In this document: piece by piece, positions 1 to 64,000 of the stretch | Numbering within the stretch: position 1 is the stretch's first letter | Layout of the letters: every line of letters starts with the position of its first letter | Assembly: GCF_021535045.1 (NCBI RefSeq) | Contig: NZ_CP091056.1 | Span: 186,001-250,000 of the forward strand | Origin: Ornithinimicrobium sp. INDO-MA30-4 | GTDB taxonomy: Bacteria; Actinomycetota; Actinomycetes; Actinomycetales; Dermatophilaceae | DNA: 64,000 nt | Reading direction: 5' to 3' | Notes under the pieces: generated by a model | Told to the model about the DNA's origin: nothing | The model's input: the letters and a program-made list of their open reading frames with translations, nothing else | The model's database searches: none | Translations under genes and position numbers: made by a program

Positions 1-366
1 ACCTTCACCGCAGACCAGATCGGCAACGGGGCAAAGGGCCTGTTGGACGAGGTCGCGACCGGCAAGGTCACCGGGGAGGAAGAGATCTGGTCGCACACCG
101 ACCTGTGGGACTTCCAGGCCAACGTTGATGGCGCACGTGTTGCATGGCAGGGCCTGAGCCCCATCTTGGAGACCAAGGACCCAGCACTGGACGCCGAGGT
201 CGCTGAGCGCTTCGACGAGTTGCAGGCACTCTTGGACCAGCACCGCGACGGTGAAGGGTTCGTGCTCTACACCGAGCTCTCCACGGAAGAGGTCAAGGAG
301 CTTTCCGACGCCGTGAATGCACTCTCTGAGCCGCTATCCCAGGTCACGGCGGCTGTCCTGCAGTGA
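1..366 (+). CDS. efeO: EfeO-type iron-uptake periplasmic protein, C-terminal part (5' end outside window)
   Basis: This is the last 121 residues of an EfeO/imelysin-like (peptidase M75) protein, the extracytoplasmic component of the EfeUOB ferrous iron uptake system. The reading frame is open from base 1, so the gene begins upstream of the window. The segment DLWDFQANVDGARVAW and the helical, acidic C-terminus are typical of the EfeO M75 domain. The stop TGA (364-366) overlaps the GTG start of efeB (363), which indicates translational coupling. Family assignment is confident because efeB follows directly; the N-terminal cupredoxin part cannot be judged. Confidence 0.88.
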   Translation, partial: TFTADQIGNGAKGLLDEVATGKVTGEEEIWSHTDLWDFQANVDGARVAWQGLSPILETKDPALDAEVAERFDELQALLDQHRDGEGFVLYTELSTEEVKELSDAVNALSEPLSQVTAAVLQ

Positions 367-1623
367 CAAAGGGGTTAGCAGGAGAGGTTTAGTTGGTGCC
401 CTCGGCGTCGGCGCAGCAGGCGTCGGCGTTGGGGTCGCCAGCGGGTATGCGGTGGGCCAGTCCGACGATGACCAGGCCGTTGGCGCTGGATCCGGTGCCG
501 ATCAGTATGACTTTATGGCCAGCACCAAGCCGGCATCACGACCCCCGCCCAAGACCGGATGCACTTTGCCGCATTTGATGTCGCCACGAGCGACCGCGAC
601 GCTCTGATCGAGTTGCTTCAAGAGTGGACTCAGGCGGCCGCGGCGATGACAGCAGGGGAGAGCGTCGGCGGACCGTTGCCTTATGAGGCTCCACCCGCCG
701 ACACCGGCGAAGCCATCGGGCTGCCCGCCTCTGGGCTCACGCTGACCTTTGGGTTTGGCCCGTCTCTCTTTGTTGATGAGTCTGGCGAGGATCGGTTTGG
801 CCTGGCCGAGCGGCAGCCTGCTGTGCTCAACAGGTTGCCGCACTTCCCGGCCGATGCTCTGCAGGAGAACCGCAGCGACGGTGACCTCTGCATACAGGCG
901 TGTGCAGATGATCCCAAGTGGCAGTGCACGCAATCCGCAACTTATCCGCATCGCTTTTGGTCGTGCTTCGTTGAGGTGGTCACAACTCGGTTTTGGCCGC
1001 ACCTCGTCGACGTCGACGGCTCAGACCACGCCGCGAAACCTGTTTGGCTTCAAGGACGGCACCGCCAACATCAAATCTGAAGAGACAGATGTGGTGAACG
1101 AGAGCGTGTGGGTTGCCGCCGGTGATGACGCTGAGGCTGAGTGGATGGTGGACGGCAGCTATCTCGTGGCCCGGCGCATCTCTATGTCCATCGAAACATG
1201 GGACCGGACCTCGCTGGCCGAGCAGGAGCTCATCACTGGCCGTGACCGCAATGAAGGCGCGCCCTTTCTGGCGGCACTGAGTTCACTGAGCCAGACTTCG
1301 AGGCCAAGGGCGGCGACGGTGAATTTCTGATGGCTACCAATTCGCATGTGCGACTAGCGCATCCGAGTCAGAACGATGGCGTTCAAATGTTGCGTCGGGG
1401 TTATAACTTCACGGATGGCAGCAACGAATTGGGCCGGTTAGACGCAGGGCTATTCTTTGTCGCCTTTGTCCGAGACCCAGAAGTTCAGTACATCCCGATG
1501 CAAACGCGCATGTCAGCCCAAGACGGTCTGATGGAGTACCTGCAACACACCGGATCGGCTCTCTTTGCGGTCCCACCGGGTGCCGCCCAAGACGAATGGG
1601 TTGGTCAGGGCCTCTTTGCCTAG
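363..1623 (+). CDS. efeB: EfeB deferrochelatase / DyP-type haem peroxidase, Tat-exported (frameshifted in this sequence)
   Basis: EfeB is a Tat-exported DyP-type peroxidase working with EfeO and EfeU. It is reported to oxidise ferrous iron or release iron from haem. The start is GTG 363 overlapping the efeO stop, followed by the twin-arginine motif SRRGLVG and a Gly/Val/Ala-rich hydrophobic stretch. DyP signatures are spread over all three frames: KPGITTPAQDRMHFA, GFGPSLF, DLCIQACADDP, RWSQLGFGRTSS, then GFKDGTANI with the catalytic Asp, and NSHVRLAHPSQN with the likely proximal His. Frames change near 373, 532, 918, 945 and 1270, and each is repaired by one added base. Reconstructed length is about 420 residues, normal for EfeB. 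Because essential genes here carry the same errors, I do not call it a pseudogene. Confidence 0.85.
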
Positions 1624-1692
1624 TCAGAGTGGTTGCCCTCACGACGGCGGTTCGCTTTGGATACCGGGCGCGGACAGGGCACGCTTAGCCCT

Positions 1693-3399
1693 GTGACGGA
1701 GATTGAGACCAATTCTGAGCTGCTGCCTGCGGTCGAGCGACTGCGGGTAGCGATGGGGGCTGTCCGTCTCCCGCTTGACCTGCCAGAAGTGGACCAAGCC
1801 CGGCAATCCCGGTCGGCGCTGCTGCAGCAGTTTGACGACTATGTTTTGCCCAGGCTGCGTTCGCTCGACGCGCCGCTGCTCTGCGTCGTTGGCGGGTCTA
1901 CCGGAGCCGGCAAATCGACACTGGTCAACAGCGTCATTGGCGAGGTCGTCACTCGCACCGGCGTGCTGCGGCCGACGACCCGCGCGTCTGTGCTGGTGCA
2001 CCACCCCGACGACGTCGCGTGGTTCACCGACGCGCGGATCCTGCCTGAGCTTGCCCGGGCCACCGGTGACGCGATTGATGTCGACGATCCCAATTCGGTG
2101 CGATTGGTCGAATCAGAGACATTGCCGGCGGGCTTGGCATTACTCGATGCCCCCGATATTGATTCAGTCGTCCAAACTAATCGCAGTCTTTCTCGGCAAT
2201 TGTTGTCGGCCGCCGATCTTTGGCTCTTTGTCACGACCGCTGCTCGGTATGCGGACGCGGTGCCGTGGGACTTGTTGAGGCAAGCCTCGAGCGTGGCACG
2301 GCAGTGGCCGTTGTTCTTGACCGCGTGCCGCCGGAGGCGATGGAGGAGGTGCGACTGCACCTGTCTCAGATGTTGCGTGAGCAAGGCTTGGACAAATCGC
2401 CGATCTTCACGATCCCCGAGGTCGACCTCGACGCCGACAAGATGATCGCCGCCAAGCACACGGCGCGGTTAACGGGCTGGCTGCATTCGCTAGCAGGTGA
2501 CTCGCGAGCCCGATCGGTGGTGATCCGCCGGACCCTAGCCGGAGCGCTGGCCTCCCTCTCAGACCGCACGGCGGATGTCACTGCCGCTGCCGACCGCCAG
2601 GTTGAGGCCCAAGAGCACCTTCACTCGTTGGCCCGTTCTGCCTACCAAGACGCGCAGAAGGGGATTGAGGCTGGCGTTGCCGATGGCTCGCTGCTGCGCG
2701 GTGAAGTCTTGGCCCGGTGGCAAGAGTTGGTCGGCACCGGTGAGTTTTTGCGCCAGATCGAGGTCGGCATTGCACGGGTTCGTGATCGCCTGACCTCCTT
2801 CATTACTGGCAAGCAGATCAGCGCTGAGCCACTGGGGGAGGCGCTTCAAGTGGTGTGGCCGCCCTGGTGACCTCGCATACTCAGGTCGCGAGCAGCACGG
2901 CTGCCCGGTCCTGGAAGACCACCCTGGTGGCCCTGCTTTGGTTGAGGCACACCCGGAGTTGCAACGCGCTGCGCCAGACTTGGAAGAGCGCACCGAGCGA
3001 ATGATCCGGGACTGGCAAGGCGAAATTCTCGAGATGATTCGCACCGAAGCAGGCAAGAGGCGCACGACGGCGCGCTATTTGGCCTTCGGGGTCAATGGCC
3101 TGGCGGTCATGTTGATGTTGCTGGTGTTTAGCGCAACAGGTGGGGCCTTGGTTGGTGGTGAGGTGGCGATCGCGGGTGGATCAGCCGTGCTTGCCCAACG
3201 CCTACTAGAAGCAGTGTTTGGTGATCAGGCCGTGCGCGAGATGTCCAAGAAGGCGCGTAAGGCCCTGTTGAGCCGGACCGAAGAGTTGTTGCTGGCCGAG
3301 CGCCAGCGTTTTGACGAAGTGATTGACGAAGTTCCACTGACCCGGGCAGCAGTTGACGCTGTGCGTTCGGCAGCAGTGGATGTTGAAGGAGCGCGATGA
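1693..3399 (+). CDS. Dynamin-like membrane GTPase, first of a tandem pair (frameshifted)
   Basis: This is a large GTPase of about 570 residues. From the GTG start at 1693 it has a P-loop GGSTGAGKST (about residues 67-76), an RPTTR switch-I-like segment and a Walker-B/G3 motif LLDAPD (about 151-155). A long helical region follows, then two hydrophobic segments near 3070-3210 that should anchor or insert it in the membrane. This plan matches bacterial dynamin-like or YfjP-like GTPases. Frame changes near 2285, 2845 and 2930 each need one added base. Its stop overlaps the next gene's start (ATGA, 3396-3399), so the pair is translationally coupled. Function is not known: membrane remodelling or stress protection is inference from the family. 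A start upstream of 1693 is possible but lacks support. Confidence 0.7.
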
Positions 3400-5035
3400 G
3401 CCCCCGGCGCAGCACGGGATCCCGATCGGAGTCGCTGACCTGGCGAGCCGATCAACTCCAAGAGGCGATTGAGACCGGTGGCGCGGAGCTAATCTCCGAT
3501 GCCGCCATCGCTGGCCAACGGGTCGTGGCAAAGGTCCGCGAGCGGTGGGCGCTCAAGGGCGGGCGCACCGTGGTGAGCCTGGCCGGTGCTACAGGGTCGG
3601 GCAAGTCCACCTTGTTTAACCAGTTGGTTGGTCACACCGTCGCCGATATCAGTGCTCGCCGACCCACCACATCACGCGCGACGGCGGCGATTTGGGGCGA
3701 CGAGGACGCGACAGACCTGCTGAACTGGCTCGGCGTCAATCAGCGCCATCACCTTTCGGCCGACGGCGACCAGAGCGATCTGGACGGCCTCGTCTTGATC
3801 GACCTCCCCGACTTCGATTCTCGCGAACTCGCCAACCGAGTCGAGGCTGATCGGGTCTTGGAGCGCTCCGACGTCTTCGTGTGGGTCACCGATCCGCAAA
3901 AGTATGCGGATGCCCGGTTGCACGAGGACTACCTTTCGGCACTCAAAGAGCACGAGACCGTCATGATGGTCGTGCTTAACCAGATCGATCGAGTCTCCGA
4001 AGAGGGCGGTGTCGAAGGGATCAAGGATGACTTGAAGGCACTGGTCGCTGCGGATGGCGCCGGAGATTTCACTATCTATGGCACCTCTGCCCGGATGGGG
4101 CTGGGCGTCTCAGATGTCCGGCAAGCCATTGGCTCTGTGGTCGCAGAGCGCAACGCCGCGGAGAACCGACTGGTGGGTGACCTGCGCACGAGCGCAACGA
4201 GCATGCTGAGCATGGTCGGGGAGACCGAAATCGCCAGCTCCGATGTGGTCTCCGATGACTTGTTGACCGCGCTCAAACAGGCCGCCGGTGTGCCCGTCGT
4301 CCTGGACGCGGTGCAAAGGAATACCTGATTCAGAGCAAGCTCAACACCGGTTGGCCGTTCAGCCGTTGGTTGTCGGCGCTGCGCCCGGACCCACTCAAAC
4401 GCCTGCGTTTGGGCGATGACCGCGCTGGTAGTTCGGGTATCAGCCCATCCGATGTCCGCGCCGTGTTGGGGCGTTCTTCGCTGCCACCGCCCACACCGGC
4501 CGCTAGATCGGCCGTGCAGTTGGCCAGCCGACGAGTCGCGGATCGGGCTAGCGAGGGCTTGCCTCCGCTGTGGGCCGACGCTGTGTCTAGGGCTGCAAGC
4601 CCGGATGATTCGAGCCTTGCTGATGGGCTTGACCAGGCCGTTTTTGGGACCTCGCTGCGCGCTGGCAACCCGTTCTGGTGGTCGCTGTTCCGCTTCCTGC
4701 AGTTTGTCTTAGCCGTTGCGACGGTTGTTGGTTTCGTCTGGCTTGCTGCCATCGGTGTCATCGGATGGCTGCAAATGGACATTGGGGTGCCGACCTGGGG
4801 TCCGTTGCCGATACCGGCGGTGTTGTTCGTGGGAGGCATTCTGGCTGGTCTGCTGCTCGCGATGATCGCGAGAGCGATGGCTGGCGCCGGAGCCAAACGC
4901 AGGCGTGCATTAGTCGAGAAGCGGATGGATGAGTCCGTCGGCAAGGTGGCCAAACAGCACATTCGAGTGCCCGTCACGACGGTCCTGGACCGCCACCGGC
5001 AGACTCGCCAGCAACTGGAATCCGCCGTTTCATAG
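3396..5035 (+). CDS. Dynamin-like membrane GTPase, second of a tandem pair (frameshifted)
   Basis: This is the partner GTPase of about 547 residues. It shows P-loop GATGSGKST (residues 64-72), an RRPTTSRATA switch-I region, G3 DLPD (136-139) and a G4-like NQID (195-198) in place of NKxD. Two strong membrane segments lie near 4690-4770 and 4800-4870, followed by a basic, helical C-terminus. One frame change near 4315 is repaired by adding a base. Its ATG lies inside the stop of the preceding GTPase, so the two are probably made in equal amounts and may form a heteromeric dynamin, as paired bacterial dynamins do. That complex is inference. Confidence 0.72.
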
Positions 5036-5170
5036 GTGTCTATCCACATCCCGCTTCGTCTTCGTAGGTTCTCCACGAATGACGGGGCGGGATGTTTGTG
5101 TCCGTGCCCTTGCAGGAGGGTGATTGCACCAGCCTCACCGAGGGGCAGGATGATCACAGGGTGGCACAAC

Positions 5171-5658
5171 ATGAACGACAGTTTCATCACGGTCACGGGC
5201 AACGTCACAGGGAGCCGCAGGCCAGAGCAGGCAGGGAGACGGGCACGCCATTCACAGTGTTCGGAGTGGCGCAAAACCGCGTAAAGCGAGATGCAAAGGG
5301 CGACATCGTCCCCATGGGCACGAACTTCTATGAGGTGATTGCCTTCCGAGCCTTGGGGCAAAACGTGCTCGACTCGATTGCGAAAGGCGACCCGGTTGTC
5401 GTCCATGGGCGGCTACGCGTCCACGACTGGGAGAACGGCGAACGCAAAGGCACGACCGTGCAGATCGACGCCACCAATATCGGGCCCGATCTCACCTTCG
5501 GGACGAGCGAGTTCAACAAGCGGCGTCGCTCGGCTTCGGTCGGCCGCGACCGGCTCGACACGGAGGTCAACGGCGGTGACGGCAGCGAATCCGGCGATGA
5601 CCAAGAGACACACGACGCCGCAGTTGAGCACCCGCAGAGCATTGAGCAGGATCCATGA
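5171..5658 (+). CDS. ssb: Single-stranded DNA-binding protein-like OB-fold protein (frameshifted)
   Basis: The reconstructed protein of about 162 residues starts MNDSFITVTGNVTG and continues with TPFTVFGVAQNRVKR, MGTNFYEVIAFRALGQNV and KGDPVVVHGRLRVHDWE, the strand pattern of an SSB OB fold. One base is missing near 5212. The C-terminal third is polar and acidic but ends EHPQSIEQDP, without the DxxxPF tip through which housekeeping SSB recruits partners. It is probably a secondary SSB paralogue and not the replication protein. Placement before ettA and after a GTPase pair is, from memory, recurrent in Actinobacteria. Confidence 0.78.
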
Positions 5659-5696
5659 CACAGCCCGCGGGGGCTGCCCTGGGCCCGGTGGCTCGC

Positions 5697-5737
5697 AGCC
5701 GCCGGTGACGATTCTCTTGAGTGCGTCACCGGCGGCT
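5697..5737 (+). terminator. 14-bp perfect inverted repeat between ssb-like gene and ettA
   Basis: The arms at 5697-5710 and 5724-5737 are perfectly complementary around a 13-base loop. There is no T-run after the stem, and the hairpin ends only 11 bases before the ettA start at 5749. It may end ssb transcription, or it may affect ettA translation. Without a T-tract both remain open. Confidence 0.55.
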
Positions 5738-5748
5738 AGCCTTAGGGC

Positions 5749-7430
5749 ATGGCTGAGTTCATTTACACCATGAGCCGCGCGCGTAAGGCGCACGGTGACA
5801 AGGTAATCCTCGACGACGTGACCATGTCTTTCTACCCAGGCGCCAAGATCGGCGTGGTGGGGCCGAACGGTGCTGGTAAGTCGACCATCCTCAAAATCAT
5901 GGCCGGATTGGACACGCCGTCTAACGGTGAAGCCCGTCTAACGCCTGGCTATTCGGTGGGCATCCTCCTGCAGGAGCCGCCTCTGAACGAAGAAAAGACT
6001 GTGTTGGGCAACGTCCAAGAGGGCGTCGGTGAGATCAAGGCAAAGATCGACCGCTTCAACAAGATCTCTGAGTTGATGGCCGAGCCCGACGCTGACTTTG
6101 ATGCGCTGTTGACCGAGATGGGCAAACTGCAAGAAGCGATCGACGCCGAAGACGCCTGGGACTTGGATTCCCAGTTGGAGCAGGCGATGGACGCTCTGCA
6201 ATGCCCCCAGGCGATCTGCCTGTCACCAACCTCTCCGGTGGTGAGCGTCGCCGCGTGGCGTTGTGCAAGTTGCTGCTCAGCAAGCCAGATCTGCTGCTGC
6301 TGGACGAGCCGACTAACCACCTTGACGCTGAAAGTGTGCAGTGGCTCGAGCAGCACCTTGCCGCATACCCCGGCGCTGTTCTCGCCGTGACTCACGACCG
6401 GTACTTCCTGGACAACGTCGCTCAGTGGATTGCTGAAGTCGACCGTGGTCGTCTCTACCCGTATGAGGGCAACTACTCCACCTACCTGGAGAAGAAGCGC
6501 GAGCGGTTGGCGGTCCAGGGCAAGAAGGACGCCAAACTGGCTAAGCGCCTAGAGAAGGAGCTCGAGTGGGTTCGTTCTAACGCCAAGGCCAAGCAGACCA
6601 AGAACAAGGCGCGACTGAGTCGCTACGAAGAGATGGCTGCCGAGGCAGAAAAGACTCGCAAGCTGGACTTCGAAGAGATCACCATCCCCGTTGGTCCGCG
6701 CCTGGGTAACCAGGTCATTGAGGTCAAGGACCTCAAGAAGGGCTTTGGCGACCGTGTTCTCATCGACGATCTGTCGTTCACGCTTCCGCGTAACGGCATT
6801 GTCGGCGTGATTGGTCCCAACGGTGTCGGTAAGACGACCCTCTTTAAGACCATCGTCGGCTTCGAAGAGCCTGATGACGGCATGGTCAAGGTTGGCGACA
6901 CGGTCAACATCTCCTACGTCGACCAGAACCGTGGCGGCATCGACCCTGACAAGTCGCTCTGGGAGGTTGTCTCTGATGGCAACGACTTCATCCAGGTCGG
7001 CAAGGTTGAGATCCCCTCGCGTGCTTATGTCTCGCAGTTTGGCTTCAAGGGCCCAGACCAGCAAAAGAAGGCGGGCATCCTCTCCGGTGGTGAGCGCAAC
7101 CGACTAAACCTGGCTCTGACGCTCAAGCAGGGCGGCAACTTGCTGCTCCTCGATGAGCCGACTAACGACCTCGATGTTGAGACCTTGGGCTCGCTGGAAA
7201 ATGCTCTGCTGGAGTTTCCGGGCTGCGCTGTGGTCATCAGCCACGACCGGTGGTTCCTGGACCGCGTCGCAACGCACATCCTGGCCTATGAAGGCACGGA
7301 TGAAGACCCCGATAACTGGTATTGGTTTGAGGGCAACTTCGCGGCGTATGAGGAAAGCAAGGTTGAGCGGTTGGGTGCCGAAGCAGCGCGTCCGCACCGT
7401 GTGACCCACCGGCGCTTGACCCGCGACTAA
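5749..7430 (+). CDS. ettA: EttA-type ABC-F translational throttle ATPase (frameshifted)
   Basis: This is a cytosolic ABC-F protein of about 561 residues with two ATPase domains and no membrane segment. EttA-type proteins bind the ribosomal E site and adjust translation to the energy state. The first Walker A is GPNGAGKST (38-46), with signature LSGGERRRVALCKLLL and Walker B DLLLLDEPTNHLD. The second domain has GPNGVGKTT, ILSGGERNRLNLALTL and LLLLDEPTNDLD. The arm and linker region is rich in charged residues, as in EttA. One C is missing near 6202 in a C-run. The start MAEFIYTMSRARKAHGDK is the usual EttA N-terminus. Confidence 0.92.
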
Positions 7431-7445
7431 GCACTACCAGCACAG

Positions 7446-8375
7446 ATGGCACGGCGACCCAAGCGACCACCGCCGCTGCCGACGCGTGATGGACTCGGTC
7501 CGGCCAGGGTGCGTATGCCCCCAGGTCGGACCGAGCCAACTGTGGTCGCCTTTCTTGAATCAGTCACCGGCGATCCCCAGGTGGTGGCGCGCCGGTTGGC
7601 TGATCGAGAAGTGTTGTTAGCCGACGGCTCTGTCGTTGATCGGGAAACCGCATACCTGCCAGGCGGGTTGGTTTTCCTCTATCGAGACGTGCCTGATGAA
7701 ATCGAAGTGCCGGGCGAGATCCACATCCTCTATCGCGATGACAACATCGTCGTGGTCGACAAGCCACCTTTTATGGCCACGATGCCGCGCGGCTCTCATG
7801 TCGTCCAGACGGCCGTGGTGCAGTTGCGGCGCAAATATGGTCTTGAAGACATCGCTCCTGCTCACCGGCTAGATCGGCTGACTTCAGGTGTCCTCCTCCT
7901 GACCTTGCGGCCACAGGCGCGCCGCGCATACCAAGAGCTTTTCGCCCGCCAGCAGGTGGCCAAGGAGTATCAGGCGACCGCGCCGCTGATGGATCGGCTG
8001 ATGCCGTTGCGGATCGAAAATCGATTAGAGCGGGTCCGCGGCGATCATCGCACCCGGATCGTCGCAGGTGAGCCGAACGCTGTCACCGATGTTGACGTCG
8101 TCGGCGTCGCTGATGGGTTGGCGCAGTATCGATTGATGCCGAGCACGGGCAAGACTCATCAGCTGCGGGCCCACCTCGCTGGCGAGGGCGCGCCCATCGT
8201 GGGTGACCCGCTTTATGGCACCCAGGCCGGGCCTGGCGATGACTTCACCCGGCCCCTGCAACTCTTGGCGCACCGGCTCGCCTTCATCGATCCGATCAAT
8301 GGCGAACCACGAGAGTTCGTGGCGCAGCGCCAGTTGATGACGCTAGCCGAGGCATCGACCGCTGCATCCGCCTAG
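7446..8375 (+). CDS. RluA-family pseudouridine synthase
   Basis: An intact protein of 309 residues that converts specific uridines in rRNA or tRNA to pseudouridine. The catalytic motif HRLDRLTSG (140-148) contains the nucleophilic Asp143. Other family blocks are VVVDKPPFMATMPRG, KEYQATAP, STGKTHQLRAHL and GDPLYG. It lies 15 bases after ettA, so both may be cotranscribed. The exact RNA target cannot be deduced, so no gene symbol is given. Confidence 0.88.
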   Translation: MARRPKRPPPLPTRDGLGPARVRMPPGRTEPTVVAFLESVTGDPQVVARRLADREVLLADGSVVDRETAYLPGGLVFLYRDVPDEIEVPGEIHILYRDDNIVVVDKPPFMATMPRGSHVVQTAVVQLRRKYGLEDIAPAHRLDRLTSGVLLLTLRPQARRAYQELFARQQVAKEYQATAPLMDRLMPLRIENRLERVRGDHRTRIVAGEPNAVTDVDVVGVADGLAQYRLMPSTGKTHQLRAHLAGEGAPIVGDPLYGTQAGPGDDFTRPLQLLAHRLAFIDPINGEPREFVAQRQLMTLAEASTAASA

Positions 8376-8418
8376 CGACGCGGCAGCGGGCTCGACACGA
8401 GCGGCTCGGAAGCTGGAC

Positions 8419-9350
8419 CTACTCCTTGACCCGGACCATGCCCTCTTGGGCAACTGACGCCATGAGGGTGCCGTCTTGACTAAACATCAGACCATGCCCA
8501 AGTCCGCGGCCGTTCTGTGCCGACGGTGAGGCCTGGCGATAGAGGATCCAGTCGTCGGCACGGGGCTCACGGTGGAACCACATCGCGTGGTCGAGGCTGG
8601 CTGGCCGCAGCCGGGGGTCTCCCCACACCAGGCCGTGCTTGCGCAAGATTGGCTCGAGCAGGCTGTAGTCCGATGAATATGCGAGCACGGCAGCATGCAA
8701 CAAGGGTCGTTACCGATGTCGCGAGGCACCCGGAACCAGACATGCTGCTCCGCGACCTTGTCAGAGGGCTCCAAATAGAGCGACCCCTCAACGTGCTTGA
8801 TCTCGATCGCTCGGCGCTGCACGACGTGCTTGGCTGCGGGGTGGTCGATGCCGGCCAAGACCTCAGCGTCCGATTTCAGGCTGTCAGGGCCGGGCACGGT
8901 CGGCATCTCGGTTTGGTGCTCAAGGCCCTCGGCCTGGTCTTGGAACGAGGTGATCATTGACAGCAATAGCCGACCGTCTTGAACGGCGTGCACTCGACGG
9001 GCGGAGAAGGATGCTCCGTCGCGCATCCGCTCCACCAGGAAGTTAATCGGTCGTTGGTCATCGCCGGGGCGCAAAAAGTAGCCATGCAGCGAGTGGATGC
9101 GCCGACTGCCATCGCCCGCACCTTCGTTTGCAACGGTGCGGCCTGCCGCGATGACCGATTGAGCCAGGACTTGGCCCCCGAAAACCCGACCAATCGGCTG
9201 CGGCTGACTGCGCCCCACAAACACGTCACCTTCAGAATCCCCGAGGTCCTGGGTGTTGCCGTCTGGGGAAGTCACTCGAATGGTGGTCGAGCCTTCCCGT
9301 TTGAGGTCAAGGACGTCGAGCAGGTCATCAATGGGATTATCGAGAGTCAC
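8419..9350 (-). CDS. tesB: Acyl-CoA thioesterase II (TesB family, frameshifted)
   Basis: A double-hotdog thioesterase of about 310 residues that hydrolyses acyl-CoA to free acid and CoA. N-terminal blocks include DVFVGRSQPQPIGRVFGGQV, HSLHGYFLRPGD and ARRVHAVQDGRLL. The C-terminal hotdog has ASLDHAMWFHREPRADDWIL and GRGLGHGLMFSQDGTLMAS, which are TesB hallmarks. One base is missing near 8700. It is divergent from the small thioesterase gene at 9409 with 58 bases between them, which must hold both promoters. Confidence 0.87.
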
Positions 9351-9408
9351 CGCACCACCCTACCCAGCGTGGTGCGTAACACCGCTGACCGACTGACAGG
9401 ATGGGCGT

Positions 9409-9878
9409 ATGTCGTTTGGTGATTATTTTGTGGACATTTCGATCCGTTGGTCTGACATGGATGCATACCGCCACGTCAACAATGTGCAATTTGTCAGGTT
9501 GCTCGAAGAGGCCCGGGTCTATGCCCTGCGTGACTGGTTCAGCCACGATCGCAACCTGATCGACGATGGCCTGTTGGTCGCGCGTCAAGAGATCGATTAC
9601 CTCGCGCCGTTGAACTTTAACTATCAGCCAGCCCGAATCAGGGTCTGGTGTAGCCGCATCAGTGGAGCCTCGTTCGATCTCGGGTATGCCGTGCAGCAGC
9701 CAGACAATGACGTCACCTACGCGTTGGCTGAAGTGACCCTCGTGGCCTACAACCTCAACGAGGGCACCCCCGGCGGCTGGGCACGCCCGAGCGTGAAGCC
9801 CTCAGGGCCCGGATGGGGGAGCCCGCCGCGTTGCGCAGCCGCTCCGGTGCGCGTCGTGCAGCGAAAAGGACCTCGTGA
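9409..9878 (+). CDS. 4HBT-family acyl-CoA thioesterase (YbgC/FadM-like, 3' frameshift)
   Basis: A small single-hotdog thioesterase of about 156 residues. The motif RWSDMDAYRHVNNVQF contains the catalytic Asp region of YbgC-like enzymes. A base is missing near 9767 in a C-run. When it is restored, the protein ends RRAAKRTS with a stop at 9876-9878 that overlaps the GTG start of the next gene (9875). The two genes are therefore coupled. Its substrate is unknown. Confidence 0.83.
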
Positions 9879-10519
9879 ATCGTGACCTGACCTTCAGCGA
9901 CCTGGAGTCCGTGCAAGACTTCGGCACCTTTGTCGGACGCGCGAAGCATGTCGATGCAGACGGCGCCATCCGCCTGCAAGCGATGGGCGAAGTGCTGGCT
10001 TCCTGGGTGCGAGTCCTGCCCGGCCAAGGTTTAACTAATCAAGGCCTCACCTTGGGGCTGCGGGTGATGCCGTTGATGGGTGAACACTCGCTTGAGACCA
10101 CGGTGCCCTTGGCCGGTTTAGCGGATCGCTTCGCCCGACGCAGCAGCGTCGGCTCCGTCTCAGCCACCGTCGATGTGCCCCCGCAAGAGGTCCCCGCGGC
10201 GTGGACCGCGCTGACCCCGCCGCGTAGTGGTTGGCAGCCGGTCGAAGAGATCGACTCTGCACTCCTCAAGGAGGTGGCAACCCAAGGGATCACTGCCGTA
10301 GCGCACGGCACTCCCGATGTGGCCGGTGCCGCCGCTGTCGCTGCATTGCGTCAGCGAGTGTGGGGCGTGGCCATGACTGGATCGCAGGGCACACCCGCAG
10401 CCGCCGCCTTCGCCGCATACTCCCTGGGCTTTTTGACTCCAGGGCAGGCAGCGACTGTGCATAGCAATGGCCCCTGGCGCCGGCTGAGCACGCCACGAGG
10501 GCACGTCCTGACCCGCTAG
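9875..10519 (+). CDS. Conserved protein of unknown function coupled to thioesterase
   Basis: An intact frame of 214 residues starting at GTG 9875, overlapping the thioesterase stop. I do not recognise a catalytic motif. The protein is soluble, rich in Ala/Val/Gly, and has no signal peptide. Blocks such as VGRAKHVDADGAIRLQ and WVRVLPGQGLT suggest a compact beta-rich fold. Coupling to a thioesterase suggests a related role in acyl metabolism, but that is only context. Confidence 0.72.
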   Translation: MNRDLTFSDLESVQDFGTFVGRAKHVDADGAIRLQAMGEVLASWVRVLPGQGLTNQGLTLGLRVMPLMGEHSLETTVPLAGLADRFARRSSVGSVSATVDVPPQEVPAAWTALTPPRSGWQPVEEIDSALLKEVATQGITAVAHGTPDVAGAAAVAALRQRVWGVAMTGSQGTPAAAAFAAYSLGFLTPGQAATVHSNGPWRRLSTPRGHVLTR

Positions 10520-10588
10520 GGTCACGGCCCTGCGTTTCGGCGCGCCCAGGCCGAGGCCACGGGACCGCGCCATAGTCTTACTGGATGC

Positions 10589-11871
10589 TTGCGTCGACCT
10601 CCTTTGCGCCACCGTGACTTCCGGTTGTTGTGGGCTGGAGACACGGTCAGCGTTCTGGGGATCCATTTGATTGGGATCGCGATCCCAATCATCGCTATCA
10701 ACGATCTGGGTGCCTCGACTTTTCAGATGGGTCTGCTCAACGCCACCGAGATGATCGGCTTCCTGCTCTTTAGCCTGCTCGCTGGCGCGTGGATTGACCG
10801 ATGGATTAAGCGACCGGTCATCGTCTTCGGCGATCTCATCCGGTCGGTCTTGCTGCTAGGCATCCCCATGCTGTGGTGGCTCGACATGCTGGCCATGTGG
10901 CACATCTACGCCATCAGCTTTGTGGTCGGCATCGTCACCGTCTTTTTCGAGGTCGCCAACCAGTCGTTCCTGCCATTCGTGGTTGATGGCGACAAAATCA
11001 GTGATGCCAACGGCAAGTTTTCAGCCACAAACCAGGTGGCTGGGGTGGCCGGTCCTGCAGCAGGCGGCGCCCTTGTGGGTGTGATCGGCGGGCCATTAAC
11101 GCTGATCGTCACCTCGATCTGCATGGCCGCTTCGAGCCTCTTCGTGTCGCAGATGAAGACCGTCGAGGTCAAGCAGGAGGCCAAGCCTGACCGTAGTCTG
11201 AAGCGAGAGATCGGCGAGGGTCTTCAGTTTGTGTTCAAACACCCGTTGTTGGTGCGCATCACCACCTGCACTGGCATCAGCAACTTCGCTAACGGTTTTG
11301 GGATGCAGCCTTCGCCATCTTTATCCTGAGGACCCTTGGGCTTTCACCGTCCACCTTCGGTCTTATTTTGGCCGTCGGGGCGGTTGGCGGTCTGTTGGGC
11401 GCCGTCAGTGCTGCCCCGCTCTCCAAGTGGATTGGTGAGGGGCGATCGATCCCGCTGACTGCGCTGGCCGTGGGTTTCGCCGCCGCGGCGACTCCACTGG
11501 CAAGTCTGGGGCTGACACCAGTTGTTGCCACGCTCATGGTTGGCTCGGCGCTCTTCGCCTGGGCTGTCGTCGTCTACAACGTCGTGCAGGTGAGCTTTCG
11601 TCAGCGGCTCTGCCCGCCACGACTGCTGGGCCGGATGAACGCTTCGATTCGGTTCTTAGTCTGGGGGCCAATCCCCATAGGCGCGCTGACCGGTGGAGTA
11701 TTCGGCACGATCTTCGGTGTGGTCCCGACCTTGTGGGTTGGGGTTGTTCTATTTGCGGCGGCCTCGATCCCTGTGCTCTTCAGCCCGCTTCGCTCCATGC
11801 GTGACTTGCCTCGTGAGCTAGATGCGCTGGCCGACGGCGATGAGCCATCGACCAGCGCACCCTGGGCTTAA
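10589..11871 (+). CDS. MFS transporter (frameshifted)
   Basis: A major facilitator protein of about 428 residues with roughly 12 membrane segments. The N-terminus RHRDFRLLWAGDTVSVLG and the loop LLAGAWIDRWIKRPVIVFGD are typical of the DHA3-like MFS group, which includes drug exporters. One G is missing near 11305; restoring it joins the halves through an AAFAIFILRTLGLSPSTFG block. The start is uncertain: TTG 10589 is in frame, while ATG 10585 would need another indel. Substrate is not deducible. Confidence 0.82.
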
Positions 11872-11875
11872 CTGC

Positions 11876-13585
11876 TCAGGTCGTAATCCACGCCGTGGTG
11901 TCCTGGGGAGCGCAGTGCCCGGCAGCCGATGACTGCTTGCCAGCACTGTTGCTCCGGCCGGCAACTCGAGGGCCTCCGCGGCAAAGTTCGTGAGCACGAC
12001 GACATCACCGGCCATGTCCTGGTGGCTTAGGCGTAGGGCCAGAGCGTCGTCGCCATACCCCTCGACCAGGTCAGGTGCGCGGAGCCCAACTGGTGCTCGC
12101 GGCGAAGGCGCAAAAAGGTCCGATACATCTCCAATGTTGAGTCCGCGACGCCTTCTTGGCGGTCCACGGCCAAAGCGCCGTAAATCTCTGGCATCGGCAA
12201 CCAGGTGTCGGTGCCCGCAGCGGTGCCGAAGCCATACGCGGGCTCTCCGCCGACCCAGGGCATCGGGATACGGCAGCCATCGCGTCCTCGCGAGGTATGT
12301 CCGGAGCGCTCCCACATCGGGTCCTGACGAACATCGTCGGGGACAGCGGTGTGCTCGGGCAGGCCAAGCTCTTCACCCTGATAGATGTAGGCAGAGCCAG
12401 GCAAGGCCAGCATCAGCGCGGTGGCGGCACGAGCTCGGCGCAGACCAACCATCGCGTTGGGCTGCGCATCGTCGGCGCCAATGCCAATCGGTCGCTCTTC
12501 TCCGACTGGGTAGCCCAGTCGGGAGGCGTGCCGAATCACGTCGTGGTTAGACAGAACCCAAGATGCAGGAGCCCCCACGTCACCAAAATGCGCAACGAGT
12601 CTGTGATGACTTCGTGCAGATCAGCGGCGCGCCACGGGGCGTCCAGGTAAGGGAAGTTGAACGACTGGTGCATCTCGTCGCTGCGTACGTAGCGGCCCAA
12701 CCGGTCCATCGGCTCAACCCAGGCCTCGGCGCAGAGGATGCGATCTGTTGCCGGGTCACCGTCCGTGTTGTATTCATCGAGCACCCGACGCCAGTCCTGG
12801 TAGATCTCGTGAACGCCGTCCTGATCCCACATCGGGTGGGAGTTGGTGGGGACGGGGCGGCCCTCATAGTTGAAGCTTGTTGACGCCCCGACATCGGGCA
12901 GGCCGGGAGCCTTCACCAGGCCGTGAGCCACGTCCACGCGGAAGCCATCGACTCCCCGGTCTAGCCAAAACCGCAGCACACCGCGAAACATTTCGCGGAC
13001 TTCTGGGTTCTCCCAGTTCAGGTCGGGCTGCTTGACGTCGAAAATGTGCAAGTACCACTGGCCGGGGGTGCCGTCAGCCTCGGTGATTCGCTCCCAACCG
13101 CCGCCACCAAAGACGGAATCCCAATTGTTGGGCGGCTCGTTGCCGTCAGTGCCTTGCCCATCGCGGAAGAGGTAGCGATCGCGCTCCCGAGAGCCGGGGC
13201 CAGCGGCCAGCGCAGCCTGGAACCACTCGTGTTCGTCAGACGTGTGGTTGGGCACCAGGTCAATAAGAACGCGCAGGCCGAGATCTTTCGCGCTGGCGAT
13301 CAACGCGTCGGCGTCGGCAAGGTTGCCAAAGACCGGGTCGATGTCCTTGTAGTTAGCGACGTCGTAGCCGGCATCAGCCATCGGCGAAACGTAGAACGGG
13401 CTGATCCAGATCGCATCGACGCCGAGATCGCGCAGGTAGGGCAGGCGTGCGGTAATGCCTGGCAGATCACCGACGCCATCGCCGTTGCCATCCGCCCAAG
13501 AGCGGGGATAGACCTGATAGATGACGGCATCGCGCCACCAATGCAAGGACGAGTCGCGGGCAATCGGATTCGAGTCGATAGTCAC
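11876..13585 (-). CDS. GH13 alpha-glucosidase / oligo-1,6-glucosidase (frameshifted)
   Basis: A GH13 glycosidase of about 570 residues with N-terminal WWRDAVIYQVYPRSWADGNG and NHTSDEHEWFQ. The nucleophile region is GFRVDVAHGLVK, the acid/base region CAEAWVEP, and the third catalytic Asp lies in WVLSNHDVIRH. It probably hydrolyses alpha-glucosidic bonds in maltose or isomaltose-type sugars in the cytosol; no signal peptide is seen. Bases are missing near 12573, 12075 and 11912. With these restored it ends DTTAWITT at 11876, five bases from the MFS stop. GTG 13585 is chosen, but an upstream in-frame ATG at 13621 is possible. MalQ nearby fits alpha-glucan metabolism. Confidence 0.85.
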
Positions 13586-13679
13586 AAGGCCAATCCTGCC
13601 TGACGTGACTGTCAGTGCCAATCGAGCACGGTACGCGGCTTAGCCCAGGGCGACGCGCGCATACCGGGCGGGTTTATCT

Positions 13680-14084
13680 CTAGTCCAGATCGGGGGAGTT
13701 GATCATGAAGTTGGCGGCATTGGTCATGTAGGACCGCATGAGCTCTTCATCCATCGGATCCAGATCAATGGAGTCGATGGCATTGGACATGTGGAACATC
13801 CAGCGATCGCGTTGCTTCGGGGTCACCACGAAGGGCCCGTGGCGCATGCGCAGGCGCGGGTGCCCCCGCTGTTCGCTGTAGGTCTTTGGCCCGCCCCAGT
13901 ACTGCTCAAGGAACATCAAGAACCTTTGCTCGGCCGGAGCCAAATCTGCTTCTGGGTACATCTCTCGCAGCGGAGGGTCGCCAGCAACGCCTCGGTAAAA
14001 CTCGCGCACCAACTTGGCGAAGGTTTCGTGCCCGCCCACGCGTTCGTAGTACGTCTGAGGTGTTTCGGGGGTCTGTTCACTCAC
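13680..14084 (-). CDS. glbO: Group II truncated haemoglobin (GlbO/TrHbO)
   Basis: An intact protein of 134 residues. Compared with Mycobacterium tuberculosis GlbO, Tyr43 (CD1), His82 (F8, haem ligand in RLRMRHGPF) and Trp95 (G8) are present, and the FLEQYWGGPKTYSEQRGHPR block is nearly canonical. Group II truncated globins bind oxygen tightly and are linked to oxygen, NO or peroxide handling. The start is GTG 14084. It lies between the GH13 gene and mscS on the same strand. Confidence 0.94.
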   Translation of the reverse strand: MSEQTPETPQTYYERVGGHETFAKLVREFYRGVAGDPPLREMYPEADLAPAEQRFLMFLEQYWGGPKTYSEQRGHPRLRMRHGPFVVTPKQRDRWMFHMSNAIDSIDLDPMDEELMRSYMTNAANFMINSPDLD

Positions 14085-14099
14085 TGAGTCAGTCTCGCA

Positions 14100-14996
14100 T
14101 CACTGGGTTGTTTGGGCGCCGAATGGGTTGATCTGCGGGCCCTTCACGCCGGCCGCATCAAGTTGATCTTTGGCTCGCTGACGCATGACGCGTGGAATGG
14201 CCCACTGCTCACCGGGGTAGCACTTGGCCACAATGCGGACTGTCATCACGCCCCCGGAGACAGATTCAACTCCAACCACATCGGGGCGCTCAACGAACTT
14301 GTGGTGCCAAGCCTCATCGCCATAGACCGCGTCGACGACCTTCTCCAGAATGTCGATAACCTCGGCAGGCTCTTCTTCATAACTGACGGGGATGTCGATG
14401 AGCGCCGCTGCCCAGCCTTCGCTCTTGTTGCCGATCCGCAGGATCTCTCCGTTGCGGATGAACCACACCACCCCGGTGGCGTCCCGAAGCCGAGTGATGC
14501 GCAGGCCCACTTCTTCGACAGTGCCGGTGGCCTCTCCTGTGTCGATCACATCGCCGACGCCGTACTGGTCCTCAATGATCATGAAAACGCCGGAGAGGAA
14601 GTCCTTCACCAGTGACTGTGCACCAAAGCCAAGCGCCACACCGCCCACACCCGCAGAAGCCAGGAGTGGGCCGAGCGGAAGGCCAAACTCAGACATCACC
14701 ATCAGGACAGCGACCAAGCCGATCCCAAAGGTGCTGAGACTGCGCAGCAATGACCCCAGGGTGAGCGCGCGCTGGCGCCGGCGCTCGAGGTCATTGGGGT
14801 CGACCTTCATGAGGCGGTCGAGGCGTCCAGGGCGCTTTTCGGCTCGGGAGACGGCTGACTTCTCAATCTGACCGATTGACCGGTGAACCAGCCAACGCAA
14901 GATGATCGCCCCGAAGATGATGATCAGAATCCGCAGCGGTGCGTCGAGCAACCAGACCAAGAACTCGTCCATAGTGTTAAACGGCATGCCGCCCAT
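14100..14996 (-). CDS. mscS: Small-conductance mechanosensitive channel, MscS family
   Basis: An intact protein of about 298 residues. Two N-terminal membrane segments are followed by the pore helix region with GVGGVALGFGAQSLVKDFLSG and the beta domain with DQYGVGDVIDTGEATGTVEEV, both MscS hallmarks. It should form a heptameric inner-membrane channel that releases solutes on hypo-osmotic shock. Possible starts at 14996, 14987 and 14972 are all in frame. The C-terminus ends PFGAQTTQ. Confidence 0.9.
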   Translation of the reverse strand: MGGMPFNTMDEFLVWLLDAPLRILIIIFGAIILRWLVHRSIGQIEKSAVSRAEKRPGRLDRLMKVDPNDLERRRQRALTLGSLLRSLSTFGIGLVAVLMVMSEFGLPLGPLLASAGVGGVALGFGAQSLVKDFLSGVFMIIEDQYGVGDVIDTGEATGTVEEVGLRITRLRDATGVVWFIRNGEILRIGNKSEGWAAALIDIPVSYEEEPAEVIDILEKVVDAVYGDEAWHHKFVERPDVVGVESVSGGVMTVRIVAKCYPGEQWAIPRVMRQRAKDQLDAAGVKGPQINPFGAQTTQ

Positions 14997-15074
14997 TCTG
15001 GCAAAAGAGTTGGTCGGTAAGTGACAGACTGAGGCCCAGCAGCACGGTATTAACATTCATCGAAAGGCTTCTTC

Positions 15075-17199
15075 GTGACTGATTCCCTCCCCGCGAGCCT
15101 GGCTGAATTGGCCCATGCTTACAGCGTTGCCACCGAATTTTGGGACTGGCAGGGCAATCACACCCAGGTCTCTGCGGACGCCATCCGGGCGGTGCTCTCT
15201 GCGCTGGACGTGGACGCATCGACCGAAGAATCAGTGAGCGAAGCCTTGGCAGCGCTCAGTGAAAAGCCTTGGCATCGGGTGTTGCCGCCGGTCAAGACGA
15301 TGCCGTTGGGGGAGCGGTCAATTGTGCCGGTGCACCTCAACGAGGGCGTCACCGTGAGCGCACGCATCATCTTGGAGTCGGGGGAGGAGCGCGCCCTGCG
15401 CATCGTCGAAGGCGATCACGAGACCCGTGAGATCGATGGGCAGACCAAGGTCAAGGTCTTGCTGACAATCCCGGAAGACCTGCCACTTGGGTGGCACAAG
15501 ATTGTCGCGCGGCCCACTGAGGGTGGCGAGGCCTCCTCAATGACCGTGGTGATCTATCCGCGCAACCAGATCTGCATCCAGCGCTGAGCCAAGAGGGCAC
15601 TCAGCGTTGGGGCTTGATGACCCAGTTGTATGCGATGCGCTCGGCCAACTCTTGGGGCATCGGCGACCTCGCCGATCTCGGTGATGCCGGAGCCTGGGCT
15701 GCCGGCCTGGGTGCTGACTTCGTCCTGGTCAACCCGCTGCATGCGGCTGAGCCAGAGACCCCGCTTGAGCCCTCGCCCTACTTGCCGACATCACGCCGAT
15801 TCGTCAGCCCGCTCTACATTCGGGTCGAAGACGTGCCCGAAGTTGGCTACCTGTCCGCTGCGGAGCGGCAGTTGGTCGAGTGGCACTCTGACGACGCCAA
15901 GCGCTTCCTTGAGCTTGATTTCCTTGAGCGCGACGCGTGCTGGATCGCCAAGGAGGCAGCTCTCCGGTTGGTCTTCAAGCAGCCCCGCTCCCTGCGGCGC
16001 GAGCGGGCCTTCCACGCCTACGTTGAGCGCGAAGGCCAGAGCCTGATCGACTACGCCACCTGGGCCGTCATCTTCACCACTCACGGGCCCGACTGGCACG
16101 GGTGGCCAACCGACCTGCAGGACCCGCGCTCGCATGCCGTGGACTCCTTCCGTGAAAAGCACGACCGCGAGATTGAGTTCCACCTGTGGATGCAATGGAT
16201 TTTGGGCGAACAGCTCAGCACCGTGCAAAGGACCTGCTCGACACCGGTATGGAGATCGGGGTCATGCACGACCTGGCCGTCGGCGTTCACCCCAACGGTG
16301 CTGATGCTTGGAGCTTGGGCGATGCGCTCGCGCGAGGCGTCACGGTGGGCGCACCCAGCGATCAGTACAACCAACTGGGGCAAGACTGGTCCCAGCCGCC
16401 GTGGCGCCCCGACAAGTTGGCCGAATCGGCCTATGGCCCCTATCGCGAAATGCTGCACAACGTGCTGCGTGACGCCGGTGGCTTGCGGGTAGACCACGTC
16501 ATTGGACTCTTTCGCCTCTGGTGGATCCCTGAAGGGCTCCAGGCCAAGGACGGCACCTATGTCCGCTACGACCACGACGCGATGATCGGCATCCTGATGC
16601 TGGAGGCTCAGCGGGCCGGAGCCGTCATCGTTGGAGAAGACCTAGGCACGGTCGAGCCATGGGTTCGCGACTACTTGCGTGACCGGGGCATCTTTGGCAC
16701 CTCGATTCTGTGGTTCGAGCGGGATCAGGACGGCCCGATCGCGCCGGAGCGCTATCGCGAGTTGTGTCTTGCAACCGTGACAACCCACGACCTGCCGCCA
16801 ACGGCGGGCTACCTCACCGGGGTGCACCTTGACCTGCGGTCCAGCCTCAATTTGCTGACCCGCCCGATTGAGGAAGAGCGCGCCGAAGACGAAGCCGCCC
16901 GCGAAGAAGTGCTGCAGCAACTGCGTGACCGTGGCTTGCTGCGCGATGGTGCCGGGATCGCCGAACAGGTGGAGGCGCTACACCGCTACTTGACCTGGTC
17001 TCCTGCTCGACTGCTTGGTGTCAGCGTTTCGGACTTGGCCCAAGACCGGCGCATCATCAACCAGCCAGGGACCGATGAGGAGTACCCGAACTGGCGCGTC
17101 CCGCTCGCTGGTCCGCATGGTCGGCCAGTCTTGCTGGATGAGCTGTTTAGCTATCGGTCGGCGCGACGGTTGGCACGAACGGTCTCGCGCCGCTCCTAA
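15075..17199 (+). CDS. malQ: 4-alpha-glucanotransferase (MalQ, frameshifted)
   Basis: A GH77 amylomaltase of about 709 residues that transfers alpha-1,4-glucan segments in maltodextrin and glycogen metabolism. The N-terminal beta-rich extension of actinobacterial MalQ is present. The GH77 core has QLYAMRSANSWGIGDLADL, nucleophile block LRVDHVIGLFRLWWIPEG, acid/base block VIVGEDLGTVEPWV and TTHDLPPTAGYLTG. The end PGTDEEYPNWRVPL is diagnostic. Bases are missing near 15590 and 16215. The start GTG 15075 has a moderate purine-rich site before it. Confidence 0.93.
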
Positions 17200-17230
17200 G
17201 CCAGCACCCCGCATACCCAAGCAGGTATGA

Positions 17231-17272
17231 CGAAGGCCCTCATCAGTCCAGGTGGAGTGATGAGGGCCTTCG
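17231..17272 (+). terminator. Hairpin terminator between convergent malQ and pepN
   Basis: A perfect 15-bp inverted repeat (17231-17245 with 17258-17272) with a 12-base loop lies between the ends of the convergent genes malQ and pepN. It has no clear T-run on either side, but position and stability suggest a bidirectional transcription stop. Confidence 0.75.
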
Positions 17273-17289
17273 CTATGCGCTTGTGCTAG

Positions 17290-19859
17290 TTAGCCAGTCG
17301 GTGCGTCCGCAGCCTGAGCAGCCAAGGCGCGCACCAAGGTGTCGCGGTTTTCGGCGACCGTGCGGCGCAGACCACTGGGAGCCTGAGGGTTGGTGTCCAG
17401 CCATCCCTGCGTTGCATCCAACACAGACTGGTCAGCCAGGGCCAGCGGGAAGAACCCGACGGCGAGACCCTCAGCGATATGCAGCGTCCGGCTCTCCCAC
17501 ACCTCGCCAATGATGGCGAAGTAGCGATCAACGAACGGGCGCAGCAACTCCTTGTCATGCACTCGGCCAAAGCCCAGGGCCATGGAAGCAGTGACCGCGT
17601 TCGGCAGGCCCTTCTCCTCGACCGCGGCAACCCAGGTCTCTTCCTTGGCTGCTGCACTCGGGCGGGCCGCCAGGGCGCGCGCAGCTTTTCGCGGCCGGTA
17701 GCGGTGTTGTCTCGCTCGCGCTCTGCAGCGACATCGTCCTCACTGGCGGCTCCAGCGGCCACCAGAGCGGTCAACAGCGCCCAGCGCATGTCCTGATCGG
17801 TCTCCAGGCCTTCGAGTGGCGTCTCGCCGCTCAGCAGGCCCTTGAGCCGCTGCACGTCATCGGCGCTTGAAGCCAATGAGGCCCAGGCAGTCACCAGTTG
17901 CAACTGAGCGTCGCTCCCGGGCTCGGCAGACCAGGCAGCCTCGCGCAAGCCGGTGACCAATTCGGCCAAAACTGATGCTCGGTTGGCCGGGTCGGTGTAG
18001 ACCGAGGCGGCCGTGCTCACCTGACCCAACAGAACGCGCAACAGCGTCGAGTCCGATTCGCCAGGTAGAGCCCTGACAACCAGGCTAACATAGTCGCTAG
18101 CAGCCATCTGGGCGTCACGCGTCATGTCCCAAGCGGCGCCCAGCACCAAGGCGCGGGGAGTGACTCGGTGAGCGCGCGAGGATCGGCCAGAGCCGTCTTT
18201 AGCGAGCGGTCGTCAAGGCGGATCTTGCCGTAGGCGAGGTCATCATCGTTGACCAGCAGCAAGTCAGGCATCTGCAAGCCGACGAGGCCGTCAACTGGCG
18301 TGCTGGCGCCGTCGATGTCCAACTCAAGGCGCTCCGTGCGCTCCAGTTGCCCTCGGCCATCATGTAGCAACCCACAGCGAGGCGGTGGGGGCGCAGTGTC
18401 GGGAAGTCCTCCGGCGCAGTCTGCTCAATCGAAGCAGAGGTGATGACGCCTGCTGCGTCGGTCTCCACCTTGGGCGAGAGGGTGTTAACTCCGGCTGTCT
18501 CCAGCCACAGTTTCGACCATGGCTTCAAGTCACGACCCGATGTCGCTTCTAGCTCAACCAGCAGTTCAGCCAGGGTGGTGTTGCCCCACGCATGCTTGGC
18601 GAAATAGGCCCGAAGACCATCGCGGAAGGGCTCGCGGCCGACATAAGCGACAAGCTGCTTTAGGACAGAGGCCCCTTGGCATACGTGATGCCGTCAAAGT
18701 TCACCTCAACGGCGGCCAAGTCCACCATGTCGGCTGCGACCGGGTGAGTTGAGGACAGCTGGTCCTGTCGGTAGGCCCAGGCCTTTTCCGAGGTAGCGAA
18801 GGTCGTCCAGGCCTGTTCCCACTCGGTGGCTTCAGCCTGGGCGGTGGTGGAAGCCCACTCGGCGAATGACTCGTTCAACCACAGATCGTCCCACCACTTC
18901 ATCGTGACCAAGTCGCCGAACCACATGTGGGCCAACTCGTGCAGGATCGTTAGCGCGCGGCGCTCAACGATCGCATCGGTGACCTTAGAGCGGAAGACGT
19001 AGTCCTCGACAATGGTGACCGCGCCAGCGTTCTCCATCGCGCCCATGTTGTATTCGGGGGTGAAGATCTGGTCGTACTTAGTGAACGGATAGGCGTGGGC
19101 AAACTCGGCCTCAAAGAAGGCGAAGCCGGCCTTGGTGATGTTCATGATGTTCTCTGGGTCCAGGTGCGGACGCAGGCTCTTGCGGCAGAAGACACCCAAC
19201 GGGACCGTGCCGGCAGTGGAGGTGACCTCATCGCGGACCACGTCATACGGACCGGCGATCAGTGCGGTGATGTACGAGGAAATGCGCGGGGTCGCGGGGA
19301 ACTCCCAGCGGGCAACTTCGATGCCATCAGCGTTGGCTGCGTTCGGGGCTGCGATGGCCTCCGGCGTTGGCTCGTTGCTGATCACCTGCCAGTGTGCAGG
19401 TGCAGTCACATGGAAGGTGAAGGTGGCTTTGAGGTCAGGCTGCTCGAAAACGGCGAACATCCGACGACTGTCGGGGACCTCAAACTGGGTGTAGAGATAA
19501 ACCTCACCATCTGCCGGGTCAACGAAGCGGTGCAACCCCTCGCCGGTGTTCATGTAGTTGCCGACGGCGTCGATCGTCAGTGTGTTCTCTGCCTGCAAGT
19601 CGGACATTTCAATCCGGCTATCGCGGTATGCGGTGGCTGGGTCGAGGGCGGTGCCATTGAGATCAATGCTGCTGATCGAGTCAGCAATCAGGTCGATAAA
19701 GGTGGCGGTGCCAACTTCGGCTGCGGTGAAAACCACCGTGGTGCGCGTGCCGAATGTTTCGGAGCCAGCGGTGAGGTCTAGGTCGACGTCGTAGGAAACG
19801 ACGTCGATCAGAGCCGCACGTTCTTGGGCTTCAGCGCGGGACAAATTGGTGCCGGGCAT
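17290..19859 (-). CDS. pepN: Aminopeptidase N, M1 zinc metallopeptidase (frameshifted)
   Basis: A cytosolic M1 aminopeptidase of about 857 residues that removes N-terminal residues from peptides. The N-terminal half, which is intact, contains the GAMEN motif and zinc site HELAHMWFGD with the downstream NESFAEW glutamate. The C-terminal ERAP1-like helical domain is spread over several frames. Missing bases lie near 18663, 18350, 18145 and 17600-17750. It ends AADAPTG at 17290. Confidence 0.9.
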
Positions 19860-19939
19860 TACGTGGCCTCAAGATAGGTGAAGGATGTGATGCCACGATG
19901 GTGCCACTTGCAGTGCTGAATCCACGAAGGAGCCTAAAA

Positions 19940-20410
19940 ATGCGCGTACACATTGGCGGAGACCACGCTGCTTTTGAGTTGCAGCGAGACCTTGTTGCCT
20001 GGATGGCTGAGCAGGGTCACGAAGTCATTGACCACGGGCCGGCCGAGTACGACGCGGTGGATGACTACCCGGTTTTCGTGCTGCGTGCCGCGGAAGGAGT
20101 GGCTGGGGACCCTGGCTCACTCGGGGTTGTGTTGGGTGGTTCAGGCAACGGCGAGCAAATTGCCGCCAACAAGGTTGCGGGCATTCGGGCGGCATTGGCC
20201 TATAACGCCGAATTGGCTGAGCTGTCGCGGTTGCACAACAACGCTCAGATTGTCTCGATTGGCGCTCGGATGAACACCATCGAGGAAGCCCATGAGATTG
20301 TTTCGACTTTCTTGGCGACCGAGTTCACTGGCGAGGAGCGTCACCAGCGACGCATCGACATGATGGACGCCTATGTGAGCGATGGCACCCTGCCTGACCT
20401 GCCTGCATAG
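19940..20410 (+). CDS. rpiB: Ribose-5-phosphate isomerase B
   Basis: An intact protein of 156 residues that interconverts ribose 5-phosphate and ribulose 5-phosphate. The motif RVHIGGDHAAFELQ is at the N-terminus and LGGSGNGEQIAANKV holds the Glu used as base in the actinobacterial type instead of Cys. Start ATG 19940 is preceded by GAAGGAGC, a good ribosome-binding site. It is divergent from pepN with 80 bases between the starts. Confidence 0.93.
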   Translation: MRVHIGGDHAAFELQRDLVAWMAEQGHEVIDHGPAEYDAVDDYPVFVLRAAEGVAGDPGSLGVVLGGSGNGEQIAANKVAGIRAALAYNAELAELSRLHNNAQIVSIGARMNTIEEAHEIVSTFLATEFTGEERHQRRIDMMDAYVSDGTLPDLPA

Positions 20411-20425
20411 CAAGACGGCAAAAAA

Positions 20426-20464
20426 CACGAGGCCCCCGAGAGTCAATGCTCCGGGGGCCTCGTG
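20426..20464 (+). terminator. Bidirectional rho-independent terminator
   Basis: A 13-bp GC-rich stem (20426-20438 with 20452-20464) lies between the convergent rpiB and antitoxin-like gene. An A-run at 20420-20425 gives a U-tract for the minus-strand transcript. Confidence 0.85.
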
Positions 20465-20482
20465 GTCTAGAGGGGACGTGGC

Positions 20483-20734
20483 TTACTTGCCTGCGTTGTT
20501 GTCCTGCCCGCCCAAGTCGCCGTCCTGCTGGCCGTCCAAGTTCTCGAGGCCGTCACGGGCCTTGTCTGCACCGGAGTTGATCTGGTCGGAGTACTTGCCG
20601 CCAGTCTTGTCGTCGGCGAAGTTGGCAGCCTTGTCCAGGCCGGAGTCGATCTTGTCGCCGTGGTCGTTGACGGCGTCGGTGGCCTTGTCCTTGTTGTTGT
20701 TGAAGGCGTCCTTGGCCTTGTCCATGAAACCCAT
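20483..20734 (-). CDS. Antitoxin-like small protein, MT0933 family
   Basis: A very hydrophilic protein of 83 residues starting MGFMDKAKDAFNNNKDKATD, with Asp/Lys/Asn-rich repeats and the KTGGKYSDQI block. It resembles the MT0933-like antitoxin family of Actinobacteria. The ATG at 20734 is preceded by a perfect AAGGAG. No toxin gene is adjacent on either side, so an antitoxin function is doubtful; the sequence also resembles small stress-induced CsbD-like proteins. Confidence 0.75.
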   Translation of the reverse strand: MGFMDKAKDAFNNNKDKATDAVNDHGDKIDSGLDKAANFADDKTGGKYSDQINSGADKARDGLENLDGQQDGDLGGQDNNAGK

Positions 20735-20849
20735 GTGGTTCTCCTTATTATCTGGGGATCGACGATTTCTCATCGCTTTCTGCCAATAACTAATCATAAG
20801 AGACGCCGTGTGTCGAGATTCCTTCTCGCCCAGCGTTTCTCCCCTATGG

Positions 20850-20888
20850 CATAAGAAAAGCCCCCTACGGACATCGTCGTATGGGGGC
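20850..20888 (-). terminator. Rho-independent terminator of tRNA-Gly
   Basis: A 10-bp stem with one bulge (20860-20869 with 20878-20888) lies just downstream of tRNA-Gly on the minus strand. The minus-strand transcript then runs into CTTTTCTTAT. Confidence 0.75.
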
Positions 20889-20899
20889 CGTTCAGGCAG

Positions 20900-20973
20900 T
20901 GGAGCGGGTGACGAGAATCGAACTCGCGTGGCCAGTTTGGAAGACTGGGGCTCTACCATTGAGCTACACCCGC
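20900..20973 (-). tRNA. tRNA-Gly(TCC)
   Basis: On the minus strand the sequence folds as a 74-base cloverleaf. Acceptor GCGGGTG pairs with CACCCGC, the D-arm is TAGCTCAATGGTAGAG, the anticodon loop is CTTCCAA with anticodon TCC, and the T-arm is GTTCGATTC. The discriminator is T and CCA is encoded (20900-20902). Confidence 0.96.
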
Positions 20974-21058
20974 AAGGAGCCGATGTGCTTGATGTGGCTC
21001 CGAGGCGTTACTGTAGCCGCTGCACCACACGTTCTGCCAAATCGGGATCGTGTTTGCA

Positions 21059-21132
21059 CGGGGTATGGCGCAGCTTGGTAGCGCGTCCGCTTTGGGAGCG
21101 GAAGGCCGTCGGTTCGAATCCGTCTACCCCGA
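21059..21132 (+). tRNA. tRNA-Pro(TGG)
   Basis: A 74-base cloverleaf: acceptor CGGGGTA pairs with TACCCCG, the anticodon loop is TTTGGGA with anticodon TGG, and the T-arm is GGTTCGAATCC. CCA is not encoded. It is transcribed away from tRNA-Gly and towards tig. Confidence 0.95.
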
Positions 21133-21206
21133 CCGATTAGCATGCCTAGAAGGAATTACCAGACGGCCACCCGGCCGCAACCCAATCTGACTTGGAGTGC
21201 CACGCA

Positions 21207-22537
21207 GTGAAGAGTGCCATCGAGAACCTCAGCCCCACCCGGGTCAAGTTGACCGTGGAGGTGCCCTCAGCGGACCTCAAGTCCGAGATGGACGCGGCCT
21301 ACAAGAAGATCGCTGACTCGGTCAACATCCCAGGATTCCGCAAGGGCAAGGTTCCTTCGCGAATCATTGACCAGCGTTTCGGCCGCGGCGCCGTGGTGCA
21401 GGAAGCAGTGAACGAAGCACTGCCCACGCTGTACACGAACGCCATGCAGGAGAACGAGCTGAAGCCGCTCGGCCAGCCCGAGGTGAACTTCACCGAGTTG
21501 CCGCTGGACGATGGCCAGGACCTCAAGTTCGAGGCCGAGGTCGACGTCATGCCGAAGTTCGACCTTCCTGCCTTTGATGGCCTTGAGGTCGAGGTTGACC
21601 CGGTCGCAGTCAAGGACGAAGACGTCACCACCCGCATGGACAGCCTGCGTGCCCGCTTGGCACCTTGGTTGGCGTCGAGCGCGCAGCCGTCGACGGCGAC
21701 TTCACCTCCATCGACCTGTCCGCCACCATCGACGGCGAAGAGATCGACTCGGTCACCGGCGTCTCCTACGAGATCGGCTCCGGCAACATGCTGGAAGGTC
21801 TGGACGAGGCCCTCATCGGACACAAGTCCGGCGAGACCATTGAATTCGTCAGCGCGTTGGCTGGTGGCGACCGCGCCGGACAGGACGCCGACGTTGTCGT
21901 GACGCTCCAGTCCGTCAAGGAGCGCGAGCTGCCCGAGTTGGACGACGAGTTTGCTCAGTTGGCTTCCGAGTTCGACACGCTGGAAGAACTGCAGGCCGAC
22001 TTGGTCAAGCAGGCTGAGCAGGGCGTCAAGTTCGAGCAGGGCATTCAGGCTCGCGACAAGGTGCTCGACGCCATGCTCGAGATGACCGAGATCGACCTGC
22101 CAGAAAACCTGGTCGAAGAAGAGGTCAACAACCACCTCGAAAAGGAAAGCCGCTCGGACGACGATGAGCACCGCGCTGAGGTCGACACCTCGACCCGCCG
22201 TGCCATGAAGACCCAGTTCCTGCTCGACGCTCTCGTCGAAAAGAATGACGTCAACGTCGACCAGGGTGAGCTCATCGAATACATCATGATGACCGCTCAG
22301 CAGTACGGCATGAACCCGAACGAGTTCGCCCAGCAGATCGACCAGCAGGGCCAGGTTCCAGCCATGGTGACTGAGGTTGGCCGCCGCAAGGCGCTGGCCA
22401 ACGTGTTGGAGCAGGCCACCGTGACGGACACCGACGGCAACGTCGTTGACTTGAACGAGTTGGAAGAAGGCGAAGAGGCCGACGAGGCTGCTGACGAGGT
22501 TGAGACCTCCGAAGAGGCCCCGGCCAAGGACGCCTGA
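21207..22537 (+). CDS. tig: Trigger factor (frameshifted)
   Basis: Trigger factor is the ribosome-bound chaperone and prolyl isomerase. The start GTG 21207 follows GGAG and gives VKSAIENLSPTRVKLTVEV. The ribosome-binding signature GFRKGKVPSRIIDQRFG is present. The PPIase domain follows, then the long helical C-terminal domain ending in an acidic tail. One base is missing near 21660. Total length is about 443 residues, normal for Actinobacteria. The following clpP genes fit the conserved tig-clpP-clpX order. Confidence 0.95.
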
Positions 22538-22559
22538 ACCACTGAGAATTAGCACTAAT

Positions 22560-22595
22560 ACAACCGCCCGTCAGCACTCGCTGGCGGGCGGTTGT
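22560..22595 (+). terminator. Hairpin terminator after tig
   Basis: An 11-bp stem (22560-22570 with 22585-22595) extends inward by a further 4-bp stem CAGC/GCTG. There is no long T-run. It separates tig from clpP1. Confidence 0.7.
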
Positions 22596-22713
22596 GCGCT
22601 CAGGGCGAACAAGAGGCAATCTCGGGACTGCACCGGGCATACCGAGCGTTAGTGTCATTAACGAGGCGCCGTCTAGGCGGCGCACCCCGACCTTTGAAAG
22701 CAAGGGAGCACGA

Positions 22714-23319
22714 ATGAGTAACACCGAGATCGTGTCAGCCGGCGACCGCGCCATGGGCGGACTGGACGACCAGATCTATAACCGCCTACTCAAGGAGCGC
22801 ATCATCTTCTTGGGCTCGGACGTTCGCGACGACAACGCCAACGCGATCTGCGCCCAGTTGCTGCTCTTGTCTGCCGAGGACCCCGAGGCTGACATCTTCC
22901 TTTACATCAACTCCCCAGGTGGGTCGGTGACCGCTGGTATGGCGATCTTCGACACCATGCAGTGGATTCCGAACGACGTGGCCACTGTGGCCATGGGTCT
23001 GGCCGCATCCATGGGCCAGTTCCTGCTGTCGGCCGGAGCCAAGGGCAAGCGTTACGCCACTCCGCACGCTCGCGTGATGATGCACCAGCCTTCTGGTGGC
23101 ATCGGTGGAACGGCTAGCGACATCAAGATCCAGGCCGAGCAGATGCTGCACATCAAGCGTCAGATGGCCGAGCTCATTGCTGAGCACACGGGCCAGACCC
23201 AGGAGCAGATCGAATCTGACTCCGACCGAGACCGTTGGTTCACCGCTTCAGAGGCCATGGAGTATGGCTTCGTCGACCACGTCAACCAGCGCTCGGTCGA
23301 CGCCGGCGCCCAGGTCTGA
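22714..23319 (+). CDS. clpP1: ATP-dependent Clp protease proteolytic subunit 1
   Basis: An intact protein of 201 residues. The catalytic triad includes Ser99 in [11 protein letters not shown] and His124 in VMMHQPSGG, with the Asp downstream. ClpP1 and ClpP2 form a mixed double-ring protease in Actinobacteria. Start ATG 22714 has AAGGGAG upstream. clpP2 follows after 28 bases, so the two are cotranscribed. Confidence 0.95.
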
Positions 23320-23347
23320 GACCAAAAGAAGAGAGGTGGAGAAACGC

Positions 23348-24016
23348 ATGACTCACGTTCCTAACCCCTATGCGAGCGCGCAGGGCATGGCTCCGGCCGG
23401 TCCTAGCAGCCGCTACATCTTGCCGCAGTTCGAAGAGCGCACCGCTTATGGAACCAAGCGTCAGGACCCCTACACCAAGTTGTTCGAAGACCGCATCATC
23501 TTCCTGGGTGTCCAGGTTGACGACGCTTCCGCAGACGACATCATCGCTCAGCTGATCGTGCTGGAGAGCCAGGACCCCGACCGGGACATCCTGATGTACA
23601 TCAACTCTCCAGGTGGCTCCTTCACCGCGTTGACGGCGATCTACGACACCATGCAGTACATCCGTCCCGACGTGCAGACGTTCGTGATTGGCCAGGCTGC
23701 TTCGGCTGCCGCTGTGCTGCTGGCTGCTGGCGCTCCGGGCAAGCGTTACGCGCTGCCGAACGCCCGTGTGATGATCCACCAGCCCGCGTTGGCTGGCGGC
23801 GACTATGGCCAGGCCAGCGACATCGAGATCCAGGCCAACGAGGTTCTTCGGATGCGTACCTGGCTCGAGGAGACCTGGGCCAAGCACTCGGGCAAGAGCG
23901 TCGAGGCTGTCCAGAAGGACATCGAGCGCGACAAGATCCTGACCGCCGACCAGGCCAAGGAGTATGGCTTGATCGACCAGGTGCTGCAGTCGCGCAAGGC
24001 ATCGCTCGAAGAGTGA
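23348..24016 (+). CDS. clpP2: ATP-dependent Clp protease proteolytic subunit 2
   Basis: An intact protein of 222 residues. It has a longer N-terminus than ClpP1 (SSRYILPQFEERTAYG), as is usual for actinobacterial ClpP2. Ser119 lies in GQAASAAAVLL and His144 in VMIHQPALAGG. It assembles with ClpP1 and docks ClpX or ClpC. Confidence 0.95.
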   Translation: MTHVPNPYASAQGMAPAGPSSRYILPQFEERTAYGTKRQDPYTKLFEDRIIFLGVQVDDASADDIIAQLIVLESQDPDRDILMYINSPGGSFTALTAIYDTMQYIRPDVQTFVIGQAASAAAVLLAAGAPGKRYALPNARVMIHQPALAGGDYGQASDIEIQANEVLRMRTWLEETWAKHSGKSVEAVQKDIERDKILTADQAKEYGLIDQVLQSRKASLEE

Positions 24017-24041
24017 ATAACTGCCTGATCGCATGACATAG

Positions 24042-24076
24042 ACAGGTCGCAGAGTGAATCTCGCTCTGCGACCTGT
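24042..24076 (+). terminator. Terminator after clpP2
   Basis: A perfect 13-bp stem (24042-24054 with 24064-24076) with a 9-base loop is followed by TCTGTTCC. It separates clpP1P2 from clpX, which has its own 150-base leader. That leader also contains a weak GCGCGC inverted repeat at 24182-24203. Confidence 0.8.
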
Positions 24077-24227
24077 TCTGTTCCAGCAGTTCGCATGTAG
24101 GTGCATCGGCGCACACTCGCCGTGGATGCGCTTAACCTGTAATAGAAGGCTTCGGCGATGTAGCGTCGTCTCAGGCTTCAAGCGCGCGGGGCTATTCGCG
24201 CGCATCGTTCGATGAAGGGATCGTGGC

Positions 24228-25502
24228 GTGGCACGCATGGGTGAGAGCAGCGATTTGCTGAAGTGTTCTTTCTGCGGAAAGAGCCAGAAGCAGGTCAAAA
24301 AGCTCATTGCTGGACCGATGGTCTACATCTGCGATGAATGTATCGATCTGTGTAACGAGATCATCGAGGAAGAGCTAGCTGAGTCTTCGGACCTCGGGTT
24401 GGGGCAGTTGCCCAAGCCTCGCGAGATTAACGAATTCCTGCAGCAGTATGTCGTTGGCCAAGACTCCGCAAAGCGCTCGCTCGCTGTTGCGGTCTACAAC
24501 CACTACAAGCGTGTGCAGGCGCGTGAGGGGCGCCAGGGCGACGACGGTGTCGAGATCGCCAAGTCCAACATCTTGCTGATTGGCCCGACGGGGTGTGGCA
24601 AGACCTACCTGGCTCAGACTCTTGCGCGAATGCTGAACGTGCCGTTCGCCATCGCTGATGCCACGGCGTTGACTGAGGCCGGGTATGTCGGCGAAGACGT
24701 CGAGAACATCCTGCTGAAGTTGATCCAGGCGGCCGACTTCGATGTGAAGAAGGCCGAGAGCGGCATTATCTACATCGACGAGATCGACAAGATTGCCCGC
24801 AAGAGCGAAAACCCTTCGATCACTCGGGATGTTTCGGGCGAGGGCGTGCAGCAGGCACTGTTGAAGATCCTTGAAGGCACGACGGCTTCGGTGCCACCAC
24901 AGGGTGGACGTAAGCACCCGCATCAGGAGTTCATCCAGATCGACACCGGCAATGTCCTCTTCATCGTCGGTGGCGCTTTCGCTGGTCTAGAGAAGATGGT
25001 GGAAGCCCGCGCGGGCAAGCAGGGCTTGGGCTTCGGCGCCACCCTGCAAGAGGCCAAGGCACCGATGGACCGCTATGCGGACGTCTTGCCCGAGGACCTG
25101 ATGAAGTTTGGCTTGATCCCCGAGTTCATTGGTCGTCTTCCGGTCATCGCTAGCGTTTCGCCGCTGGACAGCGATGCGCTCATCAACATCCTCACTGAGC
25201 CGCGCAATGCGCTCGTCAAGCAATACAAGCGGATGTTCGAGATTGATGGCGTGGAGTTGCAGTTCAGCGACGACGCTCTGGCTGCAATCGCAGAGCAGGC
25301 GCTGCTGCGCAACACCGGTGCGCGTGGCCTGCGCGCCATTTTGGAAGAGGTCTTGCTGCCGGTCATGTTTGATGTGCCCAGCGAAGACGACATCGCCAAG
25401 GTCGTGATCACCCGTGAGGTTGTCATGGACAACGTCAACCCGACTATCGTCCGCCGCGGCGTTGAGGCTGACTCACGCGACGAGCGCAAGGAATCCGCCT
25501 AA
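24228..25502 (+). CDS. clpX: ATP-dependent Clp protease ATP-binding subunit ClpX
   Basis: An intact protein of 424 residues, the AAA+ unfoldase that feeds ClpP. The N-terminal zinc-binding cysteines are Cys13, 16, 35 and 38 (CSFC and CDEC). Walker A is GPTGCGKT (119-126), and the sensor and IGF-type loop regions are present, with [11 protein letters not shown]. Start GTG 24228 is used; an internal ATG four codons later is also possible. Confidence 0.97.
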
Positions 25503-25519
25503 GAATTGAGACATGAGTA

Positions 25520-25556
25520 TGGCCCCGATTCAGATCAGCTGAATCGGGGCCATTTT
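25520..25556 (+). terminator. Bidirectional terminator between clpX and valS
   Basis: A perfect 14-bp stem (25520-25533 with 25539-25552) with a 5-base loop is followed by TTTT. It lies between convergent clpX and valS. Confidence 0.9.
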
Positions 25557-25585
25557 GCGTATCGGCTAGTTGGTCCTGCGCTGGT

Positions 25586-28299
25586 TTAGACCTCGGCTGG
25601 CGGCACCAACGCGACATCGCTCACCGAGAACTCATCGCTGGCAGTGAAGGTCACAGCGCCAGTGACTTTTCCGGCCGCCTTGAGGTCAACCTCAGCCTGC
25701 TGCACCAGATCAAGGTCTGAGGCAGGAGCGCTGACAGTGGCTTCGGTGATCTCGGTGCGCATCTTGACCTTGGCCTCGGACTTTGCCTTACGCAGACCCG
25801 CCAGGGCGCGGCCGACGACGTCAAGCATCCGGCTCTGCCCGCCAGCGGCTGCCGGAGCAAGCTCAGCAGTTGTGGGCCAAGGCTGAGTGTGTACGGAGTC
25901 GGTGTGCCACCAGGACCAAACCTCTTCGGTGGCAAAGACCAGCACCGGTGCCAGCAGACGCATGTAGACGTCGAGAGCAACCAGCAAGGTCGCCCGGGCT
26001 GACTGGATGTCTGCCTCCGATAGGCCCTCAACCGATCCGTACGCCCGCTCCTTAACCAGTTCGACGTAGTCGTCGGTGAAGGTCCAGAAGGCCGTTTCGG
26101 CGACCTCGAGAGCCTTGGTGTGGTCGGAGTTCCCGTAGGCCTTGGTCGCAGCCTCGACGACTTCGCTCACTCGTGCGATGACGGCGCGGTCCAGCGGAGC
26201 CTGGATGCGGCCAACTAGTTCATCCAGCGGCGCCGGGTCAGGCAGGTTGCCATCAGCGTCAGCCCCCATCGAGAGAGCAAACTTGCTGGCGTTAAGGGCC
26301 TTGATGGCCAGACGTCGGCCAACCTTCATCTGGCCCTCGTCGAATGCTGCGTCGGTGCCGAGGCGGCCCGAAGCGGCCCAATAGCGGACACCGTCGGAGC
26401 CATGGTTGTCGAGCATGCCCTCAGGTGTCTGGGCGTTGCCCTTCGACTTGGACATCTTTTTGCGGTCCGGGTCCAAGATCCAGCCGCTGATGTTGGCGTG
26501 CTTCCACGGCGCAACTCCGTGCTCATGGTGCGAGCGCACGGCCGTGGCAAAGAGCCAGGTGCGGATGATGTCTTGGCCTTGCGGGCGCAGGTCCATGGGG
26601 AACGTTGCATTAAACAGGTCGCGGTCATTGCCCATCGTGCCGTCGCCATGCTCCGCGACCGGCCAACCGGTGGCGATCTGCGGCGATAGCGACGAGGTGG
26701 CCCAGGTGTCCATCACATCGGGGTCACCGGTGAAGCCGCCTGGCTGGTTGCGCTGGTCCTCGGTGTAGCCTGCTGGCGCCTGGCTGGTCGGGTCCACCGG
26801 CAGCGATGCCTCATCCGGGACCAGGATCTTTTCGTGGTCGATCTCGCCATCGGCGTCCAGGCCATACCAAACCGGGATCGGGACCCCGAAGAAGCGCTGA
26901 CGACTGATCAACCAGTCGCCGTTGAGGCCCTCAACCCAGTTTTTGTAGCGCGCACGCATAAACGAGGGTGGAACTCGACCTCTTCGCCGCGCTCAACCAG
27001 GGCAGCGCGTAGGTCGGTGTCCTTGCCGCCATTGCGGATATACCACTGACGAGTGGTGACGATCTCGAGCGGCTTGTCGCCCTTCTCAAAGAAGTTGGCC
27101 TTGCGCTGCGTCTTCTTAGGCTCGCCGTCCAAGTCGCCCGACTCGCGCAACGCTTCAACAATGGCCTCACGCGCGCTGAAGGTGGTCTTGCCAGCCAAGC
27201 CCTCGGCATACAGCTCCTCACCAGCTGACCCCACGATCCACTCCGGTGTCTCGCGGATGACGCGGCCGGCGCGGGAGATGACGGGTCGCGTCGGCAGGCT
27301 CAACTCGCGCCACCAGGTGACGTCGGTCAAGTCACCGAAGGTGCAGCACATCGCGATGCCAGCGCCCTTGTCCTTCTCAGCCAACGAGTGCGCATACACC
27401 GGGATCTCGATGCCAAACAGCGGCGAGGTGACGGTCGTGCCGAAGAGGTCTTGGTAGCGCTCATCGTCAGGATGTGCCACCAGAGCGACGCAAGCCGGGA
27501 TCAACTCGGGGCGAGTGGTTTCGATCATCACGGGCTCACCGCCGTCAGGGCGGTTAAAGCCAATGCGGTGGTATGCGCCGGGATAGTCGCGCGCTTCCAG
27601 CTCGGCTTGGGCGACAGCAGTCTGGAACGTCACGTCCCACAAGCCCGGAGCCTGCGACTGGTAAGCCTCGCCGCGGGCCAGGTTGCGCAAGAAGGCTTGC
27701 TGGGAGACTGCCCGCGATCGGTCATCAATTGTGCGGTAGGTCAGCGACCAGTCAACCGATAGGCCGAGTTTGCGCCATAGCTCTTCGAACTTGACCTCGT
27801 CCAGGACCGTGAGCTCGTTGCACAATTCAATGAAGTTGGCGCGGGCAATCGGTTGCTGATCGCGCATCTTCGGAGCTTTGCCCGAGCCGTCTTCACTGCC
27901 ACGCATCGGCGGCACGAAGTCATCCTGGTAGGGCAGTGAGGAATCTCCGCGAACCCCGTAGAAGTTTTGGACGCGGCGCTCAGTTGGCAACCCGTTGTCG
28001 TCCCAGCCCATTGGATAAAACACTGAGTGCCCGGTCATTCGCTTGTAGCGGGCCAGGCAATCAGTGTGGGTGTAGGAGAACACGTGGCCCACGTGCAGCG
28101 AACCACTCGCTGTCGGCGGGGGTGTGTCAATGCTGTAGACCTGCTCGCGCGGAGCAGCCAAGGCACGCTCACGATCGAACTCGTACGTGCCTTGCTCAGC
28201 CCATACCGCAGACCAGTTTGCCTCCAGGCCGTCCACACTGGGGCGATCGGGTAGGGCGATGGGTCGCAAGTTTGCTGAAGATGAGGCACTCTTAGTCAT
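25586..28299 (-). CDS. valS: Valyl-tRNA synthetase (frameshifted)
   Basis: A class I synthetase of about 905 residues. The HIGH motif appears as SLHVGHVFSYTHTD and the second class I motif as DRKKMSKSKGN. The editing domain and the anticodon-binding domain with FTDDYVELVKERAYG are present. One base is missing near 26960, between VEFHP and MRARYKNWVEGLNGDW. The start is at 28299. It is divergent from agcS, with about 140 bases between them. Confidence 0.95.
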
Positions 28300-28442
28300 A
28301 GAGGGATTATCCCAGACATATAGAGTCGTCTGGGAAGCGGCGGGGAGAGGGGGAATTTGTAATCGAAAATGTCGCTTACGTTCGATCTTGCATTTTTGTT
28401 CCCGACAAATGTCACGGTTTGGTCACTAAGGGATAAAGGTGC

Positions 28443-30062
28443 TTGATATGTGGCGCGATCTGGGATGTTCTGACCAACATGATTACGCATCCCGTGTTCC
28501 TGCCTATGCAGGACGAAGAAACCGCCCTGGATAGGGTTGCCGGCAGTATTGACGGCTTCGTGACCCCCTTCACTGACTTTGTGTCTGGCATCGTCTTCTC
28601 TGACCTTGGCTTCCTGCCTATGCCGTTCGTGGTCGTCTGGCTCCTCGGCGCAGGCTTGATCTTCACCGTCTACTTTGGCTTCATTCAGTTCCGCGGCCTC
28701 AAGGTTGCGACTGAGGTTGTCCGTGGCAAGTTCTCCTCGCCGGATGACCCGGGCGAGATCCCCCACTTCCAGGCGTTGACCTCCGCAGTTTCCGGCACGG
28801 TCGGTCTGGGAAACATCGCTGGTGTGGGTGCAGCCGTCGTCCTCGGTGGCCCCGGCGCTACCTTCTGGATGATCCTGGCTGGCCTCATTGGTATGGCCAC
28901 TAAGTTCGCTGAGTGCACCCTCGGCGTGAAGTACCGCACGGTCTACGAAGACGGCACCGTTTCCGGTGGCCCCTTCAAGTACCTCCCCGTTGCCTTCGCC
29001 AAGTTGTCGAAGCCTGTTGCCGTCGCACTGACCGGTAGCTTCGCCGTTGCCATCCTGTTCTTCGGTGTTGCTGGCGGAAACATGTTCCAGGCCAACCAGA
29101 CCTACTCGCAGATGAAGACCGTCACCGGTGGCGAAGACAGCTTCATTGCTAGCGACGGCGCCTCGATCGTCTTCGGCCTCGTGCTCGCAGCAATCATCGG
29201 TTTGGTCATCATCGGTGGCATCAAGTCCATCGGTAAGGTCACCGGCACCCTGGTTCCCTTCATGGGCGGTATCTACGTCCTGGCTTGCTTGGTTGTCATC
29301 TTGGGCAACGCTGGCGAAATCCCCGCCGCAGTCGGCGCAATCTTCTCCGGTGCATTCACCGCTGAGGGCGTTACCGGTGGTGTCATCGGTGTGATCATCG
29401 TTGGTATGCAGCGTGCAGCCTTCTCGAACGAGGCTGGCCTCGGCTCGGCTCCGATTGCTCACTCCGCTGTGAAGACCCGTCGTCCGGTTTCGGAAGGCTT
29501 CGTTGCACTCTTCGAGCCCTTCATCGACACCGTCGTTATCTGCACGATGACCGCCCTGACGATCATCATCGCCAACACCACCTTCTACAACGAGACGCGC
29601 GAAGCAGTGTTCGCCGCTAACGAGGCTGGCACCGACGCACCCGAGTACGGCGGCGGCGTTGCAGTTACTTCCGACGCATTCGAGTCGGCTATCTCCTGGT
29701 TCCCAATCCTGCTGGCCATCGCAGTTTCGCTGTTCGCCATCTCGACCTTGATCACCTGGTCGTACTACGGCAACAAGGCTTGGAACTACCTCTTCGGTGA
29801 GTCCAAGACCAGCAACACGGTCTACCGCATTGTCTTCTTGACCATGACCGTTGCCGGTTGTGCACTGGCCTTCGGCACCGTCATCGACTTGGCTGACGCC
29901 TTCCTGTTCATCTGTGGCTTCATCAACTTGCTGGGTGTGTACTTCATGCTCCCGACAATCAAGCGCGAGATGAACGAGTACCTGGCAGACCGCGCAAGCG
30001 GCCGCCTGTACCAGCTGGGTCTGGACGACTCGGACAAGGACATCGCAGCAGACAAGATCTGA
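28443..30062 (+). CDS. AgcS-family sodium:alanine/glycine symporter
   Basis: An intact protein of up to 539 residues with about 11 membrane segments. Family blocks are FQALTSAVSGTVGLGNIAGV, GGPGATFWMILAGLIGMATK and QRAAFSNEAGLGSAPIAHSA. It imports alanine or glycine with sodium. The N-terminus is uncertain. TTG 28443 lies four bases after AAAGG, ATG 28448 is better spaced but out of frame, and ATG 28479 is in frame without a clear site. Codon choice is more uniform than in neighbours, suggesting high expression. Confidence 0.93.
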   Translation: MICGAIWDVLTNMITHPVFLPMQDEETALDRVAGSIDGFVTPFTDFVSGIVFSDLGFLPMPFVVVWLLGAGLIFTVYFGFIQFRGLKVATEVVRGKFSSPDDPGEIPHFQALTSAVSGTVGLGNIAGVGAAVVLGGPGATFWMILAGLIGMATKFAECTLGVKYRTVYEDGTVSGGPFKYLPVAFAKLSKPVAVALTGSFAVAILFFGVAGGNMFQANQTYSQMKTVTGGEDSFIASDGASIVFGLVLAAIIGLVIIGGIKSIGKVTGTLVPFMGGIYVLACLVVILGNAGEIPAAVGAIFSGAFTAEGVTGGVIGVIIVGMQRAAFSNEAGLGSAPIAHSAVKTRRPVSEGFVALFEPFIDTVVICTMTALTIIIANTTFYNETREAVFAANEAGTDAPEYGGGVAVTSDAFESAISWFPILLAIAVSLFAISTLITWSYYGNKAWNYLFGESKTSNTVYRIVFLTMTVAGCALAFGTVIDLADAFLFICGFINLLGVYFMLPTIKREMNEYLADRASGRLYQLGLDDSDKDIAADKI

Positions 30063-30090
30063 TCTGATCAGTTAGACCCGCACCCGCGGG

Positions 30091-30135
30091 ATGCCTAAAG
30101 GGGCCGAGAGCATTTGCTCTTGGCCCCTTTGGCAT
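30091..30135 (+). terminator. Strong terminator after the AgcS gene
   Basis: A long hairpin of about 20 bp with one bulge (30091-30111 with 30116-30135) and a 4-base loop. The 3' arm contains the CCCCTTT run. It isolates the symporter gene from the ileS leader. Confidence 0.9.
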
Positions 30136-30207
30136 GTCTCAGGTTCGTGCCATGTCCCGACCGTGGCATCTGGACTGCTGGTGGTCTGTCCACCCGCGAG
30201 AGATCGC

Positions 30208-30213
30208 TATAAT
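30208..30213 (+). promoter_or_regulatory. Consensus -10 box of the ileS leader
   Basis: A perfect TATAAT lies about 10 bases before the start of the T-box structure. A -35 element is poorly conserved. The expected transcript start is about 30219-30222. Confidence 0.65.
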
Positions 30214-30220
30214 AGATAGA

Positions 30221-30414
30221 GCAGCAATTGAGCCGTTATCAGCGGCGAGCTTCCAGCAGAACGGATGCCCTGGCATCTCAGTAGATCTGGACGGGTAGGC
30301 CCGTTATCGCCGTGAATGAGTGGTTGGTGCGCAAGCAGCAACAAGCGAGGTGGTACCGCGGCCTATTGCCGTCCTCGTGGACCGATGTGTAGATGACGTC
30401 ACCACGCAGGAGAG
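30221..30414 (+). promoter_or_regulatory. T-box riboswitch of ileS, translational type
   Basis: The canonical T-box sequence AGGTGGTACCGCGG lies at 30348-30361; its TGGT bulge pairs with the free 3' end of uncharged tRNA. Upstream, a small stem (30232-30235 with 30243-30246) encloses a loop with the isoleucine specifier ATC at 30238-30240. CCTCG in 30372-30380 can pair either with GCGAGG (30345-30350, antisequestrator) or, as TCCTCGTGG, with CCACGCAGGA (30402-30411), which hides the AGGAG of ileS. There is no terminator, so control is at translation initiation, as known for actinobacterial ileS T-boxes. Confidence 0.93.
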
Positions 30415-30419
30415 CACTG

Positions 30420-33400
30420 ATGACATACCCGCAGGCAGACACCTCAGGCCTCGGCCTTACCTCTTCGCCTCAGTTGCCCGCGATCGAGCGCAGCGTGCTG
30501 GACTACTGGGAGCAGCACCGCACCTTCTTCAAGAGCGTTGATCAACGCGACGGCGGTGACAACGGCGACAACGAGTATGTCTTCTATGACGGCCCACCCT
30601 TCGCCAACGGCCTGCCGCACTACGGCCACTTGCTGACTGGCTACATCAAAGACATCGTCCCTCGCTACCAAAGCATGCGCGGCTCACGTGTTGAGCGCCG
30701 TTTTGGCTGGGACACCCACGGTCTGCCGGCCGAGCTCGAAGCGATGCGCCAGTTGGAGATCAAAACCAAGGACGAAATTGTCGAGTTGGGGATCGACGCC
30801 TTCAATGCCAAGTGCCGTGAGTCCGTCTTGGCCTACACCGATGACTGGGAAGCCTATGTCACGAGGCAGGCTCGTTGGGTCGACTTCGAGGGCGACTACA
30901 AGACGCTGAACCCGGAGTACATGGAATCGGTCATCTGGGCATTCAAGGAGTTGTACGACAAGGGCTTGGCCTATGAGGGTTACCGCGTCCTGCCGTATTG
31001 CTGGAATGACCAAACGCCGTTGTCCAACCACGAGTTGCGGATGGACGACGACGTTTATCAGATCCGTCAGGACCCAGCTGTCACCGTGGGCCTGCGCCTG
31101 GAGACCGGCGAGTTGGCTCTCGTCTGGACCACCACGCCGTGGACCCTGCCCGCCAACTTGGCGATCATGGTGGACAACGATATCGACTATGTCGTGGTCG
31201 AGAGTGACTTCACCGGCACGACTGAGCGATACGTCATCGCCGAAGCACGGCTTGGTGCCTACAGCCGCGAGCTGGGGGAGGAGCCGGTCGTGGTGGAACG
31301 GCTCAAGGGTTCTGACCTGATGGGCCGGAGCTATACCCCGCCGTTTTCCTACTACCAAGGCCACGAGAACGCTCACCGAGTGGTCGAAGCTGACTTCGTC
31401 ACGACCACCGACGGCACCGGCCTGGTGCACAGCGCTGGCGCCTTCGGCGAAGAGGACAAGGAAGTCACCGACCGTGAGGGCATCGAAGCCGTCATGCCCG
31501 TTGGCCCCGATGGCGCCTTCACCGCGCCGGTCAACGAATACCTCGGCCAGCTGGTCTTCGACGCTAACCCGCATGTCATTGAGCACCTCAAGGCCGCAAC
31601 CAAGGGTGAGGGCGACGCGGGTTCGGTGAGTGCTGGCACCGTCTTGCTGCGCCGCGAAACGTATGACCACCATACCCGCACTGCTGGCGTTGCCGCCGCC
31701 CGCTGATCTACAAGGCGGTGTCGAGTTGGTTCGTCGCGGTCACCAAGATCAAGGACCGGATGGTCGAGCTCAACCAGGACATCACCTGGGTGCCCGGGCA
31801 CGTCAAGGATGGTCAGTTCGGCAAGTGGCTAGAAAATGCCCGCGACTGGTCGATCTCGCGCAACCGTTTTTGGGGCAGCCCGATCCCGGTGTGGCGATCC
31901 GATGACCCGGCCTACCCACGCACTGATGTCTATGGCTCTTTGCCGAGCTGGAAGCCGACTTTGGTGACCTGCCGCGCAACCACCAGGGCGAGCCCGACCT
32001 GCACCGTCCGTTCGTCGACGAACTGACCCGGCCCAACCCCGATGACCCCACAGGCAAGTCGACCATGCGTCGCGTTGAAGACGTCCTGGATGTCTGGTTT
32101 GACTCTGGGTCGATGAGCTATGCGCAGGTGCACTACCCGTTCGAAAACGCCGACTGGTTTGAAAACCACTTCCCGGCTGACTTCATCGTCGAATACATCG
32201 GGCAGACTCGCGGCTGGTTCTACACGCTGCACGTGCTGTCGACGGCGCTCTTTGACCGGCCGGCCTTCTCGACCTGCCTGGTGCACGGCATCGTGCTGGG
32301 CAGCGATGGTCAGAAGATGTCTAAATCGCTGCGCAACTACCCGGATGTCTACGAGGTCTTCGACCGCGATGGCGCCGACGCAATGCGTTGGTTCTTGATG
32401 TCATCGCCGGTGGTGCGAGGCGGCAACCTCGTTGTCACCGAACAAGGCATCCGTGAAGGCGTCCGCCAAGTCGTGATGCCGCTGTGGAACGCCTGGTACT
32501 TCTTCGGCTTGTATGCCGGCGCTGCCAACTACACGGCTAAGTGGTCGACGGCGTCGACCCATCGACTTGACCGCTATCTGTTGGCCAAGACTCACAACCT
32601 GGTCACCGATGTCCAGGCCAAGATGGATGTTTATGACATCTCCGGTGCCTGCGATGTCGTGCGCGGCTATGTCGACGGACTCACGAACTGGTACATCCGC
32701 CGGTCACGCGAGCGCTTCTGGGGCACCAACGGCGACGTTTCGAGCGAAGCCTTTGACACCCTGTACACCGCTTTGGAGACGCTGTGCCGGGTCGCTTCGC
32801 CGCTGCTCCCGCTCGTCACCGAGCAGGTATGGCGTGGGTTGACCGGTGGCGAATCGGTGCACCTCGCCGACTGGCCCGACGCGGACGACCTGCCGAATGA
32901 CCCCGAGTTGGTGGCAGCGATGGATGCTGTCCGCTCGGTGTGCTCGACCACATTGGCGCTGCGCAAGGCTGATGGCCTGCGGGTGCGGTTGCCGTTGGCC
33001 TCGCTGACGGTTGCGGTGGATAACCCGGCTGGTCTGACGTCGGTGGCCGACGTGCTGCGGGACGAAGTCAACGTTCGCGATGTCCGCGTTGTTGACGTCA
33101 ACGACGCCTCCGCTCAGGACTTCGGCGTTGAGCAGCGCCTGACGGTTAACGCGAGGGCCGCCGGTCCGAGGCTTGGCCGCGAGGTGCAGCAAGCCATCAA
33201 GGGCAGCAAGTCCGGCGATTGGTCGGTGGCCGATGACGGCACTGTGACCAGTGGTGGCTTGGCTCTGGTCGAGGGCGAATACACCCTGGAGACGGTGGCG
33301 GGCGAAGGTGCCGCTGGCAGTAGCGCAACGGCGGTCTTGCCGGGTGGTGGCTTCATCGTGTTGGACACCGAAGTCACGGATGACCTGGCTCGAGAAGGCC

Positions 33401-33677
33401 TGGCCCGAGACCTCATCCGTGCGGTGCAACAAGCACGTCGTGATGCTGAGTTGAACGTCAGCGACCGCATCAGCCTGACCGTGGTCGGCGACGACGAGTG
33501 TGGCAAGCCGCGAATGAGCACCAGGGCTTGGTGATGAAGGAAACCCTGACTGTGCAGTTCGGCGCTGCTGGCGCCGGTGCACCCTGCCGCCGGCCAAGGA
33601 AGGGCGCTTTAGCTCTTCAGCAACACTCGACGGCAATCGATCCGTTGACCTACTTATCTCGGTGGTGCCCTCGCTGA
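30420..33677 (+). CDS. ileS: Isoleucyl-tRNA synthetase (frameshifted; 3' end uncertain)
   Basis: A class I synthetase of about 1085 residues. The HIGH region is [20 protein letters not shown] and the second motif is [25 protein letters not shown] and [12 protein letters not shown] are typical of IleS. Bases are missing near 31685, 31945, 33499 and 33590. The last blocks ([11 protein letters not shown], then [17 protein letters not shown]) fit the IleS C-terminus, but no stop follows in that frame. The proposed stop TGA 33675-33677 needs further missing bases. Start ATG 30420 follows AGGAGAG, which the T-box can sequester. Confidence 0.94.
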
Positions 33678-35031
33678 GCGGAACAGCAGAAGACCTCAAA
33701 CTGCGGATGGCCTTGGTCACCGAAGTGATCCTGGCGCGCACGCCGGAGAACAATCCTGAGCCGACGCTGGACCGCGTCGCTGAGGTGATGGATCTGATGG
33801 GTAGCCCCCAACAGACCTTTGGCGTCATCCACATCACTGGGACGAACGGCAAGACGTCGACGGCTCGAATGATCGAGACCATGTTGGCTGAGATGGGCCT
33901 GAATACCGGTCGTTTCACCAGCCCTCATCTGCACGATCTGCGCGAGCGCATCGCCATTGGTGGTGAGTCGATCACGCACGAACGATTCCTTGCCGCCTAC
34001 GACGACGTCTTGCCCTTTGTGCGGATCGTGGACGAAAAGTCGGTGGCCGATGGTGGCCCTAAACTGACCTACTTCGAGATCCTGGTATGCGTTGCTTACG
34101 CAGCCTTTGCGGACACCCCCGTCGATGTCGCAGTCGTCGAGGTTGGTCTGGGGGAGTCTGGGATGCCACCAACGTGGCCGACGGCTTGGTGAGCGTTTTG
34201 ACGCCAATCTCCATCGACCACACCCGGCTGCTTGGCAACACCGTGGAGTCGATTGCGACCGAAAAGGTCGGCATCATCAAGCCCGACGCTGTGGTGGTCA
34301 CCGGTGTGCAGACGCACGAAGTGATGGAGATCATCGCTGCCGAAACCGAGGAAAAGGATGCATCGCTACAGGCTGAGGGCGTTGCCTTTGGCGTGCTTGA
34401 GCGCGAAGTGGCCGTTGGCGGCCAGGTGCTCTCGTTGCGAGGGCTTGCTGGCGACTACACCGACCTCTTTATGCCGCTCTATGGCGCTCACCAGGCGCAC
34501 AATGCCGCCATTGCGGTGGCTGCGGTTGAGGCGTTTGTCGGTGGTGGCGAGCAGCGTCTGACCGATGAGGTCATTCGCTCGGCCTTCGCCAACTTCAGTT
34601 CGCCCGGACGTCTCGAAATCGTGCGTCGTAGCCCGACCGTGCTGGTCGATGCTGCACACAACCCGGCAGGAGTCGAAGCCCTGGTTGAGGCTGTGCGCGA
34701 GTCCTTTATGTTTGGCCGGTTGGTCGGTGTGATCGGTGTGCTGGCAGAAAAGGATGCAGAGTCGATGATTGCGCTCTTGGAGCCAGTGCTCGATCACATC
34801 GTGCTCACTCGGACAACCTCACCCCGAGCCGTCTCACCCCAACGTCTAGGCGAAATCGCGCTCGGCTATTTCGGTGAAGACCGGATCAGCGTCATACGCG
34901 ACCTGCCTGATGCGCTTGACCTGGCTGCCGGGATGGCCGACGACGGAGGCATGTCAGGTGCGGTGCTGGCCACTGGCAGCGTCGTCACTGCGGCCGAGGT
35001 GCGGATGCTGCTGGGGCAGAGCGCTACCTGA
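33662..35031 (+). CDS. folC: Folylpolyglutamate synthase / dihydrofolate synthase (frameshifted)
   Basis: A Mur-ligase-family enzyme of about 457 residues that adds glutamate to folates. The P-loop HITGTNGKTSTARM is at about residues 57-70, and SPHLHDLRERIAIGGE and VDAAHNPAGVEAL are typical. One G is missing near 34152 in VEVGLGGVWDATNV. The start is unclear: GTG 33662 is in frame, ATG 33707 (MALVTEVILART) is an alternative. Its stop overlaps the start of the DUF4233 gene. Confidence 0.91.
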
Positions 35032-35533
35032 TGGCAGCCGCAGACCAGGCTCCGGACGGAGCAACCAACCAAGCCAAGACCCTGGGCAGGTCCCGGTGTC
35101 GATGCCTTCGCGCCCCTTCGCCCCTAAGGTCCTCTTTGATCGGCATCCGGACAAGATGACTCGGCGGATCGCTGCAGCATCGCTGATTGGCCAAGGTATT
35201 GCGATTTTCCTCGGCGGGTTGACCGCTCGACAGTTTGCGATCGCTGACGGTGATCCCAACGGCTTGGCGCAGGTCTACCTGTGGGGCGGTATCGGGTTTG
35301 CTGTTGCCTGCGTGTTGGCATCAGGACTACTGCGCAAGCCCTACGGCCTGATGGTCGGCTGGTTGATCCAGTTGGCGACCTTTGCCAGCGCGCTGATCTT
35401 GCCTGCCATGGTGTGGGTCGGTGTGATCTTCGGGGGGCTATGGTGGCTCAGCGTGGTGCAGGGCCACCGCATTGATCGAATTCGAGTGGAGTGGGCAGCC
35501 CAGGCTGCTAGCGAAGAAGAGAACGGGAACTAA
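35031..35533 (+). CDS. DUF4233-type membrane protein downstream of folC (frameshifted)
   Basis: A small membrane protein of about 167 residues with about four hydrophobic helices ([34 protein letters not shown], the [14 protein letters not shown] region). ATG 35031 overlaps the folC stop (TGATG). A base is missing near 35090, joining the polar N-terminus to [16 protein letters not shown]4233 proteins sit after folC in many Actinobacteria; the role is unknown. Assignment rests on position and topology. Confidence 0.7.
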
Positions 35534-35538
35534 CTTTC

Positions 35539-36362
35539 GTGGACTATCTACAAGCAGTGATTTTGGGCCTTGTCCAAGGCCTCACTGAGTTCCTGCCGAT
35601 CAGCAGCAGCGCGCACCTATCGATCGTGGGTCAACTCGTTGGCGGCGAAGACCCTGGCGCGGCCTTCACCGCGATTAGCCAACTGGGCACCGAAGCCGCC
35701 GTGCTGGTGTTTTTTGGAAAGACATCACTCGCATCATCGGACGCTGGGCTCAAGCCCTGGTCGGCAAGATCCCGCAAAGTGACCCGGATGTGCGGATGGG
35801 GTGGCTCGTCATCGTCGGCTCCATCCCCATTGGCGTCCTGGGTTTCATGTATCAGGACTTCATTGAAGGCAGCCTGCGCAACCTGTGGCTAACGGCCACC
35901 ATGTTGCTCGTCTTTGCCCTGGTGATCTATGCCGCTGACAAGGCGGCAAAGACCACTCGAGAGCTCAAAGACCTGACCTGGAAACACGGCATCATCTACG
36001 GTTTCGCTCAGGCGATGGCCCTCATACCGGGTGTTTCGCGAAGTGGTGGCACCATCGCGGCCGGTCTGTTCATGGGCTACACACGTGAAGCAGCGGCTCG
36101 CTACTCGTTCCTGTTGGCTATCCCTGCTGTGCTCGGCTCGGGACTCTTCCAGGTGCTCAAGATCTCCGAAGACCCGGTGATCCCAGCGTGGGGGCCGATC
36201 TTGCTGTCCACTGCGATCGCCTTCATGGTGGCTTTGGCTGTCATCGCTTGGTTCCTCAAGTACATCTCCACTCACACCTTCACGCCATTTGTCATCTATC
36301 GCATCGGTCTCGCCCTGGTTCTCTTTGGCCTCTTGGGCGCTGGTGTCCTCTCCGCTCGTTAG
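35539..36362 (+). CDS. uppP: Undecaprenyl-diphosphatase (frameshifted)
   Basis: A BacA/UppP-type membrane phosphatase of about 274 residues that recycles the undecaprenyl carrier for cell-wall synthesis. [11 protein letters not shown] and [16 protein letters not shown] are the two catalytic motifs. GTG 35539 is the start, six bases after the preceding gene. One base is missing near 35718 in a T/G run ([16 protein letters not shown]). Confidence 0.94.
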
Positions 36363-36371
36363 GCTGTCCCC

Positions 36372-36814
36372 GTGACTGAAACAAACCAGACCCCCCAGCG
36401 CTCCCTCGTCCTGGTCAAGCCCGACGGCTACCGTCGCGGTCTGACTGGCGAAGTCCTGCGGCGCATCGAGGCAAGGGCTATCGGCTCGTTGCTCTGAGCA
36501 TTGTTGAGGCAACGCAGGAGCAGTTGGCCGCGCACTACGCCGAGCATGAGGGCAAGCCCTTCTATCAGCCACTGGTTGACTTCATGTCATCTGGCCCGCT
36601 GACTGCGGTCATTATCGAAGGGGACGCCTGCATCCCAGCCTTCCGTTCGTTGGCTGGTGCAACCGACCCGACCGCTGCGGCGCCGGGCACCATTCGCGGC
36701 GACCTGGGCCGCGACTGGGGCCTGAAGGTGCAGCAAAACATCGTCCACGGCTCGGACTCGCCCGAGTCTGCAGCGCGTGAGATCAGCATCTGGTTCCCGG
36801 AGCACGCTGCGTAG
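36372..36814 (+). CDS. ndk: Nucleoside diphosphate kinase (frameshifted)
   Basis: An enzyme of about 148 residues that transfers phosphate between nucleoside di- and triphosphates. LVLVKPDGYRRGLTGEV begins the protein and the catalytic His lies in NIVHGSDSPESA. GTG 36372 is the start. A G is missing near 36476 (RIEARGYRLVALS). The internal segment IIEGDACIPAFRSLAGATDP is slightly divergent. Confidence 0.93.
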
Positions 36815-36850
36815 CACCACGACATCCTTCTGCCACGTAATTGGCAGGTA

Positions 36851-36886
36851 TGCGGGTCCGGGCCGAGTGCGCGGGCCCGCACTTTT
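36851..36886 (+). terminator. Terminator after ndk
   Basis: A 10-bp GC-rich stem with one G-T pair (36851-36860 with 36872-36881) is followed by CTTTT. Confidence 0.8.
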
Positions 36887-36944
36887 GTCGGCAATTGACG
36901 CCACGTAACCTGCGCGACACGTTGATGTAGGTAGGGTTTGACTC

Positions 36945-39683
36945 GTGACCCATGACCCCATCAGTCCAGAACTGCGCGCCGACGTCCGACGGGTTTCTAC
37001 CCTGTTGGGCCAGTCCCTGGTGCGCCACCACGGCCAGGAACTCCTTGACCAGGTTGAGGCTGTTCGCCTCTCCACCAAGGACAGCAAGGCCGGCGATCAC
37101 CAGGCTGCCGAGGATGTTCGGACACTGCTGGCGGACCTGCCGCTGGAGCAGGCACGTGACCTCGTGCGCGCATTTGCCGCCTTCTTCCATCTGGCCAACG
37201 CCGCTGAGCAGGTGCACCGCGTGCGGACTCTCAACATGCGCGAAGAGTCCGAAGGTTGGCTCACCAGCACCGTGAACGACATCGTCGCTCAAGGGGCCCA
37301 GAGCTGCTCGCCGAGTCCATCGCGCAGCTAGACATCCGCCCGGTCTTCACCGCCCACCCGACTGAGGCGAGTCGCCGATCGATTTTGACCAAAATCCGCC
37401 ACCTCTCCGATGAGTTGGCTCAGGACACGCAGGCAGGCACGCAGGCTCGTCGTCGCCAAGACCGCAACCTCGGTGAGTTGATTGACCTCATCTGGCAGAC
37501 CGATGAGTTGCGTAGGACTCGGCCGACCCCCATGGATGAAGCCCGGAACGCGATGTACTACCTGGACGAAGTTCTGACCACGACCTTGCCTGACATGCTC
37601 GGCGACCTCTCCGACCTGCTGGCTGAGCATGGTGTCGAGACCGATGTCACCAAACCACCGTTGCGTTTTGGCTCCTGGATCGGAGGTGACCGCGACGGCA
37701 ACCCGTTCGTCACTCCCGCCGTCACCGCAGAGGTGCTGCGCTTGCACAACGATCACGCGATCAAGGTTGCCCTTTCGCTGGTCGACAAGCTAATTTCGCA
37801 GATCTCGTCGTCGACCGTGATCGTGGACGTCGACGAGGCGCTGGTCGACTCTCTTGAGGCAGACCTGATTAACCTGCCCGGCCTTGACCCACGGGTGAAG
37901 GAGTTGAACGTCTCCGAGCCCTACCGACTCAAACTCACCTGCGTTAAGGCCAACTGCGCAACACCCGCAAGCGTGTCCAAGCAGGCACGGTGCATGAGCC
38001 AGGCCGCGACTACGCCGCCGCTGCCGAGTTGGCACATGACCTCATGGTGGTGTCCGAGTCGTTGACCCACAACGGGGGAGACCTGGTTGCTCAGGGCCGA
38101 CTCTCGCGTGCCATGCAAACACTGGCCGGCACCGGTCTGCATTTGGCAACACTGGACATTCGTGAGCACGCCGAAAGGCACCACGAGGCGCTGGCCCCGA
38201 TGATTGACGCCGTGAGCGGTACCTCGGCTCCGTATGCAGATCTGGATGCCACCAACCGCTTTGACGTGTTGGCTGCTGAGATGGCATCACGGCGCCCGCT
38301 GCTCACGCCCGCTGCTGAGCGACCCCAGACGCTGGCCGTCTTTGACGAGATTAGGCATGCGGTGGAGGCCTATGGGCCCGAAGTCATCGAGACCTACATC
38401 ATCTCGATGACTCAGGGGCCGGATGACGTGCTTGCCGCAGCTGTGCTGGCCCGCGAGGCTGGACTGCTCGACCTGCAGGGCGACGCTAACGGTGAAGGTG
38501 CGTTTGCCCACATCGGCTTCGCCCCATTGCTCGAGACCATCGACGAGCTGCGTGGCTCGGCTGCCCTGGTAGACAGCATGCTGAGCGACCCGGCATACCG
38601 TGAGTTGGTGCGTCTGCGCGGTGACGTGCAGGAAGTCATGCTCGGCTACTCCGACTCCAACAAGCAGGCTGGGGTGTTGACCAGCCAGTGGGGGATCCAC
38701 CAGGCGCAGCGTGCTTTGCGCGATGTTGCCTCCAAGCACGGCGTGAGTCTGCGGCTGTTCCATGGCCGTGGTGGCTCAGTGGGTCGTGGCGGTGGACCCA
38801 CCTACGAAGCGATTCTGGCGCAGCCTCCCGGCGTGCTGGAGGGCGAGATCAAGTTCACCGAACAGGGAGAAGTTATCTCGGATAAATACTCGTTGCCAGC
38901 GCTCGCGAGTGAAAACCTTGAGCTGTCGATGGCGGCCGTGCTGCGCGCGACGGCCTTGCACCGTGGTGCACGTTCTACTCAAGAGCAGCTCGTTGAGTGG
39001 AACTCGGTGATGGACCTCGCCTCAGACTCGGCGTTTGAGGCCTACAACAAGCTCATCCAAAACGAAGACCTGCCTGCGTACTTTGTTGCAGCGACCCCGG
39101 TTGACCAGCTGGGCGCTCTCAACATTGGCTCGCGGCCGAGCAAACGGCCCGACCAGGGCAAGGGTCTGGACGGGCTGCGGGCCATCCCGTGGGTCTTCGG
39201 TTGGACGCAAACCCGTCAGATCATTCCGGGGTGGTATGGCGTGGGCTCGGGCCTGCGGGCGGCCCGCGAAGCCGGCCATGGCGAGACGCTGAAGACCATG
39301 TTGAAGGAATGGCAGTTCTTCGCGACGGTGATCTCCAACGTGGAGATGACGGTTGCCAAGACCGACTTGGACATCACTGCGCACTACGTCGAGTCCCTGG
39401 TGCCGGACGATTTGCGTCACATCTTTGAAGCGATCAAGGCCGAGTTTGAGATCACCGTCGCCGAATTGCAGGAGTTAACGGGATCGCCGATTTTGGCGGA
39501 ACAGCCTGTCCTACAGCGTTCCTCGCTGTGCGCGACCAGTACCTGGATCCGATTTCGTATCTGCAAGTTGAGTTGTTGCGTCGATTGCGCTCTGGCGATG
39601 TGGGCGATGACGTGCAGGAACTTCAGCGTGCTCTGCTAATCACGGTGAACGGTGTCGCGGCAGGTCTGCGCAACACCGGCTAG
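36945..39683 (+). CDS. ppc: Phosphoenolpyruvate carboxylase (frameshifted)
   Basis: An enzyme of about 914 residues that makes oxaloacetate from PEP and bicarbonate. Active-site blocks are [13 protein letters not shown] with the catalytic His, [30 protein letters not shown] and [15 protein letters not shown]. Bases are missing near 37297, 37950 and 39515. With these restored the protein ends [18 protein letters not shown] at TAG 39681-39683, the usual Ppc C-terminus. The start is GTG 36945. Confidence 0.95.
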
Positions 39684-39774
39684 GTCGCCATGCGCAGTTT
39701 CGTGCCGGATGGGTGCGTTGCCAACAAGCACCCCTGGCACGAAACGGCTCATGGGCGTGCGGGATACTTCTCAC

Positions 39775-40623
39775 ATGCCAGAAGGCCACACCATTCACCG
39801 CCTCGCGGGCGATCTCAATATTGCTTTCTCGGGTGAAGAGCCCGAGGTCACCAGCCCGCAGGGGCGTTTTGGCGAGGGGGCCGCGACGGTCGACCAAACT
39901 GAGTTTGTGGCGGCCCGAGCATGGGGCAAGCAATTGTTTATCGAGTTTGCTGACGAGAAGTCCATCCATGTCCACCTCGGGCTGATCGGCAAGTTCAGTG
40001 TCAATCCGTTGCTGGGGGATTTGCTGCCCGAGCCGGTTGGCCAGGTACGCCTGCGACTGGCCACCTCAGACGCCGTCGCTGATCTGCGCGGCCCGATGGT
40101 CTGCGCCACGGCCACGCCTGACGAAGTAGCAGCCGTCATCGCCAAATTAGGCCCAGACCCGCTGCGCGCGGAAGCTGATCCAGATGTCGCGTGGGCCAAG
40201 ATCCATCGGGCCAATCGCAGCATCGCCGAGTTGCTGATGGACCAGTCGGTCGTTGCTGGCATCGGCAATGTTTATCGCAGCGAAGTGCTGCACCGGCACC
40301 AGGTGAATCCGCTCTTCGCTGGCAAGCGCATCAAGCGCAAGACCTGGGATGCCATCTGGGATGACTTGGTGCGGATGATGCCCGTCGGTGTGGCGACCGG
40401 ACGCATCATCACCAACGAAAAGCAGTTAGTCGCCGTTGAAGCAAAAGTGGCGGCTTTGGGCCTGGGGTCGGGGGACTCGGCGCGGGTGAACGCGCCGCGG
40501 CCCAAGCCCTATGCCTATAAGCAGACGGGCAAGGCCTGCAGCCGCTGCGGCTCAATCATCAAGACAAAGGTGGTTGCTGGGCGCAATCTGTTTTGGTGTG
40601 CGAATTGCCAGCGCCGCACCTAG
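39775..40623 (+). CDS. Fpg/Nei-family DNA glycosylase (Nei2-like)
   Basis: An intact protein of 282 residues. MPEGHTIHRLAG supplies the catalytic N-terminal Pro (Pro2 after removal of Met) and Glu3. The H2TH region includes QSVVAGIGNVYRSEVL. The zinc finger CSRCG...CANCQ closes the protein. It removes oxidised bases and cleaves the abasic site. MPEGHT at the start favours the Nei group. Its stop and that of the convergent PIG-L gene share CTAG (40620-40623). Confidence 0.92.
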   Translation: MPEGHTIHRLAGDLNIAFSGEEPEVTSPQGRFGEGAATVDQTEFVAARAWGKQLFIEFADEKSIHVHLGLIGKFSVNPLLGDLLPEPVGQVRLRLATSDAVADLRGPMVCATATPDEVAAVIAKLGPDPLRAEADPDVAWAKIHRANRSIAELLMDQSVVAGIGNVYRSEVLHRHQVNPLFAGKRIKRKTWDAIWDDLVRMMPVGVATGRIITNEKQLVAVEAKVAALGLGSGDSARVNAPRPKPYAYKQTGKACSRCGSIIKTKVVAGRNLFWCANCQRRT

Positions 40624-41337
40624 CGGTCAAAGGCTTCGAGCTGAAGCGTGTAATCGCCCAGTTCAACGTCATCGGCTGACCCGAGCATCCCGCTTAAGAG
40701 GTTGCGCGGGGTGGGGTAGCCCGGTCCAAGGGCTTGCAGGTATTGAGCATGGGCTTCCAATGAGGCGACACCGTCATCAAAGCTCTCGCTGACATCGACA
40801 ATGCGGTTGGCTTCGGTGGAGCCAGCAAAGGCCAGCAGGCGAACACCAGGCCAAGGGTCCAGCCCTTCGTCCATCAACTCGGTGAAGAGCCAGCGGTTGC
40901 CTGCGTCGGCGCAAGCGTCCAGCGTGGCCAACCCGACTGCGCGGTGATCGGCTTGGTTTAACCCACCGCCGGGGAAGGTCTCTCGGTGAGTCAAGGTAAG
41001 GACCGCATCGGGGCGGGTGCGGCGAATTTCCGCCGCGATTGCCCGACGAAGTGGCAGGCCATGCTCTAGGAGCCATCCGGCATACCCAGGAAGGTGATGT
41101 CGTTGACACCGACGAGTGCCGCGCCGTCGCGTTCCTCTTGCTCCCGTAACGGACCAGCCTCAGCCGGGTGCATGCTGTCGATGCCCGCCTCGCCGCTGGT
41201 GACCAAGAGGTAGGTGATCTTTTGCCCTGGCGCGTCCAGCGCGCGACCCCGGCTGCCAGTCCGTATTCAAGGTCATCGGGATGGGCAGCCACGCAGAGTG
41301 CTGTTTGCCAGTCTTCGTTAAAATTATCAAGGGTCAT
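40620..41337 (-). CDS. PIG-L family deacetylase (frameshifted)
   Basis: A zinc-dependent deacetylase of about 240 residues. AAHPDDLEYGLAAGVARW holds the zinc-binding AHPDD motif, and DHRAVGLATLDA holds the third ligand. Members include MshB-type enzymes of mycothiol synthesis and other N-acetylglucosamine deacetylases. Two or more bases are missing between about 40995 and 41240. The substrate cannot be told. Confidence 0.82.
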
Positions 41338-41478
41338 GGTGCCCAGCCTCCCACGCTGATTAGGGGCGTGGGCGGGCGCGCTGTTAGATTAGGGGCTGCC
41401 GTTAGATCGGCCGCGGATTTGTAGTGCCCTGGAGAACATGCCCAGGCGCGCCGCGCAACGAGATCAAAGGAGTCGCCC

Positions 41479-41748
41479 ATGGGGTTAGACATCGCCGTGA
41501 AGAAGAAAATCGTCGAGGAATACGCCACCACCGAGGGCGACACCGGTTCGCCTGAGGTCCAGGTCGCCCTGTTGACCCAGCGCATCCGCGACTTGACCGA
41601 GCACTCGCGTGAGCACAAGCACGACCACCACAGCCGTCGTGGTCTGCTGCTCCTGGTCGGTCGTCGCAAGCGTCTCCTGCGTTACCTGCAGGAGACCGAC
41701 ATTGAGCGTTACCGTTCGCTGATCAAGCGCCTCGGTCTGCGCCGCTGA
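41479..41748 (+). CDS. rpsO: 30S ribosomal protein S15
   Basis: An intact protein of 89 residues with [40 protein letters not shown] and the C-terminal IKRLGLRR. It binds 16S rRNA early in 30S assembly. The ATG follows AAAGGAG. It precedes pnp, as in most bacteria. Confidence 0.97.
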
Positions 41749-41764
41749 ATACTTCGCAGGGCTA

Positions 41765-41797
41765 AGCGACTCCCGGATAACACATCCGGGGGTCGCT
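41765..41797 (+). terminator. 14-bp hairpin between rpsO and pnp
   Basis: The stem 41765-41778 with 41784-41797 contains one G-T pair and a 5-base loop. No T-run follows. It may be a terminator, attenuator or processing site of the rpsO-pnp mRNA. Confidence 0.65.
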
Positions 41798-41832
41798 CAG
41801 CGGTCTATCGGGCCCTTCCTGGGCGCGGTAGG

Positions 41833-41853
41833 CCTCAACGCTAAGCGTTGAGG
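41833..41853 (+). repeat. Perfect 10-bp palindrome in the pnp leader
   Basis: CCTCAACGCT and AGCGTTGAGG form a perfect inverted repeat around one central A, 64 bases before the pnp start. It could be a small RNA hairpin or a repressor operator. Confidence 0.6.
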
Positions 41854-41916
41854 GTGAAGAACAGCCGGGCACAACGACGATGCCCCGTGCTGAGCATGAG
41901 AGAAAAGGAGGACCCG

Positions 41917-44354
41917 ATGGAGGGTCCAGAGATCAATTTGCCGAAGCCACGATCGACAATGGCTCGTTCGGCACCCGTACTGTCCGGTTTGAGACCGGGC
42001 GTCTGGCCAAGCAGGCCCACGGTGCAGTCACTGCATACCTGGATGACGACACCATGTTGCTGTCCACCACTGCGGCGGGCAAGCACCCCAAGGATCACTT
42101 TGACTTCTTCCCGTTGACGGTGGATGTCGAAGAGCGCATGTACGCCGCGGGCAAGATCCCCGGTAGTTTCTTCCGTCGCGAGGGTCGCCCTCGACCGACG
42201 CCATCTTGACCTGTCGTTTGATCGACCGGCCACTGCGTCCGAGCTTTGTTTCGGGTCTGCGCAACGAGGTCCAGGTCGTCATCACGGTGCTGTCGCTCAA
42301 CCCCGACCACCAGTACGACGTTGTTGCTATCAACGCTGCTTCGGCTTCCACTCAAATTTCGGGTCTGCCTTTCAGCGGCCCGATCGGTGCCGTCCGCATC
42401 TCGCTGATCGATGGTCAGTGGGTTGCCTTCCCCAACTTCAGCGACGCTGAGCGTTCCACTTTCGACATGGTCGTCGCTGGCCGTGTGGTCAAGGACGATG
42501 TCGCCATCATGATGGTTGAGGCCGAGTCCACCGAAGCCACCTGGGACCTGGTCAAGAACCAGGGCAAGCAGGCTCCGACCGAAGACGTTGTTGCCGAGGG
42601 CTTGGAAGCATCCAAGACCTTCATTGCAGCACTGTGCGCCGCTCAGAGCGAGCTCGCTAGCCATTCGGCCAAGGAAGTGCAGGACTTCCCCGCTTCCTCG
42701 ACTACCAGGACGACGCACTGGCTGCCGTTGAGTCCGTTGTTGCCGCTGACTTGGGCGCTGCCCTGCAGATCGCTGGCAAGTCGGAGCGTGAAGCGCGCAT
42801 CGACGAGATTAAAGCCAACATGGTCGAGTCCCTCGCTGGCGAAGGTGCAACATTTGAAGGCCGCGAGAAGGAACTGTCGGCTGCTTACCGCTCCGTGCAG
42901 AAGGCGCAGATCCGTCAGCGCATCCTGCGCGACAAGGTCCGCATCGACGGCCGTGGCTTGGCAGACATCCGTGCCCTGTCCGCAGAGGTCGAGGTCATCC
43001 CGCGCACGCACGGTTCGGCCATCTTCGAGCGCGGCGAGACCCAGATCATGGGTGTCACCACCCTGAACATGTTGCGGATGGAGCAGCAGCTGGACACCCT
43101 TTCGCCGGTGACCCGCAAGCGCTACATGCACAACTACAACTTCCGCCCTACAGCACCGGTGAGACCGGTCGTGTCGGCAGCCCAAGCGTCGCGAAATCGG
43201 CCACGGCGCACTTGCTGAGCGCGCCCTGATGCCCGTGCTGCCCTCGCGTGAAGAGTTCCCCTACGCGATCCGTCAGGTCTCTGAGGCATTGAGCTCCAAC
43301 GGCTCGACGTCCATGGGCTCGGTTTGCGCATCGACCATGTCGCTCTACAACGCTGGTGTGCCGCTGCGCGCTCCGTTGCCGGCATCGCGATGGGCTTGGT
43401 CACCGATGAGGTCGACGGCGAGACGCAGTATGCCGCACTGACCGACATCCTCGGCGCCGAAGACGCCTTCGGTGACATGGACTTCAAGGTTGCTGGCACC
43501 CGTGAGTTCGTCACGGCCATCCAGCTCGACACCAAGCTCGACGGGATCCCCGCCTCGGTGCTCGGTGGAGCCTTGACGCAGGCCCGCGACGCTCGCATGC
43601 ACATCCTGGATGTCATGAACGAGGCCATTGACGAGCCCGACGAGATGAGCCCCTTCGCTCCTCGCGTTATCGCCGTCAAGGTCCCCGTCGACAAGATCGG
43701 TGAGGTCATTGGCCCGAAGGGCAAGATGATCAAGCAGATCCAGGAAGACACCGGCGCAGACATTGCCATCGAAGACGACGGCACCGTCTACATCGGCGCA
43801 ACCGACGGTCCTTCGGCCGAAGCGGCACGCAACGCGGTCAACGCGATTGCCAACCCGCAGATGCCTGAGGTCGGCGAGCGCTTCCTGGGCACGGTCGTGA
43901 AGACCACCACCTTGGTGCCTTCATCTCCTTGCTGCCCGGCAAGGACGGCCTGCTGCACATCTCTGAGATCCGCAAGCTTGTCGGCGGCAAGCGCATCGAC
44001 GCTGTCGAAGACGTGCTGTCAATCGGCCAGAAGGTCCAGGTTGAGCTCAAGGAGATTGACCCACGCGGCAAGCTCTCGCTGGGCGCCGTTGTTGCCGAAT
44101 CGGATGAGGCACCGGCCGCTGCTCCCGCAGAGGAAGCCGCACCCGCCGAGGCCAAGGAGGCAGCTGCACCTGAGGCAGACGCCGATGGTGACGACGACAA
44201 CGACTCCAGCGACAACGACTCCAGCGACAACGAGTCCAACGGCGACGACGACAGCCAGGGCGACCGCCCACGTCGTCAGCGTCGCCGTCGCGGCGGCCGT
44301 GGTCGCGGTGGCAATGGCGACAAGCCTGCTGAGGGCAACTCTGACGAGGGCTGA
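41917..44354 (+). CDS. pnp: Polynucleotide phosphorylase (heavily frameshifted)
   Basis: A 3'-to-5' phosphorolytic exoribonuclease of about 815 residues. Two RNase PH-like domains ([37 protein letters not shown]) are followed by the KH domain with [16 protein letters not shown] and an S1 domain with [13 protein letters not shown]. The C-terminus is a long Ala/Glu, then Asp/Ser/Asn, then Arg/Gly-rich tail. At least seven missing bases lie near 41938, 42190, 42690, 43147, 43184, 43373 and 43913. The start ATG 41917 follows AAAAGGAGG. Confidence 0.95.
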
Positions 44355-44370
44355 AGCAGACTAGTTAAGT

Positions 44371-44415
44371 AGCGCGCAAGGGGCTGACACCACGTGGTGT
44401 CAGCCCTTGCGCGCT
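44371..44415 (+). terminator. Bidirectional terminator after pnp
   Basis: A stem of about 22 bp with a single bulged G, nearly continuous through its centre at 44393-44394. It lies between convergent pnp and the acyltransferase gene. No T-run is present. Confidence 0.8.
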
Positions 44416-44440
44416 GTGCGATGAGCGCCGAGCCCTGTGT

Positions 44441-45624
44441 TCAGTCCCGTTGGTGCGTCTTAGCCGGGGCGTTCACGGCCGCGTTTAAGAGCGCCTCGAG
44501 CGGGCCACGGCGACACGCAGCGGCAAAGATGGCACCGATTAAGAGAGCTCCTAGAGTGTGCGCGGCAAATGAGTGATTGCCAGGCACCCAGGCAGGAGCC
44601 GCCAACACGACGACGTGGCCAACATAGAGAGTGAGGGTCATCGTCCCGGCACCCCACGCTATGCGCCAACCGGGAGCAAGGGCCCGTGGGATCGCCGCGG
44701 TGAGGACGAGGGCGAGCCCGATCACGGCCGCTGCGGTGGCGCAGGTGTGCAGCAAGTCCATCATGGTGCTGGTGTGTGGTGCCCATACGGGCATCCATGC
44801 CCAGGACTCCATCATCGGGTTGCCCGACCAACCCCGCTGCAATTGGGCGTCCAGCACAGGCCACATCTGCGGTGTCATGCCCACGTCTGCTGTGAGCCGC
44901 TCGCGTGTGGTGCTCAGCCCGGTATACACCTGCGAAAACCACAGCGTGACGAGTGCGGTGACCAGACCGATGGCCAGCAGTGACGTTCTGACGACTTTGC
45001 GGTGCAGACCCAGCCGAGCTAGCGCCATACCAAAAAACAGGTAGGTGCCCCAGGTGAAGACGGGGTAGTACCCGGTGAGTAGGAGCTCGCTCGCCGACTC
45101 TAGGGGGTCCTCAGCGACAAGATGGAGGTGACGCGCCCCGTGGGAGCGGGCAGGTGAGGAGCGAGCAGCCAGGTCACCGTCGGGCTGACCAATAGCCAGG
45201 CGAGCCATAGGGCAAGGAGCCGCCGCCAACCCCAGGTGATGACCGGGATGGCGAGGAGGAACAACACCCCGTAATTCACCAGAATGACCGCAACTCCTGA
45301 GCCGAGCGCCCCGATAAAGGCGCCAAGTGCGGCAATTAAGAGCGCGCGGCTCGCGATCTGAGCCCGGACAACACCGACGGCGGCAGGATCGCGTTGCAGG
45401 CGCCGTGCCGACATCAGCACCAGGGATACTCCAGCCAGGACAGCGAACAGCGCCGAGGAACGACCTGCGACAACGGTGAAGGTGGCGGAAAGATCGCCGG
45501 AGGCGTCATAGCGGGGGCCGATGTGGGCGGCAAACATGCCAATCAAGGCAATCGCCCTGGCGACATCCAGACCGACCAGGCGTGGCCGAGACATGCGGCT
45601 CTTGGACAGGGTCTCAGTAGCCAT
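44441..45624 (-). CDS. Membrane acyltransferase-like protein, HGSNAT/DUF418 type (frameshifted)
   Basis: A protein of about 395 residues with many hydrophobic helices. The N-terminal RPRLVGLDVARAIALIGMFA is typical of heparan-alpha-glucosaminide acetyltransferase-like (DUF1624/DUF418) membrane proteins. YPVFTWGTYLFFGMALARLG and TLTLYVGHVVVLA fit the same group. One base is missing near 45105. Its ATG lies inside the azlD stop region, so it may be cotranscribed with azlCD. The substrate is unknown. Confidence 0.75.
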
Positions 45625-45928
45625 AGATCGTCCTAGTCAGGGCGGCGGTCGCGGCAGCCGCGACGATAACGACGAGGAATGGTGCGCGGAGCATGAGAGC
45701 TAGGACCGCGACGCAGACACCAACGGCGCGCGCGTCCACTGCGAAACGGCCCGCGTCGCCCAAGAACGCTTGAGTGACCAGAAGCGAGGTGAGCAACGCT
45801 ACGGGTAGCAGCGGGATGATCCGCTGGATCCAGGGTCGTTGCACGTAGCGCTCCGGCACCACATAGCCACTGAGTTTTAGCCCGAAGGACAAGACGCAGG
45901 CTGCCAACACAGCACCCCACAACATCAT
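45614..45928 (-). CDS. azlD: AzlD-type branched-chain amino acid exporter small subunit
   Basis: A protein of about 104 residues with four hydrophobic helices (LWGAVLAACVLSFGLKLSGY, IQRIIPLLPVALLTSLLV and two more). AzlD works with AzlC to export branched-chain amino acids. ATG 45928 overlaps the azlC stop (ATGA). The TGA lies inside the start of the next gene. Confidence 0.85.
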   Translation of the reverse strand: MMLWGAVLAACVLSFGLKLSGYVVPERYVQRPWIQRIIPLLPVALLTSLLVTQAFLGDAGRFAVDARAVGVCVAVLALMLRAPFLVVIVAAAATAALTRTIYGY

Positions 45929-46632
45929 GAGGCTGCCGCCCGTCGGGGGAGCAGGCCAACGATCACCGCGGCCAGAACCGCAATGAGGATGGGGATGCCA
46001 GCGGGTAGGGCAGGGGCGGTGATGAGGGTGAGCGCGACAGCCCCGGCGGCGGTCGCCAGCGGGTCGAAGCCGCGAAGGCGGGGCCACAGCAAAGCCAGGA
46101 ACGCTGCGGCCGCGGCAGCGTCGAGCCCATAGGTGCGCGGGTCGCCCATCGCGTCCCCGAGTAAGGCTCCTACCAGCGTCATCAGATTCCACAGGACAAA
46201 GACAGCGATCCCGGTGGCCCAGAAGCCGATTGTGGATTGCCTCAGGTCAGGTTGGCTGACAGCGACTGCTGTGGACTCATCAATCGTCAGATGAGCCGCG
46301 GCCATCTTTCGCAGCCCCCGCACATTCAGTAGGCGGGCCATTTGCAGGCCATAGAACGCATTGCGGACCCCAAGCAGCGTCGATGTCGCCACCGCAGCGA
46401 CGGGGGCACCGCCAGCGGCAATGACGCCAAAGAAGGCAAACTGCGACCCACCGCTGAAGAGCAACAGGGAGGTGGCCATGGCTTGCTCCACCGACAAGCC
46501 CGCAGCCACAGCCAGGGCACCACAACTGATGCCGTACAAGCCCGTGGCTATCCCCACGGCCACGCCTTGGCGCAGCGCTGGGCTGGCGAGCAGCCCATTG
46601 GTCGGTTCTGCCGGCGATGCCGCCGAGGTCAC
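45925..46632 (-). CDS. azlC: AzlC-type branched-chain amino acid exporter large subunit
   Basis: An intact protein of about 235 residues with YGISCGALAVAAGLSVEQAM, SLLLFSGGSQFAFFGV and LLGVRNAFYGLQMARLL, the AzlC core. It has about six membrane segments. GTG 46632 follows the GNAT stop by four bases. AzlCD export systems protect against excess branched-chain amino acids or analogues. Confidence 0.9.
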   Translation of the reverse strand: MTSAASPAEPTNGLLASPALRQGVAVGIATGLYGISCGALAVAAGLSVEQAMATSLLLFSGGSQFAFFGVIAAGGAPVAAVATSTLLGVRNAFYGLQMARLLNVRGLRKMAAAHLTIDESTAVAVSQPDLRQSTIGFWATGIAVFVLWNLMTLVGALLGDAMGDPRTYGLDAAAAAAFLALLWPRLRGFDPLATAAGAVALTLITAPALPAGIPILIAVLAAVIVGLLPRRAAAS

Positions 46633-46636
46633 GTAC

Positions 46637-47212
46637 TCATCCCGGCAAGGAAGCCCAGACGCGCACCTCGCGGACAGTCGCCCCGGAGGCATCGACGGCC
46701 CGTTCACGCCAGGCCTCATCGGGGTCGAGGCCACCGAGGCGCAGGAATCCTCGGGTGACTTCGTCGTCCGCAAGCACCCAAGCCAGCACAGTTTCGTGCT
46801 CGTGTGCGCGCAGGGTGTCGGCGATGGCGTTGAGCAATCGTGAGCCGTGACCTTGCCGACGCGCATCGGGGTGCACCGCGAGCGCCAAAATCTCACCGGC
46901 CTTATCCGGGGCGGCGGCGTCGTCGTCAGTAGCAGGGCCAATGGCGGCGAAGCCCACGACTTGATCGCCAGCACATGCAACCAGCACTCGATGGGCAGGC
47001 GTCGGCGGGTTCTTGATGGAGGTGCGCCAGATCGAACCAAACTCACCCGCGTCGAACTGAGCTACCGTCTCGTCGGGGAGGATGCCCGTGAACGCTTCGG
47101 TATAGACGGTCTCTTGCACCATGCCGATCGCCGGAGCATCGGTCGGACGTCCTGTGCGGACACTGGCATCTGCCAGAGGGCCGGGGAGTGGGAATGCAGA
47201 TCAGTCACCCGT
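46637..47212 (-). CDS. GNAT-family N-acetyltransferase (5' frameshift)
   Basis: A protein of about 192 residues. The acetyl-CoA motif is LALAVHPDARRQGHGSRLLNAI, followed by VLADDEVTRGFLRLGG. The first in-frame Met at 47122 leaves the domain short. Restoring one missing base near 47133 joins VRPDAPAIGMVQETVYTEAF and allows GTG 47212. Substrate is unknown. It precedes azlC by four bases. Confidence 0.85.
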
Positions 47213-47249
47213 CCAGTGTGTCACGCAGCACCAGTGCGAGAATGGCCCC

Positions 47250-48091
47250 GTGAGTTTGTTGGTGAGTTCCCGCCCTGCCCGCCCCTCCTTCCACCGTTTG
47301 TCGGTGGCACGAGTCGAAAGGCTCACGCCAGATTCAGTGGCCGTATGGCTTGAAGTCCCGGCCGACCTCAGCGACACCTTCGCCTTCAAGCCTGGGCAAT
47401 ACGTCACGCTGCGGCATCTGATCGATGAGGTTGACGTTAGGCGTGACTACTCGCTGTGCCTGTCGCCGGGCCAAGCCAAGAGCAGCGGACAGATCAGAAT
47501 CGCTGCTAGTCGGGTGTCTGGTGGGGCGATGAGCAACTGGTTGGTCGACGACGTGACTGTCGGTGATCAGATCCCGGTGTTGCCACCTCGCGGAGAGTTC
47601 GATTGCTCCATTGAGCCCGGGCAAGCGCGGCAGCACGTCGCGATCGCTGCAGGGTCGGGGTGACGCCGATCATCTCGATCGTGCGCTCGTTATTGGAGTC
47701 ACCAGAAGACGCCAGCGTTTTAGCGGTCTTGGGCAATCGAAGCCCAGAGCACGTCATGTTTGCCGATGAGTGGCACGAACTCGAGCGTGCCCACGCTGAT
47801 CGGCTGAGTGTTGTTCATGTCTTCTCCCGGCATGTCGCTTCTCACCCGAACGCCGAGGCCACCACGCCAGTTTCCGGCAGGCTGAGCGCTGCCGTGATCG
47901 AACAGGCGCTGCTCAGCAGCGGCGTCGAAGTCGGCACCGCGACGCAGTGGTATCTCAGCGGCCCATCTGCCGTGGTGGAAGCAGGAATCGAAGTGGCTGG
48001 GCGGGCGGACGCTGGCCCCGGTTGCGTCCATCAGGAAATTTTCCACGTCGCCGATGCCAGTGAAGCCGCACAGGAGCCAGCCAATGGATAA
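47250..48091 (+). CDS. Ferredoxin-NADP reductase-type flavoprotein without an obvious Fe-S domain (frameshifted)
   Basis: A protein of about 281 residues. The FAD-binding domain shows TFAFKPGQYVTLRH, RRDYSLCLSP (RxYS) and GGAMSNWLVDD. The NAD(P)-binding domain has AAGSGVTPIISIVRSLL and WYLSGPSAVVEAG. It resembles the reductase part of PaaE/HmpA-type proteins, but ends soon after CVHQEIFHV, where PaaE continues with a [2Fe-2S] domain. One base is missing near 47657. The end overlaps the ASCH gene by eight bases. Confidence 0.8.
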
Positions 48092-48604
48092 CGCCGAAAT
48101 CACCGCCTTCTGGCAGGTCGCCCGCCGACATGCCCGGCTTGAGAAGGTGCCGGTGTATGGCGGACCCGTCCCGTTGGAGCTATTGCAGCCAGCGCCGGTG
48201 CAGTTTGGCGACGATCCGAGTCAATACGACGACCTGGCCGAACTGGTCGTTGCCGGCCAAAAGACGCTGACGAGCAGCGCAGCCTGGGATTATGAAGCCG
48301 CGGGTGAGCCGCTGCCAACCCCGGGAACGATGAATATTCTGGTCGACGGATATGACCACCCTAGGGCTCTGATCGTCGTCCGCGCGGTTGATGTGGTGCC
48401 CTTGATCAGGTCGATGAAGAGCACGCGAGGGCCGAAGGCGAAGGTGACGGGTCGCTCGCCGACTGGCGCAGACGTCACGAAGAGTATTTCCGCAGCAGCG
48501 CTGAACACGACAGAGGCTTCAGCGAAACCATGCCCGTCGTGTTGGAGCGCTTTGAACTGATCTACCCCAAAGCGGCCAAGGCAAAATCACGCAGCCTCGT
48601 GTAG
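48084..48604 (+). CDS. ASCH-domain protein (frameshifted)
   Basis: A protein of about 173 residues. LAELVVAGQKTLTSSAAWDYE and VVRAVDVVPF are ASCH-fold features, followed by SLADWRRRHEEYF and MPVVLERFELIYPKA. ASCH domains bind RNA or modified nucleosides. A base is missing near 48402. The end overlaps folA on the other strand by 18 bases. Confidence 0.82.
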
Positions 48605-49114
48605 GCCGCTGGCTGGTGGTTTTCGCTGTAGCTCGACGAAGGCGAAGCCATCGCGTTGATCGCGGGAGACCTCGGGCCACTCATCGGCGTTGATCTCGGG
48701 GAAGAACACTGAGCCCGCTGGCTCTTGGTCGATTTCAGTGAGCACGATCCGGTCAGCCTGGGGGAGCATCTGCTCATAGATGTTGCCTCCGCCGATCACA
48801 AAGACCTCGACAGCGCCAGCTAGTTCAAGACCTACGGTGATGGAGTGGGCCACCTCGACTCCATCCGCTGACCATGACTCATCGCGAGTGATGACGATGG
48901 AGCGTCGACCCGGCAGTGCCCGGCCGATCGAGTCGAAAGTCGTCCGGCCCATCAGCATGGTCCCGCCCAGCGTTGTGCGCTTGAAGTGAGCGAGGTCTTC
49001 GGGCAGGTGCCACGGCATACCGACGCCGTCGCCAATCACGCGATTGCGGCCCATCGCGACAACGAAGGTGAGCGACTGCGCGGGGTCGCTCGAGGCGGAG
49101 GCGATGTCGCTCAT
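48587..49114 (-). CDS. folA: Dihydrofolate reductase
   Basis: An intact protein of 175 residues. [20 protein letters not shown], the [20 protein letters not shown] block and [13 protein letters not shown] are hallmarks. It reduces dihydrofolate to tetrahydrofolate, regenerating the cofactor consumed by ThyA. Its ATG overlaps the thyA stop (49111-49114), so the genes are coupled. Confidence 0.95.
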
Positions 49115-49922
49115 ACCGAAATCGGGGCTTTGATCGCTGGCGCGCTGACATAGTCCAGGATCTCCACGTCGGCCAGATCAAAGGCATCGATGTCGCGGAT
49201 CTGTGGATTAAGCCGGACCCGCGGCAATGCTGTGGGCTGCCTCGTCAACTGCAGGTCAGCCTGCTCAAGATGGTTGAGATAGAGGTGGGCATCGCCCAGT
49301 GTGTGCACAAAGTCGCCAACATTAAGGTCAACGACATGGGCAACCATGTGCGTCAGCAGTGCATAACTAGCAATGTTGAACGGCACGCCCAGGAAAATGT
49401 CCGCACTGCGTTGATACAACTGGCAGGACAACTTGCCGCGCTCGCCCTCCGCTCCCGGAGCCACATAAAACTGGAACAACGCATGGCACGGAGGCAGCGC
49501 CATCTGACCGACGTCGGCGACATTCCACGCAGAGACGATGTGACGGCGCGAGTTGGGGTTGGTCTTGAGCGACTCAATGACCTGGGCCAACTGATCGATC
49601 GTTTCGCCGCTCGGCGTTGGCCACGAACGCCACTGGTGCCCATAGACCGGCCCGAGATCGCCATTCTCGTCAGCCCACTCATCCCAGATGGTGATGTTGC
49701 GTTCGTGCAACCACGCAACGTTGGTGTCGCCACGTAAAAACCACAGCAACTCGCCAATCACGGATCGCAGGTGCACTTTTTGGTGGTCAGCACTGGCAAA
49801 CCTTGGCTCAGGTCGAACCGCATCTGATGCCCGAAGACAGACTTGGTCCCCGTGCCCGTCCGGTCACCCTTCGTGATGCCCTCGTCGCGGACACGCTCCA
49901 AGAGGTCGAGGTATTGGCGCAT
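49111..49922 (-). CDS. thyA: Thymidylate synthase (5' frameshift)
   Basis: A protein of about 270 residues that methylates dUMP to dTMP. The N-terminus reads [15 protein letters not shown] and [19 protein letters not shown]. The catalytic Cys is in [32 protein letters not shown] binds dUMP. A base is missing near 49777 ([19 protein letters not shown]). Confidence 0.95.
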
Positions 49923-50007
49923 ACGTCCACCTTAATCGGCCATTCGAGGAGCGGGTCTAATGGCGGTGCTGTCGGCGTTCACTGTGTGGAGTAGATATGG
50001 TGTCGAT

Positions 50008-51688
50008 ATGAGTCACCCCCACCCCGAACTAACCGAGCCCGCCCCCTCGTAGACGGCGGTGTCCGTGTCGTGGCGTTGGGTGGACTAGGCGAAATCGGCC
50101 GCAACATGACCGTCATCGAGCACAAGGGCAAATTGCTCATTGTTGACTGTGGCGTCTTGTTCCCCGAAGAGCACCACCCAGGTGTCGACCTGATCCTGCC
50201 GGACTTCTCCTACATCGAGGACCGGATGGACGACGTGGTCGCCATCATCCTCACCCACGGCCACGAAGACCACATTGGCGCCGTCCCTACCTCCTGCGCC
50301 GCAAGGCCGACATCCCGATCATTGGTTCGCAACTCACCTTGGCGCTGATCGAAGCCAAGTTGAAGGAGCACAAGATCCGCCCCTTCACCCTTGGTGTGAA
50401 GGAAGGCGACGTCGAAGACCTCGGCCCGTTCGAGTGTGAGTTCATCGCGGTGAACCACTCCATCCCGGACGCGCTCGCGGTCTACATCACCACTTCCGGT
50501 GGCACGCTGCTGCACACCGGGGACTTCAAGATGGACCAGATTCCGCTCGATGGCCGGATCACTGACCTGCGTTCGTTCGCTCGCGTTTCGGAAAAGGGCG
50601 TCGATCTTTTCCTCGTCGACTCCACCAACGCCGAAGTGCCCGGTTTCACCACCCCCGAGCGCAACATCGCTCCCGCCATTGAGCGGGTTTTCCACCAGGC
50701 ACAGCGTCGCATCATCGTGGCCTGCTTCTCTTCACATTCACCGCGTTCAGCAGGTCATAGACGCCGCTGAGGCCAATGGCCGCAAGGTCGCCATGGTGGG
50801 CCGTTCGATGCTGCGCAACATGGGCATCGCCCAAGACCTGGGCTATCTGAAGGTCCCCAAGGGGATCCTGGTGGACTTGGGCCAGTTGGCTCAGTTGCCT
50901 GAGGACCAGCAGGTCTTGATCAGCACCGGCTCACAGGGTGAGCCGATGGCCGCCCTGTCCCGGATGGCCAACGGCGACCACAAGATCGAGGTGGGAGAAG
51001 ACGACACCGTCCTGCTCGCCTCGTCGCTGATCCCTGGCAACGAAAACGCTGTCTACCGCGTCATCAACGGCCTGACCTACCTGGGCGCCAATGTGGTGCA
51101 CAAGGGCAACGCGCTCGTGCACGTGTCAGGCCACGCCAGTGCGGGTGAACTGCTGTATTGCTACAACATCATTCGCCCCAAAACGTCATGCCGGTGCACG
51201 GCGAATGGCGTCACCTGGTCGCCAACGGCAAATTGGCAGAGCAGACCGGCATCGCCAAGGAGAACGTCATCCTTGCTGAAGATGGCGTCGTTGTTGACCT
51301 GGTGGATGGCCAGGCAAGCATCGCCGGCGCCGTCGACTGCGGCTACATCTATGTCGATGGCTCATCGGTCGGCGGGACCACCGAAACTCTGCTGAAGGAT
51401 CGCCGTATCCTGCGTGACGAAGGCTTCGTCACGATCATCGTGGTGCGCGACACCAAGACCGGTGCCATTGCCGCGGGTCCAGAGATTCAGGCTCGCGGCT
51501 TTGCCGAAGACGTTGACGTCTTCAACAAGGTCCGCCCGAAGTTGGAGCAGGCCCTGGAAGAGGCCCGCAAGAGCGGCGTGAAGGACTCTCACCAGTTGCA
51601 GCAGATTATCCGACGGACTGTCGGATCGTTTGTCGGTGGCCGTCTGCGTCGCCGCCCGATGATCATCCCGATTGTGATCGACGCTTAA
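50008..51688 (+). CDS. rnj: Ribonuclease J (frameshifted)
   Basis: A metallo-beta-lactamase/beta-CASP RNase of about 561 residues with 5'-to-3' exonuclease and endonuclease activities. The metal motif is LTHGHEDHIGAVP. VHVSGHASAGEL and MPVHGEWRHLVANGKLA belong to the beta-CASP and active-site regions. Missing bases lie near 50048, 50290, 50738 (two bases of a CA repeat) and 51180. The start is ATG 50008. This is an essential-type gene in related bacteria, supporting sequencing error. Confidence 0.95.
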
Positions 51689-51698
51689 ACGTTGCTCA

Positions 51699-52859
51699 TC
51701 AGTCGAGAACTGTCCCCGGTGTGCGCATGACGCGTGCGCCGGGGATTTTTCTCGTTTTGCCAGTCACCAGGACGCTCGTCTGCAAGGGTAGGTCCGTGCT
51801 GCTTGGCCCGGCGCGGAAGATCACCTCGCCCGGCTCAACTGTGCGCTGATAGTCGAGAAAGTGTCGGTCTGCGGCAACTCAACGTCGACGCCAGCAGTCA
51901 GGGCGAGCCGCGCGGCGCCGGCCCGATCGGCCGCGACAGCATGCATCTGCTGAGCAAACAGAATGGCATAGTAGTCCGAGACGACCGTGCCGTCGAAACC
52001 CCAGGAGTCGCGCAATAGCCCGGTGAGCAACGCGTGGTCCACGACAGGCGGCATCCCGTCGAGGTCTGCGTAACTGTTCATCACCGACTTCACACCGGCA
52101 TCGCGAACTGCCATCTCGAAGGGCGGCAAGACCGTGTCGGCCAATTCACGGCGACCGATCGAGACCGGCGCGTGGTTGCGCGCACCTTGCGACGCTGCAC
52201 ACCCAGCAAAGTGTTTGAGCGTGGCGACAATCCCGGCGGACTGCAACCCGCGCACATAAGCCGAACCCAACAACGAAACAAGGTAGGGATCTTCGCCCAT
52301 CGTCTCTTCGACGCGGCCCCATCGCAGATCGCGGACGACGTCAAGCACGGGGGAGAGGCCCTGGTGAATTCCGACTGCGGCCATATCGGCACCGATGGCG
52401 CTGGCCATTGACTCGATGAGTGCCTCGTCGAAGGTTGCGCCCCAGGCCAGGGCCGTTGGATAGACAGTCGCCCCATACGCGGTGAAGCCAGTGAGACATT
52501 CTTCGTGGGCAATCGCGGGTATGCCAAGGCGGTTACCGTGGCGAACTTGGTCTTGTTTGGCCTTAAGTAACCGGGCCCCATCACCGGCGGTGATCGGCGT
52601 GCTGCCAAAGACGCGGGTGAGGTGCCCAAGCCCGTGCGCAGTCAGATCGGCGAATGAGGAGCGCCGCTGTTGAGCTCACCGGACATGGGGGCAACGTCCG
52701 GGCCAGCCTCGTTTTGGACTTCCCAGACGCTCCCCAGTTGAGCGACCTTCTCGGCCAGTGTCATCTGCCCCAGCAGCGCCTCGATGCGCTCCTGGGTGGG
52801 GCGGGCGCCGTCGGTTCAAATCTGCCGTGCGGCATCAAATGTGTCCACGGCGGCAGCAT
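51699..52859 (-). pseudogene. GH3 beta-glucosidase with internal deletion and frameshifts
   Basis: The N-terminal GH3 barrel is recognisable: LAEKVAQLGSVWEV, the IPAIAHEECLTGFTAYGATV block, SPVLDVVRDLRWGRVEETMG and GFDGTVVSDYYAILFAQQ with the catalytic Asp. Right after VDVELPQTDTF the sequence passes to YQRTVEPGEVIFRAGPSSTD, which is the very end of the C-terminal fibronectin-like domain. About 300 residues (GH3_C domain and most of the FnIII domain) are missing. Only about 390 residues remain of an expected 700-800. Small frame changes occur near 51855, 52420, 52632 and 52820. The start could be ATG 52859 or GTG 52848. Confidence 0.8.
51713..51750 (+). terminator. Terminator of rnj
   Basis: A 14-bp stem with three G-T pairs (51713-51726 with 51732-51745) and a 5-base loop is followed by TTTTT. 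It overlaps the last codons of the convergent GH3 gene. Confidence 0.88.
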
Positions 52860-52872
52860 GCCACAAGGGGAC

Positions 52873-53648
52873 TTACAGCGGAGCCGAGAGTGTCACGATA
52901 GCCAGTGAGGCGAGGGCGAAGATCCAACTCACCATGCTGCCGACCAGGAAATACTCAGTGACTTCATCGATCCCGGGGTCAGACGCCCCGCTGGGTTTAT
53001 CTGCAGTTGATCGTGAACTTTGTATCTCTGGCCACCGAATCAATCCTTTGGCCGCGATCACCAGGCTGGCAGCCGTCACCTCCCCAGCAAGTCCCAGGCC
53101 CAGGATGATCAGACGCTCCATGGGTCCAAGCAGCCGACCGCCACGGAGTTTGTCGGAGGCCTGAGGTGAATCCGTGGATTTCAGGGCACCAACGTGGGTC
53201 AAGACAAGTCGGACCACCACGTTTGCAGTGGAGGTCTGCAGCAAGAGAAGGCCAACGAGCAGCACGACACGGTCCGGCGAGAACCGATCGGCCAAGCCAG
53301 CAAACATGAGCCATTGTTCGATACCGCCTGACCCGTTGTTGCCTGCGCCTCCGAGGAGCAGCATCAGAACCGCGCCCATCGTGAGCACGCTAAGTGGCGC
53401 CGCAGGGGGCAACCGAGGGGCCATGGTTTCATCTGAGGTAAGGACCCAAGCAGCCACCGTGAAGGCTGCCAGCAGCAACCTCAGCAGGTCAGCGCCGGTG
53501 AGCAGATTTGCGATCAGGGCGATGGTGATCAGCGTGATCGACCCGACTAGTAGCGCAGCGAGCCGCCTTTTGGGGCATTGCCAGGCAACTGTGAGCGGGT
53601 GATGTCGGCGAGTGCAATGGCGCAGAGCAGCGCACCTACAAAGATCAT
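52873..53648 (-). CDS. Polytopic membrane protein, partner of SatD (5' frameshift)
   Basis: A protein of about 258 residues with about seven hydrophobic segments, starting MIFVGALLCAIALADITRS. The C-terminal blocks GRLLGPMERLIILGLGLAGE, VIAAKGLIRWPEI and VTEYFLVGSMVSWIFAL resemble the conserved end of DUF3307-containing membrane proteins often encoded next to SatD. A base is missing near 53575. Function is unknown. It is downstream of satD on the same strand with a 49-base gap that contains a 7-bp inverted repeat. Confidence 0.68.
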
Positions 53649-53697
53649 CGGCGTGCCCTCCTGCGGTCAACGGTCCTCACCGCAGACCTTACGCGGG

Positions 53698-54339
53698 CTA
53701 GTTCAGTTGGGCGAGCCATTCGTGTGCCGAGACAACAAGCGGGAGGTTGGCCGATTTGCGCCGTTGCTGCACAGCTTGTCGAGAGATGCCTAATTTGTCA
53801 GCGACTGCTGACTGCGGGGCGCCGTTGATCAGACCAAGCATGATTTCCCAGGTGCGACGGTCCCACTCAGCAAGGATCACGTCCTGGCTGGACAGGGCAG
53901 CGTTGACGGCGGCTTCTGTCGTTTCCCATCCGCTGGCCTCTTTGTAGCGACTCCGAGCCGAGTGCCAACCCGTCTTCTTTTGTTGCACCTTGACCCACTC
54001 GATGGATTCACGAGCCGCCCACCATCCGGGTCCGTCCTGGCTTCCGAGTCGCACGTTTAGCACTTTTACGTCCCCCCGACCGACCCCAAAGCGAATATCG
54101 ATGTCGGGATTTAGGCGTGCTCGTAGTTGCAACATGGCGTTCATGGCTTGCCCACGTCGAGCGTAGGACGCCTGAAATTCGTCCCCTACCGTGATCTTGA
54201 GCGGGTGGTGCGTCGGCTCCAACTGATTGACTGCTTGCAGAGCTGAAACCAGAGTTCGTTGCAGCACAACGCGATCGGGATGGTGGCGTGAGCCAACGAC
54301 ATCCCCGATGAGGGTCACGCGTTTACTGCTGTCGGTCAC
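53698..54339 (-). CDS. SatD family protein with C-terminal HTH
   Basis: An intact protein of 213 residues from GTG 54339. VTLIGDVVGSRHHPDR is the N-terminal SatD signature, and KITVGDEFQASY and IRFGVGRGDV follow. The C-terminus carries a helix-turn-helix, AVADKLGISRQAVQQRRKSA. SatD-like proteins have no settled function; the N-terminal half resembles nucleotide-binding cyclase-like folds, which is inference. It pairs with the membrane protein downstream. Confidence 0.82.
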   Translation of the reverse strand: MTDSSKRVTLIGDVVGSRHHPDRVVLQRTLVSALQAVNQLEPTHHPLKITVGDEFQASYARRGQAMNAMLQLRARLNPDIDIRFGVGRGDVKVLNVRLGSQDGPGWWAARESIEWVKVQQKKTGWHSARSRYKEASGWETTEAAVNAALSSQDVILAEWDRRTWEIMLGLINGAPQSAVADKLGISRQAVQQRRKSANLPLVVSAHEWLAQLN

Positions 54340-54461
54340 TTCTATAGGGTAGGGCAGCGATCGAAACGGTGACAAGTAAAAAGATTGCTAATTACGATAA
54401 GCAACTCTTGCTGTTGTCGTCTGCGGCAAGAGCGCTGATTGACTCTGCCGAGTGGTCACGA

Positions 54462-55416
54462 TCAGCGAACTGGCCACATCTCTGCGTGGCCTGGTTGAAA
54501 CCGTCTGGCCAGCCCACGGGTTCTCGCGGCCATCAAAGGCAGGCAGCTCAGGGCAGTCGCGACCAGCGGGCTTTGCGAAGATCCCGCTCGAATGCCGGTG
54601 CGGATGTGCCGCGAGGGGCTGGGATCTCCAGCCAGTGGCACTCGGACGATGTCGTATCCCGCAGGCAACCGAGCCAGGCGCGGGACCAACGCCACGCCCA
54701 AACCTTCATGAACCATGGCGGCGCCTGCGTCCCACTCAACGATGGCGTGGCCGACGTTCGAGTGAATCCGGCAGCCAGACACGCGCTGAGCACCAACTGG
54801 TGGTTTGTCGAGCCGGGGTGGTCCATGATCCAGGTCTCTGCAGCAGTCTCGGCCAGTCGCACCGATGAGCGTTCTGCCAGCGGGTGAGCTTGGGGCACGA
54901 GCAGGTCAAGTGGATCGCTGAGCAGCGAGCGTTGTTCAAAGCGTGGATCGTCTGCGCGGGGCAGGCCAGCGGTCGTGACGACGACGGCGATATCGGCTCC
55001 GCCGGCCAGTAACAGTTCGAAACACGCCTGCGGGTCTGCTTCGATGATCCGCACACTGCTGCCCGGGTGAGCTTCCATCACCCGGTGAGCAAGGCTGGGC
55101 AACAAAGAGGCCACCGCGGTTGAGAAACCGCAGACGCGAAGTGTCCGGGGTGCCCGCGGCGATGCTGCGAGCAGCTCGGCGTGCATCTGCTCCCATCGGT
55201 ACGACAGTTCCGCGGCTTGGTCGATCAGGCGACTTCCGGCGGGGGTCAGCACTAGGGTCCGGCCCTGCCGCTGCATGGGGGGACACCAACGTCATGGGCT
55301 AGCGAACGCAACTGAGCCGAGATGGTTGATGGCGTGTAATGCAGCGTCGCTGCTGCGGCGGTCACCGTGCCATGCCAAGCAACCAGTTGAAGGCTCTTAA
55401 GTCGCGGGTCGATCAT
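54462..55416 (-). CDS. LysR-family transcriptional regulator (frameshifted)
   Basis: A protein of about 319 residues. The N-terminal winged helix is KSLQLVAWHGTVTAAAATLH and YTPSTISAQLRSLAHDVGV. A LysR substrate-binding domain follows (RTLRVCGFSTAVASLLPSL; DIAVVVTTAGLP; EGLGVALVPRLA). Bases are missing near 55275 and 54760. ATG 55416 faces the demethylase gene, so it very likely controls the divergent operon. The inducer is probably the substrate betaine or a product. The C-terminal end is uncertain. Confidence 0.85.
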
Positions 55417-55427
55417 GCAAAATAGTC

Positions 55428-55441
55428 GCACGAAAAGGTGC
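55428..55441 (+). promoter_or_regulatory. Candidate LysR operator dyad
   Basis: GCAC-N6-GTGC lies in the intergenic space between lysR (start 55416) and the demethylase gene (start 55489). Two TGCAAA direct repeats flank the dyad. The assignment rests on position only. Confidence 0.3.
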
Positions 55442-55488
55442 AAATGCGTGAGATTATCTTTTACTTTCATGGCCTGGACACTGAAGCT

Positions 55489-57529
55489 ATGGCCGCACTT
55501 TCCGACCCGCTTCTCCAGCCGTTTGACCTCGGCCCGCTCACCCTGCGCAACCGCATCGTGAGCACCTCGCACGAACCGGCATACACCGTGGACGGTATGC
55601 CCAAGGATCGGTATCGGCTCTACCACCGGGAGAAGGCTCGAGGTGGGGTTGGTCTGACCATGATCGGCGGGTCAGCAGTGGTGGCTCCCGATAGTCCTCC
55701 AGCTTTTGGCAACATCTTGCTCTACAAGGACGAAGTGGTCCCATGGCTCCGGCGACTAGCTGACGATGTTCATGAGGCTGGCGCAGCCGTCACCTGCCAG
55801 ATCACCCACCTTGGTCGACGAACCAGCAACTTCAGCGCAGACTGGCTGCCCGTTGTCTTCCCCTCGCCGCTGCGCGAACCCGCCCACCGTTCGTTCCCTA
55901 AACAGGCCGAGGTGTGGGATATCGATCGAATCGTGGCGCAATACGCCGAAGCGGCACAGCGTTGCCAGGCTGGCGGGCTCGACGGCATCGAGGTGGACTC
56001 GTATGGCCACCTCTTCGACGGCTTCTTATCTCCGGCCACCAACCAGCGTGATGACGAGTTCGGTGGTGACCCGCAAGCGCGCCTGGAGTTTCCGTTGCGG
56101 GTGATCCGGGCGATCCGCGCTGCGGTCGATCCCGGCTTTCTGATCGGTCTGCGGATGAGTATGCAAGAAGACACCGACCCAGGGCTTGAGCGTGAAGACA
56201 CCCTGCTGGCGCTCAAACACCTCACCGGGGCTGGCGTCGACTTCTTGTCAGTCATCAAAGGCACTATCGACCGCGACGCACGACTGGCCGAAGTTATCCC
56301 TTCCATGGGCACGCCGTCCGCACCGGCGCTCGACTTCGCTGGCCAGATAAAGCGAGCCGTCGGCATTCCGGTGATGCATGCTGGGCGCATCGGCGACGTC
56401 GCCACAGCGCGGTATGCGGTGCGTGAAGGTTTGCTGGACCTGGTGGGTTTAACCCGGGCGCAACTAGCCGACCCCTACCTGGTCGCCAAGGTGGCACGAG
56501 GGGAAGAAGATCGAATCCGGCCTTGTGTGGGTGCCAACTATTGCCTCGATGCGATTTATGAGTCAGGCGATGCCAAGTGCATCCACAATCCAGCAACGGG
56601 ACGGGAGCAAAGCTTGCCGCACCTGGTCAAGCCGAGTGAGGCACAGTCCAAGCGGGTTGTGATTGTCGGGGCTGGGCCAGCGGGGTTAGAGGCCGGGCGA
56701 GTGCTGGGCGAACGTGGACACCGAGTCACCATCCTGGAAGCTAGCGACAGTGCTGGTGGGCAGGTGCTGCTTGCCGCGAGAGCACCCCGTCGTCGGGATC
56801 TCATCGGGATCGTTGACTGGCGGGTCAGTGAGTGTCGACTGCTCGGCGTTGAATTGCGCCTTGGCATCTATGCCGATGCCGACTCAGTCCGGGCGATGTC
56901 CCCGGACGTGGTGATCATTGCCTCCGGGGGACTCCCAACACTAGTTTTTTGCAGACTGGGGCCAATCTGGTGCACGACACCTGGGACGTGATGGACGGCA
57001 CGGTGCATCCCAAAGGGCGGGTCTTGATTTATGACGACAACGGCAATGAGAGCGCCATGGGTGCGGCCGAATTGCTGGCGCCCCAGGCCACTGTTGAGTT
57101 GATAACTCCGGAGCGCATGCTGGCACCGGGTGTCGGCAGCATGAATAGCCCGGCCTATCTCACTGCCTTTGCTGAGCATTCTGTGCGCACCACCTTGGCG
57201 ACCCGACTCGTCGGCGTGACCCGAGGGGAGGGCAAGCGCCTGGTCGCCCACCTGGGCAGCGACTACACGATCAAGACGTGGGATCGAGAGGTTGACACTG
57301 TCGTGGTCGAGCACGGCACGCTGCCCAACGACGAGTTGTATTTCGAGTTGGTCGCTGACTCCGTCAACCTCGGCGAGGTCAATCAAAGCGCTCTCCTCGC
57401 TGGTGACCCCCAGAGCATCCGCGCCAATGACGCGGGAAGTTCCAGTTGTTCCGGATTGGTGATGCGGTCGCGAGCCGCAATATCCACGCCGCGATCTACG
57501 ACGCCCTTCGCCTTTGCATGGCGATCTAG
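55489..57529 (+). CDS. DgcA/StcD-type FMN/FAD demethylase, old-yellow-enzyme family (frameshifted)
   Basis: A protein of about 680 residues. The N-terminal OYE barrel (residues about 10-340) contains RNRIVSTSHEPAYTVDGMP, TCQITHLGRR and HAGRIGDVATARYAV. A Cys cluster (CVGANYCLDAIYESGDAKC) for an Fe-S centre follows, then an FAD/NAD domain starting KRVVIVGAGPAGLEAGRVLG. This matches enzymes that demethylate dimethylglycine (DgcA) or stachydrine (StcD). Bases are missing near 56945 and 57437. The end is DALRLCMAI, with stop TAG 57527-57529 lying in the IS481 target CTAG. Start ATG 55489 is chosen by homology. Exact substrate is unknown. Confidence 0.83.
57526..57529 (+). repeat. Left CTAG target-site duplication of the IS481-like element
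   Basis: CTAG directly before the left end. Bases 57527-57529 are the stop codon of the demethylase gene. Confidence 0.85.
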
Positions 57530-57556
57530 CTGTTCTTCCCCGGCAGGTTGTGAACG
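57530..57556 (+). repeat. Left terminal inverted repeat (IRL)
   Basis: Begins CTGTTCTTCCCCG and ends GGTTGTGAACG; the reverse complement of the right repeat differs only in three central bases (GCA versus TGA). Confidence 0.92.
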
Positions 57557-57625
57557 TCTGAGATAGCGAAGACCTCCGTGCAGGATGTGGGTTACCACAC
57601 TCACTGTCCAAACACGGAGGTCTTC

Positions 57626-58585
57626 GTGACTCACGCTAACGCTCCTTGACGCCGGAAGGGCGTCGTCGTCTCGCGGTCCTGATCGTTGATCGGGGTTGGT
57701 CCCTTCGTCGGGCCGCGGAACGGTTTCAGTGTTCACCGGCGACGGCGAAACGGTGGGCCGACCGCTATCGGGTCGGGGCATCCTTGGTCGATCGCAGCTC
57801 CCGACCCCGGACGTCGCCCTCGCGTCTCCCGCAGCGCGTCGAACGGCGAATCGTCGGATTGCGGGTCAACCGCCGGTGGGGACCGCACCGGATCGCGTTT
57901 CATCTCCGGCTGCATCGATCAACTGTCGGACGGGTCCTCGCCCGCTTTCGGATGCCGTTGCTGACCCATATCGATCAGTCGAGCGGTGTCCGGGTGCGGA
58001 GGGCGAAGCCGATCCGTTACGAGCTCGCTGAGCCGGGTCAGCTCGTGCACGTGGATATCAAGAAGCAGGGCCGCATCCCCGACGGGGCGGGCATCGCATG
58101 TTGGGGCGGCAAGCCGGGAACCGCAACAACAAGAAGAAGGGACGCGGCTACGCGTTCCTCCACCACGCCGTCGACGACCACTCCCGGCTGGCCTATTCGG
58201 AGATCCTCGACGACGAACGCAAAGAGACCGCCTCCGCGTTCTGGGAACGCGCCAACGCGTTCTTCAAGCCGCGGGGATCACGGTGACGGCCGTGATGACC
58301 GACAACGGCTCCTGCTACCGCTCCCGCGACTTCGCTGCTGCGCTCGGCACGATCAAACACCGATGGACTCGGCCCTACCGGCCCCAGACCAACGGCAAAG
58401 TCGAACGCTTCAACCGCACCCTCGCTGCCGAGTGGGCCTACGCCGCCTCATACGCGAGCGACGAAGACCGAGCAGCGACCTACCAAGACTGGATCCATCA
58501 CTACAATCACCACAGACCCCACACCGGCATCGACGGCCAAACACCCTCAGACCGCGTTCACAACCTCACGGGGAAGAACAGCTAG
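57626..58585 (+). CDS. IS481-family DDE transposase (frameshifted)
   Basis: A protein of about 321 residues. The N-terminal HTH is LRRAAERFQCSPATAKRWAD. The catalytic core shows D in LVHVDIKKQGRI, D in VMTDNGSCYRSRD and E in NGKVERFNRTL, followed by HHRPHTGIDGQTPSDRV. Bases are missing near 57647, 58105 and 58265. The last codon (AGC) and stop TAG use the right CTAG duplication, outside the element. GTG 57626 follows ACGGAGG. Confidence 0.9.
58555..58581 (+). repeat. Right terminal inverted repeat (IRR)
   Basis: Reads CGTTCACAACC then three unmatched bases then CGGGGAAGAACAG; the complement of IRL apart from those three bases. Confidence 0.92.
58582..58585 (+). repeat. Right CTAG target-site duplication
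   Basis: CTAG directly after the right end; supplies the TAG stop of the transposase. Confidence 0.85.
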
Positions 58586-58608
58586 CGACCACCGATGAGG
58601 AGGAAACC

Positions 58609-59898
58609 ATGACCATCCAGACCCAGAGCGCAGATCAAACCCGTAGGCAACTCGCGGGCGAATCTGTGGCCGCCATGGCCAGGAATTGGTCTCCGGGAGG
58701 ACCCCTCGTGGGCGATTTCTACACCAGCAATCAGGTTTTCGACCATGACCTTGAGGTGATTTTCGGGCGGCACTGGTTCTTCGCCACCACCGAGGCGCAT
58801 GTGCGCGGAGGCAGGCGACTACATCACGCTCGATTTTGGGCCAATCTCGCTTCTGGTGCTGCGTGACGATGACGAGCAGGTGCAAGCGTTCCACAACGTC
58901 TGCCGTCATCGAGGGGCCAAGATCTTGACGGATGAGCAGGGTGTTGTCGGCAACTTGGTCTGTGGCTACCACTACTGGACCTACAGCACTGGGGGAAGTT
59001 GCTGCACGCCCCGGGCGCAGAGGACGACTTTGATCCGGCCTGCTTTGCCCTCAAAAACGTTGCAGTCAAAGTCGTGGGCGGGCTCATCTATCTCTGCCTT
59101 GCTAGCGACCCGCCCACAGACATCAACAGCATGGCCGAGCGAATTGAGCCCTACCTCCAAGGCCATCAACTAGCCCGCACCATAGTGGCAGCCCAACAGG
59201 ACATCATCGAGACCGGCAACTGGAAACTCGTGATGGAAAACAACCGTGAGTGCTACCACTGCGAAGGACACCCGGAGTTATCGAGCACCTTTTTTCTGAC
59301 TTATGGTCTTGCTGACGACGAGGTGCCGACCCGGCTCCGCCCGGCGCACGATCGCTACCTCTTGGCTGAGAGCGAGCTCGAGTTGGCCTGTAGCCAACGA
59401 GGTCTGCGCTTTGAACGCATCGAAGAACTCGTGGAGCCTGCGACCGCTTTTCGCATTCAGCGAGAAGCCCTCGATGGGGTCGGAGAGTCCTTCAGCTTGA
59501 ACGGCAGGCTGCTGTGCCAACGCCTGATGGGAGACCTGGACATGCCGCGTCTTGGGCGGCTTTCGATGCACCTGCAACCGAACGCTTGGTTCCACTTCAT
59601 GTCTGATCACGCCGTGACGTTTGCGGTGTTCCCGCTTGGTCCTGATCGCACGCTGGTGCGCACCACCTGGCTGGTCCATGAGGAGGCCGTCGAAGGTGTC
59701 GACTACGACATCGACACCTTGACCTACGTCTGGCGAGAAACCAACGCTCAAGATTCTGAGTTTGTCGCTCGCGCCCAACGGGGTGTCTCCAGTCCTGCAT
59801 ACCAACCGGGGCCGTACATGCGCAGTGAATACCAAGTTGAGGCCTTCGTGCGGTGGTACCTACGCCGGCTTGAAGCCCATGACACGGGAGCAATCTGA
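58609..59898 (+). CDS. Rieske non-haem iron oxygenase, GbcA-like (frameshifted)
   Basis: A protein of about 431 residues. The Rieske cluster is CRHRGAKI...CGYHYWTY (Cys-X-His and Cys-X2-His). The mononuclear iron site is NWKLVMENNRECYHCEGHPE. This fits the alpha subunit of glycine betaine monooxygenase (GbcA) and related quaternary-amine demethylases such as stachydrine demethylase. A two-base loss in a GC repeat near 58803 and one base near 58995 break the frame. ATG 58609 follows GAGGAGGA. The stop overlaps the gbcB-like start. Substrate is not proven. Confidence 0.87.
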
Positions 59899-61026
59899 TG
59901 AGCGCGATCACCAATAGCCAACATGGAGCCATCAGCGTTGCGGCGGCCACCCCACAGTTGAGGTTGTTGCCCGGTGCCGAGGGCGCCTTCGACCAAGTGA
60001 TGCTGTGCAAGGCCGTGATTGCCCTCACGCCCGATGTCTCAACTTTTGTGCTCGAGCCGCTCACTCCGCAAAACTTCACCTTCGAACCGGGCCAGTATGT
60101 GGTGCTCACGGTCGAGATTGACGGTGAGCAGCACGAACGGTGCTACACGATCTCGTCACCGCCCACGCGGCCGCACTTGCTCACCATCACGGTCAAGCGA
60201 GTGCCGAACGGCGTCGTCTCCAATTGGCTGCACGACAGTTTCGGCGTGGGGCAACAAGCCTTGGTGCGAGGTCCACTGGGTGAGTTTTCCTGGTCAACTA
60301 TCCAGCCTTGAAGTATCTGTTCCTCTCGGCGGGGAGCGGTGTTACACCCATGCTCTCCATGACGAGGACGTTGGCGGACTTAGCTGAAGACTGCGATGTG
60401 GCCTTTGTGCATAGCGCGCGCAGTCCCGTGGACATCATTGCCGGAGCGAGTTGGCCACATTGGCCAACTCCGGGCTAGCGCTCGCCGTCACCAGCATCTG
60501 CGAGGCCGATAGCCCTGAAGAGTGCTGGGCTGGCCCACGCGGTCGGCTCACCGCGCTTCTTCTGGCAGCGTGTGTGCCGGATGTCGCCGCGCGGGAAGTC
60601 TTCATCTGCGGACCGCCGCCCTACATGAAAGCGGCACATGCCGTGCTCGCTGAGTTAGGTGTCGATCCAGGTCATGTACATCAGGAGAGCTTCACCCTGG
60701 ACGTTCCTGCGGTGCCGCTGACCGCTGTTCCTGATGGCCCAGCCGAGGTTGATCGGGAAGTCGGCACAGCCAGCCTGTATTTCCGGCGCAGCGGAATTGA
60801 CGTTGCCTGCCCACCTGGCACAACCGTCCTCGAAGCCGCAACGGCTGCCGGGGTTGTCATCCGCAGTTCGTGTGGGCAGGGGCTGTGCGGAACCTGCAAG
60901 AGCGATCTCGTCAGCGGGCAGGTCGATATGCAGCATGCTGGCGGCATTCGGCCCCGCGAAATCGCGGCGGGCAAGTTCTTGCCGTGCTGCTCCTATCCGA
61001 CTGGAGACCTGGTGGTTGACGCATAG
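59898..61026 (+). CDS. GbcB-like ferredoxin reductase (frameshifted)
   Basis: The electron donor of the Rieske oxygenase, of about 377 residues. The FAD domain has FTFEPGQYVVLTVE and ERCYTISSPP (RxYT/S), the NAD domain SAGSGVTPMLSM and FICGPPPYMKAA. The C-terminal plant-type [2Fe-2S] ferredoxin has SSCGQGLCGTCKSD and a fourth Cys in KFLPCCSYP. Bases are missing near 60292 and 60445. Its ATG overlaps the gbcA-like stop by one base. Confidence 0.9.
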
Positions 61027-61054
61027 TCGCGGCTTGGTTTGCCAAGATAGGAGC

Positions 61055-61722
61055 GTGAGCAGCCAGCGACCGACCGAGAGCGACCTGTATGGGCCGGTGA
61101 AGTCGCTGTTGGTGGGCCAGGGTATGACGTCAAGGGCGAGGTGGGCGCTGCAGATCTGGTAGCGGTGCATCCAGAGGCTCTCGAGGAGCCTGTCGTCGTT
61201 GAGCTCAAAGTAAATTTCTCGCTGAGCTTGGTGCACCAGGGCATTGCTCGCCAGGCGATCAGCGATTGGGTTTATTTAGCCGTCCCCACCGGTTCGGGTC
61301 AGCGGTGGCACACGAGCCTCAAGGCCAATCAAAAGCTCTGCCGGCGCTTAGGGCTTGGGCTGATCGTTGTCCGGCTGCGAGATGAGCACGTGCAGGTTGT
61401 GGTTGATCCAGCCCCTTTAAACCGCGAAAGTCTGCCCAGCGAAAGCGACTGCTCCTGCGTGAGTTTGCCCGGCGCGAGGGTGACCCCAATCTCGGCGGGT
61501 CGGCCAGTCGGGGTGGCACCGTGACGGCATACCGCCAAGATGCAGATCGACTCAGGGTGTACTTGCTCGAGCATGGGCCAACCAAGGTGCCCATGTCGCG
61601 AAGGCGACCAGGTGAAGTTAGCCACCAGGATGATGGCCGATAACCACTACGGGTGGTTCGAGCGCATCAGCCCGGGTGTTTATGGCCTGCGCGCGGATAA
61701 CGACGGGGGAGCACATGAATAA
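61055..61722 (+). CDS. DUF2161-type putative PD-(D/E)XK protein (frameshifted)
   Basis: A protein of about 223 residues. The N-terminal part ESDLYGPVKSLLVGQGYDVKG, then GAADLVAVH and VVVELKVNFS, forms a D-ExK nuclease-like core (Asp in GAADL, ELK). The C-terminus ends RMMADNHYGWFERISPGVYG. Members are called DUF2161 putative phosphodiesterases; activity is unproven. At least three bases are missing (near 61113, 61420 and 61595-61620). Start GTG 61055 has AGGAG too close, so the true start may differ. Confidence 0.75.
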
Positions 61723-62299
61723 GTCACAGAAGGCTGCCATCTGGGATGCCGTTCATCGAGAGCGATTGGCTCTAGCAGAGGACCTGGAGGGGTTAGATCA
61801 GACCCAATGGGACACGCCATCGCTCAGCGAGGGATGGAGCGTGCATGACCTGCTGGCGCATTTGATCGACGCGGCCAAGACCACCCGGTCGGGCTTCGCT
61901 TGGCGGATGGCGCAAGCGCGCTTCGACTTCGACGCCGACAACGAGATTGGCGTGCAGCGCGAGCGCCGGGAGGTCTCGCAAGACACGCTCGCGGAATGGC
62001 GACGAGTCGCTCACTACACGGCGACTCCGCCCGCTCCGTTGTCGAGTCGTTTGGTCGAAGCGTTCGTGCACGGTGAAGACATCCGTCGCCCCTTGGGGAT
62101 CGCGGCTGACTACCCGATTGATCACGTCGTCACTGCCTTGAAGTTGCAACGAGGAACATCGGTGAAGATGGGCGGTGGCAAAGAAATAGCGCAGGGTCGC
62201 AGGCTGGTTGCCACTGATGCTGACCTCGACGTGGGGCAGGGGCCGCAAATGCGGGCGAGGTCAATCGACTTGCTAATGATGGTGTCTGGGCGCGCTTAG
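61715..62299 (+). CDS. Maleylpyruvate isomerase/DinB-like mycothiol-linked family protein
   Basis: An intact protein of 194 residues. ERLALAEDLEGLDQTQWDTP and SLSEGWSVHDLLAHLID, then FVHGEDIRRPLG, are typical of the TIGR03083/MDMPI N-terminal fold. The His residues in HDLLAHL and VHGEDI form the usual metal site. Start ATG 61715 follows GGGGGAG and overlaps the preceding gene's stop. The substrate is unknown. Confidence 0.88.
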   Translation: MNKSQKAAIWDAVHRERLALAEDLEGLDQTQWDTPSLSEGWSVHDLLAHLIDAAKTTRSGFAWRMAQARFDFDADNEIGVQRERREVSQDTLAEWRRVAHYTATPPAPLSSRLVEAFVHGEDIRRPLGIAADYPIDHVVTALKLQRGTSVKMGGGKEIAQGRRLVATDADLDVGQGPQMRARSIDLLMMVSGRA

Positions 62300-62369
62300 T
62301 CCACCACTTTGTGGACAGTGTGCCGCGTGGGTCCTGTGTGACTAGGCGTGCATGTCGTACCGTGCCAAC

Positions 62370-64000
62370 ATGGCCAATTCTGCGACGACGTCCCGGCCGC
62401 GCTCCAGCGCTAAGGCTGGCAGCACGCGTCCGGCCGCCAAAAAAACGACCGCTCAAAGTGGCAGCGGTGCCCGCAAGAGCACTAATTCCAAGAGCACCAA
62501 AAAGACCACAGCACAAAAGACCCGTGACCCACGCGGCCCGCTTCCCTGGCGAGTAGCGCGTGGAACCTGGATGGGAATGGCCACCGTGACCGGAGGAGCA
62601 GTTCGCAAGGCGAGCAGTAGCGCCCAAGACTTAGAGCCCGAGCACCGGCGTGACGGATTTGGCTTCTTGCTCATCGGGCTAGCGGTCGTGATTGCTATCC
62701 GAGAGTGGTGGGGTCTGCCAGGTGTCGTCGGCACCGCGATCCATGCGGTCTCGGCGGGCACTTTGGGCGAGTTGCCTTGGTGATGCCCATCGTGTTTGTC
62801 ATCTTCGGCGTGCGGATGCTCAAGGCGCCACAAGAACAGGTTGCCAACAACCGCTTCATGGTGGGCAGTTCTGCGCTCATTCTCGCGGCGTGTGGGTTGA
62901 CGCACCTCGCCTTCGACTCTCCCGATTACAGCCTGGGTATGGGGGCGCTCCAGGATGCGGGCGGCATCCTCGGCTTCATGATCGCAGCACCGATCACCGC
63001 GGCCATCACGATGTGGGGGACGCTTATTCTGCTGAGCCTGCTGGCCATCTTTGGCCTGCTGGTCATCACGGCGACGCCAGCCCACCGCATCCCGGACCGT
63101 CTGCGTGAAATCGAAGAGACGCTGTTTAACTCCAGTCGCTTCGACAACGAAGACGGCTCTCGCATGTCTCGCTCGCAGCGCAAGGAGCGTCGCCGCGTCG
63201 AGCGCACGGGCAACCCGGCTTTCGACCAGGCCGCCGAAGTTGAGCGCACTGAGTCCAAGTCGTTGAGGGGCAAGCCCGCGGCCACTGCCGCAGGGGTGCG
63301 GCTGGGGCCAGCGCGCAAAGAAGCCGAAGTCCAAGGCTTCCGTGGGCGACCCAGACGCTACCGGCCCCATCCCGCCAGTTCCTGGCACCCGGCCCGTGCC
63401 GAAGACCGTCCCGGCCGGGCAACCCGAAGTGCTTGAAGCGCCACCGAACTCGCCACTTCCTCAGCGCGTCGAGCAATTGATGCTGGCTGGCGACGTGACG
63501 TACGTCCTGCCCGAGAACGAACTCCTCAAGCCAGGCAGCCCGCACAAGACGCGCTCGAGGCGAACGACAAGGTCGTTAACGCGCTCACCCAGGTGATTGA
63601 TGACTTCGGCATTGACGCCCAGGTCACCGGCTTCATGCGCGGCCCGACAGTGACGCGCTATGAGGTCGAGCTTGGACCCGGCGTCAAGGTTGAGCGCATT
63701 ACGGCGCTGTCCAAGAACATCGCCTACTCGGTGGCTTCGGCTGACGTTCGCATCTTGTCGCCGATTCCGGGCAAGTCCGCCGTTGGTGTGGAGATCCCCA
63801 ATACCGACCGCGAAAATGTCTCGCTGGGTGATGTGCTGCGTTCGCAGGCCTCCCGAAACAACACTCACCCCATGGTGATGGGTGTCGGCAAGGACGTTGA
63901 AGGCGGGTATGTCATCGCCAACCTTGCGAAGATGCCTCACCTGCTGGTGGCAGGTGCGACCGGTTCGGGTAAGTCGAGTTTCATTAACTCGATGATCACC
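62370..64000 (+). CDS. ftsK: DNA translocase FtsK/SpoIIIE, N-terminal part (3' end outside window; frameshifted)
   Basis: A chromosome-segregation translocase at the division septum. A basic, Ser/Thr/Ala-rich N-terminus is followed by about four membrane helices ([59 protein letters not shown]), a polar linker and the motor domain. [20 protein letters not shown] and Walker [10 protein letters not shown] are at the window end. Shifts lie near 62765, about 63310 (two bases) and 63555. ATG 62352 is an alternative start. Confidence 0.93.

Follow-up and report, generated by a model that had tools for sequence, protein, structure and literature searches.

An IS481-family insertion at the stop of a demethylase-like gene of Ornithinimicrobium, and a survey of stop-codon insertions among related elements

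The insertion and its host junction

The window considered here is a stretch of 64,000 nucleotides from Ornithinimicrobium sp. INDO-MA30-4 (contig NZ_CP091056.1, positions 186,001 to 250,000 of the forward strand), in which an insertion sequence lies between two host genes read on the plus strand. The upstream gene (55438..57529) encodes an FMN/FAD oxidoreductase (Pfam Oxidored_FMN) whose C-terminus is the same as in a sister genome of the genus and in relatives; its TAG stop (57527-57529) is located within the left target repeat, TCTAGC (57525..57530). The position of this gene ahead of gbcA- and gbcB-like genes suggests that it encodes a demethylase. The element itself occupies 57531..58580 (plus strand, 1050 bp as assembled), as delimited by its inverted repeats, its target repeats, and its five copies in the genome, and belongs to the IS481 family, a common kind of insertion sequence. 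Alignment of the ends places the left inverted repeat at 57531..57556 (plus strand) and the right one at 58555..58580 (minus strand), the latter overlapping the 3' end of the transposase gene. Inverted ends in the IS481 family begin with TGT, and those of the window element (TGTTC...) are as expected; they are 26 bp long and match at 24 positions (25 of 27 if the adjoining C/G is counted), which corrects the 27-bp ends with 24 matches given in the initial annotation. The transposase gene (57646..58585, plus strand) has a TTG start and is frameshifted as assembled. Its stop, the TAG at 58583-58585, lies outside the element, as had been proposed, and within the right target repeat, GCTAGC (58581..58586), which differs from the left repeat at one position.

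Downstream of the element, a ribosome-binding-site-like GAGGAGG (58597..58603, plus strand), identical in the sister, precedes a gbcA-like Rieske oxygenase gene (58609..59898, plus strand; NCBIfam NF058607, Pfam Ring_hydroxyl_A), which is followed by a gbcB-like reductase gene (59898..61026, plus strand; NCBIfam NF058606) present as two open reading frames (ORFs) in the assembly. The 3' part of the gbcA-like gene scored 254 bits against NF058607 (GbcA), under the cutoff of 670, and NF058606 was the best match for each gbcB-like piece, both under the cutoff. Within 55438-61026 of the window, the oxidoreductase, gbcA-like, gbcB-like, and transposase genes are all broken by frameshifts. The upstream ORF of the sister is open throughout the 361 codons read, and the estimated completeness of the source genome is 74.86%; the frameshifts are likely assembly errors or sequencing indels. 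Because these genes, including that of the transposase, are frameshifted as assembled, gene function is unreadable from the window sequence.

In the sister genome, which is free of the insertion, the junction is uninterrupted at approx. 89.5% nucleotide identity (GCGATCTAGCGATCACC...ATG): the protein ends in ...ALRLCWAI, TAG lies in a TCTAGC hexamer identical to the left repeat, and 23 bases containing GAGGAGG lead to the ATG. In 12 of 14 gbcA-like loci of relatives, the upstream protein has its C-terminus at this same residue, with gbcA close behind (a script returned no match at the other two), and the stop codon of these 12 is TGA in 11 and TAG in the sister only. Since the IS-free sister has TAG at this place and the relatives share the end, the window TAG is the gene's own stop. 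Thus, two claims of the initial annotation, that the left CTAG holds the stop of the upstream gene and that the C-terminus of this gene is complete, with no continuation past the junction, are borne out, whereas the 24 bases it gave between TAG and the gbcA-like ATG are 23 by count. The window and the sister probably owe the CTAG word to a change in their shared lineage. There is next to no likelihood that the insertion truncated a longer gene, thereby creating the stop in the left repeat, and that the neat junction is coincidental: an insertion at CTAG always places a TAG in one frame, but truncation is excluded by the sister's TAG and by the relatives' shared end.

Almost certainly, an IS481-family element inserted recently on the stop of the demethylase-like gene, TCTAGC was duplicated, and both stops come from the repeats. 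The target, of the 6-bp form NCTAGN, would have spanned the TAG of a gene in a glycine-betaine breakdown operon; after duplication, the left copy retains the stop of the host gene, the right copy supplies the transposase stop that the element itself lacks, and the 23-base spacer between TAG and the following start, ribosome-binding site included, is unaltered. The host stop codon is kept because the element duplicates its landing site and, with the spacer unchanged, the transposase frame replaces the demethylase frame ahead of gbcA. The structure of the element, the empty site, the five copies, and the reading frame are direct observations; the host genes would still be functional after the insertion, and transcription of gbcA may be altered by it. 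A consensus scan of 57300-58800 found no promoter-like site; the two terminator-like sites it gave (0.8 expected) are on the minus strand, and folding at the transposase-gbcA junction is not unusual (z -1.23).

Copies of the element in the source genome

The source genome contains five full, near-identical copies of the element (the window copy, L001, and L002 to L005), the differences among which are limited to one-base indels, a single substitution-like position next to an indel, and the bases adjoining CTAG. CTAG is repeated on both sides of all five, so the duplication that the initial annotation expected at other copies is indeed present. The full NCTAGN repeat matches at 6/6 positions in four copies (GCTAGC on both sides of L002, L003, and L004; ACTAGA on both sides of L005) and at 5/6 in the window copy (TCTAGC/GCTAGC). 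Because L005 carries ACTAGA on each side, the target repeat is 6 bp long and a 4-bp CTAG repeat is ruled out; of the earlier description, the CTAG on each side of the element stands, and the repeat length does not. Since the five copies share matching ends and target repeats, chance is also ruled out. In each of the five, the transposase stop lies inside the right target repeat. The intact transposase, found in L003 and L004, has 313 residues from its TTG start and ends in ...HNLTGKNS, and one-base indels relative to these two copies disrupt the reading frame in the window copy. An intact copy scores 328.1 bits against NCBIfam NF033577 (IS481; cutoff 224), Pfam rve and rve_3 match the transposase, and a motif search gives D137, D220, and E254 as candidate DDE residues, with 33 residues separating the last two.

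Three of the five copies, the window copy included, occupy stop-codon positions. L004 is inserted precisely at the TAG ending a same-strand sulfatase-modifying-factor gene, whose Pfam domain reaches the last residue, and L002 at the TAG of an opposite-strand EamA transporter gene, where it also replaces the final three codons of a convergent helicase-like gene. L003 is located 23 bases downstream of the stop of a 337-codon ORF, and L005 splits a 288-codon ORF, the larger piece of which has a glycosyltransferase domain. One of the five copies thus probably breaks a gene, and the insertions are not all harmless, since L005 splits an ORF and L002 alters the end of the helicase-like gene. The element was not matched in the sister genome, and the presence of five near-identical copies, with none found in the sister, suggests, as far as sequence comparison goes, recent transposition activity. 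When one 1-kb flank of each of the other copies was searched in the sister, the empty site of L002 was present exactly (GGGTGCTAGCCC), the site of L003 was diverged, L004 gave short weak matches only, and L005 gave no match.

It is rather improbable that the TCTAGC/GCTAGC mismatch of the window copy arose by gene conversion from another copy or from a base brought from the donor. A single base differs, GCTAGC is found in three other copies, the sister points to T as the older base, which makes the odd G the one adjoining the element, and surveyed elements with 5/6 repeats likewise tend to differ at an outer base; however, both flanks are contiguous in the sister, so no flank exchange occurred, and the mismatch could also come from a point mutation or from an error in the assembly. 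Among the 16 one-base repeat differences, 14 fall at an outer base of NCTAGN and two in the core, a pattern that is also favoured by the CTAG bias of the end finder. The odd G in the window copy may have been carried from the donor, or the NCTAGN core may be kept by selection.

Stop codons at the target sites of related elements

The position of the transposase stop was surveyed at 165 loci (80 from named genome records, 80 from further genomes, and the five own copies), of which two without a C-terminal match and 16 with ends scoring below 17/26 were dropped. In 139 of the remaining 147 elements, the transposase stop begins exactly 2 bases past the element end, in the right repeat, and is TAG in 137 cases and TAA in two. 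The target repeat matches at 6/6 positions in 114 elements and at 5/6 in 16; four of the 6/6 repeats are not NCTAGN (GCTAAG, GCTAAC, CTTAGG, and GTTAGC), and in all four the transposase frame still closes at the usual position. The end finder gave CTAG a three-point advantage per side, so the share of CTAG is a biased estimate. The eight exceptions comprise two elements whose right flank has no stop word, so that the frame continues (L074 and L105), three with a stop much farther downstream (L091, L145, and L234), two that run off the contig (L152 and L277), and one whose end is probably misplaced (L113), for which another end finder gave an end with the expected stop. Three elements from different genera (L117, Mycobacterium sp.; L118, Tsukamurella spumae; L119, Gordonia polyisoprenivorans) have an identical 60-base left flank, which hints at a common mobile element or plasmid.

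For the survey of landing sites, elements with 5/6 or 6/6 repeats and CTAG on both sides were kept, and five with short flanks and seven duplicates were dropped, leaving 112 distinct insertions. A stop site was defined as an insertion exactly on the TAG that ends a coding-like ORF spanning 100 codons or more, as identified by a codon-based caller, and the other CTAG sites in the same flanks served as controls. Insertions on stop sites were in excess (38/112 vs. 43/356 controls; odds ratio 3.7, p 5e-7), also when duplicates were removed from the controls (38/112 vs. 43/337; odds ratio 3.5, p 2e-6) and when wider margins were used (39/112 vs. 44/317; odds ratio 3.3, p 5e-6). Three further settings gave 38, 32, and 41 of 112 insertions against 49, 33, and 56 of 317 controls, with odds ratios from 2.7 to 3.4, and a first, cruder caller gave 17/49 insertions against 42/221 controls. 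The share of stop sites among controls was 12-14% at the main settings; the caller may give some false calls, and the way the control sites were chosen could account for part of the excess. Across 400 kb of the sister genome, the main setting classed 48 of 611 CTAG sites as stop-type, and the other settings 23 to 63. CTAG is scarce in this stretch (G020:C1:1-400000, L053-L072), with 615 occurrences observed against approx. 1392 expected from base composition. The excess in this survey supports the earlier proposal that, through a preference for CTAG, stop codons become natural landing sites.

Evidence on the called ORFs comes from Pfam, for which 44 ORFs at insertion sites were tested (43 called ones and that at L004). 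A family match (E up to 1e-5) was found for 33 of these ORFs, covering 32 of 39 sites and leaving the other seven without Pfam support; the match at L241 is slightly under the curated cutoff. The caller missed the frameshifted window locus (L001) and L004, both true stop sites by other evidence. At five double sites (L096, L218, L219, L222, and L247), two convergent ORFs end in one CTAG, the palindrome having provided a stop on both strands before the insertion; three of the five have Pfam support on one side only, and L096 has it on neither. With respect to orientation, 23 of the 38 stop-site insertions are opposite to the host gene and 10 are along it, the other five being double stops. The p value for 23 vs. 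10 is 0.035; because it becomes 0.09 (23 vs. 12) once the missed same-strand cases L001 and L004 are added, no orientation bias is claimed. Insertions inside genes are depleted (7/112 vs. 58/337 controls; odds ratio 0.43 against other sites, p 0.04).

The simplest account of the excess, which needs no new mechanism, would be survival of harmless insertions: where the repeat restores the host stop, nothing would be lost, and the insertion would persist. It appears unlikely that the excess instead reflects a transposase preference for the surroundings of stop codons, such as transcription ends. In its favour, the excess persists when in-gene sites are excluded (odds ratio 3.1), and a weaker one is found against sites 1-100 bases past a stop (odds ratio 1.9-2.9, p 0.005-0.06, four settings); however, in-gene sites are also depleted, as survival predicts. 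On balance, it seems fairly probable that host TAG stops are a general safe harbour for CTAG-targeting IS481 elements, receiving approx. one-third of insertions at approx. three times the background, some of them at convergent double stops. If so, one repeat would both rebuild the host stop and lend the element the stop it is missing, by virtue of a shared 4-base palindrome with TAG on each strand. A transposase gene closed by its target would tie expression of the element to landing at a stop-like word, and such a word would let the element occupy gene ends at no protein cost. Target choice, survival, and element expression would thereby become testable jointly.

Comparison with known elements

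An element in Microbacterium timonense (L073, NZ_OLMV01000002.1) has 84% transposase identity and TCTAGC on both sides; its transposase stop lies in the right repeat, as in the window copy, and its insertion site is different. IS481 of Bordetella pertussis has the 6-bp target NCTAGN, credited to Stibitz 1998, and also uses CCTAAC; an outward promoter has been shown for bteA and cited for katA (PMC3053399), whereas the consensus scan of the window junction found none. ISLxc2 (1,105 bp) and ISLxx4 of Leifsonia xyli are likewise IS481-family elements whose transposase stop lies in the host NCTAGN site; unlike the account of ISRe46, the part of the Leifsonia account available makes no mention of kept host stop codons (PMC2516522).

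A matching arrangement is described for ISRe46/TnRErm46 of Rhodococcus equi, in which CTAG provides stops for both the transposase and the target gene parB (PMC6794481). It shares with the window element the IS481 family, NCTAGN repeats, and a right-repeat TAG that serves as the transposase stop; the left-repeat TAG is similarly the stop of some target genes, such as parB, which are left uninterrupted (PMC6794481). TnRErm46 (6.9 kb) differs in its cargo, which includes a resistance gene (PMC6794481), whereas the insertion in the window is that of a bare insertion sequence, within a betaine operon. A literature search, with most subscription journals outside its scope, recognised no published share of stop-codon insertions. 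The window insertion is itself ordinary, the same arrangement having already been published for ISRe46/TnRErm46; what is added here is counts, both for the transposase stop borne by the target (139/147) and for insertions at host stop sites (38-39/112).
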